This document shows positions 1-64,000 of a DNA stretch of 64,000 bases, piece by piece. The stretch spans positions 124,001 through 188,000 of the forward strand of contig NZ_CP019646.1 in NCBI RefSeq assembly GCF_001999965.1, written 5' to 3'. This DNA comes from Limihaloglobus sulfuriphilus (lineage in GTDB: Bacteria > Planctomycetota > Phycisphaerae > Sedimentisphaerales > Sedimentisphaeraceae). The notes under the pieces were generated by a model. The model did not search any database. It saw nothing but the letters and a program-made list of their open reading frames with translations, and was not told the DNA's origin. The translations under genes were made by a program, and so were the position numbers. Position 1 is the first letter of the stretch. Every line of letters begins with the position of its first letter.

Positions 1-1802
1 TAATCGACAGCGGCGGGCAGATTGTGCTCTTTATCGATGAGCTGCATACTATCGTAGGTGCGGGCAAGGCCGAGGGTGCCGTTGACGCGGGCAACCTGCT
101 CAAGCCAAGCCTGGCTCGCGGGGAGCTGCGGTGCATTGGCGCCACTACTATCGACGAGTACAGGAAATACATAGAAAAAGACGCGGCACTTGAGCGGCGT
201 TTCCAGCCTATAACGATTGATCAGCCCGGCATCGAGGAGACAATCGCGATCCTCCGCGGGCTCAAGGAAAAATACGACACCCATCACGGCGTGCGTATCA
301 GCGATTCTGCGCTTGTCGCGGCGGCAACACTTTCTGACAGGTATATCTCTGACCGTTTTCAGCCGGATAAGGCTATTGACCTGATTGACGAGGCCGCTTC
401 ACGCCTTCGTATCGAAAACGATTCTATGCCCTCCGAGCTCGACGCTTTGCGGCGTAAGATTATGCAGCTCCAGATTGAGCGTGAGGCACTTAAAAAAGAA
501 ACAGACGATGCCAGCCGAAAACAGCTTGAGAATACTTTAAAACAGCTTGAGAAGCTGGAAAAAGAAAACGATAAAATGACCGGCCAGTGGGAAAATGAAA
601 AATCCCGTATCGGTAATGTCAAAGAGATAAAAGAGAAAATATCCGAGGCGCATAATGAGCTGGAAGAGGCGCAGAGGTCCGGTCAGCTTGAAACCGCCGC
701 GAGAATCAAGTACGGCACACTCCACGAGCTTGAGGAAGAGCTCAAAAAAGCCGAGAAAATGCTCACCGAAGGCGGCGATATGCAGATGGTTCACAACGAG
801 GTTACCGCCGAGCTGGTGGCCGAGGTTGTCTCCAAATGGACAAACATACCGGTTTCCAGGCTGCTCAGCGCGGAACGCGAAAAACTCGTGCATATGGAAG
901 ATTACCTTTCAAAGAAGGTCATTGGCCAGAACGAGGCGGTTATCGCCCTTTCCAACGCAGTGCGGAGAAACCGAGCCGGCCTTAGCGATCCTAACAGGCC
1001 GATAGGCGTATTCCTGTTTCTCGGGCCGACCGGCGTGGGCAAGACCGAGCTTTCAAAGGCACTGGCGGAGTTTCTCTTTAACGATCCAAACGCCATGGTG
1101 CGTATCGATATGAGTGAATTCATGGAGCAGCACTCTGTTGCCCGTCTTATCGGCTCGCCTCCGGGGTATGTCGGCTATGAAGAGGGCGGCAGGCTCACCG
1201 AGGCGATCCGGAGAAAACCGTATTCGGTTGTTCTGCTCGATGAGGTTGAAAAAGCGCACCGCGACGTGTTTAATGTCATGCTGCAGGTCTTCGATGACGG
1301 CAGGCTCACAGACGGCAAGGGCAGGACGGTTGATTTCCGCAATACCGTTATCATAATGACCAGCAACCTCGCCGGCGAAGAGATACGCAAGTTCACCGAC
1401 GACGAAGGCGCAGACTGGGAGATCGAGGCTCACGTAAAGGATATTCTGAGCAGATTCTTCCGGCCGGAGTTTCTCAACCGCGTTGACGAATCAATCGTGT
1501 TCAAGGTACTCACGCGTGAGAATCTGCATAAGATTGTTGATATACAGCTTGCTTATCTTGCAGAGAGGGTTAAATCCCGCGGCATGAAAATCCGTTTTAC
1601 CGACAGTGCCCGGGACAAGATACTTGATGAGGGCTACGACCCGGTATTTGGAGCAAGGCCGCTCAAGAGGGCAATCCAGAACCGCATTGAGAATCCCCTT
1701 GCAGCCGAGATGCTGGCAGGGAAATTCTCAGAGGGAGATTCAATCTTGTGCGATGCGAAAGCACATTCGTTTGTGTTCACCAAAGACGTTGAAACAGAAT
1801 AA
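1..1802 (+). CDS. clpB: ATP-dependent chaperone ClpB, 3' part (5' end outside window)
   Basis: Hsp100 disaggregase that threads aggregated proteins through a hexameric ring in the cytoplasm, working with DnaK. The frame is open from base 3, and the GTG at 24 is an internal valine, so the gene starts upstream of the window. Visible in order: first-ATPase Walker B (LFIDELH), the conserved arginines in ALERRF, a charged coiled-coil middle domain at about 420-790, the second-ATPase Walker A ([10 protein letters not shown], near 1024-1053), Walker B ([11 protein letters not shown], near 1228) and the D2-small domain with the GARPLKR motif near 1651. The middle domain separates ClpB from ClpA. The first Walker A and the N-domain are not in the window. 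A short hairpin follows the stop. Identity is secure. Confidence 0.95.
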
Positions 1803-1821
1803 CAGCTTGTTGTAAAGATGT

Positions 1822-1837
1822 CCCGATATGCATCGGG
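1822..1837 (+). terminator. Hairpin after clpB, possible terminator
   Basis: CCCGAT-ATGC-ATCGGG forms a perfect 6-bp stem 20 bases after the clpB stop. The run of T that follows is poor (GCTTGCGTCTTTC), so it could be a 3'-end stabiliser or a repeat element as easily as an intrinsic terminator. Confidence 0.3.
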
Positions 1838-1870
1838 GCTTGCGTCTTTCTGTGCGTTAGATAACCCTGT

Positions 1871-1891
1871 GAGACGTATGCAATACGTCTC
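1871..1891. repeat. Perfect palindromic hairpin between convergent genes
   Basis: GAGACGTAT-GCA-ATACGTCTC is a perfect 9-bp stem with a 3-base loop. It sits between the ends of clpB and the convergent lipoprotein gene. From memory, it resembles short dispersed palindromes of the type GTAGAGACG...CGTCTCTAC found between genes in several phyla. No T-tract follows. Confidence 0.5.
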
Positions 1892-1902
1892 TACCGTGGG
1901 GT

Positions 1903-3093
1903 TTAGAGGTTTGGCGTTTCGTCCTCTTCGCTAAGAGGGTTTGCCTGGAGGCTGGATGCTTCCACTGCGGGGTTTGTCTCGTCAAAATATCCGTATTTTG
2001 TCTTTGCTTCCTCCCGTATGTATTCCATGATTGCCGGATAGTGTGTAAACGGATTTATTTTTTTGATTTCTTTATCGGTGCTGACGATTTCTAATATTTT
2101 TGTGCTTTCCCATTCACGCGGCGTTATAGACAGCTTAAAGGAAAAGCCGTATTCCGAGAGGTCGGGTCTGATCGGTGCCGGATAAGAAACAGGCTCTGCC
2201 CCCTGACATTCTTCAAGACCCGGGACAAGTGTCGCTGTAATTGTTCCGTCTTCGAGGCCGATATTGAAATTGCGTTGTTTAAGATCCACAGAATACGGGG
2301 CTGCTCCGGTAAACCACTGCGGACGTACTATCTTGCTGGCCTTGGTGGCTACTGTTACGGGCTGGATGCCCAGATATTCCATTTCTTCGTCAAAGACCTT
2401 TGTGAATGCCTGATCCCAGGTGTTTTCGCTGTCTTCAAGCGCCCTGTACGCCAAAATTACACCCAGATTGTTGCAGAATGTGTCTTCCCAGGAAAACGCC
2501 GAGGGAAATTCAGTGTAGATGCCGAGGCATTTGAATCCAAACCAAGTGAGAATCTCGTGCCAGGTGTTTATGTTGTGGGTGAGATAGCCGCCAAGTTTGT
2601 ATGAGATTTCTTTGGCCGTTTTTTTACGCTGTTCTTCACTGAGCCGGTTCCAACCGTCGGGGTAAGAAAATGTAACAGTGCTGATAGATCTGTCTGCGCT
2701 GAACTTATAATCAAAACCCTCTTTGGTTTTCATAAGTGTATCGTATGTCTTAGCTATAAGGTAAGCTGTCCAGTCGGCACCGATCCTTACGTGTGCGGTA
2801 TCGATGTGTCCGGCGCGGCAGGTATAGGCAAGGCCGTTCTTTTCGTCAAACCTGTAAAAATAACCGTGATTTCCGAAGTTTTCACCAAGGAAATTCGTCG
2901 TAATCATAAAACTGGGATAGCAGCCAAGCCGCATTCGCGGTTTTTGTGCCGCACCGTGAGCGTAATATTCGCTTGCGGGGCATTTGGGGGCGGTTCCGCA
3001 GCCGCTGAAAGTTACTGCCGCTATAATAAAAAGCAGTTTTAGAGTTTTTTTTATTTTAGATGATTTAATGTTATTTATCGGTGCGTCTTGCAT
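1903..3093 (-). CDS. Putative lipoprotein, DUF4056-like
   Basis: A protein of about 396 residues with a basic N-terminus, a hydrophobic segment (LKLLFIIAAVTF) and a lipobox-like FSGC, so probably a lipoprotein. The body has RAGHIDTAHVRIGADWTAYL, which to my recollection matches the family of unknown function DUF4056; no function is known. The ATG at 3093 is preferred. A TTG at 3114 would add seven residues and cannot be excluded, as both have only weak GAG-type ribosome-binding sites. The gene converges on clpB and stands alone on this strand. It could be an outer-membrane or periplasmic protein; catalytic residues were not recognised. Confidence 0.6.
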   Translation of the reverse strand: MQDAPINNIKSSKIKKTLKLLFIIAAVTFSGCGTAPKCPASEYYAHGAAQKPRMRLGCYPSFMITTNFLGENFGNHGYFYRFDEKNGLAYTCRAGHIDTAHVRIGADWTAYLIAKTYDTLMKTKEGFDYKFSADRSISTVTFSYPDGWNRLSEEQRKKTAKEISYKLGGYLTHNINTWHEILTWFGFKCLGIYTEFPSAFSWEDTFCNNLGVILAYRALEDSENTWDQAFTKVFDEEMEYLGIQPVTVATKASKIVRPQWFTGAAPYSVDLKQRNFNIGLEDGTITATLVPGLEECQGAEPVSYPAPIRPDLSEYGFSFKLSITPREWESTKILEIVSTDKEIKKINPFTHYPAIMEYIREEAKTKYGYFDETNPAVEASSLQANPLSEEDETPNL

Positions 3094-3326
3094 GTTTTTT
3101 TTTGTCTCAATCAATATCTCGCAGAAGAATAATGATAATTTTATTCTGTCATTTTATCAGTTTAAAAATTCACTGTCAAGCTATAAGTTATTGTATGACA
3201 TGGTTTAAACCCCGTTGACGTGATAGAGCAGTGACATTTAAGGTGATTCTTCCTGCTTGTGTAAGTGTTTGTCAGTAAAGCAAATAGAGATAATATGGGT
3301 TCAGATGCCGTTATGTATTGAATGTC

Positions 3327-3355
3327 TTGATTTTGCGGCTGAAATTTAGTATCAT
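3327..3355 (+). promoter_or_regulatory. Weak sigma70-like promoter before the long operon
   Basis: TTGATT, 17 bases, then TATCAT, placing a start about 20 bases before the first gene of the 3.4-20.5 kb run. A second possibility is TTGTCA-16-TAATAT at 3269-3296. Otherwise the 3094-3382 intergenic stretch shows no coding or RNA signal. Neither promoter is strong. Confidence 0.25.
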
Positions 3356-3382
3356 TACAGTCTGTTTTAATAAAGGAAATTT

Positions 3383-4573
3383 ATGAAGGCAAAATCGTTA
3401 CAAGTTGTTCTTTTGTTTTTTGTGCTGCTTGTCTTTGCATTAGCAGGCATTTTTGTATTTGCATTTTTTAAGAATCATCCCGAATCAATCGAAAAGCCGG
3501 TTTTCTATCCAGACACCGAAAGCCGCTGGCCGATGTTTCACGGTTTGGCGGCTCTTACCGGCATTGGAGAGGGCAGAATCGCTGAAACGCCCGTTCTCAG
3601 GTGGAAATTTCGGACGGGTGACGAAGTAAAGGCCCCGCCGGTTGTAGATTCGGGGATGGTGTTTGCCGGCTCGCTGGATGGTTACTTTTACGCGGTTGAT
3701 CTTTTTGCCGGCAGAGAAAAATGGAGTTTCCAGAGCCGTGATCAGATCGAAGGCGCTGCCTGCATAGTCGGCGATACTGTGTTTTTTGGCTCAGCGGACA
3801 GCTTTCTGTATGCACTTGAGAAGGCAAGCGGCGAGTTAAAATGGAAATTCGAGACCGGCGGCAAGATCCTCGGCTCTGTCAATACCGCTGTTTTATCCTC
3901 CGGCAGGATATGCGTAATCTTCGGCAGCTACGACAATGTGTTATATTGTCTTGACGCAGTAACAGGCGATGAAGTATGGAGATATGAAACCAGCAGCTAC
4001 GTAAACAGCACCCCCGCAATTTCCGATGGGCTGGCGGTTTTCGGCGGCTGTGACGGTATGCTGCACATGGTTTCGGTAGAAGACGGCTCAGAGGTTAAAA
4101 CCGTAGATGCCGGCGCTTATGTCGCCGGTTCCGCGGCAATAGAGGCCGGCAGGGTTTACACAGGCAACTATAACAACTCGTTTTTCTGCGCGGATATCGA
4201 GACCGGAGATATGCTTTGGGAGTACACCGGCAGCGAAGAGCCGTATTTTTCCTCGCCGGCAGTGATTCAGGGCAAGGCGATCATCGGCGGCAGAGACGGA
4301 AATCTGCACTGCATAAATGCCGAGAACGGAAACGTTATCTGGAAATTTGCCGCACTTGACGATATAGACTCCTCACCCGCAATTACTGATTCCAAAGTCG
4401 TTTTTGGCAGTGAAGACGGCAGGCTGTATGTTGTTGATATGGATACCGGCTTAGAGGTCTGGTCGTTCGAGACAGGCAAGCCGCTGACGTCATCCCCTGC
4501 CATTGCCGGGGGCATGATTATTATCGGCTGCGGTGATGGGAGCATTTACGCTTTCGACGGAGCTGTGCAATGA
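3383..4573 (+). CDS. Membrane-anchored PQQ-like beta-propeller protein
   Basis: 396 residues. Residues 5-29 form an N-terminal membrane anchor, so the rest should face the periplasm. From about residue 60 on it is built of seven or so repeats of the PQQ/BamB type, with signatures such as GSLDGYFYAVDLFAG, GSADSFLYALEKASG and GSEDGRLYVVDMDTG. No separate catalytic domain is present, so it is more likely a scaffold or binding propeller than a quinoprotein dehydrogenase. AAGGAAATTT precedes the ATG. Its stop overlaps the next start (ATGA), showing translational coupling with the glycosyltransferase gene. Two more propellers of this kind lie downstream in the same run. Partner and ligand are unknown. 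Confidence 0.8.
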   Translation: MKAKSLQVVLLFFVLLVFALAGIFVFAFFKNHPESIEKPVFYPDTESRWPMFHGLAALTGIGEGRIAETPVLRWKFRTGDEVKAPPVVDSGMVFAGSLDGYFYAVDLFAGREKWSFQSRDQIEGAACIVGDTVFFGSADSFLYALEKASGELKWKFETGGKILGSVNTAVLSSGRICVIFGSYDNVLYCLDAVTGDEVWRYETSSYVNSTPAISDGLAVFGGCDGMLHMVSVEDGSEVKTVDAGAYVAGSAAIEAGRVYTGNYNNSFFCADIETGDMLWEYTGSEEPYFSSPAVIQGKAIIGGRDGNLHCINAENGNVIWKFAALDDIDSSPAITDSKVVFGSEDGRLYVVDMDTGLEVWSFETGKPLTSSPAIAGGMIIIGCGDGSIYAFDGAVQ

Positions 4574-5901
4574 CGGGGGAACGTATCAAAATTGCGCAGA
4601 TTGTGCCCGGGGTTGCCCGCAGCACATACTGTGAGAACTGTCTCAGGGACGCGGCGCTGTTCAGGGAGTTTCTCCGCGCCGGCCACGAAGCGTATATTGT
4701 GCCGCTGTATCTGCCCTTTGAACCGGACGGGCAGAGACCGGCTAAGGATATGCCGATGTTTTTCGGCGGTATCAATGTTTACCTACAGCAGAAACTCGGG
4801 CTTTTCCGCAAGACTCCGCGATGGTTTGACCGGTTCTTTGACAACCCCAGGATTCTTTCATGGCTTGCCCGCAGGAGCAGCATGGTAAACGCCCGTTTTC
4901 TCGGCAAAACCACAGTCTCAATGCTCAAGGGGCAAAACGGCCGCCAGGCCAAAGAAGCCCTTCGCCTGGCGCAGTGGCTTGCCCTGCCGCAAAACCGGCC
5001 CGATGTTGTAGTTCTGTCAAACGCTCTGCTTGCCGGTCTGGTCGGTGTTCTAAAAGACACTCTCGGCTGTGCCGTTGTGTGTCTGCTTCAGGATGAGGAT
5101 AAGTTTCTCGACAGCCTGCCCATGCCTTACAGTGAAGAGTCCTGGGATATTCTGAGAGAGATTCTCCGCGGCGTGGATATGTTCGCTGCTCCGAGCAGTT
5201 ATTATAAGCAGGTTATGCAAAGCCGCCTTGATATCAATGCTGATAAAATCGCTGTTGTTCCCGGCGGCTTAGACCCGCAGGATTACTCGCCGGCACAGGG
5301 AAAACCTCAAACGCCCGTGATCGGCTTTCTCTCGCGAATGAGCCGGAGTATGGGAGTTGAAACACTCGTGGATGCTTTTGAGCATATCCGCCGCAGACAC
5401 GGTTTGAGCGGCATCAAACTGCATATTGCCGGTGTGAAGCAGAAAGAGGATTATGAGTTTATGCAGGCGGTCGGCCGCAGGATCCAGGCGGCAGGTCTTG
5501 GTGGTGTGGTGGAGATAATCGAGAACCCGGAGCATGAGTCCAAGCTGGATTTTCTGAGGGGGCTTTCGGTGATGTGTGTTCCCGCCGCACAGCCGCCGGC
5601 TTATGGTTTTTATGTGATAGAATCACTCGCCTGCGGCGTGCCGGCAGTCGTGCCGGATATCGGCGGCCTGCCCGAGCTGATAGAGCAGACCGGCGGCGGC
5701 AGCGTTTATGACCACACGGATCCGGCTGCTCTGGAAAAAGAGCTGATAAGCCTTTTTAACGATCCAAAACGGTTAGAAGAATGCGGCAGGCGGGGGCGGG
5801 AAGCCGTTTTACAGGAATTCAATATAGAAAAAACCGCCGCACAGATGTTATCTGTATTTAAGGCGGCGATAGAGAACAGCTCTGGAGGCGAGAATGCTTG
5901 A
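4570..5901 (+). CDS. Glycosyltransferase family 4 (GT-B fold)
   Basis: 443 residues, cytoplasmic, predicted to transfer a sugar from a nucleotide donor with retention. The N-terminal half has the GT4 acceptor domain with a Cys-containing opening (RSTYCENCLRDAA). The C-terminal half has GFLSRMSRSMGVETLVDAF, and the donor-binding EX7E region appears as VIESLACGVPAVVPDIGGLPE. The start overlaps the upstream propeller gene by 4 bases, and the end overlaps the ABC ATPase gene by 8 bases, so all three are translated together. Donor and acceptor cannot be told from sequence. A glycosyltransferase coupled to a LolD-like transporter suggests export of, or decoration of, a lipid-linked or surface product, but this is inference. 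Confidence 0.85.
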   Translation: MTGERIKIAQIVPGVARSTYCENCLRDAALFREFLRAGHEAYIVPLYLPFEPDGQRPAKDMPMFFGGINVYLQQKLGLFRKTPRWFDRFFDNPRILSWLARRSSMVNARFLGKTTVSMLKGQNGRQAKEALRLAQWLALPQNRPDVVVLSNALLAGLVGVLKDTLGCAVVCLLQDEDKFLDSLPMPYSEESWDILREILRGVDMFAAPSSYYKQVMQSRLDINADKIAVVPGGLDPQDYSPAQGKPQTPVIGFLSRMSRSMGVETLVDAFEHIRRRHGLSGIKLHIAGVKQKEDYEFMQAVGRRIQAAGLGGVVEIIENPEHESKLDFLRGLSVMCVPAAQPPAYGFYVIESLACGVPAVVPDIGGLPELIEQTGGGSVYDHTDPAALEKELISLFNDPKRLEECGRRGREAVLQEFNIEKTAAQMLSVFKAAIENSSGGENA

Positions 5902-6574
5902 GTTGAAAGATGTATGTAAAGAATTCGCATCGTCGGAGGGCAGCGTTGTAAAAGTGCTCGATGGTATAAGTCTCAAAGCCTCGGCAGGTGATTCGATATC
6001 AATCGTAGGCCCCTCAGGCAGCGGCAAGAGCACTCTGCTCAACATTATAGGAGCCCTTGACAAGCCCACCTCCGGCAGTGTCAAACTCGACGGGACGGAT
6101 TTTTCCAAAGCAGGCGATAAACAGCTTGCCCAGATCAGGAACCGCCGGATTGGCTTTGTATTTCAGATGCACCACCTGCTGCCTCAGTGCAGCTTAATCG
6201 AAAACGTTCTGCTGCCGGCGCTTGCCGGCGGCGGCAAACCCGAGGGCGGTGTACATGACAGGGCCGTGGAGCTTTTGGAGAAGGTAGGCCTCAAAGACAA
6301 GATAAACAGCCTGCCCCGGCAGGTATCTGCCGGCCAGAGACAGCGGGCGGCGATTGTCAGGGCGCTGATCAACAGTCCGGCTCTGCTGCTGGCTGATGAG
6401 CCGACCGGCGCACTCGATGCGGTTATCGCACGTGAGACGGCAAAGCTGCTGCTTGAACTCAACCGCACAGAGCGCACAGCGCTTGTGGTTGTTACCCATT
6501 CGCAGGAATTAGCCGGGCAGATGGCCAGGAAGATGACCCTTTCCAGCGGTAAACTTAAGGCCGATACGGAATAA
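5894..6574 (+). CDS. ABC transporter ATP-binding protein, LolD/MacB type
   Basis: 226 residues, close to the usual length of the LolD/MacB/FtsE class. Walker A is VGPSGSGKSTLL; the Q-loop VFQMHHLLPQ is typical of LolD; Walker B is LLLADEPTGALD; the H-loop is VVVTHS. The signature motif is VSAGQRQR instead of the usual LSGGQ/LSGGE, an unusual but still plausible variant. It powers the FtsX-type permease encoded 50 bases downstream. This class drives mechanotransmission or lipoprotein release at the inner membrane, not substrate passage through a channel. The start overlaps the preceding glycosyltransferase gene. Confidence 0.9.
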   Translation: MLELKDVCKEFASSEGSVVKVLDGISLKASAGDSISIVGPSGSGKSTLLNIIGALDKPTSGSVKLDGTDFSKAGDKQLAQIRNRRIGFVFQMHHLLPQCSLIENVLLPALAGGGKPEGGVHDRAVELLEKVGLKDKINSLPRQVSAGQRQRAAIVRALINSPALLLADEPTGALDAVIARETAKLLLELNRTERTALVVVTHSQELAGQMARKMTLSSGKLKADTE

Positions 6575-6624
6575 TCGAATTCTGGCAGATGACTGATTTA
6601 AACCAATTTCAACGGTGATGACAG

Positions 6625-9600
6625 ATGACTAAGAAATCTTTGATTTTTAAAAGTATTGCCTACTACTGGAAGGGCTCGCTTGGAGTTGTCGCTGCTTCTA
6701 TGGTGGCCTCAGCGGTTATCGTCGGGGCCCTGGCGGTTGGCGATTCTGTCCGCAGCAGTCTAAGAGGGATGGTCGATTCACGAATAGGCATCGCCGATAT
6801 AGCGGTTGTTTCGCAGGATAACTTTTTCACAGGGAACCTCTCGGGTAAAATGGCAAAGGGGCTCGATGCCGATACCGCCGCGATAATCCAGATTTCCGGA
6901 ATTGCTTCCAATGACGCTGCCGGCAGGCGCGCGAACCGTATCAATGTTTACGGCGTTGACCAGCGGTTTTACAACGCGACGGGCTGTGTGAACCCATTTA
7001 GAAAATCTGATGAAAATGCTGTCATTTTAAATAAATCCCTGGCTCAGAAAATAAATGCCTCTGCCGGTGATGAGATACTCCTGCGTTTTGCCAGGCCATC
7101 GGCTATGTCGCGTGATATTGCACTTACTCCGGCAAGCGATATGACCGTAGGTTTTCGCCTGCGGGTGGCACGAATCGCCGATAACAACAATTGCGGCGAT
7201 TTCAGCCTAAAGGCCGACCACATACCGCCTTTGAATGCGTTTGTGCCTCTGGAATGGCTTGGCCAAAGCATTGAGACTCCCGGCAAGGCGAATCTGATGC
7301 TCATTTCTGCCGGCGCGGATAGCAGTATTGAACAGGAAAAAGCTGAAAATGTTCTGGCTGATTCGCTCACTCTGGCGGATATGGGCCTTGAAATCAGCGA
7401 AGTTAATGACGGTGCTTTTTATGAGCTGCGAAGCAGCAGCGTGTTTATCCGTGATGATATTTCAGCCGCTGCTCTTTCTGTTGGCAGCGGGGCACAGGGG
7501 CTGCTGAGCTACTTTGTAAACAGCATACGCCGCGGCGACAAGGAGGTGCCGTATTCGTTCGTTGCAGGGTGCGACAGCCTTATGCCCGATGACGCGGAGA
7601 TGAATGACATTGTTATAAACCGCTGGCTAGCCGAGGATATATCGGCTGAAAAAGGTGGCGAGATTGAAATTGATTACTACACACTCGGCCGCGGCAGGGA
7701 GCTTGTTGAAACCACCTCTGCATTTAACGTCGCTGATGTGATAGAGATAGAAGGCATGGCGGCAGACCGATCGCTTATGCCGGATTTTCCAGGTCTTGCC
7801 GATGCCGAAAACTGCCGCGAATGGGAGCCGGGGATAGATATTGACCTCGAGAGGATACGTGATAAGGACGAGCGGTACTGGGACGAATACAAAGGCACGC
7901 CAAAGGCATTTGTCAGCCTGCGTGCGGCAGAGGTTATGTGGGGCAACAGGTACGGCAATCTCACCGCGGTTCGCTGGCCGGCAGAGTCCAACGGCCTTGA
8001 GGATATAGCCGCTGCACTGAGAGGCAGTATCGCCGGCAATTCCGGCATACAGACCATTGCCATACGCCAAATGAGCCTCAAAGCAATCGAAGAGGGTACG
8101 GATTTCGGGCCGCTGTTTATCGGCTTCAGTATGTTTATAATAGCCTCGGCAATCGTGATGCTGGCACTGGTGTTTGTGCTTGGAGTTGAAAAACGTATTT
8201 CCCAAAGCGGCCTGCTCTCGGCTATCGGATTCACCCGCACTGAGGTTAAGAAGGTTTTTCTGTTAGAGACTATGATTCTCGTCGCGGCAGGTTCGCTGCT
8301 GGGAGTTGGTGCCGGCGTTATATATACCCGGATTATGCTGCTGGGGCTGAGAAGCCTCTGGAGTACCGCGGTCAGCGGCGCAGATATTACTTTCCATGTT
8401 GAGCCGCTCTCGCTTGTTTACGGTTTGCTGGGAGGGCTCTTGGGCTGTGCCGCGGCGGTATGGCTTGCGTTTCGAAAACAGATGCAAATTCCGATATCAC
8501 AGATGCTCTACGGCTCTGCCGAGCCTATACAGCAGGCGGCTCTCACTGATGCAGAAGGCTGCGGTATAGGCTTGAAAGGGAAGAAGGCTCTCTTGTGGCA
8601 GTTTCTGCTTTTGCTGCCGGCTTTAGGTATAGTTGTTTATTCCAGCTCAGCCGGCGCGTTTTTTGCCGCGGGCGGTCTTTTGCTGGCATCTTTCATACTG
8701 TTTGTACGCTCACTGATAAAATCTTCGCTTGCCCGCGGCAGGATCTCAAGCAATCTGGTCTCGCTGGCATGGCGGAATACTGCACGCAGCCCGGGCAGGA
8801 GCATTTCGGTTGTTACCATGCTTGCCTGCGGCGTGTTTATAGTTATCTCGGTAGGGCTCAACAGAAAGGACCCGGCAGCGGACGCCCGCACACTCAGCGC
8901 CGGAACAGGCGGTTTTGAACTGATTTGCGAGCCGTCGGTGCCTCTGGTTCACAACCTTAACACAGAAGACGGCCGGAAGGAAACCGGACTGGACAATCTG
9001 GCCTTTGAATGGAATGTCCTCAATATGCGGGTTAATCAGGGTGATGACGCGAGCTGTTTCAACCTTAACCGCGCACAGATGCCCCGGCTCATCGCGGCGG
9101 ATGTGGAAAAAATCCAGCAGTACGGGTTTCGTTTCAAAAAATCTGCACAGAATATCAAGGACGGCTGGCAGGTTCTCTCTTCCAGGGCCGAGGAAAATGT
9201 CATACCGGCTGTCGGCGACGAGGCCACTGTCAAATGGGGCCTGGGGCTGGAGCTCGGTGATGAGATCGACTATATCGATGGCCGCGGCAGGCCGTTTAAG
9301 GTCAGGATTGCCGGCGTTATAGAAAATTCAATATTTCAGGGCAGCCTGATTATCAGCAGAAGGAATTTTGAAAAACGCTTCGAGGATCTCGAAGGCTATG
9401 CGGTGGTGCTGGCTGATTGCCCCCCGCAGTACACAGACCAATTGTCAAAAGCCCTTTCGGGACGCTTGCGGGATATCGGTATGGAGGTAACACCCTCCAC
9501 AGAGCGGCTTCGGGCGTTCAGCGAGGTTGAGAATACCTATATCTCAATATTTCAGGTGCTTGGCAGTCTCGGCGTGGTGATCGGCTGCCTTGGTCTGGGG

Positions 9601-9915
9601 GTGGTTGTGGTTCGCAATGTCCTTGACAGGAGCGGTGAGCTGGCTATGATGAGAGCTGTCGGATTCGACCGTCAAACCCTGCAAAGAATAGTGTTTTATG
9701 AACATATTTTTCTCCTGCTCGTAGGTCTTGCAGGCGGTGCTGTATCTGCGTTTATCGCGGTTCTGCCGGTGATACTCGAGCCGGGCGGCGGCCGGCCGGT
9801 TGTTTCCCTTGTTATAACATTAGCGGTGATAATGTTTAACGGATTTCTCTGGATATGGCTCGGCTCCAGCGCCGCTTTGTCCGGAAGCATTATCGAGTCT
9901 TTGAGACGTGAATGA
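6625..9915 (+). CDS. Large FtsX/MacB-type ABC permease
   Basis: 1096 residues, inner membrane. It has an N-terminal membrane helix (about 24-44) followed by a long extracytoplasmic MacB_PCD-like domain. A first FtsX block of three helices spans about 490-620, with two short hydrophobic segments near 650-690. A second N-terminal-type helix near 725 precedes another extracytoplasmic domain, and a final FtsX block spans about 960-1090. This is the two-unit layout of fused permeases such as the YbbP type, so a single chain probably suffices per ATPase pair. Conserved FtsX motifs include SQSGLLSAIGFTRTEVKK and GELAMMRAVGFDRQTLQR. Substrate is unknown. It is the partner of the LolD-like ATPase just upstream. 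Confidence 0.88.
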   Translation: MTKKSLIFKSIAYYWKGSLGVVAASMVASAVIVGALAVGDSVRSSLRGMVDSRIGIADIAVVSQDNFFTGNLSGKMAKGLDADTAAIIQISGIASNDAAGRRANRINVYGVDQRFYNATGCVNPFRKSDENAVILNKSLAQKINASAGDEILLRFARPSAMSRDIALTPASDMTVGFRLRVARIADNNNCGDFSLKADHIPPLNAFVPLEWLGQSIETPGKANLMLISAGADSSIEQEKAENVLADSLTLADMGLEISEVNDGAFYELRSSSVFIRDDISAAALSVGSGAQGLLSYFVNSIRRGDKEVPYSFVAGCDSLMPDDAEMNDIVINRWLAEDISAEKGGEIEIDYYTLGRGRELVETTSAFNVADVIEIEGMAADRSLMPDFPGLADAENCREWEPGIDIDLERIRDKDERYWDEYKGTPKAFVSLRAAEVMWGNRYGNLTAVRWPAESNGLEDIAAALRGSIAGNSGIQTIAIRQMSLKAIEEGTDFGPLFIGFSMFIIASAIVMLALVFVLGVEKRISQSGLLSAIGFTRTEVKKVFLLETMILVAAGSLLGVGAGVIYTRIMLLGLRSLWSTAVSGADITFHVEPLSLVYGLLGGLLGCAAAVWLAFRKQMQIPISQMLYGSAEPIQQAALTDAEGCGIGLKGKKALLWQFLLLLPALGIVVYSSSAGAFFAAGGLLLASFILFVRSLIKSSLARGRISSNLVSLAWRNTARSPGRSISVVTMLACGVFIVISVGLNRKDPAADARTLSAGTGGFELICEPSVPLVHNLNTEDGRKETGLDNLAFEWNVLNMRVNQGDDASCFNLNRAQMPRLIAADVEKIQQYGFRFKKSAQNIKDGWQVLSSRAEENVIPAVGDEATVKWGLGLELGDEIDYIDGRGRPFKVRIAGVIENSIFQGSLIISRRNFEKRFEDLEGYAVVLADCPPQYTDQLSKALSGRLRDIGMEVTPSTERLRAFSEVENTYISIFQVLGSLGVVIGCLGLGVVVVRNVLDRSGELAMMRAVGFDRQTLQRIVFYEHIFLLLVGLAGGAVSAFIAVLPVILEPGGGRPVVSLVITLAVIMFNGFLWIWLGSSAALSGSIIESLRRE

Positions 9916-9923
9916 GAAAATTG

Positions 9924-10519
9924 GAGATTTGAAATTTCAGATAATATTTTTAGTTTTTATGCAAAATATTCAGAAAAATAAAGGAAATACTCCATGAAGT
10001 ATAACCGATTCGAAGAGTTGCCCGTCTGGAAAGATGCCGCATCCCTCGCGGCGGACATATACAGGTGGAGCAGTCAAACGGTTTTCCGTGGTAAAGGAGA
10101 TTTGGCCAATCAGCTCCAGCGTGCAGCCCTCTCAATATCAAACAACATCGCCGAAGGTTTCGAACGTGGAACAACAAGCGAGTTGCTTGCGTTTCTTTAC
10201 TACGCCCGCGGTTCTGCCGGAGAAGTGCGTTCTATGCTTTGTGTTATGGATATGATGGGCGATTTTAATAATCTCAAATCTGAAATTTCAAATTTCAAAT
10301 CAAAATCCGAATCCATTGCACGCCAGATTCGCGGCTGGGCAAACAGTCTTCAAAACATCAACATTGCCGGACAGAGGCATCTCAACAGCAATTCCAAAGC
10401 TGTCTATGATTCTGAGAAAAGGGCTGATGCGTTTATGCAGAAGATCGATAAAATGGTTGAAGATGCACGAGAAAAACGCGGAGGGGCTATTGTTTGAGAT
10501 TTGAAATTTGAGATTTCAA
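9924..10519. repeat. GAGATTTGAAATTT repeat motifs around and inside a four-helix-bundle gene
   Basis: AT-rich motifs of the form GAGATTTGAAATTT(C/G) occur upstream (about 9924-9941), inside the coding region in reverse orientation (about 10270-10301, encoding LKSEISNFKSK) and just after the stop (about 10495-10519). The three sites share core words and can pair with one another. The pattern suggests a mobile or spreading element linked with this gene family. Confidence 0.55.
9994..10497 (+). CDS. Four helix bundle protein (23S rRNA intervening-sequence family)
   Basis: 167 residues. It has the family hallmarks: FEELPVWKDAASLAADIY near the N-terminus and QLQRAALSISNNIAEGFERG at about 43-62, followed by amphipathic helices. 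Family members are usually nearer 120 residues. The extra length comes partly from a segment (about 93-107) encoded by the same AT-rich repeat that flanks the gene. Members of this family occur as open frames inside 23S rRNA intervening sequences and also as stand-alone genes of unknown function. It sits between a permease gene and a propeller gene in a run of otherwise unrelated function, and so looks like an insertion. Confidence 0.85.
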   Translation: MKYNRFEELPVWKDAASLAADIYRWSSQTVFRGKGDLANQLQRAALSISNNIAEGFERGTTSELLAFLYYARGSAGEVRSMLCVMDMMGDFNNLKSEISNFKSKSESIARQIRGWANSLQNINIAGQRHLNSNSKAVYDSEKRADAFMQKIDKMVEDAREKRGGAIV

Positions 10520-10544
10520 TCCTGGGCTTTAAAAAATAAAATAT

Positions 10545-11954
10545 ATGAAAGATTTTTTTATATCAAAACTTATACCCGCGGCGGTACTTGTCGGCAGCGT
10601 AGTGCTGTTTTTGTGGCTGGTTCGCGGCGACCGGACAAGCGGCTTTTCCCAGCGGCTTCCGGGGCTTGACGGCCGGCCGGAAAATGCCCAGGCAGAAATC
10701 GCGGCAGAGGTTGTCGGCACACTCGAGACCTTTGACGGCGCTGCCGCCGAGCTCAACGGCAGCTGGCCGTGTTTCCGCGGCGCGAATCTTGATATTATAA
10801 GCACTCAGGATATGCCGCTATCGCAGAGCTGGCCGGATCATGGCCCGCCGCTGCTGTGGGATATTGCCCTTGGTGAGGGCTACGCCGGCGCCGCCGTGCA
10901 TAAGGGGCGTGTGTATATCGTCGATTATGACAGAGAGAACCAGAAAGACGCTATCCGCTGTCTCTCACTTGCCGACGGCGAGGAAATATGGCGTTATTCA
11001 TACCCGATAAACATAAAACGAAATCACGGAATGAGCCGCACCGTTCCCGCGGTAAACGATAATTTCCTGGTGGCTTTGGGCCCTAAATGCCATCTGACAT
11101 GTCTGGATTCGATGACCGGTGAGCTGATCTGGAAGAAAAACCTCGTCGCCGAGTTTGGAACTGAGGTGCCCCAGTGGTATGCCGGGCAGTGCCCGATAAT
11201 CGAGGGCGACCGCACAATAATAGCCCCGGCGGGAACATGTATGATGATGGCGATTGATCTTATAACCGGAGATATTATCTGGGATACGCCCAACCCCGAT
11301 GACTGGGATATGACGCATTCCTCTATTCTGCCTGTTAGTTTTATGGGTAAAGATGTCTATATCTACTGCGCCAGCCGCGGCGTGGTCGGGATAGCGGCCG
11401 ATACCGGCGAGCTGCTCTTCAAAACTGACATGTGGAGGATACGCATTGCAAACGTCCCTTCGCCCGTTGACTTAGGCGGCGGCAAGATATTTTTCTCCGG
11501 CGGCTACAACGCCGGCAGCATGTTTGCCCAGCTTTATGACAATGAGGGCAGTATCGATATAAAACCCATCTTGAGCATTGAGGCCGACACATTCGGCTCG
11601 GCGCAGCAGACACCCGTTTTTTTTGAAGGCTATATATACGGCGTTCGTCCGGACGGTCAGCTCGTATGCCTTGATACTTCCGGCAGGGTAATCTGGACCA
11701 GCTCAAGCAATGAAAAATTCGGCCTCGGCCCCTATATGATAATAAATTCTAATCTGTACCTGATGAACGATTCGGGCGTGGTAACAATCGCGGCGGCCCA
11801 GCCGGCCGGTTACCAGATGCTCGCCAGGGCAAAACTGCTGGAGGGGCCGGACTCCTGGGCACCCATGGCGGTTGCCGACGGGAGGCTCCTGCTGCGGGAT
11901 ATGAACCGTATGGTATGCATAGATATAACCGAAGGGGGGCTTGGTGATGAATAA
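10545..11954 (+). CDS. Membrane-anchored PQQ-like beta-propeller protein
   Basis: 469 residues. Residues 8-25 form an N-terminal anchor, with the rest periplasmic by inference. The propeller begins at about residue 75 with SWPCFRGANLD, the same opening type (SWP.FRG) seen in PQQ-like proteins of planctomycetes, and continues with blades such as DSMTGELIWKKNL and DLITGDIIWDTPNPDDWD. Several Cys residues are present (CHLTCLD, AGTCMMM) but no CXXCH heme site. The stop overlaps the start of the NHL-repeat gene by 8 bases. Loss of the classic quinoprotein active site cannot be ruled in or out by eye. It is likely a structural or electron-partner-binding propeller in the redox run. Confidence 0.8.
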   Translation: MKDFFISKLIPAAVLVGSVVLFLWLVRGDRTSGFSQRLPGLDGRPENAQAEIAAEVVGTLETFDGAAAELNGSWPCFRGANLDIISTQDMPLSQSWPDHGPPLLWDIALGEGYAGAAVHKGRVYIVDYDRENQKDAIRCLSLADGEEIWRYSYPINIKRNHGMSRTVPAVNDNFLVALGPKCHLTCLDSMTGELIWKKNLVAEFGTEVPQWYAGQCPIIEGDRTIIAPAGTCMMMAIDLITGDIIWDTPNPDDWDMTHSSILPVSFMGKDVYIYCASRGVVGIAADTGELLFKTDMWRIRIANVPSPVDLGGGKIFFSGGYNAGSMFAQLYDNEGSIDIKPILSIEADTFGSAQQTPVFFEGYIYGVRPDGQLVCLDTSGRVIWTSSSNEKFGLGPYMIINSNLYLMNDSGVVTIAAAQPAGYQMLARAKLLEGPDSWAPMAVADGRLLLRDMNRMVCIDITEGGLGDE

Positions 11955-12975
11955 GCACGCGGCGGCAAAAACAGAAATTATCGTCGGTATCTTAATAGCG
12001 TCTCTTGCGGCCGCAGGGCTGTTTGTATTTGTCAGCTATGACATATCGGGAAGTCTCGGCAGCGGCGGGCCGGCAGAGCCGGTCTATGACATGCAGAAAT
12101 ACCGCAATATCGATCCTGAGCTGATAACCCACGCCGAGAAGCTGCCGGCGGTACCTGCCGGTTTCAAAGAATCAAGAGCGATATACACGGCACCTGACGG
12201 CAAGGTCTATATTTGCGGGGATAAAGCGGTAAGGGTGTTTTCGAGCGATCTTAAATTCATAGAGCAGATCAATCTCGACGATACGCCCACAACTCTGGCA
12301 GTCTCACAGCAGGGGCGGATTTATATCTGCATGGGCAGTTATATCAGCGTTTATGATCCGCAAACGCAAAGCAGCGTTGACTGGCCGCAGTACAGCGATA
12401 AGTCCGTGCTTACCAGTATTGACGTTTATAAAGAACATGTCTTAGCCGCCGACGCCGGCAGCAAGGCTGTGCTGCACTATAACAAAGACGGCTCATTTGT
12501 CAGAACAATCGGTGAGAAAAATAAAGAGCTCGGTATTTCCGGTTTTGTTATTCCCAGCCCGTATTTTGATCTGGCTGTTGCCGGTGACGGCCTGCTGAGG
12601 GTTGTGAATCCCGGCCGCCACCGTATAGAGGCATATACGCTTGACGGTTACCTGGAGTTTTTCTGGGGCGAATATTCCAGCGGTGTTACCGGCTTTTGCG
12701 GCTGCTGCAACCCTGCAAACTTCGCAATACTGCCGGATAACAGTTTTGTAACCATGGAAAAGGGAATTATGCGGGCAAAGGTTTATGACCCTGACGGAGT
12801 TTTTGTCGGCGCTGTTGCCGGGCCCGGCCAGTTCTACGACGGTTATCCGGGTCTGGAGTCGCTGGCGGAAAATCAGTCAGTTGTATTCGACATTGCCGCG
12901 GCGGCGGATGGAAGGATTTTAATTCTGGACACAGTAAATAATATAATACGAGTATTTAAAGAGATAGAGCGATGA
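11947..12975 (+). CDS. Exported NHL-repeat protein with a CGCC motif
   Basis: 342 residues from the ATG at 11947, preceded by a GGGGGG ribosome-binding run; in-frame TTG and GTG codons lie just upstream. One membrane-spanning signal anchor (about 7-28) precedes NHL-type propeller repeats (ESRAIYTAPDGKVYICGDK, PTTLAVSQQGRIYICMG, DLAVAGDGLLRVVNPGRHR). In the penultimate repeats is TGFCGCCNPANFA, a Cys cluster unusual for a plain propeller; it could bind metal or a cluster, or form a redox disulfide. The gene overlaps its neighbours on both sides and is followed directly by an exported iron-sulfur protein, pointing to a shared periplasmic redox role. That role is inference. Confidence 0.75.
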   Translation: MNKHAAAKTEIIVGILIASLAAAGLFVFVSYDISGSLGSGGPAEPVYDMQKYRNIDPELITHAEKLPAVPAGFKESRAIYTAPDGKVYICGDKAVRVFSSDLKFIEQINLDDTPTTLAVSQQGRIYICMGSYISVYDPQTQSSVDWPQYSDKSVLTSIDVYKEHVLAADAGSKAVLHYNKDGSFVRTIGEKNKELGISGFVIPSPYFDLAVAGDGLLRVVNPGRHRIEAYTLDGYLEFFWGEYSSGVTGFCGCCNPANFAILPDNSFVTMEKGIMRAKVYDPDGVFVGAVAGPGQFYDGYPGLESLAENQSVVFDIAAAADGRILILDTVNNIIRVFKEIER

Positions 12976-13526
12976 AAGATAATCAGACAAACAGACGAAA
13001 CCTGCTCAAGAGCGGTGTAAGAGGCCTGCTTGCCGCCGGCATCGGCGCCGCGGCAGTAGGTTCGGCCCTGCAAAAGGAATCCGAGGAAATGGTCTGGCAG
13101 CTTGACCCTGCCAAATGCATTGCGTGCGGCAAATGCGAGACTGAATGCGTTTTGCAGGAATCCGCGGTAAAATGCGTTCACTCGCACGGCATGTGCGGCT
13201 ACTGCGACCTGTGCACGGGTTTTTTCAAGCCGGATCCCAGAAACCTCGATACAGGCGCTGAAAACCAGTTGTGTCCAACAAATGCGATAGAACGGGTGTT
13301 TATTGAAGATCCGTATTTTGAGTACCACATAAATGAGGAGCTTTGCACCGCCTGCGGCAAATGCGTCAAGGGCTGCGGAGCTTTCGGTAACGGCTCATTA
13401 TACCTTCAGGTCCGCCATGACAGGTGTCTCAACTGCAACGATTGCGCAATCGCCGCCCAGTGCCCCTCGCAGGCGTTTAAAAGGGTTCCAAAAAGCCGGC
13501 CGTATATCTTGAAAGAGGGGCATTGA
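12972..13526 (+). CDS. Tat-exported multi-[4Fe-4S] ferredoxin, NapG-like
   Basis: 184 residues. The N-terminus has a twin-arginine signal (NRRNLLKSG followed by an Ala/Gly-rich hydrophobic stretch), so it is exported folded with its clusters. Cysteine motifs in order: CIACGKCETEC, C..HSHGMCGYCDLC, CPTNA, CTACGKCVKGC and CLNCNDCAIAAQCPS, enough for about four [4Fe-4S] clusters. This matches NapG/MauM-type periplasmic ferredoxins that accept electrons from a membrane quinol-oxidising polyferredoxin of the NapH type, which is exactly the next gene. ATGA overlap with the NHL gene upstream, and TGATG overlap with the membrane gene downstream, indicate coupled translation. Confidence 0.85.
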   Translation: MKDNQTNRRNLLKSGVRGLLAAGIGAAAVGSALQKESEEMVWQLDPAKCIACGKCETECVLQESAVKCVHSHGMCGYCDLCTGFFKPDPRNLDTGAENQLCPTNAIERVFIEDPYFEYHINEELCTACGKCVKGCGAFGNGSLYLQVRHDRCLNCNDCAIAAQCPSQAFKRVPKSRPYILKEGH

Positions 13527-14851
13527 TGAATAGGCTGATATTTTTATTCATGCTCCTGGGCCTGGTCTTGCCGGCGATGTCGGTGGAGAGATTCCCGCCG
13601 CCGGATTTTCAGGAAACCGGCCACGAGGTTCCCTCCGATGATCAGATAACGAGCGTCCGCCCGCGTGCCGCGTTAATGCCGTATGTTGATGCGGCTGTGA
13701 TGGCGGTTTTCCTGGTGCTCAGCGGCTATTTTCTCCTCAAGCTCAGGTCGCGGAAGATGGTGTTTGTACTGATGCTATTTGCGATGCTGTATTTCGGGTT
13801 TTACAAGAAGGGCTGCGTCTGCTCGGTAGGCTCAATACAGAATATAACCTACGGATTTTTTAACTCGGGGTACGCCGCTTCTATACCGATTATCTTATTC
13901 TTTGCCCTGCCGCTTATAGCCGCACTGTTTTTCGGGCGGATTTTCTGCGGCTCTGTCTGTCCGCTCGGCGCGATACAGGATTTTGTACTTCTGCGGCCGA
14001 TTAAAATCCCGATGTGGCTCGAAGAGCTTCTAAGGCTGATTGCGTATATTTATCTTGCCTCGGCGCTGCTTTTCGCGGCAACCGGAGCGGCGTTTCTTAT
14101 ATGCCGCGAAGACCCGTTTATAGCCTTCTATCGATTCAGCGGGCAGTTCAAGATGGTTGTGATCAGTATATGCTTTCTGATCGCCGCGATGTTTATCGGC
14201 AGGCCCTACTGCCGGTTTCTCTGTCCGTACGGCATACTTCTGCGGAATATATCGAGGTTTACAAAATGGAAAGTGTCCATAACGCCGGATGAGTGTATAA
14301 ACTGCCGTCTCTGCGAGGACGCCTGCCCGTTTAACGCGATAGAAAAACCCACCGGTAAGTGGCCGGGACATTCATCAAAATCAGCCAGAATCGCCCTTGT
14401 ATGCTCTGTGATTGCCTTGCCGGTGATTGCCATGCTGTTTGGAATCTCCGGCAGAAAAATCGGAGAAAACTGGGCAATGGGACATCCGACTGTCAGTCTG
14501 GCGAGTGATGTAAGAAAAGAAAACAACAACCCGGGCATGGAAATCAGCGAGGCAAGCATGGCGTTTCGCGGCAGAGGCGGAGACATGGAAAAGCTGTTTG
14601 AACAGGCGGCAGATATCCGCGGGCGATTCGTTTTCGGCGGTCTGCTGGCGGGGCTTTTTGTTGGAGCCGTTGCCGGCGGCAAGCTGATAAAAACCTGTAT
14701 CCGGTTTGAACGGACAGAATACACCGCCAACCCTGCCGGCTGCCTCTCATGCGGCAGGTGTTATAAATACTGTCCCAGAGAACATGCCGGGCACGGCAAG
14801 GCCAACGGCTCTGAAACGCTGCTTGCCGGTTCAAAATCGGCAGATGGTTAG
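13526..14851 (+). CDS. Membrane polyferredoxin, NapH/NosR-like
   Basis: 441 residues with a signal-like first segment and about six further membrane helices. The cysteine motifs are FYKKGCVCSVGS, FCGSVCPLGAIQDF and GRPYCRFLCPYGILLRN (the paired CXXXCP motifs of NapH, NosR and CcoG), then ferredoxin motifs CINCRLCEDACPFNAIE and, at the C-terminus, CLSCGRCYKYCPRE. The family moves electrons between quinol or flavin and FeS clusters across the inner membrane. The ATG at 13526 overlaps the preceding stop (TGATG) and follows GAAAGAGGGG; a TTG at 13523 is possible. Together with the Tat ferredoxin it forms a NapGH-like pair, but no nitrate reductase is nearby, so the terminal acceptor is unknown. 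Confidence 0.85.
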   Translation: MNRLIFLFMLLGLVLPAMSVERFPPPDFQETGHEVPSDDQITSVRPRAALMPYVDAAVMAVFLVLSGYFLLKLRSRKMVFVLMLFAMLYFGFYKKGCVCSVGSIQNITYGFFNSGYAASIPIILFFALPLIAALFFGRIFCGSVCPLGAIQDFVLLRPIKIPMWLEELLRLIAYIYLASALLFAATGAAFLICREDPFIAFYRFSGQFKMVVISICFLIAAMFIGRPYCRFLCPYGILLRNISRFTKWKVSITPDECINCRLCEDACPFNAIEKPTGKWPGHSSKSARIALVCSVIALPVIAMLFGISGRKIGENWAMGHPTVSLASDVRKENNNPGMEISEASMAFRGRGGDMEKLFEQAADIRGRFVFGGLLAGLFVGAVAGGKLIKTCIRFERTEYTANPAGCLSCGRCYKYCPREHAGHGKANGSETLLAGSKSADG

Positions 14852-14900
14852 ATTTGCAATCAGGCGTTAATGCGATTATGAAAACTTTTGGATTGAAAAT

Positions 14901-16613
14901 ATGAATACAGATACTCAGAACAGCTATCAAAAAATGAAAATTGATACAGCCTTTCGTGCAGCTGTTGTCTCAGGCGCAGCCGCGTTGATTGTAGCGGGAA
15001 TGCTGGCGGTGAACTATCTGCAGATAAGGCTGCTGGACCCAATGCGGGCTGAGCGGCTCGAGGCAATGAAACTTCAGCTCTCGGCAGAGCCGCAAAACCA
15101 GCAGCTTGTGACGGCGATAAGAGAGCTTGATGTTCAGGTGCGTGAGGATAAATTCCGCCGTCAGCGGGTTTCTGTTCGCGGCAGCGCGGCACTGATTGTG
15201 CTTTCTGTCGTATTTATAGCGGCGGTTAAATATGTGTCGTATCATAAATCACGGCTTCCCCATCCCGGGCATGGCGCTGATAACCAGCAATCATATCTCC
15301 GACGGACTATGCTTGCAAGATGGCTGCTTGCGGGGACTTTTGCCGGTATTGCTGTTGTTTTGATCCTTGGAAGAGAACCCGGACAGGCCGGCGAAGGAGA
15401 GCAGCTCTCGCCCATTGCAAGCGAGCAGGAGCTGCAGGAAAACTGGCCCAGCTTCCGCGGGCGTGACGGCAGAGGATATGTCAGTTTTGAAAATGTCCCG
15501 CAGAGCTGGAACGGCGCGTCGGGTGAAAATATACTCTGGAAAAGCCCGCTTCATCTGCCCGGGCATAACTCGCCGGTTGTCTGGCAGGACAAGGTTTTTC
15601 TAAGCGGAGCGGATAAAACCCAGCGGCAGATTTACTGCTACTCCGCCGACGATGGTACGCTGCTTTGGCAGGCCGATGTTCCTACAACTTCATCTGCCGA
15701 ACAGATCGAGGATTTCGACATGGAAGAGGGCACCGGATACGCCGCACCAACACTTGTTACCGACGGGCGGAGGGTATGCGGAATCTTCCCCACGGGTGAT
15801 ATCGGCTGTTTCGATATGGACGGTAAGCTGATATGGAACGTTGGGCTTGGCATTCCTGACAGCATGTACGGCTACGCTTCTTCGCTGGCTATCTACAAGG
15901 GTGTTATAATTGTGCTGTTTGACCAGGCAATGGCAGAGGACAACAAATCGTCGATAATCGGTTTTGACGCGATCAGCGGCGTGCGGGTCTGGGAGACTCC
16001 CCGGCCGGTTCCAAATTCCTGGGGCTCACCGGTTGTTGTTAAGGTAAGCGATGCGCATCAGCTGCTGACCTGCGGCGATCCGTGGCTGATATCTTATGAC
16101 CCGGCAACGGGCGATGAACTCTGGCGGGCGGATTGCCTCGGAACCGATGTTGCCCCGATACCTATATATGCAGGCGGATACGCTATAGGAACGCATCCCT
16201 ACTCCAAAATCGTCGCGGTTGACCCAGGCGGCACTGGCGATGTGACAGAGACACACATAAAATGGACTGCAAGCGGCAGCATACCAGACACATGCTCGCC
16301 AACAGCCAATGATGAGTTTATACTTACGCTTGATTCGGCGGGATACCTGGGCTGTTTCGCTGCATCTGACGGTGAGATGCTGTGGGAGCAGGAATTGAAG
16401 GGCGGCTTTACTGCATCGCCTTCACTGGCGGGCAATACCGTTTATATCCTCAGCGAAAACGGAGTGATGCATATCGCCGATATTACAGAGGGCTACAAAG
16501 AGCTGAATAAATGCGAGCTTGGTGAAAAATGCTACGCATCGCCGGCTTTCATGGACGGCCGGATTTATATCCGGGGAGTTGACAATCTTTACTGTATTGA
16601 AAGCGGCGGCTGA
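14901..16613 (+). CDS. Membrane-anchored PQQ-like beta-propeller protein with extra N-terminal helices
   Basis: 570 residues. Three hydrophobic helices (about 15-37, 94-113 and 136-155) precede the propeller; the first two are separated by a charged, helix-like segment. The propeller starts near residue 180 with NWPSFRGRDGRGYV and continues with blades such as DKTQRQIYCYSADDGTLLWQ, FDAISGVRVWETP and DPATGDELWRAD. This is the largest of the three propellers in the run and the only one with several membrane segments. It overlaps the next gene by one base (TGATG), so it is translationally coupled to the NuoE-NuoF fusion, which hints that a membrane propeller and a cytoplasmic NADH module work together. 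Confidence 0.8.
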   Translation: MNTDTQNSYQKMKIDTAFRAAVVSGAAALIVAGMLAVNYLQIRLLDPMRAERLEAMKLQLSAEPQNQQLVTAIRELDVQVREDKFRRQRVSVRGSAALIVLSVVFIAAVKYVSYHKSRLPHPGHGADNQQSYLRRTMLARWLLAGTFAGIAVVLILGREPGQAGEGEQLSPIASEQELQENWPSFRGRDGRGYVSFENVPQSWNGASGENILWKSPLHLPGHNSPVVWQDKVFLSGADKTQRQIYCYSADDGTLLWQADVPTTSSAEQIEDFDMEEGTGYAAPTLVTDGRRVCGIFPTGDIGCFDMDGKLIWNVGLGIPDSMYGYASSLAIYKGVIIVLFDQAMAEDNKSSIIGFDAISGVRVWETPRPVPNSWGSPVVVKVSDAHQLLTCGDPWLISYDPATGDELWRADCLGTDVAPIPIYAGGYAIGTHPYSKIVAVDPGGTGDVTETHIKWTASGSIPDTCSPTANDEFILTLDSAGYLGCFAASDGEMLWEQELKGGFTASPSLAGNTVYILSENGVMHIADITEGYKELNKCELGEKCYASPAFMDGRIYIRGVDNLYCIESGG

Positions 16614-18961
16614 TGGCGGATATTGACCTGAAATACATAGACAAGCTGATATCAGAAACCGGCACGCATAAGAGCAAGGTGCTCCAGATTGCCCAGGCAA
16701 TACAGGAATATTACGGCTACCTTCCCAAAGAGGCTCTCGAAAAGGTCTGCGAGCTGACGGATATAACCCCCTCGCAGATAACAGGCGTTACGACTTTTTA
16801 CGATATTTTTCGGCACACTCCCGCCGGCAGGCATACTATAAAGGTATGTATCGGCACCGCGTGTCACGTTAAGGGTGCCGGCCAGGTTTATGATGCGTTT
16901 AAACGGCACCTCAAGATAGACCAGAACAGCGACACCGACGCAGACGGTCTGTTTACGGTAGAGAAAGTAGCGTGTCTGGGCTGCTGCACACTTGCCCCGG
17001 CAGTGCAGATAGATGATGTTACCTACGGGCATCTGACCGCGGAGACTATCGAGCCGGTTATAAAGGATTTTCTCGCTCAGAGCCGGAAAAGCCGCAAAAA
17101 ACACAAAGATGAGCCGCTTGATCCAGGCAGCATTGCAGGCGAAATACGAATTGGCCTCGGTTCCTGCTGTGTGGCACGCGGCAGCGGCAAGCTTGAGGCC
17201 GCCATAAGTGATTGTCTCGAAGATACCGGCATAAAGGCAAAGGTTAAACATGTCGGCTGTGTCGGCATGTGCTATCAGACGCCGCTTATGGAAATCGTTA
17301 TGCCCGGCGGAGAATCGTTTATGTATAACCGTGTCATGCCCGAGGATGCAAGAGATATAATTTTGCGGCATTTCAAACCGACGCGGATAGTATCGCGGCT
17401 GTCAAGGGCATTTTCAAATCTGCTCGACAAGGCTGTTTTGCCTGACAGCACGGCGGGGATTGAGCAGTACCCAATGAATATGCGGGAAAAGCAGGTTAGT
17501 GATTTTCTCGGAGCACAGAAAAATATCGTAACCCAGCACTGCGGATTTCTTGATCCGCTGGATATTGATGAATACATACGCCTGGGCGGATTTGACGCAT
17601 TGAAAAAATGCCTGACCGGTTTGAATCCCGAAGGGATAATTGACCAAATCACCGGGAGCGGACTCCGCGGCAGAGGCGGCGGCGGTTTTGCTGCCGGAAC
17701 AAAGTGGTCTCTTGTGAAAGCCGCTGAGGGCAAAGAGAAATACATCATCTGCAACGGAGATGAAGGTGACCCCGGGGCGTTTATGGACAGGATGCTTATG
17801 GAGTCGTATCCGTACCGCATTATAGAAGGGCTTGTCATCGCAGCGTTTGCCGTCGGGGCGAGTAAGGGCTTTTTCTACATACGCTCCGAGTACCCGCTGG
17901 CAACCGACCGTATGCGAAAGGCGCTGGCAATGTGCCGTCAGAGAGAACTGATCGGCGAGAATATCCTCGGCACGGGCTTTAATCTCGAGCTTGATATATT
18001 CCCGGGCGCAGGGGCTTTTGTCTGCGGCGAAGAAACCGCCCTGATAGCCAGCATAGAAGGTCAGCGAGGGCTTCCGCGGCTGCGGCCGCCTTATCCGGCT
18101 TCCAGCGGTCTGTGGGGAAAACCAACACTAATAAACAACGTTGAAACCTACGCAAATGTGGCGTGGATCATATCCCGGGGCCCGGGAGAATTTTCAAAGC
18201 TGGGCACGGCTAAGAGCAGCGGAACCAAGGTATTCTCGCTTGCCGGCAAGATTCGCCGCGGCGGTCTGATTGAGGTTCCTATGGGTATCACTATACGCCG
18301 GATTGTTGAAGACATCGGCGGAGGCATAGCCGATGGCAAGAGTTTCAAGGCCGTCCAGATCGGAGGGCCCTCCGGCGGCTGCATACCGGCTGATATGGCG
18401 GATACTCCCGTGGATTTTGAATCGCTCACACACGCCGGCGCGATTATGGGTTCGGGCGGGCTGGTGGTCATGGACGAAACAGACTGCATGGTTGATATAG
18501 CGAGGTATTTTCTTGAATTCACGCAGAACCAGTCATGCGGCAAGTGTACTTTCTGCAGAGTGGGTACCCGCAGGATGCTGGATATTCTCGATGACTTGTG
18601 CTGCGGCAGGGGAAAGCCAGGCGACATAGAACGGCTCGAGGAGCTTGCCGTAAAAATCAAACAAACCAGCATCTGCGCCCTGGGCGGAACCGCGCCGAAT
18701 CCCGTGCTCTCCACGATTGCCCATTTTCGCGATGAATACGAGGCGCACATAAACGGCAAATGCCCGACCGGAAAATGCAAAGAACTCATTAAATATGTAG
18801 TTACGGACGAGTGTATCGGCTGCACAATCTGCGCCCAGCACTGCCCGGTTGACGCCATAGAAATGCGCCCGTATCAGAAGCACGAAATCAATGACGAGGA
18901 ATGCACCCGCTGTGACATCTGCCGCAAAGCATGTCCCCAGGATGCAATAAGGATAGAATGA
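16613..18961 (+). CDS. NADH-oxidising NuoE-NuoF fusion with C-terminal ferredoxin
   Basis: 782 residues, cytoplasmic. Residues 1-155 are a NuoE-type [2Fe-2S] thioredoxin-like domain (C79, C84, C121, C125). About 180-260 is a second thioredoxin-like [2Fe-2S] domain (GSCCVARGSG, GCVGMCYQTP). Then comes a full NuoF: NADH-binding GLRGRGGGGFAAGTKW, FMN region NGDEGDPGAFMDR, an SLBB part, and the [4Fe-4S] N3 motif CGKCTFCRVGTRR with its distal CALGGTAPNPV. Two bacterial ferredoxin motifs (CIGCTICAQHCPVDAI, CTRCDICRKACPQDAI) end the chain. The HydB/HndC/StnB class has this layout but usually with a separate NuoE. It oxidises or reduces NAD(H). The FAD/FeS gene begins one base after its stop. Confidence 0.92.
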   Translation: MADIDLKYIDKLISETGTHKSKVLQIAQAIQEYYGYLPKEALEKVCELTDITPSQITGVTTFYDIFRHTPAGRHTIKVCIGTACHVKGAGQVYDAFKRHLKIDQNSDTDADGLFTVEKVACLGCCTLAPAVQIDDVTYGHLTAETIEPVIKDFLAQSRKSRKKHKDEPLDPGSIAGEIRIGLGSCCVARGSGKLEAAISDCLEDTGIKAKVKHVGCVGMCYQTPLMEIVMPGGESFMYNRVMPEDARDIILRHFKPTRIVSRLSRAFSNLLDKAVLPDSTAGIEQYPMNMREKQVSDFLGAQKNIVTQHCGFLDPLDIDEYIRLGGFDALKKCLTGLNPEGIIDQITGSGLRGRGGGGFAAGTKWSLVKAAEGKEKYIICNGDEGDPGAFMDRMLMESYPYRIIEGLVIAAFAVGASKGFFYIRSEYPLATDRMRKALAMCRQRELIGENILGTGFNLELDIFPGAGAFVCGEETALIASIEGQRGLPRLRPPYPASSGLWGKPTLINNVETYANVAWIISRGPGEFSKLGTAKSSGTKVFSLAGKIRRGGLIEVPMGITIRRIVEDIGGGIADGKSFKAVQIGGPSGGCIPADMADTPVDFESLTHAGAIMGSGGLVVMDETDCMVDIARYFLEFTQNQSCGKCTFCRVGTRRMLDILDDLCCGRGKPGDIERLEELAVKIKQTSICALGGTAPNPVLSTIAHFRDEYEAHINGKCPTGKCKELIKYVVTDECIGCTICAQHCPVDAIEMRPYQKHEINDEECTRCDICRKACPQDAIRIE

Positions 18962-18962
18962 T

Positions 18963-20519
18963 ATGCCCGAATTGACGATAGACAAACAGAAGGTAAGCAT
19001 TGACGCCGGCAGTACGATACTCCAGGCCGCGGCGAAGCTCGGCATAGAGATACCTGTTATGTGCCACATGGACGGCTGCGAGATGAGCGGCGGGTGCATG
19101 GTCTGTGTTGTCAAAGAGCTTGGAAAAAACAGGCTTGTTCCGGCGTGCAGTGCGCAGGCACAGGACGGAATGGAGATTGACACATGCTGCGGCGAGGTAC
19201 TCGATGCACGGCGGTCGGCTCTGGAGCTGCTGCTCAGCGATCATCTCGGCGATTGCCTGGGGCCGTGTCAGACGGCGTGCCCGGCGGGAATGGATATTCC
19301 GCTGATGCTGCGGCAGATACATACTGGAGAGATGCGAAAAGCCATAGCCACCGTAAAGGCTCATATACCCCTGCCCGGCGTATTAGGCTGGATATGCCCC
19401 GCGCCGTGCGAGAAGATATGCCGAATGAGCAGCTTTAATTCTCCGGTCGAAATATGCCGGCTAAAACGCTACGCGGCGGAAGCCGACATAGAAAGCCGCG
19501 ATATGTATCTGCCTCAAAGGGCCGCCTCGAGAAATAAATCCGTCGCTATTGTCGGTGCCGGCCCTGCGGGGCTTACCGCCGCGTATTATCTGCTGGCTCT
19601 GGGCTATGACTGCATTGTATATGACAAGCATTCCACTCCCGGGGGAAATCTGGTTTACAGCGATTGCGTCTCGCAGTTTCCGCGGGAACTGCTCGAAAAG
19701 GAGGTATCCGTCATTGAAAGGCTTGGGATGCGATTCAAAGGCGATACCGAAATCGGCAAAACAGTTTCAATAGATGATTTGAAAAGCGGCAATGATGCGG
19801 TTCTTGTCGCTGCCGGCGATATGGCTGCCGGCAATGCCGGCGTGTTCGGGCTTGAAACATCTAAAACCGGCATAAAGACAGATGAATTCATGCGGACAGG
19901 TGTTGATGGCGTATTTGCTGCCGGCGGGGCGGTTCGCAAGAGACGTATGGCGGTAAGTTCTGTTGCTGACGGACATAAAGCCGCGTTACAGATTGACAGC
20001 TATCTGTCCTCGGGTAAGCCGGCTGATATTTCAAAACCGTTTAACAGCCGTATGCCAAAACTCAGCGAAGCGGACAAGGCGGCTTATATTGAAACCGGCA
20101 TGGTGGGGATGTCTTCTGTTGAGCCTGGGAAAGACAGCTTAAACGCAGAGCAGGCCGTTTTGGAGTCAGGCAGGTGTCTGCACTGCGACTGCCGCGAAAA
20201 AGATAGTTGCGTGCTGAAGTCGCTCAGTGAAATCTATGGAGCAGAGCCGCGAAAATATAAATCACCGCAGCGGCCGTTTGCACAGGTTAAGGTCGGCTCG
20301 GATGTTGTGTACGAGCCGGGGAAATGCATCAAGTGCGGCCGGTGTGTTGAGACCGCCCGAATCGAACACGAAAAGCTCGGCCTGGCGATGACAGGAAGAG
20401 GCTTTGAGACAATTCCTGCGGCTTCGCTTGGTTCTTCCTTTAACGAAGCACTCAAAGGCTCTGCGAAAAAATGCGCGAAAGCGTGTCCTACGGGAGCGTT
20501 GTCGATAATTGATGACTAA
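18963..20519 (+). CDS. [2Fe-2S]/[4Fe-4S]/FAD protein, GltD-like but without the NAD(P)H domain
   Basis: 518 residues. About 1-90 is a NuoG-type [2Fe-2S] domain (VMCHMDGCEMSGGCMVCVV, then VPACSAQ). Residues 95-190 match the FeS-binding N-domain of the glutamate synthase small subunit (CLGPCQTACPAG, CPAPCEKICR). FAD binding follows (VAIVGAGPAGLTAAYYL, about 194-211). In GltD and NfnB a second Rossmann fold for NAD(P)H comes next; here AVLVAAGDMAAG is followed within about 35 residues by GVDGVFAAGGAV, the end of the FAD domain. The NAD(P)H fold is therefore absent. The C-terminus has a CXXCXXC-type motif (CLHCDC) and a NuoG/HydA-like cluster region (CIKCGRCVETA, CAKACPTGAL). It probably takes electrons from the upstream NuoEF. 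No H-cluster domain is present. Confidence 0.85.
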   Translation: MPELTIDKQKVSIDAGSTILQAAAKLGIEIPVMCHMDGCEMSGGCMVCVVKELGKNRLVPACSAQAQDGMEIDTCCGEVLDARRSALELLLSDHLGDCLGPCQTACPAGMDIPLMLRQIHTGEMRKAIATVKAHIPLPGVLGWICPAPCEKICRMSSFNSPVEICRLKRYAAEADIESRDMYLPQRAASRNKSVAIVGAGPAGLTAAYYLLALGYDCIVYDKHSTPGGNLVYSDCVSQFPRELLEKEVSVIERLGMRFKGDTEIGKTVSIDDLKSGNDAVLVAAGDMAAGNAGVFGLETSKTGIKTDEFMRTGVDGVFAAGGAVRKRRMAVSSVADGHKAALQIDSYLSSGKPADISKPFNSRMPKLSEADKAAYIETGMVGMSSVEPGKDSLNAEQAVLESGRCLHCDCREKDSCVLKSLSEIYGAEPRKYKSPQRPFAQVKVGSDVVYEPGKCIKCGRCVETARIEHEKLGLAMTGRGFETIPAASLGSSFNEALKGSAKKCAKACPTGALSIIDD

Positions 20520-20659
20520 ATTTGAAGCTAAGGCTGCGATTTGCGGTTTTTCAGCAAGGCGCAACTGGTACGTTTCGAGCGAAATTGGTGATTATCCTAT
20601 ACTCGTACTCAAAGTCGATTCTGGATGCCGTACAACAATGTGTATGCCGGCAAAATAAG

Positions 20660-20688
20660 AGCCTCTCCCGCTTATCACAGGAGAGGCT
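20660..20688 (-). terminator. Intrinsic terminator for the RRM gene, possibly bidirectional
   Basis: AGCCTCTCC and GGAGAGGCT form a perfect 9-bp stem with an 11-base loop between two convergent genes. Read on the minus strand it is followed by TCTTATTTTG, a reasonable U-rich tail; on the plus strand the tail is TGTATTC, which is weaker. It most likely ends the minus-strand gene and may also stop the long plus-strand run. Confidence 0.6.
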
Positions 20689-20703
20689 TGTATTCAAATT
20701 TGA

Positions 20704-21066
20704 TTAGTAGCGATTGCCGCCGCCACCGCCGCCGCGACGATCACCGCCGCCGCCACCGCGACGAAATCCGCCGCCGCCACCGCCGCCGCTACGACGGAAT
20801 CCACCGCCGCCGCCGCGATTTTCAGTTTTTGGGCGAGCCTGGCTTACCTTGATGCTTCTGCCGTCATGATCGGTCTCGTTGAGTTCGTCAATTGCTTTTT
20901 GACCCTCTTCATCAGAGCTCATCTCTACAAAACCGAAGCCTTTTGCGCGGCCGGTTTCGCGGTCTGTGATTACACGTGCTGATGTGACTTCTCCGAATTC
21001 TTCGAAAAGTCCCTTGAGGTCATCGTCACCGATGCTGTACGGAAGGTTGCCTACATAAATGTTCAT
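20704..21066 (-). CDS. Glycine-rich RRM RNA-binding protein
   Basis: 120 residues. A single RNA-recognition motif fills residues 1-80, with RNP2 IYVGNL at the N-terminus and RNP1 KGFGFVEM near residue 40. A tail of Gly runs broken by FRR and DRR follows, like cyanobacterial Rbp and plant glycine-rich cold-induced proteins. Such proteins bind single-stranded RNA as chaperones. The ATG at 21066 is chosen because AAGGAAA lies just upstream and the RRM starts there; the longer upstream reading is untranslated leader. The leader contains a hairpin with a U-rich tail that could control expression. Confidence 0.93.
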   Translation of the reverse strand: MNIYVGNLPYSIGDDDLKGLFEEFGEVTSARVITDRETGRAKGFGFVEMSSDEEGQKAIDELNETDHDGRSIKVSQARPKTENRGGGGGFRRSGGGGGGGFRRGGGGGDRRGGGGGGNRY

Positions 21067-21094
21067 TATGGTTTCCTTGTAAATAATATAAAAC

Positions 21095-21115
21095 AGCGGG
21101 CTTACGTGCCCCGCT
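21095..21115 (-). promoter_or_regulatory. Attenuator-like hairpin in the RRM gene leader
   Basis: On the minus strand AGCGGG(G)C pairs with GCCCGCT around a six-base loop (one bulged G). It is followed by GTTTTATATTATTT, then the ribosome-binding site and the start codon about 30 bases on. A GC stem with a U-rich tail ahead of a start looks like a conditional terminator. The rest of the 21067-21466 gap holds an inverted repeat at 21353-21402 and a small GTGTAA-TT-TTACAC palindrome near 21229; no gene is seen. Confidence 0.4.
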
Positions 21116-21352
21116 TCTAAGTTCAAACACCTATAAAATTGTCTAATGATAGCACCTGGATGCCGAAAAGCCGGAAACCAAAATTGTTATCTAAGGCCAA
21201 TATTTATATACATGATTTAAATATTTTGTGTAATTTTACACTTTTCATGTCTTGATGCAAGAAAATTCTAAAATTTTTATAAATCTTTGTGTGCGGCATA
21301 TTTTGCAGGGGCAAAAGGCGGTACATGAGACAGGTATCAGCAATGGCAATTA

Positions 21353-21402
21353 GACAGGATTAACATGATTTTATTTGATTTTTTAATCCTGTTTGTCCTG
21401 TC
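21353..21402. repeat. Inverted repeat of the GACAGGATTAACA type
   Basis: GACAGGATTAACATGATT and the reverse complement of the right arm (GACAGGACAAACAGGATT) agree at 15 of 18 positions around an AT-rich centre. From memory this ACAGGATTAACAGGAT family occurs between genes in many unrelated bacteria. It could fold in RNA or be a tiny mobile repeat. It lies just upstream of the decayed HEPN gene. Confidence 0.6.
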
Positions 21403-21466
21403 AAAAGATGTTAGTTGTAAAATTATGCTTTACAGATAATTATCTAATTATTACCATATATGCTAT

Positions 21467-21748
21467 GAATGTTAGAGAACACATACTCTATTGGAAAAAG
21501 CAATCAAGGCTCACGTTACAAGAAAAACTCAACAGGTGCCTCCAAGAATCCACAATCTGATAAGACTGGCGGGAACCGCTGAAATTATTCTTGATGAAAA
21601 GCAAATTGATTTTCTAAGAGAATTTGGAGTTTATCAATTAGAGGGACGGTATCCTGATTCTGAGCAAATAGTTTTGAATGAATCATTTGCAGAATCGGAA
21701 TTAAACAAAGTTAAGGAAATGTCCGAATGGTTGATCAGTCAATTGTGA
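21467..21748 (+). pseudogene. HEPN-domain toxin-like gene, internally deleted and frameshifted
   Basis: An ATG at 21467 reads MNVREHILYWKK, a typical HEPN N-terminus. The frame then departs, and the conserved C-terminal half (LEKAIKAHVTRK, PPRIHNLIRLAG) continues in another frame from about 21488 to 21748. In intact relatives these parts are separated by roughly 25-30 residues (the first helix pair), so an internal deletion that also shifted frame fits best. The usual upstream frame of the C-terminal part has a TAG at 21473. The C-terminal part alone (85 residues, TTG at 21491) could in theory be translated. The MNT partner gene overlaps its end by 22 bases. Confidence 0.65.
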
Positions 21749-22047
21749 ATTCTATTAAAAATTATATGCTGCAACTTGGAGTATTGGGCATACATCCGGA
21801 AAAAGTTATACTTTTCGGCTCTTTTGCAACGGGTAAAGCTAATGAATTAAGCGATATTGATCTTATAGTAATTGCACCGGAATTTGATGGTAACCGTCAA
21901 ATACAACTGATCAAAAAACTATGGAAAGCAACTTCTGCTGATAATCGTATAGAACCAATACCCTGCGGAAAAGATGAATGGGAAAACAACCATTCAAGAC
22001 CGATACTCGAAATAGCAAGAAATGAAGGGATAGTTTTTGCAGCGTGA
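21727..22047 (+). CDS. MNT-type nucleotidyltransferase (HEPN/MNT antitoxin-like)
   Basis: 106 residues with the minimal nucleotidyltransferase core: the motif ILFGSFATGKANELSDIDLIVI (residues about 29-50 as a whole; key residues G-S, then D-I-D) binds nucleotide and metal. In HEPN/MNT pairs this protein inactivates the HEPN RNase, in known cases by AMPylating it. The gene looks intact, whereas its HEPN partner immediately upstream is broken, leaving an orphan antitoxin. The ATG at 21727 lies inside the end of the HEPN frame, as is common for this pair. It converges on ybeY with only 21 bases between. Confidence 0.85.
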   Translation: MVDQSIVNSIKNYMLQLGVLGIHPEKVILFGSFATGKANELSDIDLIVIAPEFDGNRQIQLIKKLWKATSADNRIEPIPCGKDEWENNHSRPILEIARNEGIVFAA

Positions 22048-22068
22048 TTTAAGGCGGCAGGTATCAGG

Positions 22069-22515
22069 TTAGCTGCGGTACACCTTGCCGATGCCGATTT
22101 GTGAGAGTATCTCGTCTTCTGCGTTGTGCATTTTTTCGAAATCGATCTGGGTCTGGTCATCGAAGCCGAGGTTATGGAGCAGGCCGTGCAGTACGTAGAG
22201 ACAGAGTTCCGCATCGAAGCTGTGCCCGCGTTTTTCGGCTTCTCTCTGTGCCATCTGTGCGTTTACAATCACCTGGAAGCTGGCGAAATCCTCGAAGTCA
22301 TCTGTCAGGTCAAAGCTCATCACGTCCGTCGGTGAGTCGTCGTCCATGTACTCACCATGCACGCGGCTTATCGCTGCGTCGTCCACGATGGCTATGTTGA
22401 GATCTACCGGGCCTTTGGCGTATTTTTCGCACGCGGCCTGGGCGGCTCTGCGGATTTTGTCCTGCGGGACAGTTATCCCCTCGACTGAATTGTCTATGTC
22501 AAATGTGAGTATCAT
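22069..22515 (-). CDS. ybeY: Endoribonuclease YbeY (rRNA maturation factor)
   Basis: 148 residues, single-domain metalloprotein acting in 16S rRNA 3'-end maturation and ribosome quality control. Family motifs: SPTDVMSFDL (61-70) and the metal site LHGLLHNLGFDD (109-120). H110 and H114 are present, but the third ligand, usually the His of GYDH, is Asp120. Asp can bind metal, so activity is probably retained. It is the last gene of the cdsA-phoH-pgpH-ybeY group, and its ATG lies two bases after the upstream stop. PhoH, the HD-domain protein and YbeY are neighbours in many bacteria, which supports the name. Confidence 0.93.
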   Translation of the reverse strand: MILTFDIDNSVEGITVPQDKIRRAAQAACEKYAKGPVDLNIAIVDDAAISRVHGEYMDDDSPTDVMSFDLTDDFEDFASFQVIVNAQMAQREAEKRGHSFDAELCLYVLHGLLHNLGFDDQTQIDFEKMHNAEDEILSQIGIGKVYRS

Positions 22516-22517
22516 GG

Positions 22518-24212
22518 TCAGGCCTCTTTGTCGGCGGGCTTGTCGCTGTCAGGCGGGTCGCCGGGGTTTTGGGTTTTATCAGCGGGTAACCGGGTACTAT
22601 CCTCCGGCCGGTCTGGCTGCTGCAGGGTGTCTTTAGCCGCGGAATCGGTTGTATCCTGCTGTGTGTCGGCGGGTTTTGGCTTGTTCTTTTTTGCTTTTTT
22701 GGATTTCTGCCTTGAGTTTTTTCCGTTGTCCTCGTCAGATTCCGGATACGCTATCCGTCCGTGGTGGTGCGCCGCGAGTGAACGGATTATCTCGTCTTCC
22801 ACAAAGCTGAGCTCTTTTAGCGTCATTTCGCAGTCGTCGAACTGGCCGTCCTGGAGCCTCTGCATCGCGATGCTGTGGACAATTCCGCTGATTTTGGGCT
22901 GTGTCAGGTCCTGTGCGGCACGCACAGCTCCTTCGCAGCCGTCAATTAGCATCACGATAGCCTGCTCTTTTGTCTGGGGCTTTGGGCCGGGATAGCGGAA
23001 GTCGTTTGGAGAGACTGACTCGCCGCGCTGCTCGGCTTTGCGTTTGGCCTGTTCGTAAAAGTATTTTACAACTGTTGTTCCGTGGTGAGTGGAGATAAAA
23101 TCGCGTATCAAAGGGGGGATTCCGTACTCACGTGCCAGCTCTGTACCGTTTTTGATGTGGTTTGTTATGACCAGATTGCTCATCGCCGGCGAGAGTGAGT
23201 CGTGTTTGTTTCCCATTCCGTTCTGGTTTTCCACGAAGTAATCGGCCTTTTGTATCTTGCCTACGTCGTGATAGTAGCATCCGACTCTTGCCAGAAGTCC
23301 GTTTGAGCCGATTGCCTCGGCGGCTTTTTCGGCGATCGAGCCTATCAGCAGGCTGTGGCTGTATGTACCGGGGGCTTCTATGGCGAGCTTTCGCAGCAGC
23401 GGCTGGTTAGCGTCGCTGTAAAACAGCAGGGTGGTGCTTGTGGCGATGTTGAAAATACGCTCTATCACCGGCAGGAATCCCTGGATTATAACGCCGACAA
23501 AGAATGTAACGAAACCGGCAGAGCCGGCATTGCCGATCATGTCGGGCAGTTTAACGCCCTTTAGCATACCGAAAGCCAGCGACATGGCAACAACTGCCAT
23601 GGCGGAATAGGTGCTGACCTCAATGAGCTTCATGCGTGTTCTGATGTCCTGGAGCGAAAAACAGCAGACAGCGACACCAGCCATCATCACTGCAAAGAGC
23701 TCTGCGCTTCGCTCTGGAGGCGCGGCAAGGGCCGCCAGTATGACATAAAAGAGGCTCATTCCCAAGGCGAACCTTCGGTCGTATGTTATTGCCAGTATTA
23801 CGGCACATACGACCGCCGTGCCTGTCACCAGGCTTAGCCATTTATAATCAATAGAAGCGGCACGTGTTACCGTCAGCAGAAGCAGAAACATTACGCAGAT
23901 GCTCAGCGTCCTTAGCGGCTTTTCGGAGACGCGGCGCTTGAAGCAGACAACATACGCGCAGGCTGTGGCAGTGATAAGGGATATCACTATCAGCAGGGCG
24001 GCGGTTTTCTGGGCACCGACCCATACGATGCTGCCGCCCTGAAACTCTAAGCTCATCAGTGCGGTTGCTGCCAGCGCGAAGAGAAACGCGAAAAAGAGCC
24101 CGAGTTTCATTTTCGGGGAGAAAACCGTTTTGATTTTCTGTGCCCGTTCGGCTGTTTTTGTTTCACGAAACTTCTGGCGTCTCGGATTGATTTTTTTGTC
24201 AAAAATTGCCAT
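22518..24212 (-). CDS. 7TM-HD domain cyclic-di-AMP phosphodiesterase, PgpH-like
   Basis: 564 residues, inner membrane. A basic N-terminus (1-33) is followed by about eight hydrophobic segments up to residue 255 and a cytoplasmic HD domain. H286 (GTYSHS), H315-D316 (CYYHDVGK), STHHG near 378 and DGCEGAVRA are the metal and phosphate ligands typical of PgpH. The large extracytoplasmic 7TMR-HDED domain of canonical PgpH (over 700 residues) is absent. The C-terminus is a long Lys/Pro/Asp-rich disordered tail (about 480-564). Position between phoH and ybeY is the conserved one. Substrate c-di-AMP is inferred from the family; no c-di-AMP cyclase is in the window. Confidence 0.85.
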   Translation of the reverse strand: MAIFDKKINPRRQKFRETKTAERAQKIKTVFSPKMKLGLFFAFLFALAATALMSLEFQGGSIVWVGAQKTAALLIVISLITATACAYVVCFKRRVSEKPLRTLSICVMFLLLLTVTRAASIDYKWLSLVTGTAVVCAVILAITYDRRFALGMSLFYVILAALAAPPERSAELFAVMMAGVAVCCFSLQDIRTRMKLIEVSTYSAMAVVAMSLAFGMLKGVKLPDMIGNAGSAGFVTFFVGVIIQGFLPVIERIFNIATSTTLLFYSDANQPLLRKLAIEAPGTYSHSLLIGSIAEKAAEAIGSNGLLARVGCYYHDVGKIQKADYFVENQNGMGNKHDSLSPAMSNLVITNHIKNGTELAREYGIPPLIRDFISTHHGTTVVKYFYEQAKRKAEQRGESVSPNDFRYPGPKPQTKEQAIVMLIDGCEGAVRAAQDLTQPKISGIVHSIAMQRLQDGQFDDCEMTLKELSFVEDEIIRSLAAHHHGRIAYPESDEDNGKNSRQKSKKAKKNKPKPADTQQDTTDSAAKDTLQQPDRPEDSTRLPADKTQNPGDPPDSDKPADKEA

Positions 24213-24269
24213 AAATTCAACTATAATTTAAAAATAGATACCACAGCCCAAATTGTGAGCTTTTGTGGT

Positions 24270-25268
24270 TTATTGGGTATTATCCTCTATTTGATCTGGT
24301 TTGTCAAACCCGCTTCGGGTAAAATCGGGGCCGGCGGCTTTGCTCATCTCGTAGGCATGTACTATGTTCTGCACGAGCTTGTGGCGGACAATGTCTGCTT
24401 TTTCGAGGTTTACGAAGCCGACGCCTTTCATGTTGTTGAGTTTGTAAAACGCGTCCTGTAAACCGCTTATGTAGCCGTTGGAGAGGTCCATCTGTGTCAG
24501 GTCTCCGGTGACTATCATCTTGGAATTTCTACCCAGACGTGTCAGAAACATCAGCATTTGCGAGGGGGTTGTGTTTTGCGCTTCATCGCAGATAATTACC
24601 GCCTCGTTGAGCGTTCTGCCTCGCATAAACGCCAGCGGTATCACCTCGATTATATCCATGGACATAAATCTTTTCATCTGTCCGAATTCCATCACGTCCT
24701 CCAGCGCGTCGAAGAGCGGCCGCAGGTAGGGGTTTACCTTGGCCTCTATATCACCGGGGAGGAATCCGAGTTTCTCGCCCGCCTCGACGGCGGGGCGTAC
24801 GAGCACAATTTTGCGGATTTTCTGGGCCTTGAGCATTGAAACGGCTATCGCAACCGCCAGGTATGTCTTGCCGGTGCCGGCGGGGCCGGTGCAGAAGGTC
24901 AGGTCATTTTTCCGCATTGTGCGGACATAGTTTATCTGTCCGCGGGTGAAAGGCTCTACGATTGCTTTGGGTGAGTAAACTTTTATCGCGTCGCCGCTTA
25001 TGTCGTCGATGTTGCCGCGAACCTGAAAAATGATTTCGTGGATGTCCTGCGCTTTAAACCTGCGGTTGGCGTTGAGTCTGGTGATCAGCTTGGCGAAAAC
25101 CTCCACCGCGTGATCTACGTTGGCTTGTTCACCGGCGATGTTGAGTTTTCGCTCGCGTGCTACAATTCGCACTTCGAGGTTGTCGCGGACAATCTTGAGA
25201 AATTCATCACGCGGGCCGAATAAGAGTTGTAAGTCTATGTTATCGTCTATGTTAAGTATCTTTTCCAA
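24270..25268 (-). CDS. phoH: PhoH family ATPase
   Basis: 332 residues. An N-terminal KH-like region (about 1-90) precedes a P-loop ATPase with Walker A TGPAGTGKT near residue 130 and Walker B AVIICDEAQN, plus the family motif LVRPAVEAGEKLGFLPGD. PhoH proteins are predicted RNA-associated ATPases. The start is TTG, with GGAG five bases before it on the minus strand (TTGGAGTTAAATTG); no suitable ATG lies near. The gene is 53 bases after cdsA and 57 before the PgpH gene, in one likely operon. Confidence 0.93.
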   Translation of the reverse strand: MEKILNIDDNIDLQLLFGPRDEFLKIVRDNLEVRIVARERKLNIAGEQANVDHAVEVFAKLITRLNANRRFKAQDIHEIIFQVRGNIDDISGDAIKVYSPKAIVEPFTRGQINYVRTMRKNDLTFCTGPAGTGKTYLAVAIAVSMLKAQKIRKIVLVRPAVEAGEKLGFLPGDIEAKVNPYLRPLFDALEDVMEFGQMKRFMSMDIIEVIPLAFMRGRTLNEAVIICDEAQNTTPSQMLMFLTRLGRNSKMIVTGDLTQMDLSNGYISGLQDAFYKLNNMKGVGFVNLEKADIVRHKLVQNIVHAYEMSKAAGPDFTRSGFDKPDQIEDNTQ

Positions 25269-25321
25269 TTTAACTCCAATAAGTTAGCTAAAGATAAATA
25301 TGCCGGAAGCCGGCCGCGGTT

Positions 25322-26173
25322 TCAATTGAGAAACATGCTTAGATACAAATACGCAAACGGTGCCGCGATAAGCGGTGAGTCGATGATGTCGAGAATTCCG
25401 CCGAATCCGGGTATGTAGTTCGCCGAGTCCTTAACGCCGGCATCGCGTTTGAGCATCGATTCGGCCAGGTCTCCGAGCTGTCCGATAACGGCGAATACCG
25501 CTCCGAAAACAGCGCCGCCCCATCTGGGCAGAAAATCCACATAGCCGGCCAGCCAGAAGCCTATAACCGCGGCAAAAACCGCACCGCCCAGAAGGCCTTC
25601 CCAGCTCTTGCCCGGGCTGATAGTCGGTGAAAATTTGCGTTTGCCGAAGATTCTGCCGAAAGTATAAGCACCTATGTCGCTTGATTTTAGTGTTATGATA
25701 GCAAACAGCAGCGCCGCCAGCCCCATTTTGATTCGCAGTCCGACGATGAAACTGCTCATAAGCCCTAAATACATTATAGACAATATCGTTGCAGAGCAGT
25801 TGGCGATTGTGGATTCGTAACCCCTGCGCATCGCCTGTTCAAAAAAGACGGCACATACGATAAGTGCCGGTGTGAACGTTATATACGTTATAAGGAAATC
25901 GCTTTGAACCTCGGGTTTTACAAATTGGGGCCAGAAAAACGCACTCGCCAGTATGATTGAGCCGGCGATTGCGGGGAAAAGCATCACTTCAAGACCCTTT
26001 TTGGCGGCTAATGCCCTCATTTCAAACTGTGCGGGAATGGCCAGCAATGAGACCAGAGCCGTGAAAACAGCACCGTCAAAGACCATTGCCTCGCTGAGCT
26101 TGCCGTCGAGATACAAAAGCCCGAACAGCACGGCCAGCATCAAGCTGCCGAATATCAACCTGAATTTTAGCAT
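25322..26173 (-). CDS. cdsA: Phosphatidate cytidylyltransferase
   Basis: 283 residues, integral inner-membrane enzyme that makes CDP-diacylglycerol from phosphatidic acid and CTP for phospholipid synthesis. About eight hydrophobic segments are visible. The family signature near the C-terminus is complete: ISPGKSWEGLLGG, then GDLAESMLKRDAGVKDS and PGFGGILDIIDS. The ATG at 26173 is preferred, with AGGAACG nine bases upstream; a TTG at 26206 would add an unlikely charged extension. It starts the minus-strand cluster with phoH, pgpH and ybeY. Confidence 0.93.
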   Translation of the reverse strand: MLKFRLIFGSLMLAVLFGLLYLDGKLSEAMVFDGAVFTALVSLLAIPAQFEMRALAAKKGLEVMLFPAIAGSIILASAFFWPQFVKPEVQSDFLITYITFTPALIVCAVFFEQAMRRGYESTIANCSATILSIMYLGLMSSFIVGLRIKMGLAALLFAIITLKSSDIGAYTFGRIFGKRKFSPTISPGKSWEGLLGGAVFAAVIGFWLAGYVDFLPRWGGAVFGAVFAVIGQLGDLAESMLKRDAGVKDSANYIPGFGGILDIIDSPLIAAPFAYLYLSMFLN

Positions 26174-26243
26174 TAAATTACGTTCCTGTTTCTTAACCGT
26201 TTTCAAATAGGGGGATATTCACGAACATCCCCGAAACAGAATT

Positions 26244-26272
26244 ATTTTAAAGGCAACTTACCCCAAATGCAA
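26244..26272 (-). promoter_or_regulatory. Promoter for the cdsA-phoH-pgpH-ybeY cluster
   Basis: On the minus strand TTGCAT, 17 bases, then TAAAAT, with a predicted start near 26237. A GGGGAT...ATCCCC hairpin (26211-26232) lies in the resulting leader. Confidence 0.45.
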
Positions 26273-26406
26273 GTTTTAAAGAGATTTCAGTTAATATTGC
26301 AGCCATATTTGAGATGCAATTTAAAATTACATGCATAGCTTTTGAAATTGGAGTAATTTATCCGGCTGCCGGCGGAAAGCCGGATTTCCCAGTAGTAAAA
26401 TAGTGT

Positions 26407-26435
26407 TTGATTTTTCTCCGGCTGCATGTTATACT
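26407..26435 (+). promoter_or_regulatory. Promoter for the PPOX-pdh operon
   Basis: TTGATT, 17 bases, TATACT. The predicted start near 26442 gives a 40-base leader before the first gene. A hairpin ATCCGGCT/AGCCGGAT lies just upstream at 26360-26385. Confidence 0.55.
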
Positions 26436-26480
26436 GCGAAGAACTGATGGAATAAATAATATTATTATTGGAGGATAGCA

Positions 26481-26918
26481 ATGACTCCGCAGGAAATGCT
26501 CAACAGGGTAGATATTATTCTTGAGGATTCCAAAGCCGGAATACTCTCGACCGCCACGGCTGACGGAACGCCGCACATGAGGTGGCTCACGCCGCTGATC
26601 CTTAAACAAAGGCCGGGATGTATCTACGCTGTAACCGCGCCCGGCTCGGCAAAAACGATTGATATTGAATCCTCTCCGAAAGTTGAATGGATGCTCCAGA
26701 CCCGCGGCTTGACTGAAGTTGTCAATCTTAAGGGCACCGTCACGGCTGTTGACAACCCCGCACTCAAAAGCGAGATATTCGATATACTCGGGCCGCGGCT
26801 TACGGTATTCTGGAAGGCGAACCCCGAAAAGGAAGAATTTATAGTCCTGGAAACCGTTATAAAAGAGGGCACGTGGTTCAGGCCTATGAAGGGTATCAGA
26901 GAGAGAGTTAAATTTTAA
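26481..26918 (+). CDS. Pyridoxamine 5'-phosphate oxidase-like FMN-binding split-barrel protein
   Basis: 145 residues with the split-barrel pattern of the PPOX class: GILSTATADGTPHMRWLTPL near the N-terminus, SAKTIDIESSPKVEW in the middle and GTVTAVDN later. Members bind FMN, F420 or heme. The short length and opening place it with general-stress-protein-26-type proteins and not with true PdxH. TTGGAGGATAG is a strong ribosome-binding site. It is the first gene of the pdh operon, 11 bases ahead of E1 alpha. Its link to pyruvate oxidation is unknown. Confidence 0.8.
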   Translation: MTPQEMLNRVDIILEDSKAGILSTATADGTPHMRWLTPLILKQRPGCIYAVTAPGSAKTIDIESSPKVEWMLQTRGLTEVVNLKGTVTAVDNPALKSEIFDILGPRLTVFWKANPEKEEFIVLETVIKEGTWFRPMKGIRERVKF

Positions 26919-26929
26919 CCGGTGGTGCT

Positions 26930-27907
26930 ATGTCAGAAGATTTAAAAAAATACGATAAATCGCTGCTGCAAGATTTGCTCAAGACGATGATGCGCATCCG
27001 CCGTTTCGAAGAAAAGGCCGCCCAGGCCTACGGGCTTAGAAAGTTCGGCGGTTTCTGTCACCTCTATATCGGGCAGGAGGCGGTCGCGGCGGGCTCGGTC
27101 GCGGCGGTGAATCTTGAAAATGATTACATAATAACGGCTTACAGGGATCACGGCCATGCGCTGGCGGTGGGCATGTCGCCTGATACTGTAATGGCGGAGC
27201 TTTTCGGCAGGATAGACGGGTGCAGCCGCGGCAAGGGCGGCTCGATGCATTTATTCGATGCGGATAAGCATTTTTACGGCGGGCATGGTATTGTGGGTGC
27301 GCATATTCCGCTGGCGGCGGGGATGGCACTTAAGATAAAATATCATGAGGAGCCGGGTGTTGTTCTGTGCTTTTTCGGTGACGGCGCTATACATCAGGGC
27401 AGTTTTCACGAAACTCTCAACATGGCCAGTGTCTGGAAACTGCCGGTGGTATATATCTGCGAGAACAACCATTACGGTATGGGTACGGACTTCCGCCGGG
27501 TTTCCTCGCAGCCGCAGCTTTATAAGATGGCGGATTCTTACCGAATGGCCGGCAGGGAAGTCAACGGGATGGACGCTCTGGAAGTGTATGACAATGTTGT
27601 CGAGGCGGCCTCTCAGGTGCGCCAAGATAATGTGCCGGCACTTATCGAGATGAAAACGTATCGCTATCAGGGTCATTCGATGAGCGATCCTGCAAAATAC
27701 AGAACTAAAGATGAAGTAGCGGAATACAAAAATCAGGATCCGATTGTTATACTCAAAGACAGAATGACAGAAGCGGGCCTGCTTGATGAGCAGGAATACA
27801 AAAAGCTCGATAATGAGATGAAAAATGCGGCCAAGGATTCTGTGGAGTTTGCCGAAAAGAGCAAGCGGCCGGAACTGAAAACAATGTTTGAAGACGTATT
27901 CGCATAG
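26930..27907 (+). CDS. pdhA: Pyruvate dehydrogenase E1 component, alpha subunit
   Basis: 325 residues. Thiamine-diphosphate motif from GDG (150-152) to NN (179-180); the conserved GKGGSMHLFD (101-110) and YRYQGHSMSDPAKYR, with the regulatory-loop serine region, are all present. With E1 beta it decarboxylates pyruvate and loads acetyl on the lipoyl group of E2. Length and motifs fit PdhA, not the branched-chain enzyme. E1 beta follows almost at once, then E2, so the complex assembles from one operon. No E3 gene lies here. Confidence 0.93.
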   Translation: MSEDLKKYDKSLLQDLLKTMMRIRRFEEKAAQAYGLRKFGGFCHLYIGQEAVAAGSVAAVNLENDYIITAYRDHGHALAVGMSPDTVMAELFGRIDGCSRGKGGSMHLFDADKHFYGGHGIVGAHIPLAAGMALKIKYHEEPGVVLCFFGDGAIHQGSFHETLNMASVWKLPVVYICENNHYGMGTDFRRVSSQPQLYKMADSYRMAGREVNGMDALEVYDNVVEAASQVRQDNVPALIEMKTYRYQGHSMSDPAKYRTKDEVAEYKNQDPIVILKDRMTEAGLLDEQEYKKLDNEMKNAAKDSVEFAEKSKRPELKTMFEDVFA

Positions 27908-27914
27908 GTGTATG

Positions 27915-28895
27915 ATGCCAAAAATTGCTTTTAGAGAAGCCTTGAGACAGGCAATGGACGAAGAAATGCAGCGTGATGAAAATGTACTGCTGATGGGTGA
28001 GGAAGTCGCCCAGTATAACGGAGCGTACAAGGTCAGCCGCGGACTGTGGGACAAGTACGGCGATAAGCGGGTCATTGACACGCCGATAACCGAAGAAGGC
28101 TTTACCGGTATCGGGATAGGTGCGGCGATGGCGGGGCTTCGCCCGATAGTTGAGTGGATGACCTTTAATTTCTCGATACAGGCGCTCGATCAGATAATCA
28201 ACAACGCCGCGAAGATGCGTTATATGTCAGGCGGCCAGTTCAGCCTTCCGATAGTTTTCCGCGGGCCCAACGGCCCTGCCGAATGGCTCTCGTGCCAGCA
28301 TTCCCAGGCGATCGCCTCGATTTATGCGCACGTGCCGGGGCTTAAGGTAGTTTCGCCGTGCACGCCTTATGATGCTAAGGGGCTGCTCAAAACCGCGATA
28401 CGGGACGATAACCCTGTGATTTTTATGGAAGCGGAGCTGCTCTACGGGCTCGAGGGTGAAGTCCCCGAGGATGAGTATCTTATCGGTTTTGGAGAGGCGG
28501 ATATCAAACGCAGCGGGGAGGATTTGACTATAATCAGCTTCGGCAAGGTTGTTCACATGGCTTTGAAAGCTGCCAAAGCACTTGAGCAAGACGATATCGA
28601 TGCCGAGGTGATAGACCTTCGCAGCATAAAGCCGCTTGATGAGGATACAATAGTTAAATCCGTCAGCAAAACCGGCCGCTGTATTGTGGTTGATGAGTCC
28701 TGGCCGTTTGCAAGTGTCGGCTCTCATGTTGCGTGGCTGGTAGGCAACAGGTGCTTTGATATGCTCGACGCACCGGTGGAGCTGGTCAGCAGCGAAGATA
28801 TCCCAATGCCGTACGAACATACGCTGGAGCTGGCGGCTCAGCCGACACAGGACAAAATATTTTCCGCCGTTGAAAAAGTTTTATATTTAAATTGA
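27915..28895 (+). CDS. pdhB: Pyruvate dehydrogenase E1 component, beta subunit
   Basis: About 326 residues. The N-terminus MPKIAFREALRQAMDEEM, the motif VLLMGEEVAQYNGAYKVSRG, and the transketolase C-domain with DLRSIKPLDEDTI and VDESWPFASVGSH are standard PdhB features. The ATG at 27915 is chosen because AGGTG sits four bases upstream; ATG 27912 is the alternative and differs by one residue. The gene begins 8 bases after pdhA and ends 9 before pdhC. Confidence 0.93.
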   Translation: MPKIAFREALRQAMDEEMQRDENVLLMGEEVAQYNGAYKVSRGLWDKYGDKRVIDTPITEEGFTGIGIGAAMAGLRPIVEWMTFNFSIQALDQIINNAAKMRYMSGGQFSLPIVFRGPNGPAEWLSCQHSQAIASIYAHVPGLKVVSPCTPYDAKGLLKTAIRDDNPVIFMEAELLYGLEGEVPEDEYLIGFGEADIKRSGEDLTIISFGKVVHMALKAAKALEQDDIDAEVIDLRSIKPLDEDTIVKSVSKTGRCIVVDESWPFASVGSHVAWLVGNRCFDMLDAPVELVSSEDIPMPYEHTLELAAQPTQDKIFSAVEKVLYLN

Positions 28896-28903
28896 GGTAG
28901 ATA

Positions 28904-30220
28904 ATGGCTCAACAGATACAAATGCTGGCACTCTCACCAACCATGGAAAAGGGAGTGATAACAAAATGGCTCAAAAAAACCGGCGATAAAATCAGCGAGG
29001 GAGAGGTGATCTGTGAAGTAGAGACAGACAAGGCAACAATGGAGTACGAATGCCCGGAAGAGGGGACTCTGCTTAAAATAGTCGTGGAAGAGGGGGGCGA
29101 AGCGGCGGTTGGAGAAGTCATCGCCATGGTAGGCGAAGAGGGCGAAGATGTTTCTTCCCAGGATAAAAAGCCTGAACAGGAGCCGCAGGCCGGTTCTGAA
29201 GAGCAGCCATCTGAAGAAGAGGCTAAAGAAGATTCAGAAAAGCCTGAAAAGAAAGAGAATACCGGCAGCGAAGAGGGCAAACAGGAATCACCAGAGCCGA
29301 AAAAGAAAACTGAGCAAAAGAAACAAAAACCCAAAGATGAAAATATAAAAAACAAAGTCAAGTCAACGCCGCTGGCAAGGAAACTCGCCAAACAGCACGG
29401 GTTAGAACTTTCATCTATCAGCGGCACCGGGCCTGCGGGCAGAGTCGTGGTGCGGGATGTCGAACAGGCAATCAAGAAAGACAGTAAGCCCGAGAAAAAA
29501 GAAGCAGACCCGAGAGCCCTCCGTGAAACTGCCGGCTTGCAAGACGAGGAAGTGCCTGTAAGCTCAATGCGAAAGGCTATTGCCGGTCGGCTTTCAGAAT
29601 CAAAATTCTCCGCTCCTCATTACTATCTGAAGGTGGACGTAAACACCAGTGAGCTGATCGTAACCCGCGAAAAGCTCAAACTGGATTCTTCGAAAAAGAT
29701 ATCTTTCAATTCATTCCTTATCAAGCTCGCCGCCGAGGCCATCAAGCATCATCCTGTGGTTAACTCGTCGTGGGCGGAGAGCAAGATCGTCCGGCACGGC
29801 AGCGTAGATGTTGGGCTTGCGGTGGCTGTCAAAGACGGGCTTATAACGCCTGTAGTGCGTAACTGCGGCAGTAAAGGCATCATGGAGATAGAGAGCGAGC
29901 TTGCCGGGCTTATAGAGCTTGCCGGAAACGGCGGGCTTAAGAAGGAACAGTACGAGGGAAATACATTTACGATAAGCAACCTCGGCTCTTACGGCATTGA
30001 CGAATTCACGGCTATAATAAACCCGCCCGCCTCGGCGATACTTGCCGTCGGCAGGATAACGGATAAACCGGTTATTGATGCGGCGGGTAATATAACTGCC
30101 GGGCCGATGATGTCGCTGACATTGAGCTGTGACCACAGGGTTATTGACGGAGCCGCCGGCGCTGCGTTTCTAAGCGACCTCAAGCGTTTCATAGAGGAGC
30201 CGATATCGGCATTCTATTGA
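28904..30220 (+). CDS. pdhC: Pyruvate dehydrogenase E2, dihydrolipoamide acetyltransferase
   Basis: 438 residues. One lipoyl domain (1-78, lipoyl lysine in VETDKATMEY), a highly charged Glu/Lys/Pro linker (about 85-150), an E1/E3-binding domain (STPLARKLAKQHG, GTGPAGRVVVRDV, about 150-190) and the catalytic domain from about 215, with the active-site motif DHRVIDGAAGA near the C-terminus. It transfers acetyl from lipoate to CoA and forms the complex core. The long acidic-basic linker in place of the usual Ala/Pro linker is the one odd feature. The gene is last in the operon; dihydrolipoamide dehydrogenase must be encoded elsewhere. Confidence 0.93.
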   Translation: MAQQIQMLALSPTMEKGVITKWLKKTGDKISEGEVICEVETDKATMEYECPEEGTLLKIVVEEGGEAAVGEVIAMVGEEGEDVSSQDKKPEQEPQAGSEEQPSEEEAKEDSEKPEKKENTGSEEGKQESPEPKKKTEQKKQKPKDENIKNKVKSTPLARKLAKQHGLELSSISGTGPAGRVVVRDVEQAIKKDSKPEKKEADPRALRETAGLQDEEVPVSSMRKAIAGRLSESKFSAPHYYLKVDVNTSELIVTREKLKLDSSKKISFNSFLIKLAAEAIKHHPVVNSSWAESKIVRHGSVDVGLAVAVKDGLITPVVRNCGSKGIMEIESELAGLIELAGNGGLKKEQYEGNTFTISNLGSYGIDEFTAIINPPASAILAVGRITDKPVIDAAGNITAGPMMSLTLSCDHRVIDGAAGAAFLSDLKRFIEEPISAFY

Positions 30221-30306
30221 TATTTGCTTGTAAGTCATGTTTTAGCAATTTTTTAACCGGCAAACAAATTTTACCACACGAATAGCTCGAAAAGGTGAAA
30301 AACAGG

Positions 30307-30335
30307 TTGACATTTTGCTGATATGTTTATATCAT
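30307..30335 (+). promoter_or_regulatory. Promoter for cheD-kinase-regulator operon
   Basis: TTGACA, 17 bases, TATCAT: close to consensus. Predicted start near 30342, leaving about 80 bases of leader before cheD. No clear terminator separates it from pdhC. Confidence 0.55.
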
Positions 30336-30424
30336 TCCAAATAATCAATATGATTTCGTTAAATTATAGTGGTTATGAGTAACATACAGCCGATCTGCTG
30401 TTTAAGTTGAATCGGGGGGAACAA

Positions 30425-30940
30425 ATGCAAAATATTATAGACGTAAATACGGGTGATGTTAAAGTCTCCTGTGGCGGTGAAGTGCTTAGAAGCCTTGCGT
30501 TAGGTTCGTGTATTGCAGTAGTTGCATACGATCCTGCATCAGGTGCAGGTGGAATTGCACACATAATGCTCCCGGGCATGGCCCCTGAAAACGCCAGACT
30601 TTCCGGTACTTTTTATGCAGAAGACGCAATTTCTAACATGTTAGAGCTGTTTTCTGAAGCGGGCACAGATACCGGGAATTTAGAGGTGTTCCTCGTCGGA
30701 GCGGCAAATGTGCTTAAACGTCACGATGATACAATATGCGAGGCCAACATAAACTCTGTCTTAAAGATTATGGACGAGAAAGGTATAAATGTAGTTTCGA
30801 GTTTCCTTGGCGGAACAGAGAGAAAAAGAGTTTACCTTGACACATCAAGCGGATCAGTTTTTTGCTCCCAGGGCGATGATAGCGATATGATAACACTAAG
30901 AGGGCCCGGGCAAAACGCTGATTTTGTTTCTTATATTTAG
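30425..30940 (+). CDS. cheD: Chemoreceptor glutamine deamidase CheD-like protein
   Basis: 171 residues. The papain-like catalytic pair is present: Cys29 in LGSCIAVVAYD and His46 in GGIAHIMLP, with the conserved VFLVGAANVL and NxxxVLKIMDEKGI that follow. CheD deamidates receptor glutamines and in some species aids the CheC phosphatase. The ATG at 30425 follows GGGGGGAAC, a good ribosome-binding site; an earlier in-frame codon at 30407 is less likely. No receptors, CheA or CheC lie nearby. Its neighbours are a PAS histidine kinase and a stand-alone receiver, so it may act on that pathway. Confidence 0.88.
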   Translation: MQNIIDVNTGDVKVSCGGEVLRSLALGSCIAVVAYDPASGAGGIAHIMLPGMAPENARLSGTFYAEDAISNMLELFSEAGTDTGNLEVFLVGAANVLKRHDDTICEANINSVLKIMDEKGINVVSSFLGGTERKRVYLDTSSGSVFCSQGDDSDMITLRGPGQNADFVSYI

Positions 30941-30954
30941 AAAAGGTGCCTTAA

Positions 30955-33675
30955 ATGACTGACAATGAAAAATTTAAAGATGACGACAAGTCTTCAATTC
31001 CAGGGTCAGACGGTTGCGGCGAGACATGTGAATTATTGTCGGAAAACAGGCAACTTTCAGCTGCTAATCAGCAACTGCGGGCGGCCGAACAGCAGCTTCG
31101 CAGCATTGAGCAGGAACTTGAGAAAAAGAACCGCGACCTCAGAGAACGTGTCAAGGAGCTTAACTGCATGTACGGTCTTTCTAAAATTTCAGAGGAAGCC
31201 GGCAATGACATAGATAAAATTTTCCGTTCTCTGACCGAATTGATACCCCAGGGATTTCAGTATCCGGATATAACAGCCGTAAGAGTAATCTATGGCGATA
31301 AAGTTTTTACATCAAAGAACTTTAAGCAGACCGACTGGTGTATCTCGGCGGATCTAACAAAAGATTGCGGCAAACATGGCAGTCTCGAGGTGTATTATCT
31401 CAAAGAGATGCCTGCCTGTGATGAGGGGCCATTTCTCAAGGAGGAGAGAAAACTGCTCAACTCCCTTGCCTCCCGGGTTTCTATAGTGGCGCAGAACATT
31501 ATTAATACACTGAATTTAAAAGATTCAGACAGGCAGTTAAGGGCTGTTAATCAGCAGCTTCGTTCCAAAAATGAGCAGCTGATCGTTGAAAAGAATTTAT
31601 TTGAGGAAATGTTTGAAAGGGCCATAAACTGTATAGCGATCTATGAGCCGACAGCTGACGGCAAAGATTTTGTATTTAAGGGTTTTAATCCTTCCGCACA
31701 GCGAACGGAGGGCATAGATAAAGAGCAGGTTATAGGTAAAAGAATGACCGAGGTATTCCCCGGTGTTCAGGATAGCAGCTTTTTTGAGGCATCAGTCAAG
31801 GTGCTCGAAACCGGTGTTCCAGAGTATCTTCCGCCGTTTAAATACCAGGATGAGCGGATAAGCGGCTGGCGGGAGAGCTATATATTTAAGCTCTCTTCCG
31901 GTGAAATAGTAACCACTTACATTGATGTTACAGCTCGGATTGAATCATATCAGCAGCTCAAAGTTGCCAACCAGCAGCTCAGGGCCACTGAACAGCAGCT
32001 TCGGGCGGCTAATCAACAGCTTGTTTCAAGTGAACAGCAGCTCAAAGCGTCGAACCAGCAGCTTCGGGCCGCCAATCAGCAGCTTGCGGCGAACGAACAG
32101 CAGCTCCGTGCGGCAAATCAGCAGCTTATGGCGGGCGAGCAGCAGCTCCGTGCGGCAAATCAGCAGCTCGTGTCAAGCAAAAGAGAGCTGCAGGTCAGCA
32201 AGCAGCTTTTTGAAGAGCTCTTCAGGTGCACAACCAACTGCATTGCAATATACAAAGCTGTGGAAGATGGAAATGATTTTATCGTAAAGGATATTAACCT
32301 CGCAGTAGAAAAAACCGAGAAACTCATCAGAGATGAGGTTATAGGCAGGAGAGTCCTTGAGGTTTTCCCCGGTCTTGCGGATTTGGGTTTCAGGGAATCC
32401 CTGAGACATGTTTATAAAACGGGTACTGCAGAGGACATCCCGCCGTTCAAATACAAAAACCCGCGGCTCAAGGGCTGGGGCTGGCGTAAGAACTATCTGT
32501 TCAAGCTGCCCTCCGGCGAAGTGGTCGCTTCCTACAGTGATATAACCGAAAAGGTCAACCATGAGAGGATGCTGCGTGAAAGCGAAGAGCGGTTCAGACA
32601 TGCTTATGAGCGGTCTCCTCTGGGGTATCAGTCGCTGGATAAAGACGGCCGTATATTAAAGGCCAACCCTGCATGGTCAGAGCTGACAGGGTACTCTATA
32701 GAGCAGATGCGGGGGGAACTATTTGTAGATTTACTTTCGCCGGAGAGTAAAGAGTATTTTGAGCAATGTTTTGCCGCTTTCAAAAAAGACGGCGAGATGG
32801 TTGATAAAAATTTCGAGATCATCCGAAAAGACGGCAGGAGCGTGCTGGTCTCAATAGATGGAAAGATAGGGCACGACCGGCACGGTAATTTCAAGCAGAC
32901 TCACTGCATTCTCAAAGATATGACCGCTCAAAAGCAGAAAGAAAAAGAGCAGGAAGAATTAAACCGGGAGCTTGAAGAACGGGTTAAGCGCAGAACCGCG
33001 CAGCTTGACCGGACAAATGAGAAACTTCACAAGCTGGCGTTCAGGTTCTCGATGCTTGAGGAACAGACAAAGAAGAAAATCGCCGAACAGATTCACGATG
33101 ACGCGTTGCAGATACTTGTCTATTTGAACATGAAATTTTCTGACTTGCTGGAGTATAATACTTCAGAGAAATATGTAAAAATCGTTAAAAGGCTCGAAAA
33201 AGAAACCAAAGATCTCATTCACCGGTTGAGATACATGCTGTTTGATCTCAAAACCCCCATGCTTACAGAGCTGGGGCTGGCCGCTTCTATTAGAGAATGG
33301 CTTAAAAAAGAAGTAGAAGAAAAACACGGCATCTCAACTACATTTGAGGATAATGGCGATGTGAGGATCCTTGATGAGGAGCTGCGGCTGATACTCTACC
33401 GTTCAGTACGGGAGCTTTTGACAAATGTTATAAAGCACGCGGAGGCTAATAATGTGAAAGTTGTGAAAGAAAGGCTCGGCGATAACGTTGTTATAACTGT
33501 AGAGGATGATGGGAAAGGGTTCAAGAAAACCATCTTCGAAGAGAATGATGTAAGTATGGGCGGTTTCGGGCTGCTTTCAATCGAGGAGCGTCTGCTTCAG
33601 CACGATGGAAAACTTGAGATAGAAGACCTGCCGGGCGGCGGAACACGGATTGTTTTACAGGTACCTCACAGATAA
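30955..33675 (+). CDS. Soluble PAS-domain sensor histidine kinase with a long heptad coiled coil
   Basis: 906 residues with no clear membrane helix, so probably cytoplasmic. Order: N-terminal coiled coil (about 25-60), GAF-like region (65-185), short QQL coil, PAS 1 (about 220-325), an 11-unit QQL heptad coil (333-409), PAS 2 (415-525), PAS 3 (530-655), HisKA_3 dimerisation domain with phospho-acceptor His in AEQIHDDALQIL (about 713) and an HATPase domain (790-905; N-box ELLTNVIKHAE, G-boxes DDGKGF and GGFGL). HisKA_3 kinases normally partner LuxR-type regulators. Here the next gene, 28 bases on, encodes a receiver alone. PAS 1 and PAS 2 are similar to each other (both have C.AIY, GKR/GRR and FPG motifs), suggesting internal duplication. 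Confidence 0.88.
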   Translation: MTDNEKFKDDDKSSIPGSDGCGETCELLSENRQLSAANQQLRAAEQQLRSIEQELEKKNRDLRERVKELNCMYGLSKISEEAGNDIDKIFRSLTELIPQGFQYPDITAVRVIYGDKVFTSKNFKQTDWCISADLTKDCGKHGSLEVYYLKEMPACDEGPFLKEERKLLNSLASRVSIVAQNIINTLNLKDSDRQLRAVNQQLRSKNEQLIVEKNLFEEMFERAINCIAIYEPTADGKDFVFKGFNPSAQRTEGIDKEQVIGKRMTEVFPGVQDSSFFEASVKVLETGVPEYLPPFKYQDERISGWRESYIFKLSSGEIVTTYIDVTARIESYQQLKVANQQLRATEQQLRAANQQLVSSEQQLKASNQQLRAANQQLAANEQQLRAANQQLMAGEQQLRAANQQLVSSKRELQVSKQLFEELFRCTTNCIAIYKAVEDGNDFIVKDINLAVEKTEKLIRDEVIGRRVLEVFPGLADLGFRESLRHVYKTGTAEDIPPFKYKNPRLKGWGWRKNYLFKLPSGEVVASYSDITEKVNHERMLRESEERFRHAYERSPLGYQSLDKDGRILKANPAWSELTGYSIEQMRGELFVDLLSPESKEYFEQCFAAFKKDGEMVDKNFEIIRKDGRSVLVSIDGKIGHDRHGNFKQTHCILKDMTAQKQKEKEQEELNRELEERVKRRTAQLDRTNEKLHKLAFRFSMLEEQTKKKIAEQIHDDALQILVYLNMKFSDLLEYNTSEKYVKIVKRLEKETKDLIHRLRYMLFDLKTPMLTELGLAASIREWLKKEVEEKHGISTTFEDNGDVRILDEELRLILYRSVRELLTNVIKHAEANNVKVVKERLGDNVVITVEDDGKGFKKTIFEENDVSMGGFGLLSIEERLLQHDGKLEIEDLPGGGTRIVLQVPHR
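31951..32181 (+). repeat. Eleven tandem 21-bp units encoding QQLxxxx heptads
   Basis: Eleven consecutive heptads beginning QQL (QQLKVAN, QQLRATE, QQLRAAN, QQLVSSE and so on) lie between PAS 1 and PAS 2 of the kinase. The DNA units are alike but not identical; the most frequent is QQLRAAN. The same heptad also appears near the N-terminus (about 31050-31120). Unit number could vary between strains. Confidence 0.85.
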
Positions 33676-33703
33676 ACTGTTTAAAGTAATACAGGTTATA
33701 TTT

Positions 33704-34072
33704 ATGGCTATTAGAGTTTTGTTGGTTGACGACAGCGACATCATCAGAGAAGGCATCAGCGAATTAATATCCGAAGAACCGGATATTGAGGTTGTAGGCG
33801 AAGCCAATGACGGTATTTATGCTCTTGATGCGGTGCGGGAAAAAAGGCCGGATATTGTCCTGATGGATATAAGTATGCCGTTGATGAACGGGATCGAAGC
33901 CGCGGCAAGAATTAAGGCTGAAATACCTGATTTGAAGATTCTGGCACTTTCAGTTCATCATAAATGCGAATATATTCAGGGAATGAAATCAGCGGGGGCC
34001 TCTGCCTATATATTAAAGGAAAACGCCCGCTCAGACCTTATTCCCGCAATAAAAAAATTAACAGAGAATTAA
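33704..34072 (+). CDS. Stand-alone receiver-domain response regulator
   Basis: 122 residues, only a receiver domain: acidic pocket D9-D10 (VDDSD), phospho-acceptor D55 (VLMDISMP), the Ser in LALSVHH and Lys in YILKENA. The sequence is of the NarL/FixJ type, including the AGASAYILKENA end, but the LuxR-type helix-turn-helix that normally follows is missing; a stop comes right after the receiver. No LuxR-like coding is seen in the 110 bases to the next gene, so this is not a recent frameshift. The ATG at 33704 begins MAIRVLLVDD; an earlier in-frame start overlapping the kinase is unlikely. It may act as a phosphate sink or by protein contact, as CheY does. Confidence 0.85.
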   Translation: MAIRVLLVDDSDIIREGISELISEEPDIEVVGEANDGIYALDAVREKRPDIVLMDISMPLMNGIEAAARIKAEIPDLKILALSVHHKCEYIQGMKSAGASAYILKENARSDLIPAIKKLTEN

Positions 34073-34077
34073 TTCTC
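34064..34077. repeat. Perfect palindrome at the end of the receiver gene
   Basis: GAGAATT-AATTCTC is a perfect 14-base palindrome over the stop codon. There is no T-tract, so it is not a classic terminator. The rest of 34073-34181 shows no gene. Confidence 0.35.
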
Positions 34078-34181
34078 AGCCGGATTAACTTTAAGCCCCA
34101 GCCGCGGCAGCTTAAGGGCATTTCAGGCATTTCGTTCAGCGGCACATGAGCCGGATTTTTCAACCTGACTTCAGTGGGACA

Positions 34182-35315
34182 TTATTCACTGTATATCTGC
34201 CTGAACTTATGGGGTGAGATGCCGGTTTCCAGCTTGAAATACCTTGCTATGTGGTTAGCATCGTTGAAACCCATATTGTAGGCTATCTCAGATATCGAGA
34301 TGTCTGTTTCTTTGAGCATTTTGCTCATTAACTCAATTCTGCTTCTCTTGATTTCATCATAAACCGTTCTATTGAGTACTTTTCTGAACTTTCTTTCGAG
34401 ACTTCGTCTGTTGATACCTACATTGGCGGCCACATCGTTTACCTGCAAATGGCTCCTGCTGTTCTTGGTGATATAATGCAGTGCCGCGGCAACATCCGGA
34501 TCTCTTAACAAAGGTATATTGGTTGATTCCCGTGTTATTACTTTTATTGGCTTTATTATTATATCTTCAACTGCGTTGAACCGTCCGGTAAGCATACGGT
34601 CAAGAGTCTTGGCCGCCTCGTATCCCGCCCTGCCAATGTCCAGAGATATGCTTGAGAGCTGCGGTGATACCATCTCGCAGATCATATCGTCGTTGTTCAC
34701 CCCCAGTATGGATACTTCCTGGGGTATTTTAACATCGGCAAGTTTGGCGGCTTCTATAATGGAGGCCCCGTTGACATCGTTGCAGGCCATCAGCCCCGCA
34801 GGTTTGGGCAGAGATTTGAGCCAGTCGGCAAGCTCCTGCATCTGTTTTCCATAGTCTGATATTTTCTTCTGCTGAAAACAGTGTATCTCCTTTCCCCGCG
34901 GCAGGGTTTGGATGAATGCTTCCTGGCGTTCGTGCGACCAGGGCATGTTATCAAAGCCGCAATAGGCAAGGTTCTCAAAACCTTTTTCAAGCATATAATG
35001 AGCAGCCATTTCGCCTATGAGCCGGGAATCGCTTACAATGTTCGGGACACCTTTTATACTTTTTTCGTGACGGATCGATACCACCGCCGGGATGCCGAGT
35101 CTGAGCAGTTTCATATTATCAGGTGTATCCCGCATTATTAAACCGTCAAAATCATGTACAGCCGCCTCGGGCAGGGCGTCAGCAAATCCTCGCGGCTCAT
35201 TATAAAACACCCAGGATGCGGCGGCATTGGCATACTTGAGAATTCCCCTGATGAGTGTTCTACCGTAGGAGGTTGATGTCTCTATAAGCAATGCAATTTT
35301 TTTCTGGTGTTTCAT
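34182..35315 (-). CDS. XylR-like AraC-family regulator with LacI-type sugar-binding domain
   Basis: About 377 residues. The first 265 residues resemble the periplasmic-binding-protein fold of LacI regulators (IALLIETSTSYGRTLIRGIL, GLMACNDVNGASIIEAA, VSILGVNNDDMICEM). Residues 275-377 carry two AraC helix-turn-helices (LQVNDVAANVGINRRSLERKF; ISEIAYNMGFNDANHIARYF). This is the layout of the xylose regulator XylR, which activates catabolic genes on binding sugar. An ATG at 35315 is preferred to the TTG one codon earlier. It is divergent from the KDPG aldolase and KDG kinase genes, so it probably controls them; the inducer here may be a uronate or related sugar rather than xylose. Confidence 0.88.
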   Translation of the reverse strand: MKHQKKIALLIETSTSYGRTLIRGILKYANAAASWVFYNEPRGFADALPEAAVHDFDGLIMRDTPDNMKLLRLGIPAVVSIRHEKSIKGVPNIVSDSRLIGEMAAHYMLEKGFENLAYCGFDNMPWSHERQEAFIQTLPRGKEIHCFQQKKISDYGKQMQELADWLKSLPKPAGLMACNDVNGASIIEAAKLADVKIPQEVSILGVNNDDMICEMVSPQLSSISLDIGRAGYEAAKTLDRMLTGRFNAVEDIIIKPIKVITRESTNIPLLRDPDVAAALHYITKNSRSHLQVNDVAANVGINRRSLERKFRKVLNRTVYDEIKRSRIELMSKMLKETDISISEIAYNMGFNDANHIARYFKLETGISPHKFRQIYSE

Positions 35316-35420
35316 CAAATCAATTATAACATTCAGGCAAGTGGATTACAAATTCAAATGTGTCGTAATATGGTGTTTTTTTGATACGCAGAAAGGTGTT
35401 TAAACTGCTGTCTGATTTAC

Positions 35421-35426
35421 TATAAT
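35421..35426 (+). promoter_or_regulatory. -10 element of the aldolase operon, weak -35
   Basis: A perfect TATAAT lies 58 bases before the aldolase gene, but the -35 position holds only GTTTAA. A good -10 with a poor -35 is typical of activator-dependent promoters and fits control by the divergent AraC-type regulator. Confidence 0.35.
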
Positions 35427-35483
35427 ATACATCTTAAGCGTGCTAAATCTAATATTATTTGATTATTTACAGGGTTCGCAGTA

Positions 35484-36140
35484 ATGTCTGATGTGTTCAA
35501 AGAAATTTCCGAATGCAGGATTGTTGCCACAGTCGTAGTTGAGCAAGCTGATCAGGCTCATATTCTTGCTCAAAACCTGCTTGATTGCGGTATAAAGTGT
35601 ATTGAGCTGACTTTACGCACAGAAAACGCTCTTTCAGCCATCGAAACAGTCAGCCGAAATTATCCGGAGATTCTTGTGGGTGCAGGTACCGTTCTTACTT
35701 GTGAACAGGTAGAACGTGTCTGTCAGGCCGGGGCCAGATTCGCAGTTGCCCCGGGGCTCAACCCTGCGGTGGTTGAGAGGGCATCCCAGGCTAATCTGCC
35801 ATTTGCGCCGGGTGTTTGTACGCCTTCTGATATAGAAAAGGCCGTTGAGCTTGGCTGCCGGTATCTTAAATTCTTTCCCGCAGAGCCGCTTGGAGGAATT
35901 AAATATCTAAAATGCATGGCAGCTCCCTATATGCATAAAGGGCTCAGGTTCATGCCATTGGGCGGGATCAAAGATGAGAACTTTATGGATTATCTCAAAG
36001 AAGATATAGTTTTTGCGGTCGGCGGCTCCTGGCTCGCTCCCAGCTCATTGATTTCCGCGGGAAACTGGGAAGGAATTAAAACCAGATGCCTCAACGCTGT
36101 GGAAAAGATACGAAATTGCAGTTCAGTAAACGGAGACTGA
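35484..36140 (+). CDS. eda: 2-dehydro-3-deoxy-phosphogluconate (KDPG) aldolase
   Basis: 218 residues, class I aldolase that splits KDPG into pyruvate and glyceraldehyde 3-phosphate at the end of uronate and Entner-Doudoroff routes. Motifs: IELTLRTENAL, VGAGTVLTCEQV, FAVAPGLNP, the Schiff-base lysine in CRYLKFFPAE, and PLGGIKDEN. All are intact. The KDG kinase gene that makes its substrate starts 5 bases downstream, so the pair forms a KDG-to-pyruvate module. A KDPGal aldolase role is possible. Confidence 0.92.
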   Translation: MSDVFKEISECRIVATVVVEQADQAHILAQNLLDCGIKCIELTLRTENALSAIETVSRNYPEILVGAGTVLTCEQVERVCQAGARFAVAPGLNPAVVERASQANLPFAPGVCTPSDIEKAVELGCRYLKFFPAEPLGGIKYLKCMAAPYMHKGLRFMPLGGIKDENFMDYLKEDIVFAVGGSWLAPSSLISAGNWEGIKTRCLNAVEKIRNCSSVNGD

Positions 36141-36144
36141 TACA

Positions 36145-37236
36145 GTGAAAAAAGTAGTTACTTTCGGTGAAATAATGGGGCGAATTTCTCCTGCCGGTTT
36201 TCTCAGGTTCCGCCAGGCTTTGCCCGGAACAATGACGATGTCCTTTGCCGGAGCCGAGGCCAATGTCGCCGCCTCGATAGCATATATGGGAGGCAGCGCG
36301 TCGTTTGTGACTTCACTGCCCCGAAACGACATCACTGATGCCTGCCTGGCACAGCTGCGGGCAATAGGTGTAGATACGTCCGGTGTTGTCGTGAATAACG
36401 CCGGGCGACTGGGTTTGTACTACACCGAAAACGGCTCAAATCAAAGGCCCTCCAGAGTGATATACGACAGGGCGTATTCAGCGATATCCCTGACCGAGCC
36501 TTCTCAATATGACTGGGAATCTGTATTTGAAGGCGCCGGCTGGTTTCATGTTACCGGAATAACACCTTCGCTCTCTAAACTTGCGGCTGAGGCGGCGGTT
36601 TATTCGGTTAAAAAAGCCAAAGAAAAAGGCTTGAGCGTTTCATGTGATCTCAATTTCAGAAGTAAGCTCTGGCGTTGGGATCCGTCGATGTCGCCGGCAG
36701 AGCTGGCACGCTGCACAATGGAGAGTCTGCTGGCTTATGTGGATGTGTTGATTGCTAACGAGGAAGACGCCTCGAGTGTTCTTGGGATTCAACCGGCAAA
36801 TACAGACATTAACAGCGGCAGAATTGATGCTCAGGAGTATAAGCAGACAGCCGCACAGATAGCCGGGATGTTTCCAAATATCACCAAAATCGCGACCACG
36901 CTAAGGCAAAACATATCCGCTTCGCATAACAATTGGGGGGCGATGCTTTATGACTGTACTGAGAAAGATTCTTATTATGCTCCGCTGAAAGACGGCAGAT
37001 ACAGCCCTTACAGCATCACTCATATCGTTGACAGAGTCGGCGGGGGAGATTCCTTTGCCGCGGCGCTGATCTATGCTCTCAATACTGAAAAGGCCGCGGA
37101 TTTGCAGGAGGTGCTTGATTACGCCGCCGCCGCTTCCTGTCTGGCACATACGATATCAGGAGACTATAATTTTAATACCAGAGAAGAAATAGAGACTCTC
37201 GCGGCAGGTAACGCCGCGGGCAGGGTTGTAAGATAA
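36145..37236 (+). CDS. PfkB-family sugar kinase, probable 2-keto-3-deoxygluconate kinase
   Basis: 363 residues, ribokinase fold. N-terminal VTFGEIMGRISP, the glycine-rich AEANVAASIAYMGG, and C-terminal DRVGGGDSFAAAL with the catalytic Asp are PfkB signatures. It resembles KdgK in opening and length, and the aldolase gene just upstream supports KDG as substrate. The start is GTG, with GGAG ten bases before it. It is coupled to eda and followed 32 bases on by a transporter gene. Other keto-sugars remain possible. Confidence 0.85.
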   Translation: MKKVVTFGEIMGRISPAGFLRFRQALPGTMTMSFAGAEANVAASIAYMGGSASFVTSLPRNDITDACLAQLRAIGVDTSGVVVNNAGRLGLYYTENGSNQRPSRVIYDRAYSAISLTEPSQYDWESVFEGAGWFHVTGITPSLSKLAAEAAVYSVKKAKEKGLSVSCDLNFRSKLWRWDPSMSPAELARCTMESLLAYVDVLIANEEDASSVLGIQPANTDINSGRIDAQEYKQTAAQIAGMFPNITKIATTLRQNISASHNNWGAMLYDCTEKDSYYAPLKDGRYSPYSITHIVDRVGGGDSFAAALIYALNTEKAADLQEVLDYAAAASCLAHTISGDYNFNTREEIETLAAGNAAGRVVR

Positions 37237-37268
37237 ATAATTTTGAAATTTTAAGCGGGGATTTTGTT

Positions 37269-38513
37269 ATGTTTAAAAAGATATGGCTGCTTCTGCTCTC
37301 TGTAGGGCCGGGGATATTCTGCATAGGATATACGATTGGCACGGGCAGCGTTACTTCGATGAGCAAGGCCGGCTCGCAGTTCGGCACTGAGCTTTTGTGG
37401 GTTCTGGCTTTGAGCTGCCTGTTTTCGTGGGTATTGATGGAGGCTTACGGCAGGTATGCGGTGGTAACCGGAGATACCGCTATTCACAGTTTCAAGACTA
37501 AGCTGAAGTTTGGAAAATTCTTCGCCGTTCTTGCTGTTGCCGGAGTCAGTGTCGGCCAGTGGTGCTGTCTTTCCGGTCTGGTAGGTTTGTCGTCTGCGGC
37601 GGTTTATGAAACGCTGCGGCTGTTTTTCCCCTCATTTGAGCAGGGGGGATATTGGCCGGGGCTGATAATAGCAGTTATTATTATGGCGGCCATGTATATA
37701 GTGCTGTGGTTTGGGACATATTCTCTTTTTGAGAAAGTTCTGGTGTTTTTTGTAACTATTTTAGCCGTCAGTTTTATTGTCTCTATGTTTATAGTGCTTC
37801 CGTCTCCTTCAGAGATCGCCGGCGGATTTATTCCCTCTATCCCCGATGTTGAAGGGGCTAAACTAATGATAGCGGCTTTTGTCGGTACGACTATGGCAGC
37901 GCCCACTTTCGTTGTAAGACCTCTGTTGGTAAAGAGTAAGGGCTGGTCAAACGGCGGGTTTTCTCAGCAGCAGAAGGATGCAGCCGTTTCAGCATTGATG
38001 ATGTTTGTTGTCAGCGGCTCGATTATGCTCTGCGCTGCGGGCGCACTGTTCAAAGAGGGTAAGGTAATAACAAATGTACTGGATATGGCAAACAGCCTCA
38101 GCCCGTTTGCGGGCAGGTTTGCCGTTGCTCTGTTTCTGGCGGGTACACTCAGCGCCGGGCTATCTTCCATGCTTCCGATAATGATGGTTGCTCCTCTGCT
38201 GATATCCGATTATAATAAAGGCCGGATGGTAACGCGTTCTGTTATGTTCCGCTGTCTGACCGCGGCAGCGGCATTGATCGGATTAACTGTGCCGATACTC
38301 GGAGCCAATCCGATCGCGGCCCAGATCGCGACCCAGGTATCGCAGGTATTCGTCTTGCCTCTGGTGATAGGATGTATTATATATCTCGTAAACAGCAGAG
38401 AGATGCGGCAGCACCGTGCCGGTTGGCTGCTCAACAGCGGTCTGGTGCTTGCATTCGCGTATTCTCTGGTAATGTCATATATCGCATTGTTAGGTTTAAA
38501 AGATTTCTTTTAA
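37269..38513 (+). CDS. Nramp-fold transporter lacking the metal-site motifs
   Basis: 414 residues, about eleven membrane helices in the LeuT/Nramp order. The opening VGPGIFCIGYTIGTGSVTSM aligns with Nramp helix 1, where metal transporters have DPGN; here it is IGTG. The helix 6 motif MPH of Nramps is replaced in GTTMAAPTFVVRPLLV by AAP. The residues that bind Mn2+ or Fe2+ are therefore absent. The gene sits in a KDG operon, between the kinase and a secreted sialidase-fold protein, which suggests uptake of a sugar acid or another non-metal solute. This is inference; a Mg2+-type Nramp relative is the alternative. Confidence 0.75.
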   Translation: MFKKIWLLLLSVGPGIFCIGYTIGTGSVTSMSKAGSQFGTELLWVLALSCLFSWVLMEAYGRYAVVTGDTAIHSFKTKLKFGKFFAVLAVAGVSVGQWCCLSGLVGLSSAAVYETLRLFFPSFEQGGYWPGLIIAVIIMAAMYIVLWFGTYSLFEKVLVFFVTILAVSFIVSMFIVLPSPSEIAGGFIPSIPDVEGAKLMIAAFVGTTMAAPTFVVRPLLVKSKGWSNGGFSQQQKDAAVSALMMFVVSGSIMLCAAGALFKEGKVITNVLDMANSLSPFAGRFAVALFLAGTLSAGLSSMLPIMMVAPLLISDYNKGRMVTRSVMFRCLTAAAALIGLTVPILGANPIAAQIATQVSQVFVLPLVIGCIIYLVNSREMRQHRAGWLLNSGLVLAFAYSLVMSYIALLGLKDFF

Positions 38514-38533
38514 CAAAGTTATGGAGTTGATTT

Positions 38534-39667
38534 ATGTTTCGCTTTTGTTTAATTATGGCGGTTTTTATGTGTGTGCAGGTTCAGGCTAAAACTTTTTTCA
38601 ACGCGCCGGATGTTATTTATCCGGGAGATGAAAACTATCAGAATATAGAAAGCCGTAAGTTTCAGGGAATTCCCAGTCTCGCGGTAAGCCCCGGCGGGCG
38701 TATCTGGGTTACCTGGTACGCGGGCCCGACAGCGGGGGAAGATAAAAACAATTATGTCGTTCTGGCAACCAGCGGCGACGGAGGCAAAAACTGGCAGGAA
38801 ATTTTAATCATCGATCCGGACGGAGCCGGGCCGGTAAGGGCGTTTGACCCTGAAATCTGGTTAGACCCGCAGGGGAAATTGTGGCTGTTCTGGGCGCAGC
38901 ATTTTGCCCATGATAAGATGAACCCTCATGCCGGTGTCTGGGCGATGGTTACAAACGAGCCTGATAGCAGCGGCGCAAAGTGGTCTTCGCCGCGGCGGCT
39001 GACAGAGGGTATCATGATGTGCAAGCCAACTGTTCTTTCAAGCGGCCGATGGCTGCTATCCGCATCTACCTGGCGAGAAACAGATTACAGCGCCAGGGCG
39101 GTTGCCTCTGATGATGGCGGACGCAGTCTTGAGGTTATCGGAGCCTGCAATGTGCCGGTGGATGTACGCAGTTTCGATGAACATATGATTGTTGAGCGTA
39201 AAGACGGCTCTCTGTGGATGCTTGTCAGGACAAAATACGGTATCGGCGAAAGCGTTTCAGATGACGGCGGAAAGACCTGGCCGGAGTTAGAACCTTGCGA
39301 GATATCGCATCCATCCGCGAGATTTTTCATCAGGCGGCTGGATTCAGGTAATCTTCTTCTGGTCAAGCACGGCCCGATTGACGAACGTACAGGCCGCAGC
39401 CGGCTTATGGCGTTTATTTCTAAAGATGACGGTAAAACCTGGCAGGGCGGGCTGATGATTGACGAGCGTGAGGGCGTTTCATACCCGGACGGTCAGCAGG
39501 TAAATGACGGTCGAATCTATATTACTTATGATTATTCCCGAACAGGGGATCAGGATATTCTGATGGCGGTATTTACCGAAGAAGATGTTATTGCGGGCAA
39601 AGCCGTATCCGGTAAAACCAGGTTCAGGGTGCCGGTTAACTCGACGGCGGATAATTCGGTTGAATAA
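38534..39667 (+). CDS. Secreted sialidase-fold (BNR repeat) protein
   Basis: 377 residues. A signal peptide (1-18, ending VQAKT) is followed by a six-bladed propeller with Asp-box repeats SGDGGKNW, SDDGGKTW and SKDDGKTW, and a weaker SDDGGRSL. The start RKFQGIPSLAVSPGGRIWVTWYAGPTAG resembles planctomycete and Bacteroidetes exo-alpha-sialidase-like proteins. Whether it cleaves sialic acid is unclear; other glycosidases and lyases share this fold. A sialate O-acetylesterase is encoded 5 kb on. It is 20 bases after the transporter gene and probably co-transcribed. Confidence 0.78.
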   Translation: MFRFCLIMAVFMCVQVQAKTFFNAPDVIYPGDENYQNIESRKFQGIPSLAVSPGGRIWVTWYAGPTAGEDKNNYVVLATSGDGGKNWQEILIIDPDGAGPVRAFDPEIWLDPQGKLWLFWAQHFAHDKMNPHAGVWAMVTNEPDSSGAKWSSPRRLTEGIMMCKPTVLSSGRWLLSASTWRETDYSARAVASDDGGRSLEVIGACNVPVDVRSFDEHMIVERKDGSLWMLVRTKYGIGESVSDDGGKTWPELEPCEISHPSARFFIRRLDSGNLLLVKHGPIDERTGRSRLMAFISKDDGKTWQGGLMIDEREGVSYPDGQQVNDGRIYITYDYSRTGDQDILMAVFTEEDVIAGKAVSGKTRFRVPVNSTADNSVE

Positions 39668-39766
39668 ATTTCTGTGTATTCAGAAGTTGAGGCAGACTGG
39701 TAAAAATATCATATTTATAATTGTACGGCAGTTTTCAGACAGTTCTTTAATACGAAAGAAATAGCT

Positions 39767-42700
39767 ATGTTAAAGTTTAAGTTGCTTATCCTGGCTTTGT
39801 TTATCTCAATACAACCTGTATTTTCCGGTTATCCGGAAACTGTTAAAGAAACCGCCCGCGATATCCCCGTGATAGACTCTGTTGACGTTGTTGTTGTCGG
39901 CGGCTCTACCGGCGGTGTCTCCGCGGCAATCGCGGCAGCCCGAGAGGGGGCATCTGTCTTTCTTGCGGGCGGGGCAACATACCTTGGCGATGATATGTGT
40001 TCTACGTACCAGCTTTGGCTCGAAGATGGCGAAAAGCCTCTTAACAGTCTGGCTGAAAAGATTTACGCCGCTGATGAAACGGATGAATCTTCTGGAAGAT
40101 ATGTAACGCCGCGGCCGATGCACGTAAAAAGAACACTTGAAAACGCCCTGCTTAATGCGGGTGTGCGTTTTCTGTTTTCAACGTACGGCTGCGATCTTGT
40201 CTTTTCCGAGGGAGGCGAGCTTGTCGGGGTGTGCATTGTCAACCGCTCCGGCAGGCAGGTGATTCTCTGTAAAACCGTAATCGATGCCACCGGCAACGCC
40301 GCGATGGCTCGCATGGCAGGTGTAAAGGTCAGGGCCGCAGCCGACGGCAAAGGTGAGTTTAAACGTGTGGTTCTGGGCGGGACTGCGGCTGTGAACGAGA
40401 ATATTGTATCCTCCAGAGCTCTCAAGTCGCCGCACTGGCAGCCAAGGCTTGAGAAGGTTCCCGAGACCGAAGGTAAAGCCTGGAAAGTCGGGCCGCCCGA
40501 AGACTGGGACGGAAACATGATCGAGTACACGCTGAGTTTGCCTATGCCTGATCAATCCTTTGAATCTTTTGCCAAAGCTCAGCAGAGGGCCCGCGATGCG
40601 ACATGGAGCCCTGATCAGTTTGACGCGTCAGCGCAGCTTTATTATGTGCTGCAGGAAAGCATAGTCTGCCGAAAGAGGCTGTCAGGCTCATTCGCAGCCG
40701 ACTCGGTAAGCCTTGACTGTTTCAGGCCCGAAAATGCTGATAATCTCTACGTGCTTGGCGGATGCGCAGACCTGGAGAGGAATCTGGCAAAAAAACTTAT
40801 TCGCCCTGTTAATCTGATGCTGGTGGGCGAAAGAATCGGCAGAGCCGCGGCGAAAGAGTCATCCGCCCGGGTTGAAATTAAGATGCCCGAAAAGGCGGAC
40901 TTTTTGCCTCAATTGCCCGCACGCGGCAGTAATCGGGGCGAACTTCGTGAAGTTTTATCCGGACTGCGAATGACCCAGGCTCCGCAGGCGTCTATAAAAA
41001 GCACTGAACGGAATATCCCTGTACTTGGCCGGTATGACGTGGTAGTGGTCGGCGGCGGAACCGGCGGCGCTCCTGCGGCGATATCTTCTGCCAGAAACGG
41101 TATGAAAACGCTGGTTGTTGAGTATCAGAACGGTCTGGGCGGCGTGAGCACTCTGGGCATGATCGGTATCTACTGGTACGGCAACAGAGCCGGGTTTACT
41201 GCCGAAATCGACGAAGGCGTAAAATCCATGGGCCCAAAGGGACAGGTTCCCAAATACAATTATGTTGATGTCTGGAACGCAGAGTATCGCATGGAATGGT
41301 TTCGAAAAGAGATTCTCGAAGCCGGCGGCGAGATATGGTTTAACGCAACAGGCTGCGGCGCATTGGTTGAAAACGATAAGACCAGAGGCGTCATCGTCGC
41401 AACGCCGCACGGAAGGGGCGTTGTTCTTTGTGATGTGGTTATCGACAGCACCGGCAGCGCGGATATAGCTATCGCGGCGGGGGCTGACTATAACTACACA
41501 GACGCCGAACACGCGGCGATGCAGGGGACGGGCCTGCCTTACAAAGATATTCACAACACTGGCAAAAATACACCCTGGTACACCAACACCGACTATACAT
41601 TTGTCAACGAGGCTGATATGCTCGATGTCTGGCGTGCTTTTATCGGCGCCAGGGAGAAGTTCAGCGAACATTATGACCTTTCAACAATCATAGATTCACG
41701 CGAGCGTCGCAGGATTGTCGGCGATTATGAGCTGGATCCGTTAGACGTTATAAATGACAGGACGTTTGACGATACAATAAATTTGAGCAGGAGCAATTTC
41801 GATTCTCACGGCTATACAATACACCCGTTTTTCATGCTCAAAGCCCCCGATAAAAAGGCGATTGAGGTTCGTGTGCCCTATCGATGCCTTATCCCCAAAG
41901 CGTTGGATAATATGCTCGTTACCGGCCTTGGTATAAGTGCACACCGCGATTCCATACCGCTTGTGCGTATGCAGCCGGATATCCAGAATCAGGGTTATGC
42001 CGCCGGTGCGGCAGCGGCGATGGCGGTAAAAGCCAAATGTTCAGTACGTGATATTGATATACGCCGGCTGCAGATGCATCTTGTTGGAAAGGGCTGCATC
42101 CCGGCGGGTATTCTCGAAGAAAAAGAGTCTGCTCCGCTGACTCTCGAAGAACTCGAGGACAAAGTGGCTAAGGTAACTGAAAACTACGAGGGCCTGGGCC
42201 ATATACTTGAGAGGCCGCAGGACTCAATCCCTCTGCTTCGTGAGGCATACAGAAATGCCGAAAATGATGAGGAGAAGCTGGTTTATGCCCATATTCTGGG
42301 TGTTATGAACGATCACTTCAGCGCGGATTATCTTATTGAATACGTTTCTCAAAATCCATGGGACGAGGGCTGGAACTTCACAGGTATGGGCCAGTTCGGC
42401 GCCAGTATGAGTTACCTGGACAGTGTGATAATAGCTCTGGGCAGAACAGGAGACAAACGCGCGATTGAGCCGATAATTGAAAAGACCCGCCGGCTGGGCG
42501 GCAAATCCCAGTTTTCGCATTACCGCGCGGTTGCTGTGGCTTTTGAGACGTTAGGCGATAAAAGGGCCGCCAGACCTCTGGCCGAGCTGCTTGGTAAAGA
42601 GGGTATGACCGGCCATACGGTAACGCTCGATGACATACAGTCAGAAGAAAGAAAGTATTTTACCGACAGATCTCTGTCTCTGCGGGAAATTGTCCTGGCA

Positions 42701-42826
42701 AGGGCGCTTTTCAGGTGCGGCGACTACAACGGCCTTGGCAGAAAGATTCTCGAAGAATACGCCAAAGACCTTCGGGGGCTTTATTCCCGTCACGCTGTAA
42801 GTATCCTTCGGCAGAACCAGGATTGA
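39767..42826 (+). CDS. Secreted double FAD-binding oxidoreductase with helical-repeat C-terminus
   Basis: 1019 residues. A signal peptide (1-20) is followed by two tandem FAD-dependent oxidoreductase units: the first dinucleotide fold at about 40-60 (VVVVGGSTGGVSAAIAAARE), the second at about 424-445 (VVVVGGGTGGAPAAISSARN, then GGVSTLGMIGIYWYGN). Both keep the GGxTGG loop. Residues about 810-1000 look like HEAT-type helical repeats (LREAYRNAENDEEKLVYAH, GDKRAIEPIIEK, GDKRAARPLAELL). FAD proteins of this kind act on sugars or their acids in carbohydrate loci of planctomycetes and Bacteroidetes. A Sec-type leader on a flavoprotein is unusual because FAD must be inserted after export. It starts 99 bases after the sialidase-fold gene. 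Confidence 0.8.
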   Translation: MLKFKLLILALFISIQPVFSGYPETVKETARDIPVIDSVDVVVVGGSTGGVSAAIAAAREGASVFLAGGATYLGDDMCSTYQLWLEDGEKPLNSLAEKIYAADETDESSGRYVTPRPMHVKRTLENALLNAGVRFLFSTYGCDLVFSEGGELVGVCIVNRSGRQVILCKTVIDATGNAAMARMAGVKVRAAADGKGEFKRVVLGGTAAVNENIVSSRALKSPHWQPRLEKVPETEGKAWKVGPPEDWDGNMIEYTLSLPMPDQSFESFAKAQQRARDATWSPDQFDASAQLYYVLQESIVCRKRLSGSFAADSVSLDCFRPENADNLYVLGGCADLERNLAKKLIRPVNLMLVGERIGRAAAKESSARVEIKMPEKADFLPQLPARGSNRGELREVLSGLRMTQAPQASIKSTERNIPVLGRYDVVVVGGGTGGAPAAISSARNGMKTLVVEYQNGLGGVSTLGMIGIYWYGNRAGFTAEIDEGVKSMGPKGQVPKYNYVDVWNAEYRMEWFRKEILEAGGEIWFNATGCGALVENDKTRGVIVATPHGRGVVLCDVVIDSTGSADIAIAAGADYNYTDAEHAAMQGTGLPYKDIHNTGKNTPWYTNTDYTFVNEADMLDVWRAFIGAREKFSEHYDLSTIIDSRERRRIVGDYELDPLDVINDRTFDDTINLSRSNFDSHGYTIHPFFMLKAPDKKAIEVRVPYRCLIPKALDNMLVTGLGISAHRDSIPLVRMQPDIQNQGYAAGAAAAMAVKAKCSVRDIDIRRLQMHLVGKGCIPAGILEEKESAPLTLEELEDKVAKVTENYEGLGHILERPQDSIPLLREAYRNAENDEEKLVYAHILGVMNDHFSADYLIEYVSQNPWDEGWNFTGMGQFGASMSYLDSVIIALGRTGDKRAIEPIIEKTRRLGGKSQFSHYRAVAVAFETLGDKRAARPLAELLGKEGMTGHTVTLDDIQSEERKYFTDRSLSLREIVLARALFRCGDYNGLGRKILEEYAKDLRGLYSRHAVSILRQNQD

Positions 42827-42996
42827 TAATTAACCCTGAGCTGCAAGTAAGTTTTATTGAACTGACACCGAGTGTTCGCTTGCTGTAAATATTTTTTAAA
42901 TCGTTTATCAGTAAGTGTTTTGAAAAATCTGTGTGTATATGCCAGGTTTTGGTTTCCGTGTTTTTCAGTTGATTGCGGTTGATTTTGAGTAATTGC

Positions 42997-43025
42997 TTGA
43001 TTTTCTAAGATTAAGGGTGTATAAT
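42997..43025 (+). promoter_or_regulatory. Promoter of the YD-repeat dockerin protein gene
   Basis: TTGATT, 17 bases, TATAAT. The predicted start near 43032 lies in the palindrome TAACAATTGTTA (43025-43036), a plausible repressor site. The rest of the 42827-43139 gap contains no gene; a long-range hairpin at 43052-43103 lies in the leader. Confidence 0.55.
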
Positions 43026-43051
43026 AACAATTGTTAAATGCATATAAAATA

Positions 43052-43103
43052 AGGTGGGATACCCCTCCTGACATGCTTTAATTCATTGATTCTTATCCCG
43101 CCT
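43052..43103 (+). promoter_or_regulatory. Structured leader hairpin
   Basis: AGGTGGGATA pairs with TATCCCGCCT (ten pairs, one G-U) around a 32-base loop, inside the predicted 108-base leader of the next gene. It could be a folded leader element; no known riboswitch class was recognised. Confidence 0.3.
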
Positions 43104-43139
43104 GATAAGTTAAATCTAAATTTTAGCACGGGTAAGAAA

Positions 43140-44951
43140 ATGAAAACTTCAATCAAATCACAGATCGCGTTTTTAATCTTCATTGCATTTGTTATGTCTT
43201 GGTCACAGTCTTTCAGTGCCTCTGTTCCACCGGAGAGCCTTGCCGGGGTTTCTCTGTTTAACAGTCCCGACGGTACCGGCGAGTCCTTGAGATGGAATAT
43301 TTACGGCAGTCTGTGGGATCCTGCGGTAGGAGATTCGTTTTATTACACTTCAGGTTATTCAACTCCGCAGGCCGTTTCTCAAATGCAGTGCATCCTCACC
43401 GGCGGGCTTAATCAGTATGCTGTGGAAACGATAACCAGAACATCTGTTTCTACAGATACAAGCGAAACTGCTGCTTCAGCTCAATATGACAGCCAGGGGA
43501 GGATAATCCAAATAGAGCAGGTAAACAAAGACCCGGATCAGCCGAGTGATTTTTTTACTTTTCAGTATGATTCTCTAGGCAGACTTACAGAAGTCCAGAT
43601 GATGGCCGGCGGGCCAATGGGCGCGGTAATGGGCGGCATAAGTTCTTCAAATTACTGTGATGACTGCCCCCGGCAGCAGCGTAAAGTACCCAGAAATATA
43701 AAATATACCAATTATTCAGATCCAAACAAGGATGTAGAAGTGTCCGCTGAATATGATACGAATAACCGGCTGGTATCAATCCGCTACTGCCTGCGTGAAC
43801 ATGATCATATCGGCCAGTTCAGTTTTGGATATAACGAGCAAGGCCGGTTGGTAATGATAAGTAATGGTCTTGACAATGACTGTGACGGCTATTATGAGAA
43901 CCCGCTCTTGAGTGCTTATCTGGATTATGATGCAGATGGCCGAATAACAATGATAGATGACTACGTATCCGACAGCAACATACTTCAATGGATACGAAGA
44001 AGCATCTCTGATAATGATGACGAAGAAGAGATCAGAATCCGATCAATTTTCGGCGATTCCGACCAGAGCATCTTCACAACCACGATTTCCGACGGAGCCG
44101 GCACTGATACCTACAGCGAAAACGCCGAGGTAACCGTCCCCGACGCGGGCGGCTCTGTGAATATCCGTAATTGGAACTGGTGGGGGCTTGCTGTTCCCCC
44201 TTCATTGGTGTCTGCGGATGTGAACTGGTCGCCACCTCAGCAGTCGGCCGATTCAAGCGGTATCAGCAACAGGGTAATACTTCCAATACTCTCGCCCGGC
44301 GGTGAGCTCGCAGCTACTGTAGATTTGCAGGAAATAAGTATTTGCAGCTATAAGGCAAGTGAACGAAAAAAAGGGCTTGTCCTTGACAGAAACGGCACTG
44401 CAAGAGATGAACTGCACTTTTACGATTACACGCCTGACGGCAATATCGCGGCGATGCTGACGATGGATGAATACGGCAATGCAATCATAGGTATCGGCGG
44501 TCCCAACGCTGAGCTGATGCGTTATAACTTTTTCGAGGCATGGCCTTCTAAGTGGAAGGGATTCAGCCTTGATTCACAAGAGCCGCCTTCAGAGCCTCTC
44601 AAAGGCGATGCCTGGGACCAAAGAAACGACCCTGCGAGATTTGGATTTTTCGATGGATGGCCGGACAGCTGGGGCGTTCAGCCCTACATTCCGATCTACA
44701 GCCAGACAGGCGATGGAACATTGTATCTTGCCGGCACTGTAACCTCTGGCGGAGCTTACTGTTATTTCCAGTACGGCGAGAAAGGCCTTCTTGAGGCGAT
44801 TGTCAGAATGAACAGTGTTGACAACAACGCCTGCCTCGAAGAAATAGAGGGCGATGCAAACGGAGACTGCCGGGTAGATTTTGCAGATATTGCAGTTATG
44901 GCGCAAAACTGGCTACAGTGTAACCTCGAGTATCAGCATCTCTGCCGGTAA
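43140..44951 (+). CDS. Secreted YD-repeat protein with dockerin-like C-terminus
   Basis: 603 residues from the ATG at 43140. A signal peptide (about 1-28) precedes a body with several RHS/YD-type repeats (YDSQGRIIQI, YDSLGRLTEV, YDTNNRLVSI, YNEQGRLVMI, YDADGRITMI). A Cys-rich insert (YCDDCPRQQ) lies near residue 180. The C-terminus, DANGDCRVDFADIAVMAQNW, is the planctomycete dockerin-like calcium-binding motif. The protein is far smaller than toxin-type RHS proteins, so a carbohydrate-binding or structural surface role is more likely. Single gene with its own promoter, convergent with the acetylesterase gene. Confidence 0.72.
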   Translation: MKTSIKSQIAFLIFIAFVMSWSQSFSASVPPESLAGVSLFNSPDGTGESLRWNIYGSLWDPAVGDSFYYTSGYSTPQAVSQMQCILTGGLNQYAVETITRTSVSTDTSETAASAQYDSQGRIIQIEQVNKDPDQPSDFFTFQYDSLGRLTEVQMMAGGPMGAVMGGISSSNYCDDCPRQQRKVPRNIKYTNYSDPNKDVEVSAEYDTNNRLVSIRYCLREHDHIGQFSFGYNEQGRLVMISNGLDNDCDGYYENPLLSAYLDYDADGRITMIDDYVSDSNILQWIRRSISDNDDEEEIRIRSIFGDSDQSIFTTTISDGAGTDTYSENAEVTVPDAGGSVNIRNWNWWGLAVPPSLVSADVNWSPPQQSADSSGISNRVILPILSPGGELAATVDLQEISICSYKASERKKGLVLDRNGTARDELHFYDYTPDGNIAAMLTMDEYGNAIIGIGGPNAELMRYNFFEAWPSKWKGFSLDSQEPPSEPLKGDAWDQRNDPARFGFFDGWPDSWGVQPYIPIYSQTGDGTLYLAGTVTSGGAYCYFQYGEKGLLEAIVRMNSVDNNACLEEIEGDANGDCRVDFADIAVMAQNWLQCNLEYQHLCR

Positions 44952-44977
44952 AGAATATCATTGGCTTATTATTCTTT
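44950..44977. terminator. AT-rich hairpin between convergent gene ends
   Basis: AAAGAATA and TATTCTTT form an 8-bp stem with a 12-base loop overlapping the ends of both convergent genes. The stem is AT-rich, so termination would be weak. Confidence 0.3.
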
Positions 44978-46957
44978 GTAAACCTCTACCTCGGTAGTGA
45001 ATACGAAATTTTCATTGTAATTGACGCGAGTTTTGTAGGTGTCCAGATAGGCGACTCTGACGTAGCGAGCCTGTTGCGGCGGGAATGAAATCAATGCCTT
45101 TTCGCTCTTTTTAAGGCTGAATTCATATTTGCCGACGGTTTTAAAGTCCTTTGCGTTGGTGCTGAGCTGTATCTCTACGTTTCGCGTAGAGCCAAACGCC
45201 GGCACGCCGATATATACCTTGCTTACGGTTTTTATCTGTTCAAGATCAATTGTCGCGTATTTGGGGAATTTGTCGCTCTCATTTGACGCGAAGCAGTTTA
45301 CAGAGTTTTCTGCCCAGCTGCCGTCGTTGAGTCCCTGTCTCCACGCCGTGCCGTGTGTATTTTCATTTGTGCAGGTGTACGGTTTGTTCAGAGCGAAGTT
45401 CTCGCCCTCTGGCAGAAGCCGCGTTTGTATGTCACTGCTGAAAGCGGGTGTGGGCAGGCCTTCTTTATTCATCAGGTTCGGCGTTGCCCTTTTGTTCCAG
45501 CCGAGGCGAACGATTTTCGGAGAAGTAACTTCTTCTGACCATACAGTCACTGTATCTTTGCCTGTTATTTCGGCGTTGGCCTTGTGGAACACACCATCGT
45601 CTCCGGCAACTTCAAACCAGTCGGGGGCTTTGCCGTCACGTGTGGTCAGGCCGCTGCCGCTGTGGTCAAATTTTACAACGGCTTTGCCGCCGGCGAAATC
45701 GGCAGATTTGAACAACGGGCCGGAATATACCAGAGCCGTTTTTCCGTAGTCTTTTGCCAGTGCCCACAGGGCGAGCCTCTTGCCCACGTCCTGTTTGTTT
45801 TTTGGGTGGATATCCTGATAATTTCCGATGTCGTTGGTTACCGCCATGCCGGTGTTGGGTATAGTCAGCGAATGCAGCTGAGCCTCCCAGACAAGCGGGA
45901 GCCATTCATCATCTGCGTATCTGTACGGAGCCAGATGCACGTAATAGAAGGGGAAATCGCCCTGGTTCCAGACACTTCTCCAGCCGCCGATCAGGGCTTT
46001 CATCTTCTCGTAGTAAAGCATACCGTCGAGCCTGTTTGACTCGCCCTGATACCAGATTACCCCTTTGATTGTATATGGTACTATCGGGTGGATCATTGCG
46101 TTGTAGAGGCCCTGTATGCCGTGGTTGCCCTGCTGCAGGTTCAACGAGACCGCCGGCAGGTCGTTTACGGCCTTGCCGTCTTTTAGAGCCTGGAGGGCTT
46201 CTTTTTGCCACTTTTCAACACTTGCCATCGCTTCTTTGAGCTTGCTGTTGTATTCGCTGCTGCCCGGGGTTTTGGCCTTTATCTCTTCATAGATGCCGCT
46301 GAGCCTGTCCAGGTCTTCATAGCCGAGAGTAGGTATCCATGCCTCTATTCTGGAGCCGCCCCATGAAGAATGGATAAGGCCTATCGGAACATTGAGCTCT
46401 TTATGCAGTTTACGGCCAAAGTAATACCCCGCCGCACTGAAATCGGGTATGTTTTCTGGTGAGCATACCTGCCATTTTGCGTTAACATCGTCCTGCTTGT
46501 CAGGGCTTGATAGTCTTGGGATCTGAAACAGCCGGATGTTCGGGTAATCCGCGTTGGCGATTTCTTCCTGGGCATCATTAGAGTTTCCTACGCTCATCGC
46601 CATGTTCGACTGGCCGCTGCACAGCCATACCTCGCCGCAGAGTATATCGGTTAGTTCGATAGCGCTGTTGTCTTTGCGGTCTGTTATAATCAGATTGTAA
46701 GGCCCGCCGGCGCCTTTTGTCTCAAGCCCGGCCTGCCATTGGCCGCCGCTGCCGGCACGTACAGTAACCGGATTAACCATGCAGCTGCCCGTTATTGTTA
46801 CCTGGGCTCCGGCAGAGGCCTTTCCCCAGATATTGACTGTAGTATTCCGCTGAAGCACCATGCCGCTGTCAAAGACGGAATTAAGTTCAATCTGCGCAAA
46901 TACAGAGCCGGTTAAAATTATAAGACTAACAATAATACAACAAATTTGCTTTTTCAT
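44969..46957 (-). CDS. Sialate O-acetylesterase with C-terminal discoidin-like domain
   Basis: 662 residues from the ATG at 46957 (AAGGAA upstream). A signal peptide (1-22, ending SVFAQ) is followed by an SGNH-type esterase: block I LCSGQSNMAMSVG with the Ser nucleophile, block III-type VIWYQGESNR, and the Asp-His pair in DIHPKNKQDVG. Residues about 555-660 look like an F5/8 type C carbohydrate-binding domain (DGSWAENSVNCFASN, VYIGVPAFGSTRNVEIQLS). It removes O-acetyl groups from sialic acid or other glycans outside the cytoplasm. It lies 26 bases downstream of the aldo/keto reductase gene, probably in one transcript. Confidence 0.9.
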   Translation of the reverse strand: MKKQICCIIVSLIILTGSVFAQIELNSVFDSGMVLQRNTTVNIWGKASAGAQVTITGSCMVNPVTVRAGSGGQWQAGLETKGAGGPYNLIITDRKDNSAIELTDILCGEVWLCSGQSNMAMSVGNSNDAQEEIANADYPNIRLFQIPRLSSPDKQDDVNAKWQVCSPENIPDFSAAGYYFGRKLHKELNVPIGLIHSSWGGSRIEAWIPTLGYEDLDRLSGIYEEIKAKTPGSSEYNSKLKEAMASVEKWQKEALQALKDGKAVNDLPAVSLNLQQGNHGIQGLYNAMIHPIVPYTIKGVIWYQGESNRLDGMLYYEKMKALIGGWRSVWNQGDFPFYYVHLAPYRYADDEWLPLVWEAQLHSLTIPNTGMAVTNDIGNYQDIHPKNKQDVGKRLALWALAKDYGKTALVYSGPLFKSADFAGGKAVVKFDHSGSGLTTRDGKAPDWFEVAGDDGVFHKANAEITGKDTVTVWSEEVTSPKIVRLGWNKRATPNLMNKEGLPTPAFSSDIQTRLLPEGENFALNKPYTCTNENTHGTAWRQGLNDGSWAENSVNCFASNESDKFPKYATIDLEQIKTVSKVYIGVPAFGSTRNVEIQLSTNAKDFKTVGKYEFSLKKSEKALISFPPQQARYVRVAYLDTYKTRVNYNENFVFTTEVEVYKE

Positions 46958-46983
46958 GGTTAATTCCTTAATAAATGTTGTTT

Positions 46984-47997
46984 TTATTTTGAGATTAGGT
47001 TTTCGTAGAGTCCTGCGCTGTGGGCGAGTATTTCTCGGATTTTGAGGTCGTAGGGACATTTTTGCTCGCATCGGCCGCAGTCTGTGCAGTTTTCGACGGT
47101 TTTCATCATCTTTTTCCAGCTTTCATCGGTAACCTTTTCCACCGGAAGCCGCTTAACCAGAGATTCGTATATCGTAATCGGAAATATCTGCACCCCGTGC
47201 GGGCACGGCATACAGTATTCACATCTGCGGCAGAACTGGTCGCCCGATTCGCTGCGTATCCTGTCCATTTTGGCAAGCTCCCGTTCGTCAGGCTTCTCGT
47301 CTTCTTCGATAGTCGCGGCGATCTGGTCGATTTCTTCGGGTTTTTCTATGCCGACAAGCGGCACGACATTATCCATGCCGTTGAAAAACTTAAACGCCAG
47401 TGAAGCGTCTGCGATATGCCCGCCTGCCATGGGTTTCATGGCTATTATGCCGACATCGTGTTTGACCGCGGCGGGAACTGCCGACTCCAGCGGCTCGCGG
47501 ACAATGAAATTCAGAGCTATCATTGCAGTTTCGAAAAGGCCCGTCTCGACGATGGGTTTGATGATATCCACGCCGTGAATTGTTATGCCGATATGGCGTA
47601 TCTTACCCTGAGATTTTGCCTTTTCCATTACCGGCATCAGCTCAATGCATTTCTGGAGTCCCTGCCGGTCTTTGATGCAGTGGAACTGGTAAAGATCAAT
47701 CGTTTCTATCTGCATTCGCTTAAGCGATTTATCTATGGATTCAGCCATAAAGCGGGCGTCTGTCGGCGGGGCTTTGCTTGCAATTACAAGCCCGTCTCTG
47801 CGTCCCTTTATCGCTTTTCCGATCTTCTCTTCACTGTCACCGTAGCCGGTTGCGGTATCGATGTAGTTTATGCCGTGCTCAAGGCAGCGGTGGATACATT
47901 TCTCCGCCTCTTGCTGAGAAACACGTGTGATCGGAATGCCGCCGAAACCGACCTGTGAGACCATTAGTTCACTTTTTCCAAGCCTTATTTTTTTCAT
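46984..47997 (-). CDS. Aldo/keto reductase with C-terminal [4Fe-4S] motifs
   Basis: 337 residues. The TIM-barrel aldo/keto reductase part has IRLGKSELMVSQVGFGG, NYIDTATGYGDSEEKIGKAI with the catalytic Asp and Tyr, the Lys in VIASKAPP and DLYQFHCI. The C-terminal 80 residues add Cys motifs CRRCEYCMPCPHG and CTDCGRCEQKCPYDL, typical of the ferredoxin-containing branch common in anaerobes. Cofactor is probably NAD(P)H; the iron-sulfur part may link it to ferredoxin. It is first in the pair with the acetylesterase gene. Confidence 0.9.
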   Translation of the reverse strand: MKKIRLGKSELMVSQVGFGGIPITRVSQQEAEKCIHRCLEHGINYIDTATGYGDSEEKIGKAIKGRRDGLVIASKAPPTDARFMAESIDKSLKRMQIETIDLYQFHCIKDRQGLQKCIELMPVMEKAKSQGKIRHIGITIHGVDIIKPIVETGLFETAMIALNFIVREPLESAVPAAVKHDVGIIAMKPMAGGHIADASLAFKFFNGMDNVVPLVGIEKPEEIDQIAATIEEDEKPDERELAKMDRIRSESGDQFCRRCEYCMPCPHGVQIFPITIYESLVKRLPVEKVTDESWKKMMKTVENCTDCGRCEQKCPYDLKIREILAHSAGLYENLISK

Positions 47998-48035
47998 AGT
48001 ATCTGCCTAAACTGTTTTCTGGTTGTAATTACTGA

Positions 48036-48064
48036 ATTTTACTGCGGAACGGCTGTAATTTCAA
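48036..48064 (-). promoter_or_regulatory. Promoter of the aldo/keto reductase-acetylesterase pair
   Basis: On the minus strand TTGAAA, 17 bases, TAAAAT, with a predicted start about 30 bases before the reductase ATG. Confidence 0.4.
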
Positions 48065-48124
48065 GCCGGATTAAAAGTTTTCAATTTTTGTATAATCATT
48101 TGCGGCACGCTTTTTAAGATAAAC

Positions 48125-48757
48125 TCACTGCCCGTATATAAGGAAGCTCACCGTGTCTATGACAAAGTAAAGCCCGAATCCTGCCAGCATTACTGCACAA
48201 ACGGCAAGGGCGGCAGTCATGCCTTTGCGCCCTGCGATAGCCGCACCCTTATTTGTCGTAAAGGTGACCAGCTCCAGCCAGATCAGGTCCGCCAGCCAGT
48301 GAACCAACGCGAAGACAGGCAGCAGCCAGTAACCGAAACCTATTGCCCTGGTTGTCAGGCCAAGCCCGATAGTAGCCCACCACAGCAGAAAGTACGGATT
48401 GGATATAGACAGAAATATTCCCGTGATAAACGGGCTTCTGCCGGGATTTTCGGCTTTTTCCGCATGTACTCCTTTTCTAATGTCGCTGAGCAGCCCCCAC
48501 GCCATATAAAGCAGTATTGCGCCGCCGAGAAGGCCGGTAACCGTGCGGGCAATATCGGTTTTGACCAGGGTATCCAGTCCCGCGGTGAGAAGCAGTATCA
48601 GGGGAAATTCCACTACCGCGTGCCCCAGGGCTATCATAAGCCCGCTGTGGCGGCTTTTCATGCCGTGGCTTATCGCCGCGGCGGTTACCGGTCCCGGTGA
48701 CATGGCACCAGAACATGATATGGCAAAAGAACTGGCTAAAAATAAAAGTATGTTCAT
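48125..48757 (-). CDS. LysE/RhtB-family exporter
   Basis: 210 residues with about six hydrophobic segments. The family motif SGAMSPGPVTAAAISHGMKSRH lies in the first helix and loop (residues about 16-37), and YFLLWWATIGLG appears later. Members export amino acids or similar small molecules. The ATG at 48757 is preferred because the predicted promoter would start transcription near 48765, below the alternative GTG at 48766. That gives a very short leader. No regulator pair of the LysG type is adjacent. Confidence 0.85.
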   Translation of the reverse strand: MNILLFLASSFAISCSGAMSPGPVTAAAISHGMKSRHSGLMIALGHAVVEFPLILLLTAGLDTLVKTDIARTVTGLLGGAILLYMAWGLLSDIRKGVHAEKAENPGRSPFITGIFLSISNPYFLLWWATIGLGLTTRAIGFGYWLLPVFALVHWLADLIWLELVTFTTNKGAAIAGRKGMTAALAVCAVMLAGFGLYFVIDTVSFLIYGQ

Positions 48758-48771
48758 AGTAATCACGGTTT

Positions 48772-48799
48772 ATTATCGGGAGATTTTGATTAGTGTCAA
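48772..48799 (-). promoter_or_regulatory. Promoter of the LysE-family gene
   Basis: On the minus strand TTGACA, 16 bases, GATAAT, predicting a start near 48765 and an almost leaderless transcript. Confidence 0.4.
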
Positions 48800-48879
48800 T
48801 GAATTTAATTCGCTTAAGTGCTTTTAAACGCTTTAAACAATGTGTTTTGCAATTATTTTCAAAAAATTATTTTTTTTGT

Positions 48880-48908
48880 TTGACTATGTGTAACATATGT
48901 GTTATATT
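48880..48908 (+). promoter_or_regulatory. Strong promoter with no coding gene behind it
   Basis: TTGACT, 17 bases, TATATT, starting transcription near 48915 into a stretch without a plus-strand reading frame of note that ends at a strong terminator. Confidence 0.5.
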
Positions 48909-49097
48909 CTATTTCAGAAAGAAGGAAGTGTAAAACAAACATTTCCAATAAACATTAAAGAGTCGCTTATTCGTAGTGGTTTTATAGCGGCTTGAGAGAG
49001 AAAGTAAGTTAAAATAAGTTAGTTGATTTTATCCGCTCGTAATTCTCTCGTTTTATGTTCTTTTAAAACATAATACGTGTAATAATATCTGATATTG

Positions 49098-49154
49098 ACA
49101 CAATCTCTTTCTCCCTTTTCCCTATCAGGAGAGTACAGGAAGGCCTCATTCCCA
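49098..49154 (+). repeat. 57-bp direct repeat, copy 1
   Basis: Matches the copy at 49324-49380 at 54 of 57 positions. Its end, with downstream bases to 49173, forms a hairpin CAGGAAGGCCT/AGGCCTTCCTG (11-bp stem, 49136-49173). Confidence 0.8.
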
Positions 49155-49323
49155 ATCCCAAAAGGCCTTCCTGGCTCCCTACTTTAGCGGCAGAAGGGAT
49201 TAGAGTCTTTATATCAAGGAGAAACCAGTTAGTGCTTTTTGCGGCCGGGGGAAGCTTTTTTACGAAGCCGCGGCCGAATCGAAGAGCCGGTTCACCTCCA
49301 TGGTAACCTTTGAAGTTGAAGAA

Positions 49324-49380
49324 ACACAATCTCTTTCTCCCTTTTCCCTATCAGATGAGTACAGGAAGGCCTCACTCCCA
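49324..49380 (+). repeat. 57-bp direct repeat, copy 2
   Basis: Second copy, starting 226 bases after the start of the first. Its hairpin is CAGGAAGGCC/GGCCTTCCTG (49362-49396), so pairing survives although the loop sequence differs. Confidence 0.8.
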
Positions 49381-49458
49381 AATCAGGGCCTTCCTGATAC
49401 TCTTCGTTTTCCCTTTTCCCTAATCCCATAATTAAGAGATTTAAATAAAAGAAGTTGG

Positions 49459-49491
49459 ATCCCGGAGCTGTCCCCCTCCGGGATTTTTTTT
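49459..49491 (+). terminator. Strong intrinsic terminator
   Basis: ATCCCGGAG and CTCCGGGAT form a perfect 9-bp stem with an 8-base loop, followed by eight T residues. This is the clearest terminator in the window, and no coding gene lies upstream of it on this strand. Confidence 0.8.
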
Positions 49492-49667
49492 GCGCGCTCA
49501 TATCGTGAAATCAGGCTGCACGTATGGTTTAAAATACAGAACTCTCGCATTATAACAATCTCATTACATTCGAAACTTAACTTCGGAGATATCTGCAGGG
49601 GCAGTTTTAGGATTTTTTTAAAAAATTATTTTTTCCTATAACACCTTGATAATAACACTTTTATTTT

Positions 49668-49685
49668 GGTTAAAATCTTTTAACC
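49668..49685. promoter_or_regulatory. Operator-like palindrome upstream of the LacI gene
   Basis: GGTTAAAATCTTTTAACC is a perfect palindrome with 8-base arms and a 2-base centre, just above the -35 element of the lacI-type gene. Confidence 0.5.
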
Positions 49686-49688
49686 GCC

Positions 49689-49706
49689 CGATAAAATGTT
49701 TTAACC
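49689..49706. promoter_or_regulatory. Second, imperfect operator-like site
   Basis: CGATAAAATGTTTTAACC keeps one full arm and six of eight bases of the other. Its centre is 21 bp from the centre of the first site, two helical turns, so dimers on both would lie on the same face. Confidence 0.4.
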
Positions 49707-49717
49707 TTAAATTTATA

Positions 49718-49746
49718 TTGACATCTCATACCGGCAGTGTTATATT
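49718..49746 (+). promoter_or_regulatory. Promoter of the LacI-family regulator gene
   Basis: TTGACA, 17 bases, TATATT, near perfect. Predicted start about 49753, with a 45-base leader. Confidence 0.6.
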
Positions 49747-49770
49747 TTCCAAGTGTAGTGGTAATTCTTA

Positions 49771-49783
49771 AATAACAGTTATT
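49771..49783. promoter_or_regulatory. Palindrome in the regulator gene leader
   Basis: AATAAC-A-GTTATT lies just after the predicted transcription start. It shares AATAAC/GTTATT arms with the palindrome at 51885-51898 and may be a second class of operator for autoregulation. Confidence 0.35.
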
Positions 49784-49798
49784 ATAGATTGTACGCAT

Positions 49799-50860
49799 AT
49801 GCCGGTAACAATTAAACAAATCTCAAATGAGTTAGGTCTATCCCCCGCAACGGTTTCGCTGGCTATTCGCAACAAGAAAGCCGGCAAAAAGAGACTTTCC
49901 CCCGAGACCGTCAGCCGCGTACAGGAAACCGCACGCAAGATGGGCTACAGGCCAAATACCCTGGCTACCAGTCTGATCAGCAGCACTTCCACCACAGTCG
50001 GGGTTTTGCTCGGCTCGCTTAGTTTCGGCTCTGAATCTCTCCTGGACGGATTCAAAATGTCATTCGGGCCAGATTACACTTCGTTTTTGTCGGTATATAA
50101 CGGCGAGGGCCAACGTGAAAAACGTGAACTTGAAATGCTCATCGGGCACAGGGTGTGCGGTTTGATAGCCGCGTTTTCCGGAGCATCTGAAAACATAAGT
50201 CTCTATAAAGACGCTGCTTTACGTTACAAGATACCGCTTGTTGTGATAGAAAGGCAGATTCCGGAGCTTAATGTTCCGGTTGTAAGGTCTGATCATTTTA
50301 ACAGTACCTATCTGGCCGCAAAGGCTTTGCAGGATCTTGGCCACAAGCGGATTATGTATGCAAGTGTCAGTTTTTCAGTAAGTTCTGAGATGTCGGAACT
50401 TCATTCACAGGGATATTACAAAGCAATGCGTGAGGCAGGCCTTGAAAACTGCATTTGTGTTAATGAACGCAGGGGGATCAAGGACTGGTACAAGTCGGGA
50501 AATCTGCGGGCCCAGGTTTCTGAGATAATGAAGACCTGGCTGCTCCAGAAAGACAGGTCAACAGCGGTTCTGGTCGATCATGACTGGCTGGCGTATGAGA
50601 TATTAAGTGAATGCAGCGAGCTGGGTATTAGAATTCCTGAAGATTTATCATTGATGGGAATCGGAGATTATGTTTTCAGCTCTTTCCCCTATGTAAGCCT
50701 AAGTACTGTGGCCTCCGCGGGTGATTATCCGATGCAGACAATGATTGGCCGCGGGGCGGCAAAACTCTTGATGGAGCTGGTTGCCGGCGACGAATGGGAC
50801 GGGAATGATGTTATTCTGCCTGTTAAGGTTGTTCTCAGATCAACTACCAGAGAAATATGA
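49799..50860 (+). CDS. LacI-family transcriptional regulator
   Basis: 353 residues. The N-terminal helix-turn-helix and hinge are typical (TIKQISNELGLSPATVSLAI, then ETARKMGYRPNTLA). The rest is a periplasmic-binding-protein fold for a sugar effector (ALQDLGHKRIMYAS, TAVLVDHDWLAYEILSE, PEDLSLMGIGDY). The ATG at 49799 lacks a clear ribosome-binding site. It sits at the head of a run of secreted carbohydrate-active genes and probably controls them and itself; palindromes before its own gene and before the 51950 gene are candidate targets. Confidence 0.92.
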   Translation: MPVTIKQISNELGLSPATVSLAIRNKKAGKKRLSPETVSRVQETARKMGYRPNTLATSLISSTSTTVGVLLGSLSFGSESLLDGFKMSFGPDYTSFLSVYNGEGQREKRELEMLIGHRVCGLIAAFSGASENISLYKDAALRYKIPLVVIERQIPELNVPVVRSDHFNSTYLAAKALQDLGHKRIMYASVSFSVSSEMSELHSQGYYKAMREAGLENCICVNERRGIKDWYKSGNLRAQVSEIMKTWLLQKDRSTAVLVDHDWLAYEILSECSELGIRIPEDLSLMGIGDYVFSSFPYVSLSTVASAGDYPMQTMIGRGAAKLLMELVAGDEWDGNDVILPVKVVLRSTTREI

Positions 50861-50941
50861 AATTGTTGAGTGTAGTGATCTTTAAACAATAAGGAAGGTT
50901 CAAATAAATTTTTAATTTTAGTTTAAGTGAAAGGTTTTATT

Positions 50942-51805
50942 ATGAAGTTGTTAATGGTAAGTTTAATGTTAGCAGTGTTTACTGTTGTCGGAACTTTAAA
51001 TGGAGAGACTATCTTTGAGACATTTGACTCGGATCCTCTTGCCAACGGATGGACAGAAGACGAAAATGAAACCGGTAGTTCGTTTACCTACCAAAATGAT
51101 CTCACTACCGGCTATGTTGGCGGTGGGTATCTGGAAGTTTTCATGCAGCGCAATCCAAACACAGACCGTTTTACAACTTCCCTGAGTCAGACATATACGC
51201 AGGGCCAGGAATTCTGGATTGAATTTGACAGTTCGACTCAGGCCCACTATCAGTACCAGCGGGGCTTGTTTGGCGTATTTAACAGTGCTTCTGATAACTC
51301 CACCAACGTTATAGCAGATAATTTCTGGAGGCAGAAGACGTCGTCTTCGAGCTCGAATTTTGCACACAGGGTACAGAGCTATGATTCCAGCGGGTCATCT
51401 ACGATTTATACCTCAGACTATGTGTTTGTCAAAAATGAACCCATCCGCGCCAAGCTCCATTATTATGTTGACGGAAGCAGTAACGGGATAGCCGAATTTC
51501 AGCTTTGGCGGCTCAATGAAGCAGGTGCCGCCGATGATGTTCTGCTTGCTGATGCTACTGGTGCAAATTCTGCTGTAATTCTTGATGCCGGTAACACACT
51601 GAGTTTTGATGTGTTTGGTTTTGGAAACAACGACGGCACACTTAACACAACTTACACCCAGAGATCATGGGTTGATAACCTTTATTTCAGCACAGACGGG
51701 GCTAACACCGAATATGTGGATCCGGCTTTTGCAGTCCCTGAACCTGTTTCAGTTCTGTTGTTTGGACTGGGCAGCCTGACTGTACTGCGTCTGAAAAAGA
51801 ATTAG
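50942..51805 (+). CDS. PEP-CTERM surface protein with jelly-roll-like domain
   Basis: 287 residues from the ATG at 50942 (AAAGG upstream). Signal peptide (1-21), then one beta-rich domain of about 230 residues (FETFDSDPLANGWTED, GGYLEVFMQR, QEFWIEFDSST, RGLFGVFNSASDNS, WVDNLYFSTDG). The end is a PEP-CTERM sorting signal: VPEPVSVLLFGLGSLTVL, then a basic tail. An exosortase elsewhere in the genome should cut at PEP and anchor or release the protein. The domain recurs in the next genes, where it is fused to enzymes, which suggests carbohydrate binding. Confidence 0.82.
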   Translation: MKLLMVSLMLAVFTVVGTLNGETIFETFDSDPLANGWTEDENETGSSFTYQNDLTTGYVGGGYLEVFMQRNPNTDRFTTSLSQTYTQGQEFWIEFDSSTQAHYQYQRGLFGVFNSASDNSTNVIADNFWRQKTSSSSSNFAHRVQSYDSSGSSTIYTSDYVFVKNEPIRAKLHYYVDGSSNGIAEFQLWRLNEAGAADDVLLADATGANSAVILDAGNTLSFDVFGFGNNDGTLNTTYTQRSWVDNLYFSTDGANTEYVDPAFAVPEPVSVLLFGLGSLTVLRLKKN

Positions 51806-51884
51806 AATTTGAATTAATTTTACTCTTAAAATAAATAAATCTTGCGGCCTTAAAGCCCGATGCTTCAGCGATGAGTTTCGGCAG

Positions 51885-51898
51885 AATAACCGGTTATT
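51885..51898. promoter_or_regulatory. LacI-type operator-like palindrome before the esterase gene
   Basis: AATAACCGGTTATT is a perfect 14-base palindrome with the central CG step typical of LacI-family operators. It lies 52 bases upstream of the 51950 gene. Confidence 0.45.
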
Positions 51899-51949
51899 AT
51901 GACTCTGAGCTGACGGCAGCATAAAACCTATATATATTTTGGGGTTAAT

Positions 51950-54900
51950 ATGAAGTATTTGCACTGTATTTTGAGTTTGGTTTTTGTCTCTTTTGTTTTG
52001 TTCACCTCTGCAGGCAGGGCAGAGACTCTATTTGATTCGTTTGATGTTGACCCCCAGAATAACGGCTGGACAAGGGCCGGTTCGGGCAGCAGCAATTTTA
52101 CCTGGCTTGATGATCTTGTTGTTGACGCTGAAGGCGATGAGTATGTTTCAGGCGGATATCTCAGAGCTGACCTGTATAGAGAGCCAACGACTGAACGTCT
52201 CAGCTATGCCCTGAGTCAGAGCTACAGCATGCAGCAGGAGTTCTGGATGGAGTTTGACATGTCCACGCGTGTACATTATCAGTATGAGCGGGGATTTGTT
52301 GGTTTATTCTCCAGTGAGACAGATAATGCTGCAAATGTTCTCGCCGCCAAGGTCTTCAGGCAGCAAACCCAATCAAATGTATCGCCTAAGGCCGCAAGAT
52401 TTAATTCGTATGATTCTACGGGGGCAAATGTCTATGTTGAAACAGGTTATGTGTTTGATAAACTTGTTCCCGTCAGAATCAAACTGCACTATTATATTGA
52501 TGAAAACGAAAACGGAATTGGTGAGGTTGAAATATGGCATCTAAATGATGTTGGAGAGTCGGACGATGTCAAACTTGTCAGCGCATCAGATATTCTGTTT
52601 GTCAACGGCAGCGGCAAGACGGCTTCTTACAACTGTTTTGGAATCGGCAATCTAATCGGCAGCTCCAGCAGTTACTGGCAGGCAATATGGTTAGACAACA
52701 TGTATGTCTCCACCGAAAAGAGCTGCGATGATTATTTTGCCGGTCTTGGCCAGGAAAGGCCGGAGCCGGCATTTGGAACCTACAGTGCCGACCTTACGCC
52801 GCCGTCTCCGGATCCGCTTGTCTGGAGTTCAGTTCCTGCCGCGATCAGCCCGACTAAGATAACTATGGCTGTCGGGCCGGCATCCGATGAAAACGGTGTA
52901 ATGTACTATTTTGAAAACATAGATATTCCAAGCCACAACAGCGATTGGCAGGAAAGCACCGAATGGACAGATTCAGGTCTTGATGATAACACGACTTACA
53001 GCTATCGTGTAAAGGCCCGGGATCTTTCTGCAAACCGCAACGAAACGGGCTGGTCAAGCATTGAGCAGGCAACAACACCGGTTGAGACTGATGTCTCATC
53101 ACCAGAGCCTGATCCGATGCTCTGGGTGAGTGAGCCGGAGGTTTTTGGTTACAAAAATGTTACAATGACTGCGGCAGTTGCTGTTGATGCCGAGGGCAAC
53201 GGGCCGGTTGAGTATTATTTTGCCAATCTGACTGAACCGGGCCGCGACAGCGGCTGGCTGATCAGCAATGAGTTTACCGATGAAGGCCTCGACTACGCGG
53301 CATCCTACAGTTACGCGGTGAAAGCAAGGGATGTTTCCGCTAACTACAATGAAACCGCCTGGTCGCAGACTGTAACGGTGACAACTGATAACGAGCCGCC
53401 GATAACCGTCTTCGAAAGAAAGTCTCTGATGTGGCACGCCAACAAACTGGATATGGACTGCCCGATGAATATATATTATAAGCAGACTAATACCGGCGGC
53501 GCAGAGAAACCGGTTATTGTATATGTAATGAATCACGGTTTTCCGCGTATAGGCCAGGAACCTGATGAGTCGATACTTTCTGACATGATAGATGATGAAT
53601 ACATTGTCATAACAGTTGATTTTAACAATAATGTAAACGCAGTTTCACCCTTCTTTGATAATGACCTCCATGATATACTCAAAGCGGTTTACGGCAGCGG
53701 TTTTGCATCTCTTTTACTTGATGTGAATCTCCTGCCCTCAAGTAAATACGAATGTTATTTTATACCTGCCGGCTGCAGGATAGAAAGAAATCTGGTTTAT
53801 TTTGAGCTTGATAAGCACGGCTCATTTGGAACCAAAGAGCGTGTAATGAGTACGTACAACAGCTATGTTGTGCCGAATTTCGGTGTTGATCCGGTAACAG
53901 ACCCTGATGATATGGTCAACCCCGACGGCTCGCCTATTGATTACAAGCTGCGGATGGACGTGATTTATCCTTCGCAGGCAAGCCGGGACCTGCCCCTGAT
54001 GTTCTGGAACTGTACAAGTCCCGACCGCAAGCAGATGTCCACAACAAGCAATTACAGGCCGCACTTTGGAGGCCTGGTTATGAGAGGTTATGCGATAGCC
54101 CTTATTGACCATTGCTATAACCCGCTGGCCAGGAACGATTCTTACGGCTACTTCAGCTCTTACACGCTTGAGGATTGGAACGGACTCAAGAGCGAAACCG
54201 CCGCGATGCGGTTTATCCGTATGAACGCTGAAAACTGGAATATTGATTCAGCCAGAATCGGCGGCGCAGGCCATTCAAAGGGCACCTATACACTTACCCG
54301 TCTTGCCGATCCGGCTCACGAATCCCCCGATGCCGAGGAATACTACAGTTTCAGCGGATTTCCGGAGGGCACTCCGGAAGCTCAGCCGTGGCAGGGCTAC
54401 TCAAGCCAGATAACGTGCAGCCATCAGTCCGCCGGCAACGGCACGAGAAGAACGAGCCTTGTAACGGGCGATAATGTGCCGACTCTGATAGCGTGCGGAA
54501 AGTATGACGAATACAACCAATGGCTGGTATTTCCTGTTCTGGTTGGTACTTATGAGGGGCTTGATGTCAATCATCAGGCGTTCTGGATGGTTGACCGCGG
54601 GCACGAACTGCCGTACGGCTATAACGCGGAACGGGGCTTTGATATGTACGATATGTGGCACGATTTCTTTGATGCCTACATGAAGCCCGCCGCGCCGCCA
54701 AAGGTTGTTTATATCAACCCGCTCGACGGTAAGGCGGAAGTCGGGTCACTTGCCGGCTTTACAAGCTCTATTCCAGATCCGGCAGAACTGCCTTCCGATG
54801 TGTTCGATTATGTATCGCCCAGAGATCCGATTACTGTCAGTTTTATGCCGGCAGTGGATGCCGCCAGCGTGATAAATGGAGGCATAGAAGTTCTCAGAGC

Positions 54901-55231
54901 CGCAGATGCCCAGCCCGTAGCGGGGACGTGGCAGGGAATTCGCGGCAACTCTACGTTTATCTTTACTCCTGATATGCACTTACAGGAAAATACATCCTAT
55001 AAGATTATAGTGACCAGCGATGTCATGAGTGAAGACGGTGTTAATCTCGGCCAGACGCGGGAGTCTGTTTTTACAACCGGATATTTGTTTGATACCGATG
55101 ATTTGATTGATTTTGGCAGTTTCTGGCTCAACACCGTTGACGAGGGCCAGCAGTGGGATTTTGACAGTAATTTTTTTATCGATTTTTTTGACTTTGCAGA
55201 GCTTGCGAAACTCTGGATGACAGAGTTTTGA
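51950..55231 (+). CDS. Large secreted alpha/beta-hydrolase (esterase-like) with jelly-roll, FnIII-like and dockerin-like parts
   Basis: 1093 residues. Signal peptide (1-25); jelly-roll-like domain as in the upstream PEP-CTERM protein (about 27-260; QEFWMEFDMST, YERGFVGLFSSETDN); two fibronectin-III-like domains (about 280-365 and 385-480); an alpha/beta-hydrolase region (about 490-905) with nucleophile motif GAGHSKGTYT near residue 775 and a candidate catalytic His in DRGHELPYG; an Ig-like domain of the SbsA type (about 955-1045); and a dockerin-like end (DFDSNFFIDFFDFAELAKLW). It probably removes ester groups from a polysaccharide outside the cell. Substrate is unknown. Confidence 0.75.
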   Translation: MKYLHCILSLVFVSFVLFTSAGRAETLFDSFDVDPQNNGWTRAGSGSSNFTWLDDLVVDAEGDEYVSGGYLRADLYREPTTERLSYALSQSYSMQQEFWMEFDMSTRVHYQYERGFVGLFSSETDNAANVLAAKVFRQQTQSNVSPKAARFNSYDSTGANVYVETGYVFDKLVPVRIKLHYYIDENENGIGEVEIWHLNDVGESDDVKLVSASDILFVNGSGKTASYNCFGIGNLIGSSSSYWQAIWLDNMYVSTEKSCDDYFAGLGQERPEPAFGTYSADLTPPSPDPLVWSSVPAAISPTKITMAVGPASDENGVMYYFENIDIPSHNSDWQESTEWTDSGLDDNTTYSYRVKARDLSANRNETGWSSIEQATTPVETDVSSPEPDPMLWVSEPEVFGYKNVTMTAAVAVDAEGNGPVEYYFANLTEPGRDSGWLISNEFTDEGLDYAASYSYAVKARDVSANYNETAWSQTVTVTTDNEPPITVFERKSLMWHANKLDMDCPMNIYYKQTNTGGAEKPVIVYVMNHGFPRIGQEPDESILSDMIDDEYIVITVDFNNNVNAVSPFFDNDLHDILKAVYGSGFASLLLDVNLLPSSKYECYFIPAGCRIERNLVYFELDKHGSFGTKERVMSTYNSYVVPNFGVDPVTDPDDMVNPDGSPIDYKLRMDVIYPSQASRDLPLMFWNCTSPDRKQMSTTSNYRPHFGGLVMRGYAIALIDHCYNPLARNDSYGYFSSYTLEDWNGLKSETAAMRFIRMNAENWNIDSARIGGAGHSKGTYTLTRLADPAHESPDAEEYYSFSGFPEGTPEAQPWQGYSSQITCSHQSAGNGTRRTSLVTGDNVPTLIACGKYDEYNQWLVFPVLVGTYEGLDVNHQAFWMVDRGHELPYGYNAERGFDMYDMWHDFFDAYMKPAAPPKVVYINPLDGKAEVGSLAGFTSSIPDPAELPSDVFDYVSPRDPITVSFMPAVDAASVINGGIEVLRAADAQPVAGTWQGIRGNSTFIFTPDMHLQENTSYKIIVTSDVMSEDGVNLGQTRESVFTTGYLFDTDDLIDFGSFWLNTVDEGQQWDFDSNFFIDFFDFAELAKLWMTEF

Positions 55232-55303
55232 TGCTCTTTGAAGAATTAAAATATGTAAACACACTTGTTGTGTATTAATATCTCATGTTTTTAGAGGTGT
55301 ATA

Positions 55304-56137
55304 ATGATAATTGTACAGAAATTTTGTAAAAGACAAAATCAGGGTTTCACCTTGATTGAGCTGCTGGTTGTAATATCCATTATTGCGCTGCTTATGGCGG
55401 TTATGATGCCTGCATTAAGCAAGGCCCGCGAGACTGCCAAACGCACTATATGTATGTCTAATTTAAAGCAGCTTGGGCTGGCAAGTGTAACCTATGCCAG
55501 CGAAAACCGTTTTCTGCCATTCAACACGATTACCCCTTCCGGCAGCAACAGCTCTACTCCCGGTTTCCACAACTATATGCTCAAGTACGGCTCAACACTC
55601 AAGTGGATAAATCACGGCCTTCTTTTTGGACAGAAATATATCAGCACACCGGAAGTCTATTTCTGCCCGTCGCAGCGCGGGGATGTCAGATATGAATGTG
55701 ATACCTATTTTAACGGCGACCAGGAGAGAGATGAGCAGGAGAGGATGCAGCTGCTTGACGGAGCGCCTGGTATGAACGGGAATAACAACCGTTACATACG
55801 CGGCAGTTACCTGGCACGCTGTTACAATCCGGACGGGGTTACAATTGTTCGCGGCAGTGCCCAGATTGGGAAAAAAGCGACAATGTTTCCCTATGGTGCT
55901 ACATACGCTTTTCTCGCGGACCGCTGGACATACGAAAGCAGCGGTGTCCATGGAAAGAAATTCTACAATGTCGCCTATTGTGACGGGCATGTCCAAATGC
56001 TGACCGACAGTAACAAATACCTTGCCGAGCTTGGCGTCGGCAGGCTGCCCGAGGCACTTGACAAGTCAAAGATTAAGGATTGGGCGGATGCCTGGAAAAT
56101 ATTCGATAAGGGTACGTTTGAACCGTTTGAAAAGTAA
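55304..56137 (+). CDS. Prepilin-like protein with N-terminal methylation motif
   Basis: 277 residues. [18 protein letters not shown] at about 15-32 is the prepilin peptidase site and hydrophobic helix, followed by [24 protein letters not shown]. The C-terminal part ends in [14 protein letters not shown], close to the H-X9-DG motif of pseudopilin-like families that are expanded in planctomycetes. It lies within the secreted carbohydrate run and is probably a minor pseudopilin or surface protein, not a main pilin. No other secretion gene is adjacent. Confidence 0.85.
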
Positions 56138-56184
56138 TCGGTGTTATTTACATTTTAGTCTTTTGTTATCTGGAGATGTTCCAC

Positions 56185-57882
56185 ATGAAAAAGTATTTAT
56201 ATCTAATCGCGGCAGCAGTGTTGTTTGTGCAGGGTTTCTGCGCGGGCTACACTGTTTTTGAAACGTTTGACACAGGGATATCCGGCTGGAGTGCTTCGGG
56301 CTTTGGCGATTCAACGGTTGATTTGATCAGCGACGGAGCGGGTAAGCATTTAAGAGTAAATGTTGTCAGAGATGAGGATGTGGGCAGGTTTGTAATGCCC
56401 CTTGCCCAGCAGCTGAGTATCGGCTCGAATTATGAAGACAAAATCTACGTTCAGTTTGATGTTCAGATTGTCGGCGGTTTTAACAATTTCGGCTCGTCAT
56501 ATGTAGGCGCCGGCAGCAGTGCTGATGATAACTTTACAAACCTCTCAACAGTAAGGCTTTACTGGAATGGTGACGCTGGAGAGGACATGTACAGGTTCTA
56601 CGGCTCAATCCATGATGCCGCAGGAATACAGCGGTCATATACCGCATATACTTCCGGCAGAGCGGGTTACGCCTACAGAGTCAAGGCCGAATACGGAACA
56701 GTATATGTTGACGATGGGGAGAATCAAGGCCCCAGGCTTTATTACGATGTCAGCGTTTCGTGGATTAACGCCGACGGCAGCACGGGAAAATTTCTCAAAC
56801 GCGGCATATCCACTCAGACATTTACAAATCCGGCGACTACGGCTCTGCTGACGGTTGATCAGCTTGGAATTTTCAATTCTAATACGTTAACATCCGGCTA
56901 TCGTTATTTAACATATGATTTAGACAATATTTATATCTCAAACGAAGGACCCGCCGAAAGTTCGGTTCTGCCGTCGTGGTACAATCTGGAAGCATCAGAT
57001 ACGGATTTGCTTGAGAGATTTGATGCCGAGCCTTCGGACTGGAACGAAGAGCAGACTGCTAACTCGTTAAATGAGTTTAACTGGATTGGTATGTCAGGTG
57101 ATGGGTACATGGATGTTGAGCTTGTAAGGCCTGTTGATCCAAGTGAATACGCGAGTTTTTACAAGGAAATAGGAAAAACCTTCATTATTGATAACAGCGA
57201 TTTTGCAGAGGAAGAATACGGAATCGGCTGGTTTGTAGAGTTTGATGCCCATCTTGTAAATATCGGGCATTTCTCCGAAGGTTTTATTGGTACAGGCTCC
57301 GCGGAATACGGACAGGTCTATCTGGACCAGAATATCGCGGGCGGGTTTTACTATGGAGCCCAGGAAATGGGCGACGGAATCAGAATCGGTGTCGGCGGTT
57401 ACGGCAATAATTATCCAACGGACCTCGATACAGAATATATTCAGGGCGGGCTTGTTGAAAACACTGATTACCGTTTTAGATATGCGGCCTGTCAGCGGGA
57501 TAAACGTACCAGGCTTCAGGCTGATATATATGAAATAAACCCCGACGGAAGCACCGGAAGTTTAGTAGGCAGCGGAGCAATGACCCTGGGCGGAAGCGGC
57601 GAAAGCCTCTATGCCGACGTTATCGGCTTTTTCAGCAGCCTCCAATCCAGCAGCTATAACAGAACGGAATACATTTTAGTAGATAATCTGCATTTTTCTG
57701 ATGTAGGATTTCTGCTTGACGGCATAAAGCCTACATGGAATGAGCCGCCTCTCTGCCAGGAGCTGGCTGAGCCGATGCCCGGAGATGTCGGCAGCGCGGC
57801 CGGCGCGGGAGTTTATGACTGCGTGGTCGATTTTACAGACCTGCGGCTGCTCGCCCAGGATTGGCTCAGGGTTGGAATTTAA
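56185..57882 (+). CDS. Secreted protein with two jelly-roll-like domains and a dockerin-like end
   Basis: 565 residues from the ATG at 56185, nine bases after GGAG; an earlier in-frame ATG at 56176 is less likely. Signal peptide (1-20). Two similar domains follow: about 22-255 (VFETFDTGISGWSASG...YDLDNIYISNEG) and 275-520 (LLERFDAEPSDWNEE...YILVDNLHFSDVG). No catalytic domain is seen. The C-terminus VYDCVVDFTDLRLLAQDW is the dockerin-like motif. It may be a non-enzymatic binding protein for the same glycan as its neighbours. Confidence 0.72.
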   Translation: MKKYLYLIAAAVLFVQGFCAGYTVFETFDTGISGWSASGFGDSTVDLISDGAGKHLRVNVVRDEDVGRFVMPLAQQLSIGSNYEDKIYVQFDVQIVGGFNNFGSSYVGAGSSADDNFTNLSTVRLYWNGDAGEDMYRFYGSIHDAAGIQRSYTAYTSGRAGYAYRVKAEYGTVYVDDGENQGPRLYYDVSVSWINADGSTGKFLKRGISTQTFTNPATTALLTVDQLGIFNSNTLTSGYRYLTYDLDNIYISNEGPAESSVLPSWYNLEASDTDLLERFDAEPSDWNEEQTANSLNEFNWIGMSGDGYMDVELVRPVDPSEYASFYKEIGKTFIIDNSDFAEEEYGIGWFVEFDAHLVNIGHFSEGFIGTGSAEYGQVYLDQNIAGGFYYGAQEMGDGIRIGVGGYGNNYPTDLDTEYIQGGLVENTDYRFRYAACQRDKRTRLQADIYEINPDGSTGSLVGSGAMTLGGSGESLYADVIGFFSSLQSSSYNRTEYILVDNLHFSDVGFLLDGIKPTWNEPPLCQELAEPMPGDVGSAAGAGVYDCVVDFTDLRLLAQDWLRVGI

Positions 57883-57945
57883 ATATTCCGCAAACAGATT
57901 GAAACTACTCATAAATGGTAATGAAATATACAGAGGTGATATAAC

Positions 57946-60900
57946 ATGAATACAATAATCAAAGTCAGAGCCCTGTTGCTGCTTGCAGTTTTTGCTGTAT
58001 CTTTTTCCTATGCAGAGACTGTAACAGAGAATTTTTCCAGTGACCCGGAAACCCGCGGCTGGACTAACCAGAGCGCCGGTTCTACAGTTTTTGAGTATAT
58101 GGGCGGCTTCCTGCAGGCGAAGATCCACAGGGACAGTTCCAATACCGCAAGATATTACATACCGCTGGGCGCCGCTTACGACAAGAGTCAGGAATTCTGG
58201 TTCGAAATGGACTGGCAGATATTGGATACGTCTAATTCCGGTTTCCAGAGAGGGCTTTTCGGAGTTTTTAACTCCGGTACGTCTGATAACCATCACAATA
58301 TGATTGGTGACGTTTTTGCCTACAGAGATTATAATGGCTCGCCGCGTGGAAACCGCCATGATGCAGTTGCGTACGCTTCTGACGGCACAAAGAAAACGAT
58401 TGCCTGCGCCCCCGATTCCCCAGGAATACCTTACGGAGCGATGGTCAGGGTGATCGGCCATTACGACGGTGACAGCAGAGCCGAGGTGGCGATTTACAAT
58501 ATAAACCCAGACGGCAGCACGGGCAGCAGCGTTATGTCAACTGCTTTGTTGACTGTGATTGATTCGACCGACAACGTAACCTTCGATACGCTGGCAATTG
58601 CCAACAGAACCGACGGCAGTTATGACTCTTCTTATCATGTTGTCAGGATCGATAACATATATTTTTCCACAGAATCTGCCAACACGAGTCATTCATTGCC
58701 TGATTTTCCATTGATCGAGGCGAATATCAATGAGGTTACAGTAGCAACCGGAATGGATTCTCTGAAGGTAACCGCAAACATAACTCAAGACGGTTCACAA
58801 AGCACCTCATTCTATGTTCGCCAGACAGTATTTGCCGGCGAGGATGGAAGCGGGGGAGAGTTGTGTTCATTCACAAGCCCGGCAGTTACTTTTTCGTCAA
58901 ATCAGACCAGGGATGTTGTTGTGGAGAGTAACGACTTGACGCCCGATCCTGCTTTGTGGTCTCCGCAGGAGCCCAACCTTAATTTTCTCAGAACAGAAGT
59001 TCTTGACAGCACTCAATCTACAATTCTTGCTACCGAGGATACAGTGATCGGATTCAGGTCTTTTGAGGTAGTCGGTGATAAATTTTATCTAAACGGCAGC
59101 CCGATCTATTTGTTTGGATACCAGTGGACATCTGCCGGCAGGGTGCTTGAGAGCATATCACAGGACCCTGCGTTCATAGCTCAGCACGTGGCCAGGCTCA
59201 AATCAATGAACGTCAACTTCGTTCGGCTTTCTGATCCGCCGTCCGCTCCGGGCTGGCTCGAAGAGTTTGACCGTGCGGGTATCATGGTATTTACCGGTTC
59301 ATATTACGGCGCCGGCGTCAGCTCTCCTGATCTTGCCCAGAGCTGTTTCGATTCTTTCGAATCACGCATGAAAGTTTCAAAAAATCATGCAAGCGTTGTA
59401 ATGTGGGTTATAGGCAATGAGTGGAATCTCGACGATCCGGTTGTATTTAACCAGGTCGCCGGTCATTACAGTAATTGCCAGAGCCTTGATGATACCAGAC
59501 CGATGTTCATAACCTGGACAGGCAAGTATTATAACGGCAGCGGCGACCCGGTTCCGCAGATAGGAAGCGATTTCCTCAGTCATCACAGTTATTCGGGCTG
59601 GTACGGCGGCTGGGCGGAAAACTTTTACCCCAGATACGCGGATGTGGATTATCCTCAAATCGTTACAGAGGCGATGGGCGTATATACCAACAGGGCAGAG
59701 GGTGAAAACGGCGGTTTCCGTGTGGACGAGGATAAATACCTCACAAATGTCCTGCGTGTCATAGGACACAGCTATAATTATTCGCAGGATTCACTGGACT
59801 ATCAGGCAGAGCTCTGCGGCGATATCAGTGAGATACTTCGCCGCAAGAGGGGGCTTGAGAGTTCTTTCTGCGGAGCATTTGTTTTCACAGACGGTTATTA
59901 CTACAATCCTTCTAATTATTATGCTTCAGGCGATGCGACAACAGCCGAATCACCCAAGCCGGTAATCGATGTGGTCAGAAATGTGTATTCGCCTGTCAAT
60001 GTTTCTATCGAAAACCTCAACCCCAAAATCTTTGCCGGCGATATTCTGGATATAAACTGCCACGTGATGAATGATGATCCGTCTGTTGATATCCTCAGCT
60101 CGACAGCTTTGACGGTGGATCTGCTTGATAGAGCCGGCCAGAGTATGTGGTCGGGTTCTTATGATATTGCGGATATACCTTATTATTCTACAGTTATTCA
60201 GGCAGTTGACATTGCAACTGATAACCTGGTAACAGGTGATTATTTTATCTACGCAAGGCTAAGCGACGGTCAGAATGACCTCTGCGAGAGTCTCAAAAAT
60301 GTATTTATAGCGAATCAAAACTGGGCGGATGTAGAGAATGTTAACGATTCGATTGCGGTCTATGATGTCTCCGGAGATACTGTCGCAGTGCTTAGCTCTC
60401 TTGGATTCAGCACAACCCCAATTTCAAACTTTACAAACATATCGGGATACGACCTTGTGGTGATCGGCAAGACAAGCCTCGACAGCACCGCGGCGGGCAG
60501 TGAAGCCGAGATATTCGCCTATATAAACGCCGGCGGCAGGGTACTGGTGTTAGAGCAGAACACTGTTGATACCCGCAATAATCTTAACGGCTGGCTGGGC
60601 ACATCAATAACAACAGGCGCTGGAGGTGAGAATTTTGTCAACATTGAAAGGCCCGAAATAAAGTCCCTCATGGACGGTCTGGACAGGCCGGACTTCAGGC
60701 GCTGGAACAATATCAGCACGCCTGATTCTCCTGACAGCAGGCTTTTCCTGAGTTATTTCAATCTTCAGTACAGTGACCTGGACAAGTGCGCAGTCCTGGC
60801 AAATGCCGGACAGAGCCTTTTCAAATCAGTTCTTGTAGAAATATATCCTTACGGAAGCTCGGGCGGAAGCTGCTTGCTCAACAGTGTTTATTCTGTAAGC

Positions 60901-61539
60901 AGGAGTGATTCTAATCCGGTTGCCGGTAAGTATCTGGCCAATCTGGTCAGCTACATGCTTGATGATACCTCTTATCACAGCCAGTATGCTGCCATCGGAG
61001 CAGAGGTGGAATTTGCCGATTTCCAGACAGAAAAAGGCATCTTCTTTGCTCCTCTGATTCAGGGTATGATCGTTGAGGACAGCGGTGATTACTACTACAG
61101 GCCCCAGGGCAGAAGAATGCGGGGAATGCAGGTCTTGTCCAACAGCGTTGGCTATCTTGAGGATGCCGACAGCCTGACAAGCTGGACCTGTCCGCTGTAT
61201 TTCAAATCGATCTACGATATAGAAGAGATCGTTTTCGATGCGGCTAATCCTCAATCTCAGTCGCTAAGCTACACTCTGACGGTTAATTCTCAGCAGCAGA
61301 GCACAGTTACCGTGCCTGCCGGCCAGAGGGTTGTCGAAACGTTTGACATTTCGGATATCCCCTCAGGAACTGATGTCAAACTGGAGATAGAGTCAGATAA
61401 AGGGCTTGTGTTCTACAGTCTCAAGCTCGCTGATCCGCTGCCCGCAGACCTCAATACTGACGGCATTGTGGATTATTCTGATTTCTTTGAGCTTGCCGAA
61501 AACTGGAATAAAAGTCTGGCTGATATATGGCCCTATTGA
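57946..61539 (+). CDS. Large secreted GH2-like glycoside hydrolase with jelly-roll and dockerin-like parts
   Basis: 1197 residues. Signal peptide (1-25); jelly-roll-like domain (about 28-250; QEFWFEMDWQI, FQRGLFGVFNSGTSDN); Ig-like sandwich (about 255-365); TIM barrel from about 370 (SFEVVGDKFYLNGSPIYLFG) with acid/base Glu in VIGNEWNLD (about residue 491) and a nucleophile Glu candidate in VTEAMGVYTNR (about 573). Residues about 800-900 resemble a glutamine-amidotransferase-like fold (YDLVVIGKTSLDS, AYINAGGRVLVLEQN). The C-terminus is dockerin-like (DLNTDGIVDYSDFFELAENW). A beta-glycosidase of clan GH-A is likely; the exact sugar is not. Confidence 0.8.
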   Translation: MNTIIKVRALLLLAVFAVSFSYAETVTENFSSDPETRGWTNQSAGSTVFEYMGGFLQAKIHRDSSNTARYYIPLGAAYDKSQEFWFEMDWQILDTSNSGFQRGLFGVFNSGTSDNHHNMIGDVFAYRDYNGSPRGNRHDAVAYASDGTKKTIACAPDSPGIPYGAMVRVIGHYDGDSRAEVAIYNINPDGSTGSSVMSTALLTVIDSTDNVTFDTLAIANRTDGSYDSSYHVVRIDNIYFSTESANTSHSLPDFPLIEANINEVTVATGMDSLKVTANITQDGSQSTSFYVRQTVFAGEDGSGGELCSFTSPAVTFSSNQTRDVVVESNDLTPDPALWSPQEPNLNFLRTEVLDSTQSTILATEDTVIGFRSFEVVGDKFYLNGSPIYLFGYQWTSAGRVLESISQDPAFIAQHVARLKSMNVNFVRLSDPPSAPGWLEEFDRAGIMVFTGSYYGAGVSSPDLAQSCFDSFESRMKVSKNHASVVMWVIGNEWNLDDPVVFNQVAGHYSNCQSLDDTRPMFITWTGKYYNGSGDPVPQIGSDFLSHHSYSGWYGGWAENFYPRYADVDYPQIVTEAMGVYTNRAEGENGGFRVDEDKYLTNVLRVIGHSYNYSQDSLDYQAELCGDISEILRRKRGLESSFCGAFVFTDGYYYNPSNYYASGDATTAESPKPVIDVVRNVYSPVNVSIENLNPKIFAGDILDINCHVMNDDPSVDILSSTALTVDLLDRAGQSMWSGSYDIADIPYYSTVIQAVDIATDNLVTGDYFIYARLSDGQNDLCESLKNVFIANQNWADVENVNDSIAVYDVSGDTVAVLSSLGFSTTPISNFTNISGYDLVVIGKTSLDSTAAGSEAEIFAYINAGGRVLVLEQNTVDTRNNLNGWLGTSITTGAGGENFVNIERPEIKSLMDGLDRPDFRRWNNISTPDSPDSRLFLSYFNLQYSDLDKCAVLANAGQSLFKSVLVEIYPYGSSGGSCLLNSVYSVSRSDSNPVAGKYLANLVSYMLDDTSYHSQYAAIGAEVEFADFQTEKGIFFAPLIQGMIVEDSGDYYYRPQGRRMRGMQVLSNSVGYLEDADSLTSWTCPLYFKSIYDIEEIVFDAANPQSQSLSYTLTVNSQQQSTVTVPAGQRVVETFDISDIPSGTDVKLEIESDKGLVFYSLKLADPLPADLNTDGIVDYSDFFELAENWNKSLADIWPY

Positions 61540-61549
61540 TTTGTACCCC

Positions 61550-61578
61550 GGCGGGCAAATGTAATGTTTCTGCCCGCC
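61550..61578 (+). terminator. Terminator after the GH2-like gene
   Basis: GGCGGGCA and TGCCCGCC form a perfect 8-bp stem with a 13-base loop, followed by TTCGCTTTGTTGTTAT. The tail is interrupted, so termination may be partial. Confidence 0.45.
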
Positions 61579-61642
61579 TTCGCTTTGTTGTTATATTCCG
61601 AAACTGACGCGGAAAATCTGTATTTTTTTAAGGTGAAATTAC

Positions 61643-64000
61643 ATGAAAATAAAAAGTTCATTCAACATCTTGATCATTCTTCTCTGTTGTTATGTCTGCA
61701 TATCTTATGCAGAGCAGCCCCTGTTGAAAGAAACACCGTTCATTCATACGACCGCCGAGTCAATTACAACGGAATTCACAATAAGCAACAGCTCAAAAGA
61801 TGATTTTGTTTGCAGATATTCACAGCATTTAACTGACGCTGACGGCGAAAGTGTCTATAAGATTGGTCCGGTTTCGGTTTCAGTCGCGGCCGGCAGCGAA
61901 GAAAAAGTCCTCTTCAGCGAAAACCCATCCGGACTAAATCTCTGGAGCCCTGAAGATCCATATCTTTACAGGGTTGTAACGGTTATAGAACCAGACGGGC
62001 AGGACGCGGAGGTCTTTGAAAACAATATTGGTTTCAGGACGTTTGAGATACGCGGCTCGCATTTCTATCTAAACGGCCGGCCGTATTTTCTGCGGGCACT
62101 TTCCAGGATACCCCCAGGGCGTGTGCATGATGCGGAAAGCAATATCAGGCCTGAAATATGGCGCGATAAAAATTTTGTCCGTGATTTCTTTGAAACAATC
62201 AAGGATGCAAACGTTAACATGATCCGTGTATGCGGGCCTGTTGATAAGGATTTAATCTGGTTCGATTATGCCGACAAGATGGGCGTTATGATGGTAAACG
62301 GCAGTTACCGCGGCGAAGGCGCGGAGGGTGAAAGCGTAATTGAGCACAACAGGTCAATATTTGTGCCGGTTATAAAAACGGTACGGAACTACACCTCGCC
62401 GGTGATTTACACCCTCTCGAATGAGCTTCAGTGGGACAAAAACGATGCGTTTCTGCCCGGCACAAGGCAGAATTACGAAGTTGCCAAAGCCGTTGATCCT
62501 ACCCGTCTAATCATCGGGAATGCCGGTTTCGGCCGCGGCATGGCCGGTGACATCGAAGATGTACATGATTATCTGGGCTGGTATTACGGTGATATGAGCT
62601 CTTTTTCAAGGTACAAAACCAGCAGTTCCAAGGTGGATTACCGCTATGGCAAAGACAGCGGCAAGCCGATTACCTTCACAGAGATGATCGGCACCTATAC
62701 CAATAACCGCGACGGCAGTTTCCAGATGGCTATCAACAAGCATCACGCCAATGCACTCAGGCTTGTAGGTACGAGCCCGAGGTTTGCGGATGATTCAATG
62801 TGGTACCAGGCCTTAATCACAAAGGAGATGGTCGAGGCAATGCGATGCGTCAGAGGCTCGCAAAGCCGGATCTGCGGCACTTTCCCGTTTTCCACCTATT
62901 GGTTCTGGGATATTGAGAATAAGACCGCCAGGGCAAAACCCGCAATTGAGTCGCTCAAGATGTCGTACAGTCCGGTTCTGCTCTCGATGCAGACATGGAA
63001 TAGAAATCTTTATCAAACGGATCAATTTTCATGTATGCTTCACGTGGTAAACGATGATTATTCTCTCGGCTCGCTTGTAAATGCGAAGGCGAGGCTGAGC
63101 CTGGTTCAGGATGGTGCCGTTAGAAGCACTGTACTTGTTGACTTGCCCCGGGTTGATTACTATGACACGTTCAAGTCCGTGGTCAGTCTGGATATCCCCG
63201 AAGGCATAGGCGCAGGTACCGCGTATGTCAAAGCCGAGCTGATACATCCAAAGGCTGACTGCACTGGAAATACTCTTGAAATATATGTCGCCGGCAGGGA
63301 TTTTGCCGATACGGATATAAAAGAAAAAATATTTGTCTATGACAATTCCGGCGAAACTCTAAAAGCACTTGTTAAAAACGGCTTTGAAGCTGTTAAAGTT
63401 GCGGCGGTTGATTCTCTAAGCCCTGAGGATAAACTTGTAATAGCCGCGGGCGTGTTTGATGCTCAAAATAATTTTTCTACGGAGGCCTTCTGGAAATACA
63501 TTGAGGCCGGCGGACATGCCCTTGTTATGGAACAGGAGTACTCGGCCGGTAAGGATATACTGCCCGAGGGGTTCGGTCTCAAACAAGCCAATGAGCTCTT
63601 TGTGAATATCGACCGCGGCCCGGATCATCATCTTCTAAGCGGGCTTAGACACAGAGACCTGTTTGCCTTCAACGATGCTGGCGGCGACTCCGTGGACAGT
63701 TATGCTGTAAGTACCGGTTTCGAGCTTACCCGGGAAGCTCTTGAGAGTACCGAGGTTGCGGCAAACTGTGATTCACAACTGGCCAAAGCGGCTGTAGTTG
63801 AATATTTCGCAGGAAAGGGCAGTGTTATCTTTTCTCAGATAGAATGTATGAAGAGAGCGGGCACAGACCCCGTTGCGGACAGGCTGCGTACAAACCTGGT
63901 ATCAATGCTTATCAATTCCGACCACCTTTTTGGCGAGCAGAGCGGCTGGGAAATAAAGTTTGCCGACTTCGATTCTGAAAGAGGGCTCTTCGCTTCTCCC
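61643..64000 (+). CDS. Secreted GH2-like glycoside hydrolase, 3' end outside window
   Basis: At least 786 residues; the frame is open to the end of the window. The ATG at 61643 has AAGGTG nine bases before it. Signal peptide (1-23, ending ISYAEQ), Ig-like sandwich, then a TIM barrel (IRGSHFYLNGRPYFLRALSR) with acid/base Glu in YTLSNELQWD and nucleophile Glu candidate in TFTEMIGTYTNNRDG. The following part has the amidotransferase-like segment (KYIEAGGHALVMEQEYS) and GWEIKFADFDSERGLF. These match the upstream 1197-residue protein (EVEFADFQTEKGIFF), so the two genes are tandem paralogues; this one lacks the N-terminal jelly-roll domain. Confidence 0.8.
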   Translation, partial: MKIKSSFNILIILLCCYVCISYAEQPLLKETPFIHTTAESITTEFTISNSSKDDFVCRYSQHLTDADGESVYKIGPVSVSVAAGSEEKVLFSENPSGLNLWSPEDPYLYRVVTVIEPDGQDAEVFENNIGFRTFEIRGSHFYLNGRPYFLRALSRIPPGRVHDAESNIRPEIWRDKNFVRDFFETIKDANVNMIRVCGPVDKDLIWFDYADKMGVMMVNGSYRGEGAEGESVIEHNRSIFVPVIKTVRNYTSPVIYTLSNELQWDKNDAFLPGTRQNYEVAKAVDPTRLIIGNAGFGRGMAGDIEDVHDYLGWYYGDMSSFSRYKTSSSKVDYRYGKDSGKPITFTEMIGTYTNNRDGSFQMAINKHHANALRLVGTSPRFADDSMWYQALITKEMVEAMRCVRGSQSRICGTFPFSTYWFWDIENKTARAKPAIESLKMSYSPVLLSMQTWNRNLYQTDQFSCMLHVVNDDYSLGSLVNAKARLSLVQDGAVRSTVLVDLPRVDYYDTFKSVVSLDIPEGIGAGTAYVKAELIHPKADCTGNTLEIYVAGRDFADTDIKEKIFVYDNSGETLKALVKNGFEAVKVAAVDSLSPEDKLVIAAGVFDAQNNFSTEAFWKYIEAGGHALVMEQEYSAGKDILPEGFGLKQANELFVNIDRGPDHHLLSGLRHRDLFAFNDAGGDSVDSYAVSTGFELTREALESTEVAANCDSQLAKAAVVEYFAGKGSVIFSQIECMKRAGTDPVADRLRTNLVSMLINSDHLFGEQSGWEIKFADFDSERGLFASP

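Follow-up and report, generated by a model that had tools for sequence, protein, structure and literature searches.

The segment at 48,880-49,491 of the window, by which we mean the whole 64,000-nucleotide stretch of Limihaloglobus sulfuriphilus DNA analysed here, is well supported as a noncoding transcription unit with repeated modules that each join a CU-rich word to a hairpin. Computation showed the anatomy of the unit, its paralogous family, the covariation of the hairpins, the invariance of words and hairpins among long copies and the preferential complementarity of the words to the starts of PEP-CTERM genes. PEP-CTERM proteins are a very large class of sorted surface proteins, and this genome holds 88 matches to their motif. 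We give about even chances to the reading that the unit encodes a multicopy anti-Shine-Dalgarno RNA, LhrC-like in its action, which would repress a PEP-CTERM surface-protein regulon. The genome is a single contig of 3.87 Mb, and the features of the unit and its flanks are as follows.

48125-48766, minus strand: LysE-type exporter gene flanking the unit upstream
48880-48908, plus strand: promoter, -35/-10 elements TTGACTATGTGTAACATATGTGTTATATT with a near-palindromic spacer (genome-wide pattern search)
49056-49068, plus strand: boxA-like antitermination signal TGTTCTTTTAAAA (comparison with the rRNA-leader boxA)
49098-49182, plus strand: module 1, CU word (49103-49125) and hairpin CAGGAAGGCCT..AGGCCTTCCTG with a C-rich loop
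49183-49206, plus strand: purine-rich segment AGAAGGGATTAGAG, predicted pairing partner of the module 1 CU word (local fold)
49212-49306, plus strand: spacer hairpin separating modules 1 and 2 (local fold, -35.4 kcal/mol)
49324-49406, plus strand: module 2, CU word (49329-49351) and hairpin (repeat and fold analysis)
49404-49424, plus strand: third CU word GTTTTCCCTTTTCCCTAAT, without a hairpin of its own (repeat analysis, family D2)
49457-49491, plus strand: intrinsic terminator, with 11 pairs and a run of 8 T at 49457-49487 (terminator search)
49799-50860, plus strand: LacI-type regulator gene flanking the unit downstream
50942-51805, plus strand: PEP-CTERM gene 1.5 kb downstream of the unit (ORF listed from 50927)

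The promoter, TTGACT-17-TATATT, agrees with the consensus at 10 of 12 positions and carries TG before the -10 element, as expected from the near-consensus promoter of the preliminary description. The absence of a good plus-strand reading frame was borne out as well: no plus-strand ORF of at least 50 amino acids is present in 48827-49799, where the sole reading frames are three minus-strand ORFs (88, 69 and 55 amino acids) that overlap. At the level of sequence, the promoter and the intrinsic terminator of an LhrC-like trans-acting small RNA are thus present and an ORF is absent. The terminator is the best within 48000-50500, the range examined. The duplicated repeats (49098-49155 and 49324-49381) are 58 nt long, 95% identical and spaced by 226 nt. 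The hairpins CAGGAAGGCC/GGCCTTCCTG form in each repeat (80-nt windows, -28.5 and -27.8 kcal/mol), and their arms keep pairing while the inner stem ends and loops vary, as had been noticed earlier. The CU-rich word described before each hairpin was found, together with the third word. With the covariance model R1, whose alignment includes the window modules, modules 1 and 2 score 64.5 and 67.1 bits, respectively. The 577-nt RNA folds far better than its shuffles (z -6.3, 0/100 shuffles as good). The local fold of 49105-49206 reaches -46.1 kcal/mol and leaves CU word 1 mostly paired by prediction. In the predicted folds the CU words are only partly unpaired (0.12-0.57), which speaks against the base-pairing reading, and the C-rich loops are 0.9 unpaired. 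The unit is regarded as noncoding on the evidence of a promoter common to three paralogs, the boxA, the terminator and the covarying hairpins.

TGTTCTTTTACAA and AGTTCTTTTACAA are found in the genome's own rRNA leaders. The boxA-like TGTTCTTTTAAAA agrees with the rRNA-leader boxA TGTTCTTTTACAA at 12 of 13 positions. A sample of 928,000 strand-bases held no other exact occurrence of TGYTCTTTTAMAA, and a match with up to one mismatch would be expected 0.007 times in the unit. The match is supportive rather than a blind test, because the pattern was written after both sites had been seen. The agreement with the host rRNA leader is what would be expected of boxA-type antitermination, and the window unit is probably transcribed in this mode. 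It resembles the rRNA operons, which are boxA-dependent and untranslated, in having after its promoter a boxA nearly identical to that of the rRNA leaders; it differs in not being rRNA and in that its antitermination is read from sequence only. The idea that the CU words are themselves boxA- or nut-like sites was unsupported beyond the single boxA. The motif TTTA[AC]AAGTTAA, which the rRNA leader has in common with the long modules, was left unused since it is also common in dispersed repeats. As a separate observation, TTTACAAGTTAA lies directly 3′ of the rRNA-leader boxA and recurs in several long modules, and TTTAAAAAGTTAA is frequent among the other intergenic repeats (sites noted for these sequences: L110 1265, L111 1265; L007 5955, 7951 and 8237; L040 4309 and 4618).

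The count of the module elsewhere in the genome, proposed earlier as a check, gave with model R1 a family of ten modules at five loci, all with strong scores and confined to this genome. A search of the genome DNA with the window unit gave three further partial matches. By DNA comparison these fall in units of about 5.3 kb at unrelated sites (L007 5236-10557, L008 5899-10891 and L009 8940-3370), which are 94-97% identical. Each is ordered as promoter, boxA-like TGCTCTTTTAAA, 3.3-kb noncoding leader, two PEP-CTERM ORFs and terminator, and the sequence shared by the units starts just before the -35 element and stops right after the terminator. The leader carries the CU-word/hairpin modules, seven of them in the L007 copy, where a strong internal terminator is also found at 6589-6617. 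A 297-bp module is present in one, two and apparently three copies in the different units. The promoter pattern TTGACTNNNTGTNNCRTATGTGKTAKATT occurs at four places in the genome, and at no others when three mismatches are allowed (reversed control, 0); they are the window unit and the three 5.3-kb units. At the fifth locus, at 3.56 Mb (L075), two modules lie in a 1.2-kb array preceding another PEP-CTERM gene, so that four of the five module loci are directly upstream of PEP-CTERM genes. That CU-word leaders are general to PEP-CTERM genes was rejected: among the scanned loci L069-L098 only L075 carries upstream modules. The PEP-CTERM-like ORF that comes first in the 5.3-kb units (L007 8549-9187) had no relative in a peptide-pattern search of about 85,000 species genomes. 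No mobilising gene was seen in the three 5.3-kb units, and a tRNA-Arg (CCG) gene is located at L007 10634-10709, about 80 bp past the unit end. Elsewhere, dispersed intergenic repeats pad pilin-like and PEP-CTERM operons (CCGCAGATTACGCAGATT, CATGAAGAGCATGAAGGACATGAAG...CTTCATGG and AATTAGGAATTA; L044 2300-9900, L040 6500-9000 and L043).

Outside this genome, no homologous DNA of note was found in 58 other genomes among the relatives, nor in phages or in plasmids. The covariance-model search in relatives suggested by the preliminary description was carried out; at E 0.001, R1 matched none of 117 other relatives and none of 391 other genomes of the phylum. One weak match (E 0.02) near a contig edge was set aside, and six stretches of viral contigs with the CU pattern did not score as modules. 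No Rfam family reached its gathering score in the window, a permissive Rfam scan of the locus gave chance-level matches only, and no covariance-model homology to LhrC or another described RNA family was detected in Rfam.

Among seven distinct modules, 92% of the stem cells of the alignment are paired and four pairs have changed on both sides. In the two window rows of this alignment an N was inserted at a bulge to hold the register, and N cells were set aside. The covariation score was reached by 0/500 shuffles. The signal was lost when the partners were slid, a control that leans in favour of the structure because the structure was drawn from the same sequences. The leaders of the three long copies show 79 substitutions in 3313 nt. 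At this rate 6.8 would be expected in the 285 nt made up by two hairpins and the six CU words that could be compared, where there are none. Among the substitutions in predicted stems, those that keep pairing through G-U on the plus strand outnumber those giving A-C, which would suit a minus-strand RNA (6-12 vs 0-4, p 0.016-0.17 depending on the parameters). Covariation together with the absence of substitutions in words and hairpins indicates selection on these elements and, with the plus-strand G-U bias added, supports a plus-strand RNA.

The CU words have the form UUUCUCC(C/U)UU and are antisense to AAGGAGAAA, a sequence of the type that forms the Shine-Dalgarno plus spacer of PEP-CTERM genes. 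Pairing was computed for the starts of 283 genes (38 PEP-CTERM, 84 other signal-peptide and 161 other genes) taken from the window, from 20 evenly spaced 20-kb stretches and from the best PEP-CTERM loci, with start sites picked by a script under one rule for all classes rather than mapped experimentally. The mean pairing energy of the word of the paralog L007b is -12.3 kcal/mol with PEP-CTERM starts, -7.9 with other signal-peptide starts and -7.5 with the rest; for the window word the values are -12.5, -8.8 and -8.5 kcal/mol, respectively. The third CU word also prefers PEP-CTERM starts, as do other CU words of the family; no such preference is shown by the L007b loop or by a non-CU stretch of the same RNA. 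Shuffled words reached the class difference in 0/150 cases for each of three words. With reversed words about half of the difference remains, and part of the effect is therefore due to purine-rich starts. A strong Shine-Dalgarno sequence is not the whole explanation, because the 16S tail shows no class difference among SD-matched genes (-9.69 for PEP-CTERM vs -9.43 and -9.66). The string GGAGAA occurs in 18/38 PEP-CTERM starts and in 10/245 others (p 1.7e-11); with similar starts removed it remains in 10/28 PEP-CTERM starts (p 2.4e-6). A perfect complement of at least 9 nt to L007b is found in 10/38 PEP-CTERM starts vs 0/245 others. In an unbiased set of 289 genes, nine of them PEP-CTERM, the top three and five of the top ten predicted targets of L007b are PEP-CTERM genes; the window's own word ranks them more weakly, with two to three in the top 15. 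Redundant CU-rich sites complementary to the SD regions of a defined gene set, as in LhrC, are thus present. In two complete genomes of the same family that lack the modules, GGAGAA is found in 5/25 PEP-CTERM starts (p 0.034 vs 18/38) and the pairing of PEP-CTERM starts is intermediate (-10.2). Since both are somewhat raised in these relatives, the motif may in part be older than the RNA. The GGAGAA excess is largest where the RNA exists, yet it is not absent elsewhere.

The chief rival to a base-pairing RNA is a role in cis. The CU-word/hairpin arrays would then regulate or stabilise the 5′ leaders of PEP-CTERM operons, through processing, stability or attenuation at internal terminators; the window unit itself would be a shortened copy whose genes have been lost. 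This reading, which we consider rather doubtful, draws on the location of four of the five loci, the internal terminator of the L007 leader and the differing module number of the long copies. It also counts against a trans-acting RNA that the paralogs head coding operons as their leaders and are not free RNAs. However, the window unit retains promoter, boxA, modules and strong terminator with no gene before that terminator. Furthermore, three PEP-CTERM genes that follow modules are without GGAG (GTGAGGAAAGTATCATG, AAAAGGAAGATTACCATG and AAAGGAATTAGTCATG), whereas distant PEP-CTERM genes have the complementary motif. Lack of GGAG behind modules would be expected of genes that evade an RNA acting in trans, but a sample of three is small.

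The preliminary description had suggested a sponge or protein-binding RNA with repeated modules. The noncoding unit and its modules stood, given the promoter, boxA, terminator and covariation; the sponge is not the favoured reading, as the CU words are antisense to PEP-CTERM ribosome-binding sites, which is why a base-pairing regulator fits, and the GGA strings lie in stems. An RNA that binds a CsrA/RsmA-type protein or a CU-tract binder is considered unlikely. The modules are repeated and contain AAGGA/CAGGA strings, AAGGA also occurs in PEP-CTERM starts, and a weak CsrA-like domain (27 bits) is encoded in the genome. However, a sponge of the CsrA type is disfavoured because its GGA strings sit in stems while the loops carry CCCAAAT, and the CsrA-like domain belongs to a 179-amino-acid protein with a hydrophobic N-terminus. 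A composition-driven CU binder needs no base order, yet the order within the CU words matters for their complementarity to the starts. The unit shares with CsrB/RsmZ the repeated hairpin modules in a single noncoding RNA; it differs in that GGA is not in its loops and in offering complementarity to mRNAs instead. The 179-amino-acid protein (L163 1240-1779, minus strand) is possibly a membrane-anchored relative of CsrA.

Selfish modules spread by duplication, with a start-site complementarity that has no function, are a still less probable explanation. The 94-97% identical copies at unrelated sites, bounded at promoter and terminator, and the many other dispersed repeats of the genome would fit a mobile element. 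Against it, the ORF lists of the 5.3-kb copies, whose termini were compared by eye, held no transposase-like ORF; covariation and the unchanged words and hairpins indicate selection, and the complementarity is specific to PEP-CTERM starts. A dispersed transposable family lacking conserved hairpins, the case raised earlier, thus applies only in that a small dispersed family exists; its hairpins have been conserved, and no transposase came to light in it. That minus-strand genes for small proteins (88 and 69 amino acids) account for the repeat is scarcely credible: both overlapping ORFs read GxRPSCTxLIGKREKEIV through it, but a 5-nt insertion in the shared part of an L007 module breaks the frame, the hairpin pairs covary, and promoter, boxA and terminator are all on the plus strand.

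For the anti-Shine-Dalgarno RNA we propose the following route. A noncoding RNA of about 580 nt would start at the promoter common to the three paralogous units, be transcribed with antitermination of the boxA type and end at the intrinsic terminator. Each of its modules would couple a stable hairpin to a CU-rich word, and these words would serve as redundant antisense sites for the SD and spacer of PEP-CTERM mRNAs, and their pairing would block ribosome binding and lower translation, so that one RNA family may tune translation across a large PEP-CTERM regulon. We infer from the sequence features described above that the unit is transcribed with antitermination and that its RNA binds in vivo, with repression as the effect. 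In Listeria monocytogenes, three redundant CU-rich sites of the multicopy small RNA LhrC block the SD of a surface-protein mRNA (PMC4132741). Several genomic copies, redundant CU-rich (UCCC) sites and surface-protein SD sequences as the aim are common to LhrC and the window RNA, which differs in its length of about 580 nt, its boxA, its planctomycete-like genome and its paralogs, the 3.3-kb leaders of PEP-CTERM operons. No sequence relation to LhrC is shown, and membership by descent is not claimed because there is no Rfam match. RsaE, FsrA, SprD, RNAIII and other small RNAs likewise block the SD with a C-rich motif (summarised in PMC4132741). The difference here is the tandem modules, each with a long CU word and a long hairpin, and the predicted PEP-CTERM targets.

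The window encodes PEP-CTERM and dockerin-like proteins. The PEP-CTERM gene at 50942 is the second-best predicted target of the L007b CU word (-18.8 kcal/mol). The carbohydrate neighbourhood noted earlier is real, with a SASA esterase and the LacI-type regulator, but it did not prove to be the key link. Relatives of the LacI-type regulator were found in Phycisphaeraceae; these, with the PEP-CTERM and dockerin-like proteins, indicate the Planctomycetota.

A study of another bacterium (PMC9850573) deals with the RpoN-dependent transcription of a PEP-CTERM gene. No literature joining PEP-CTERM, small RNA and Shine-Dalgarno was found. As a tentative wider reading, the modules may form a lineage-specific system in which a free boxA-transcribed RNA and the giant leaders of PEP-CTERM operons determine in trans how strongly the PEP-CTERM surface proteome is translated, with the module-led PEP-CTERM genes, which are without GGAG, escaping it. 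If the anti-Shine-Dalgarno RNA is real, the PEP-CTERM class would gain a post-transcriptional regulator, and with it a clear gene-by-gene prediction.
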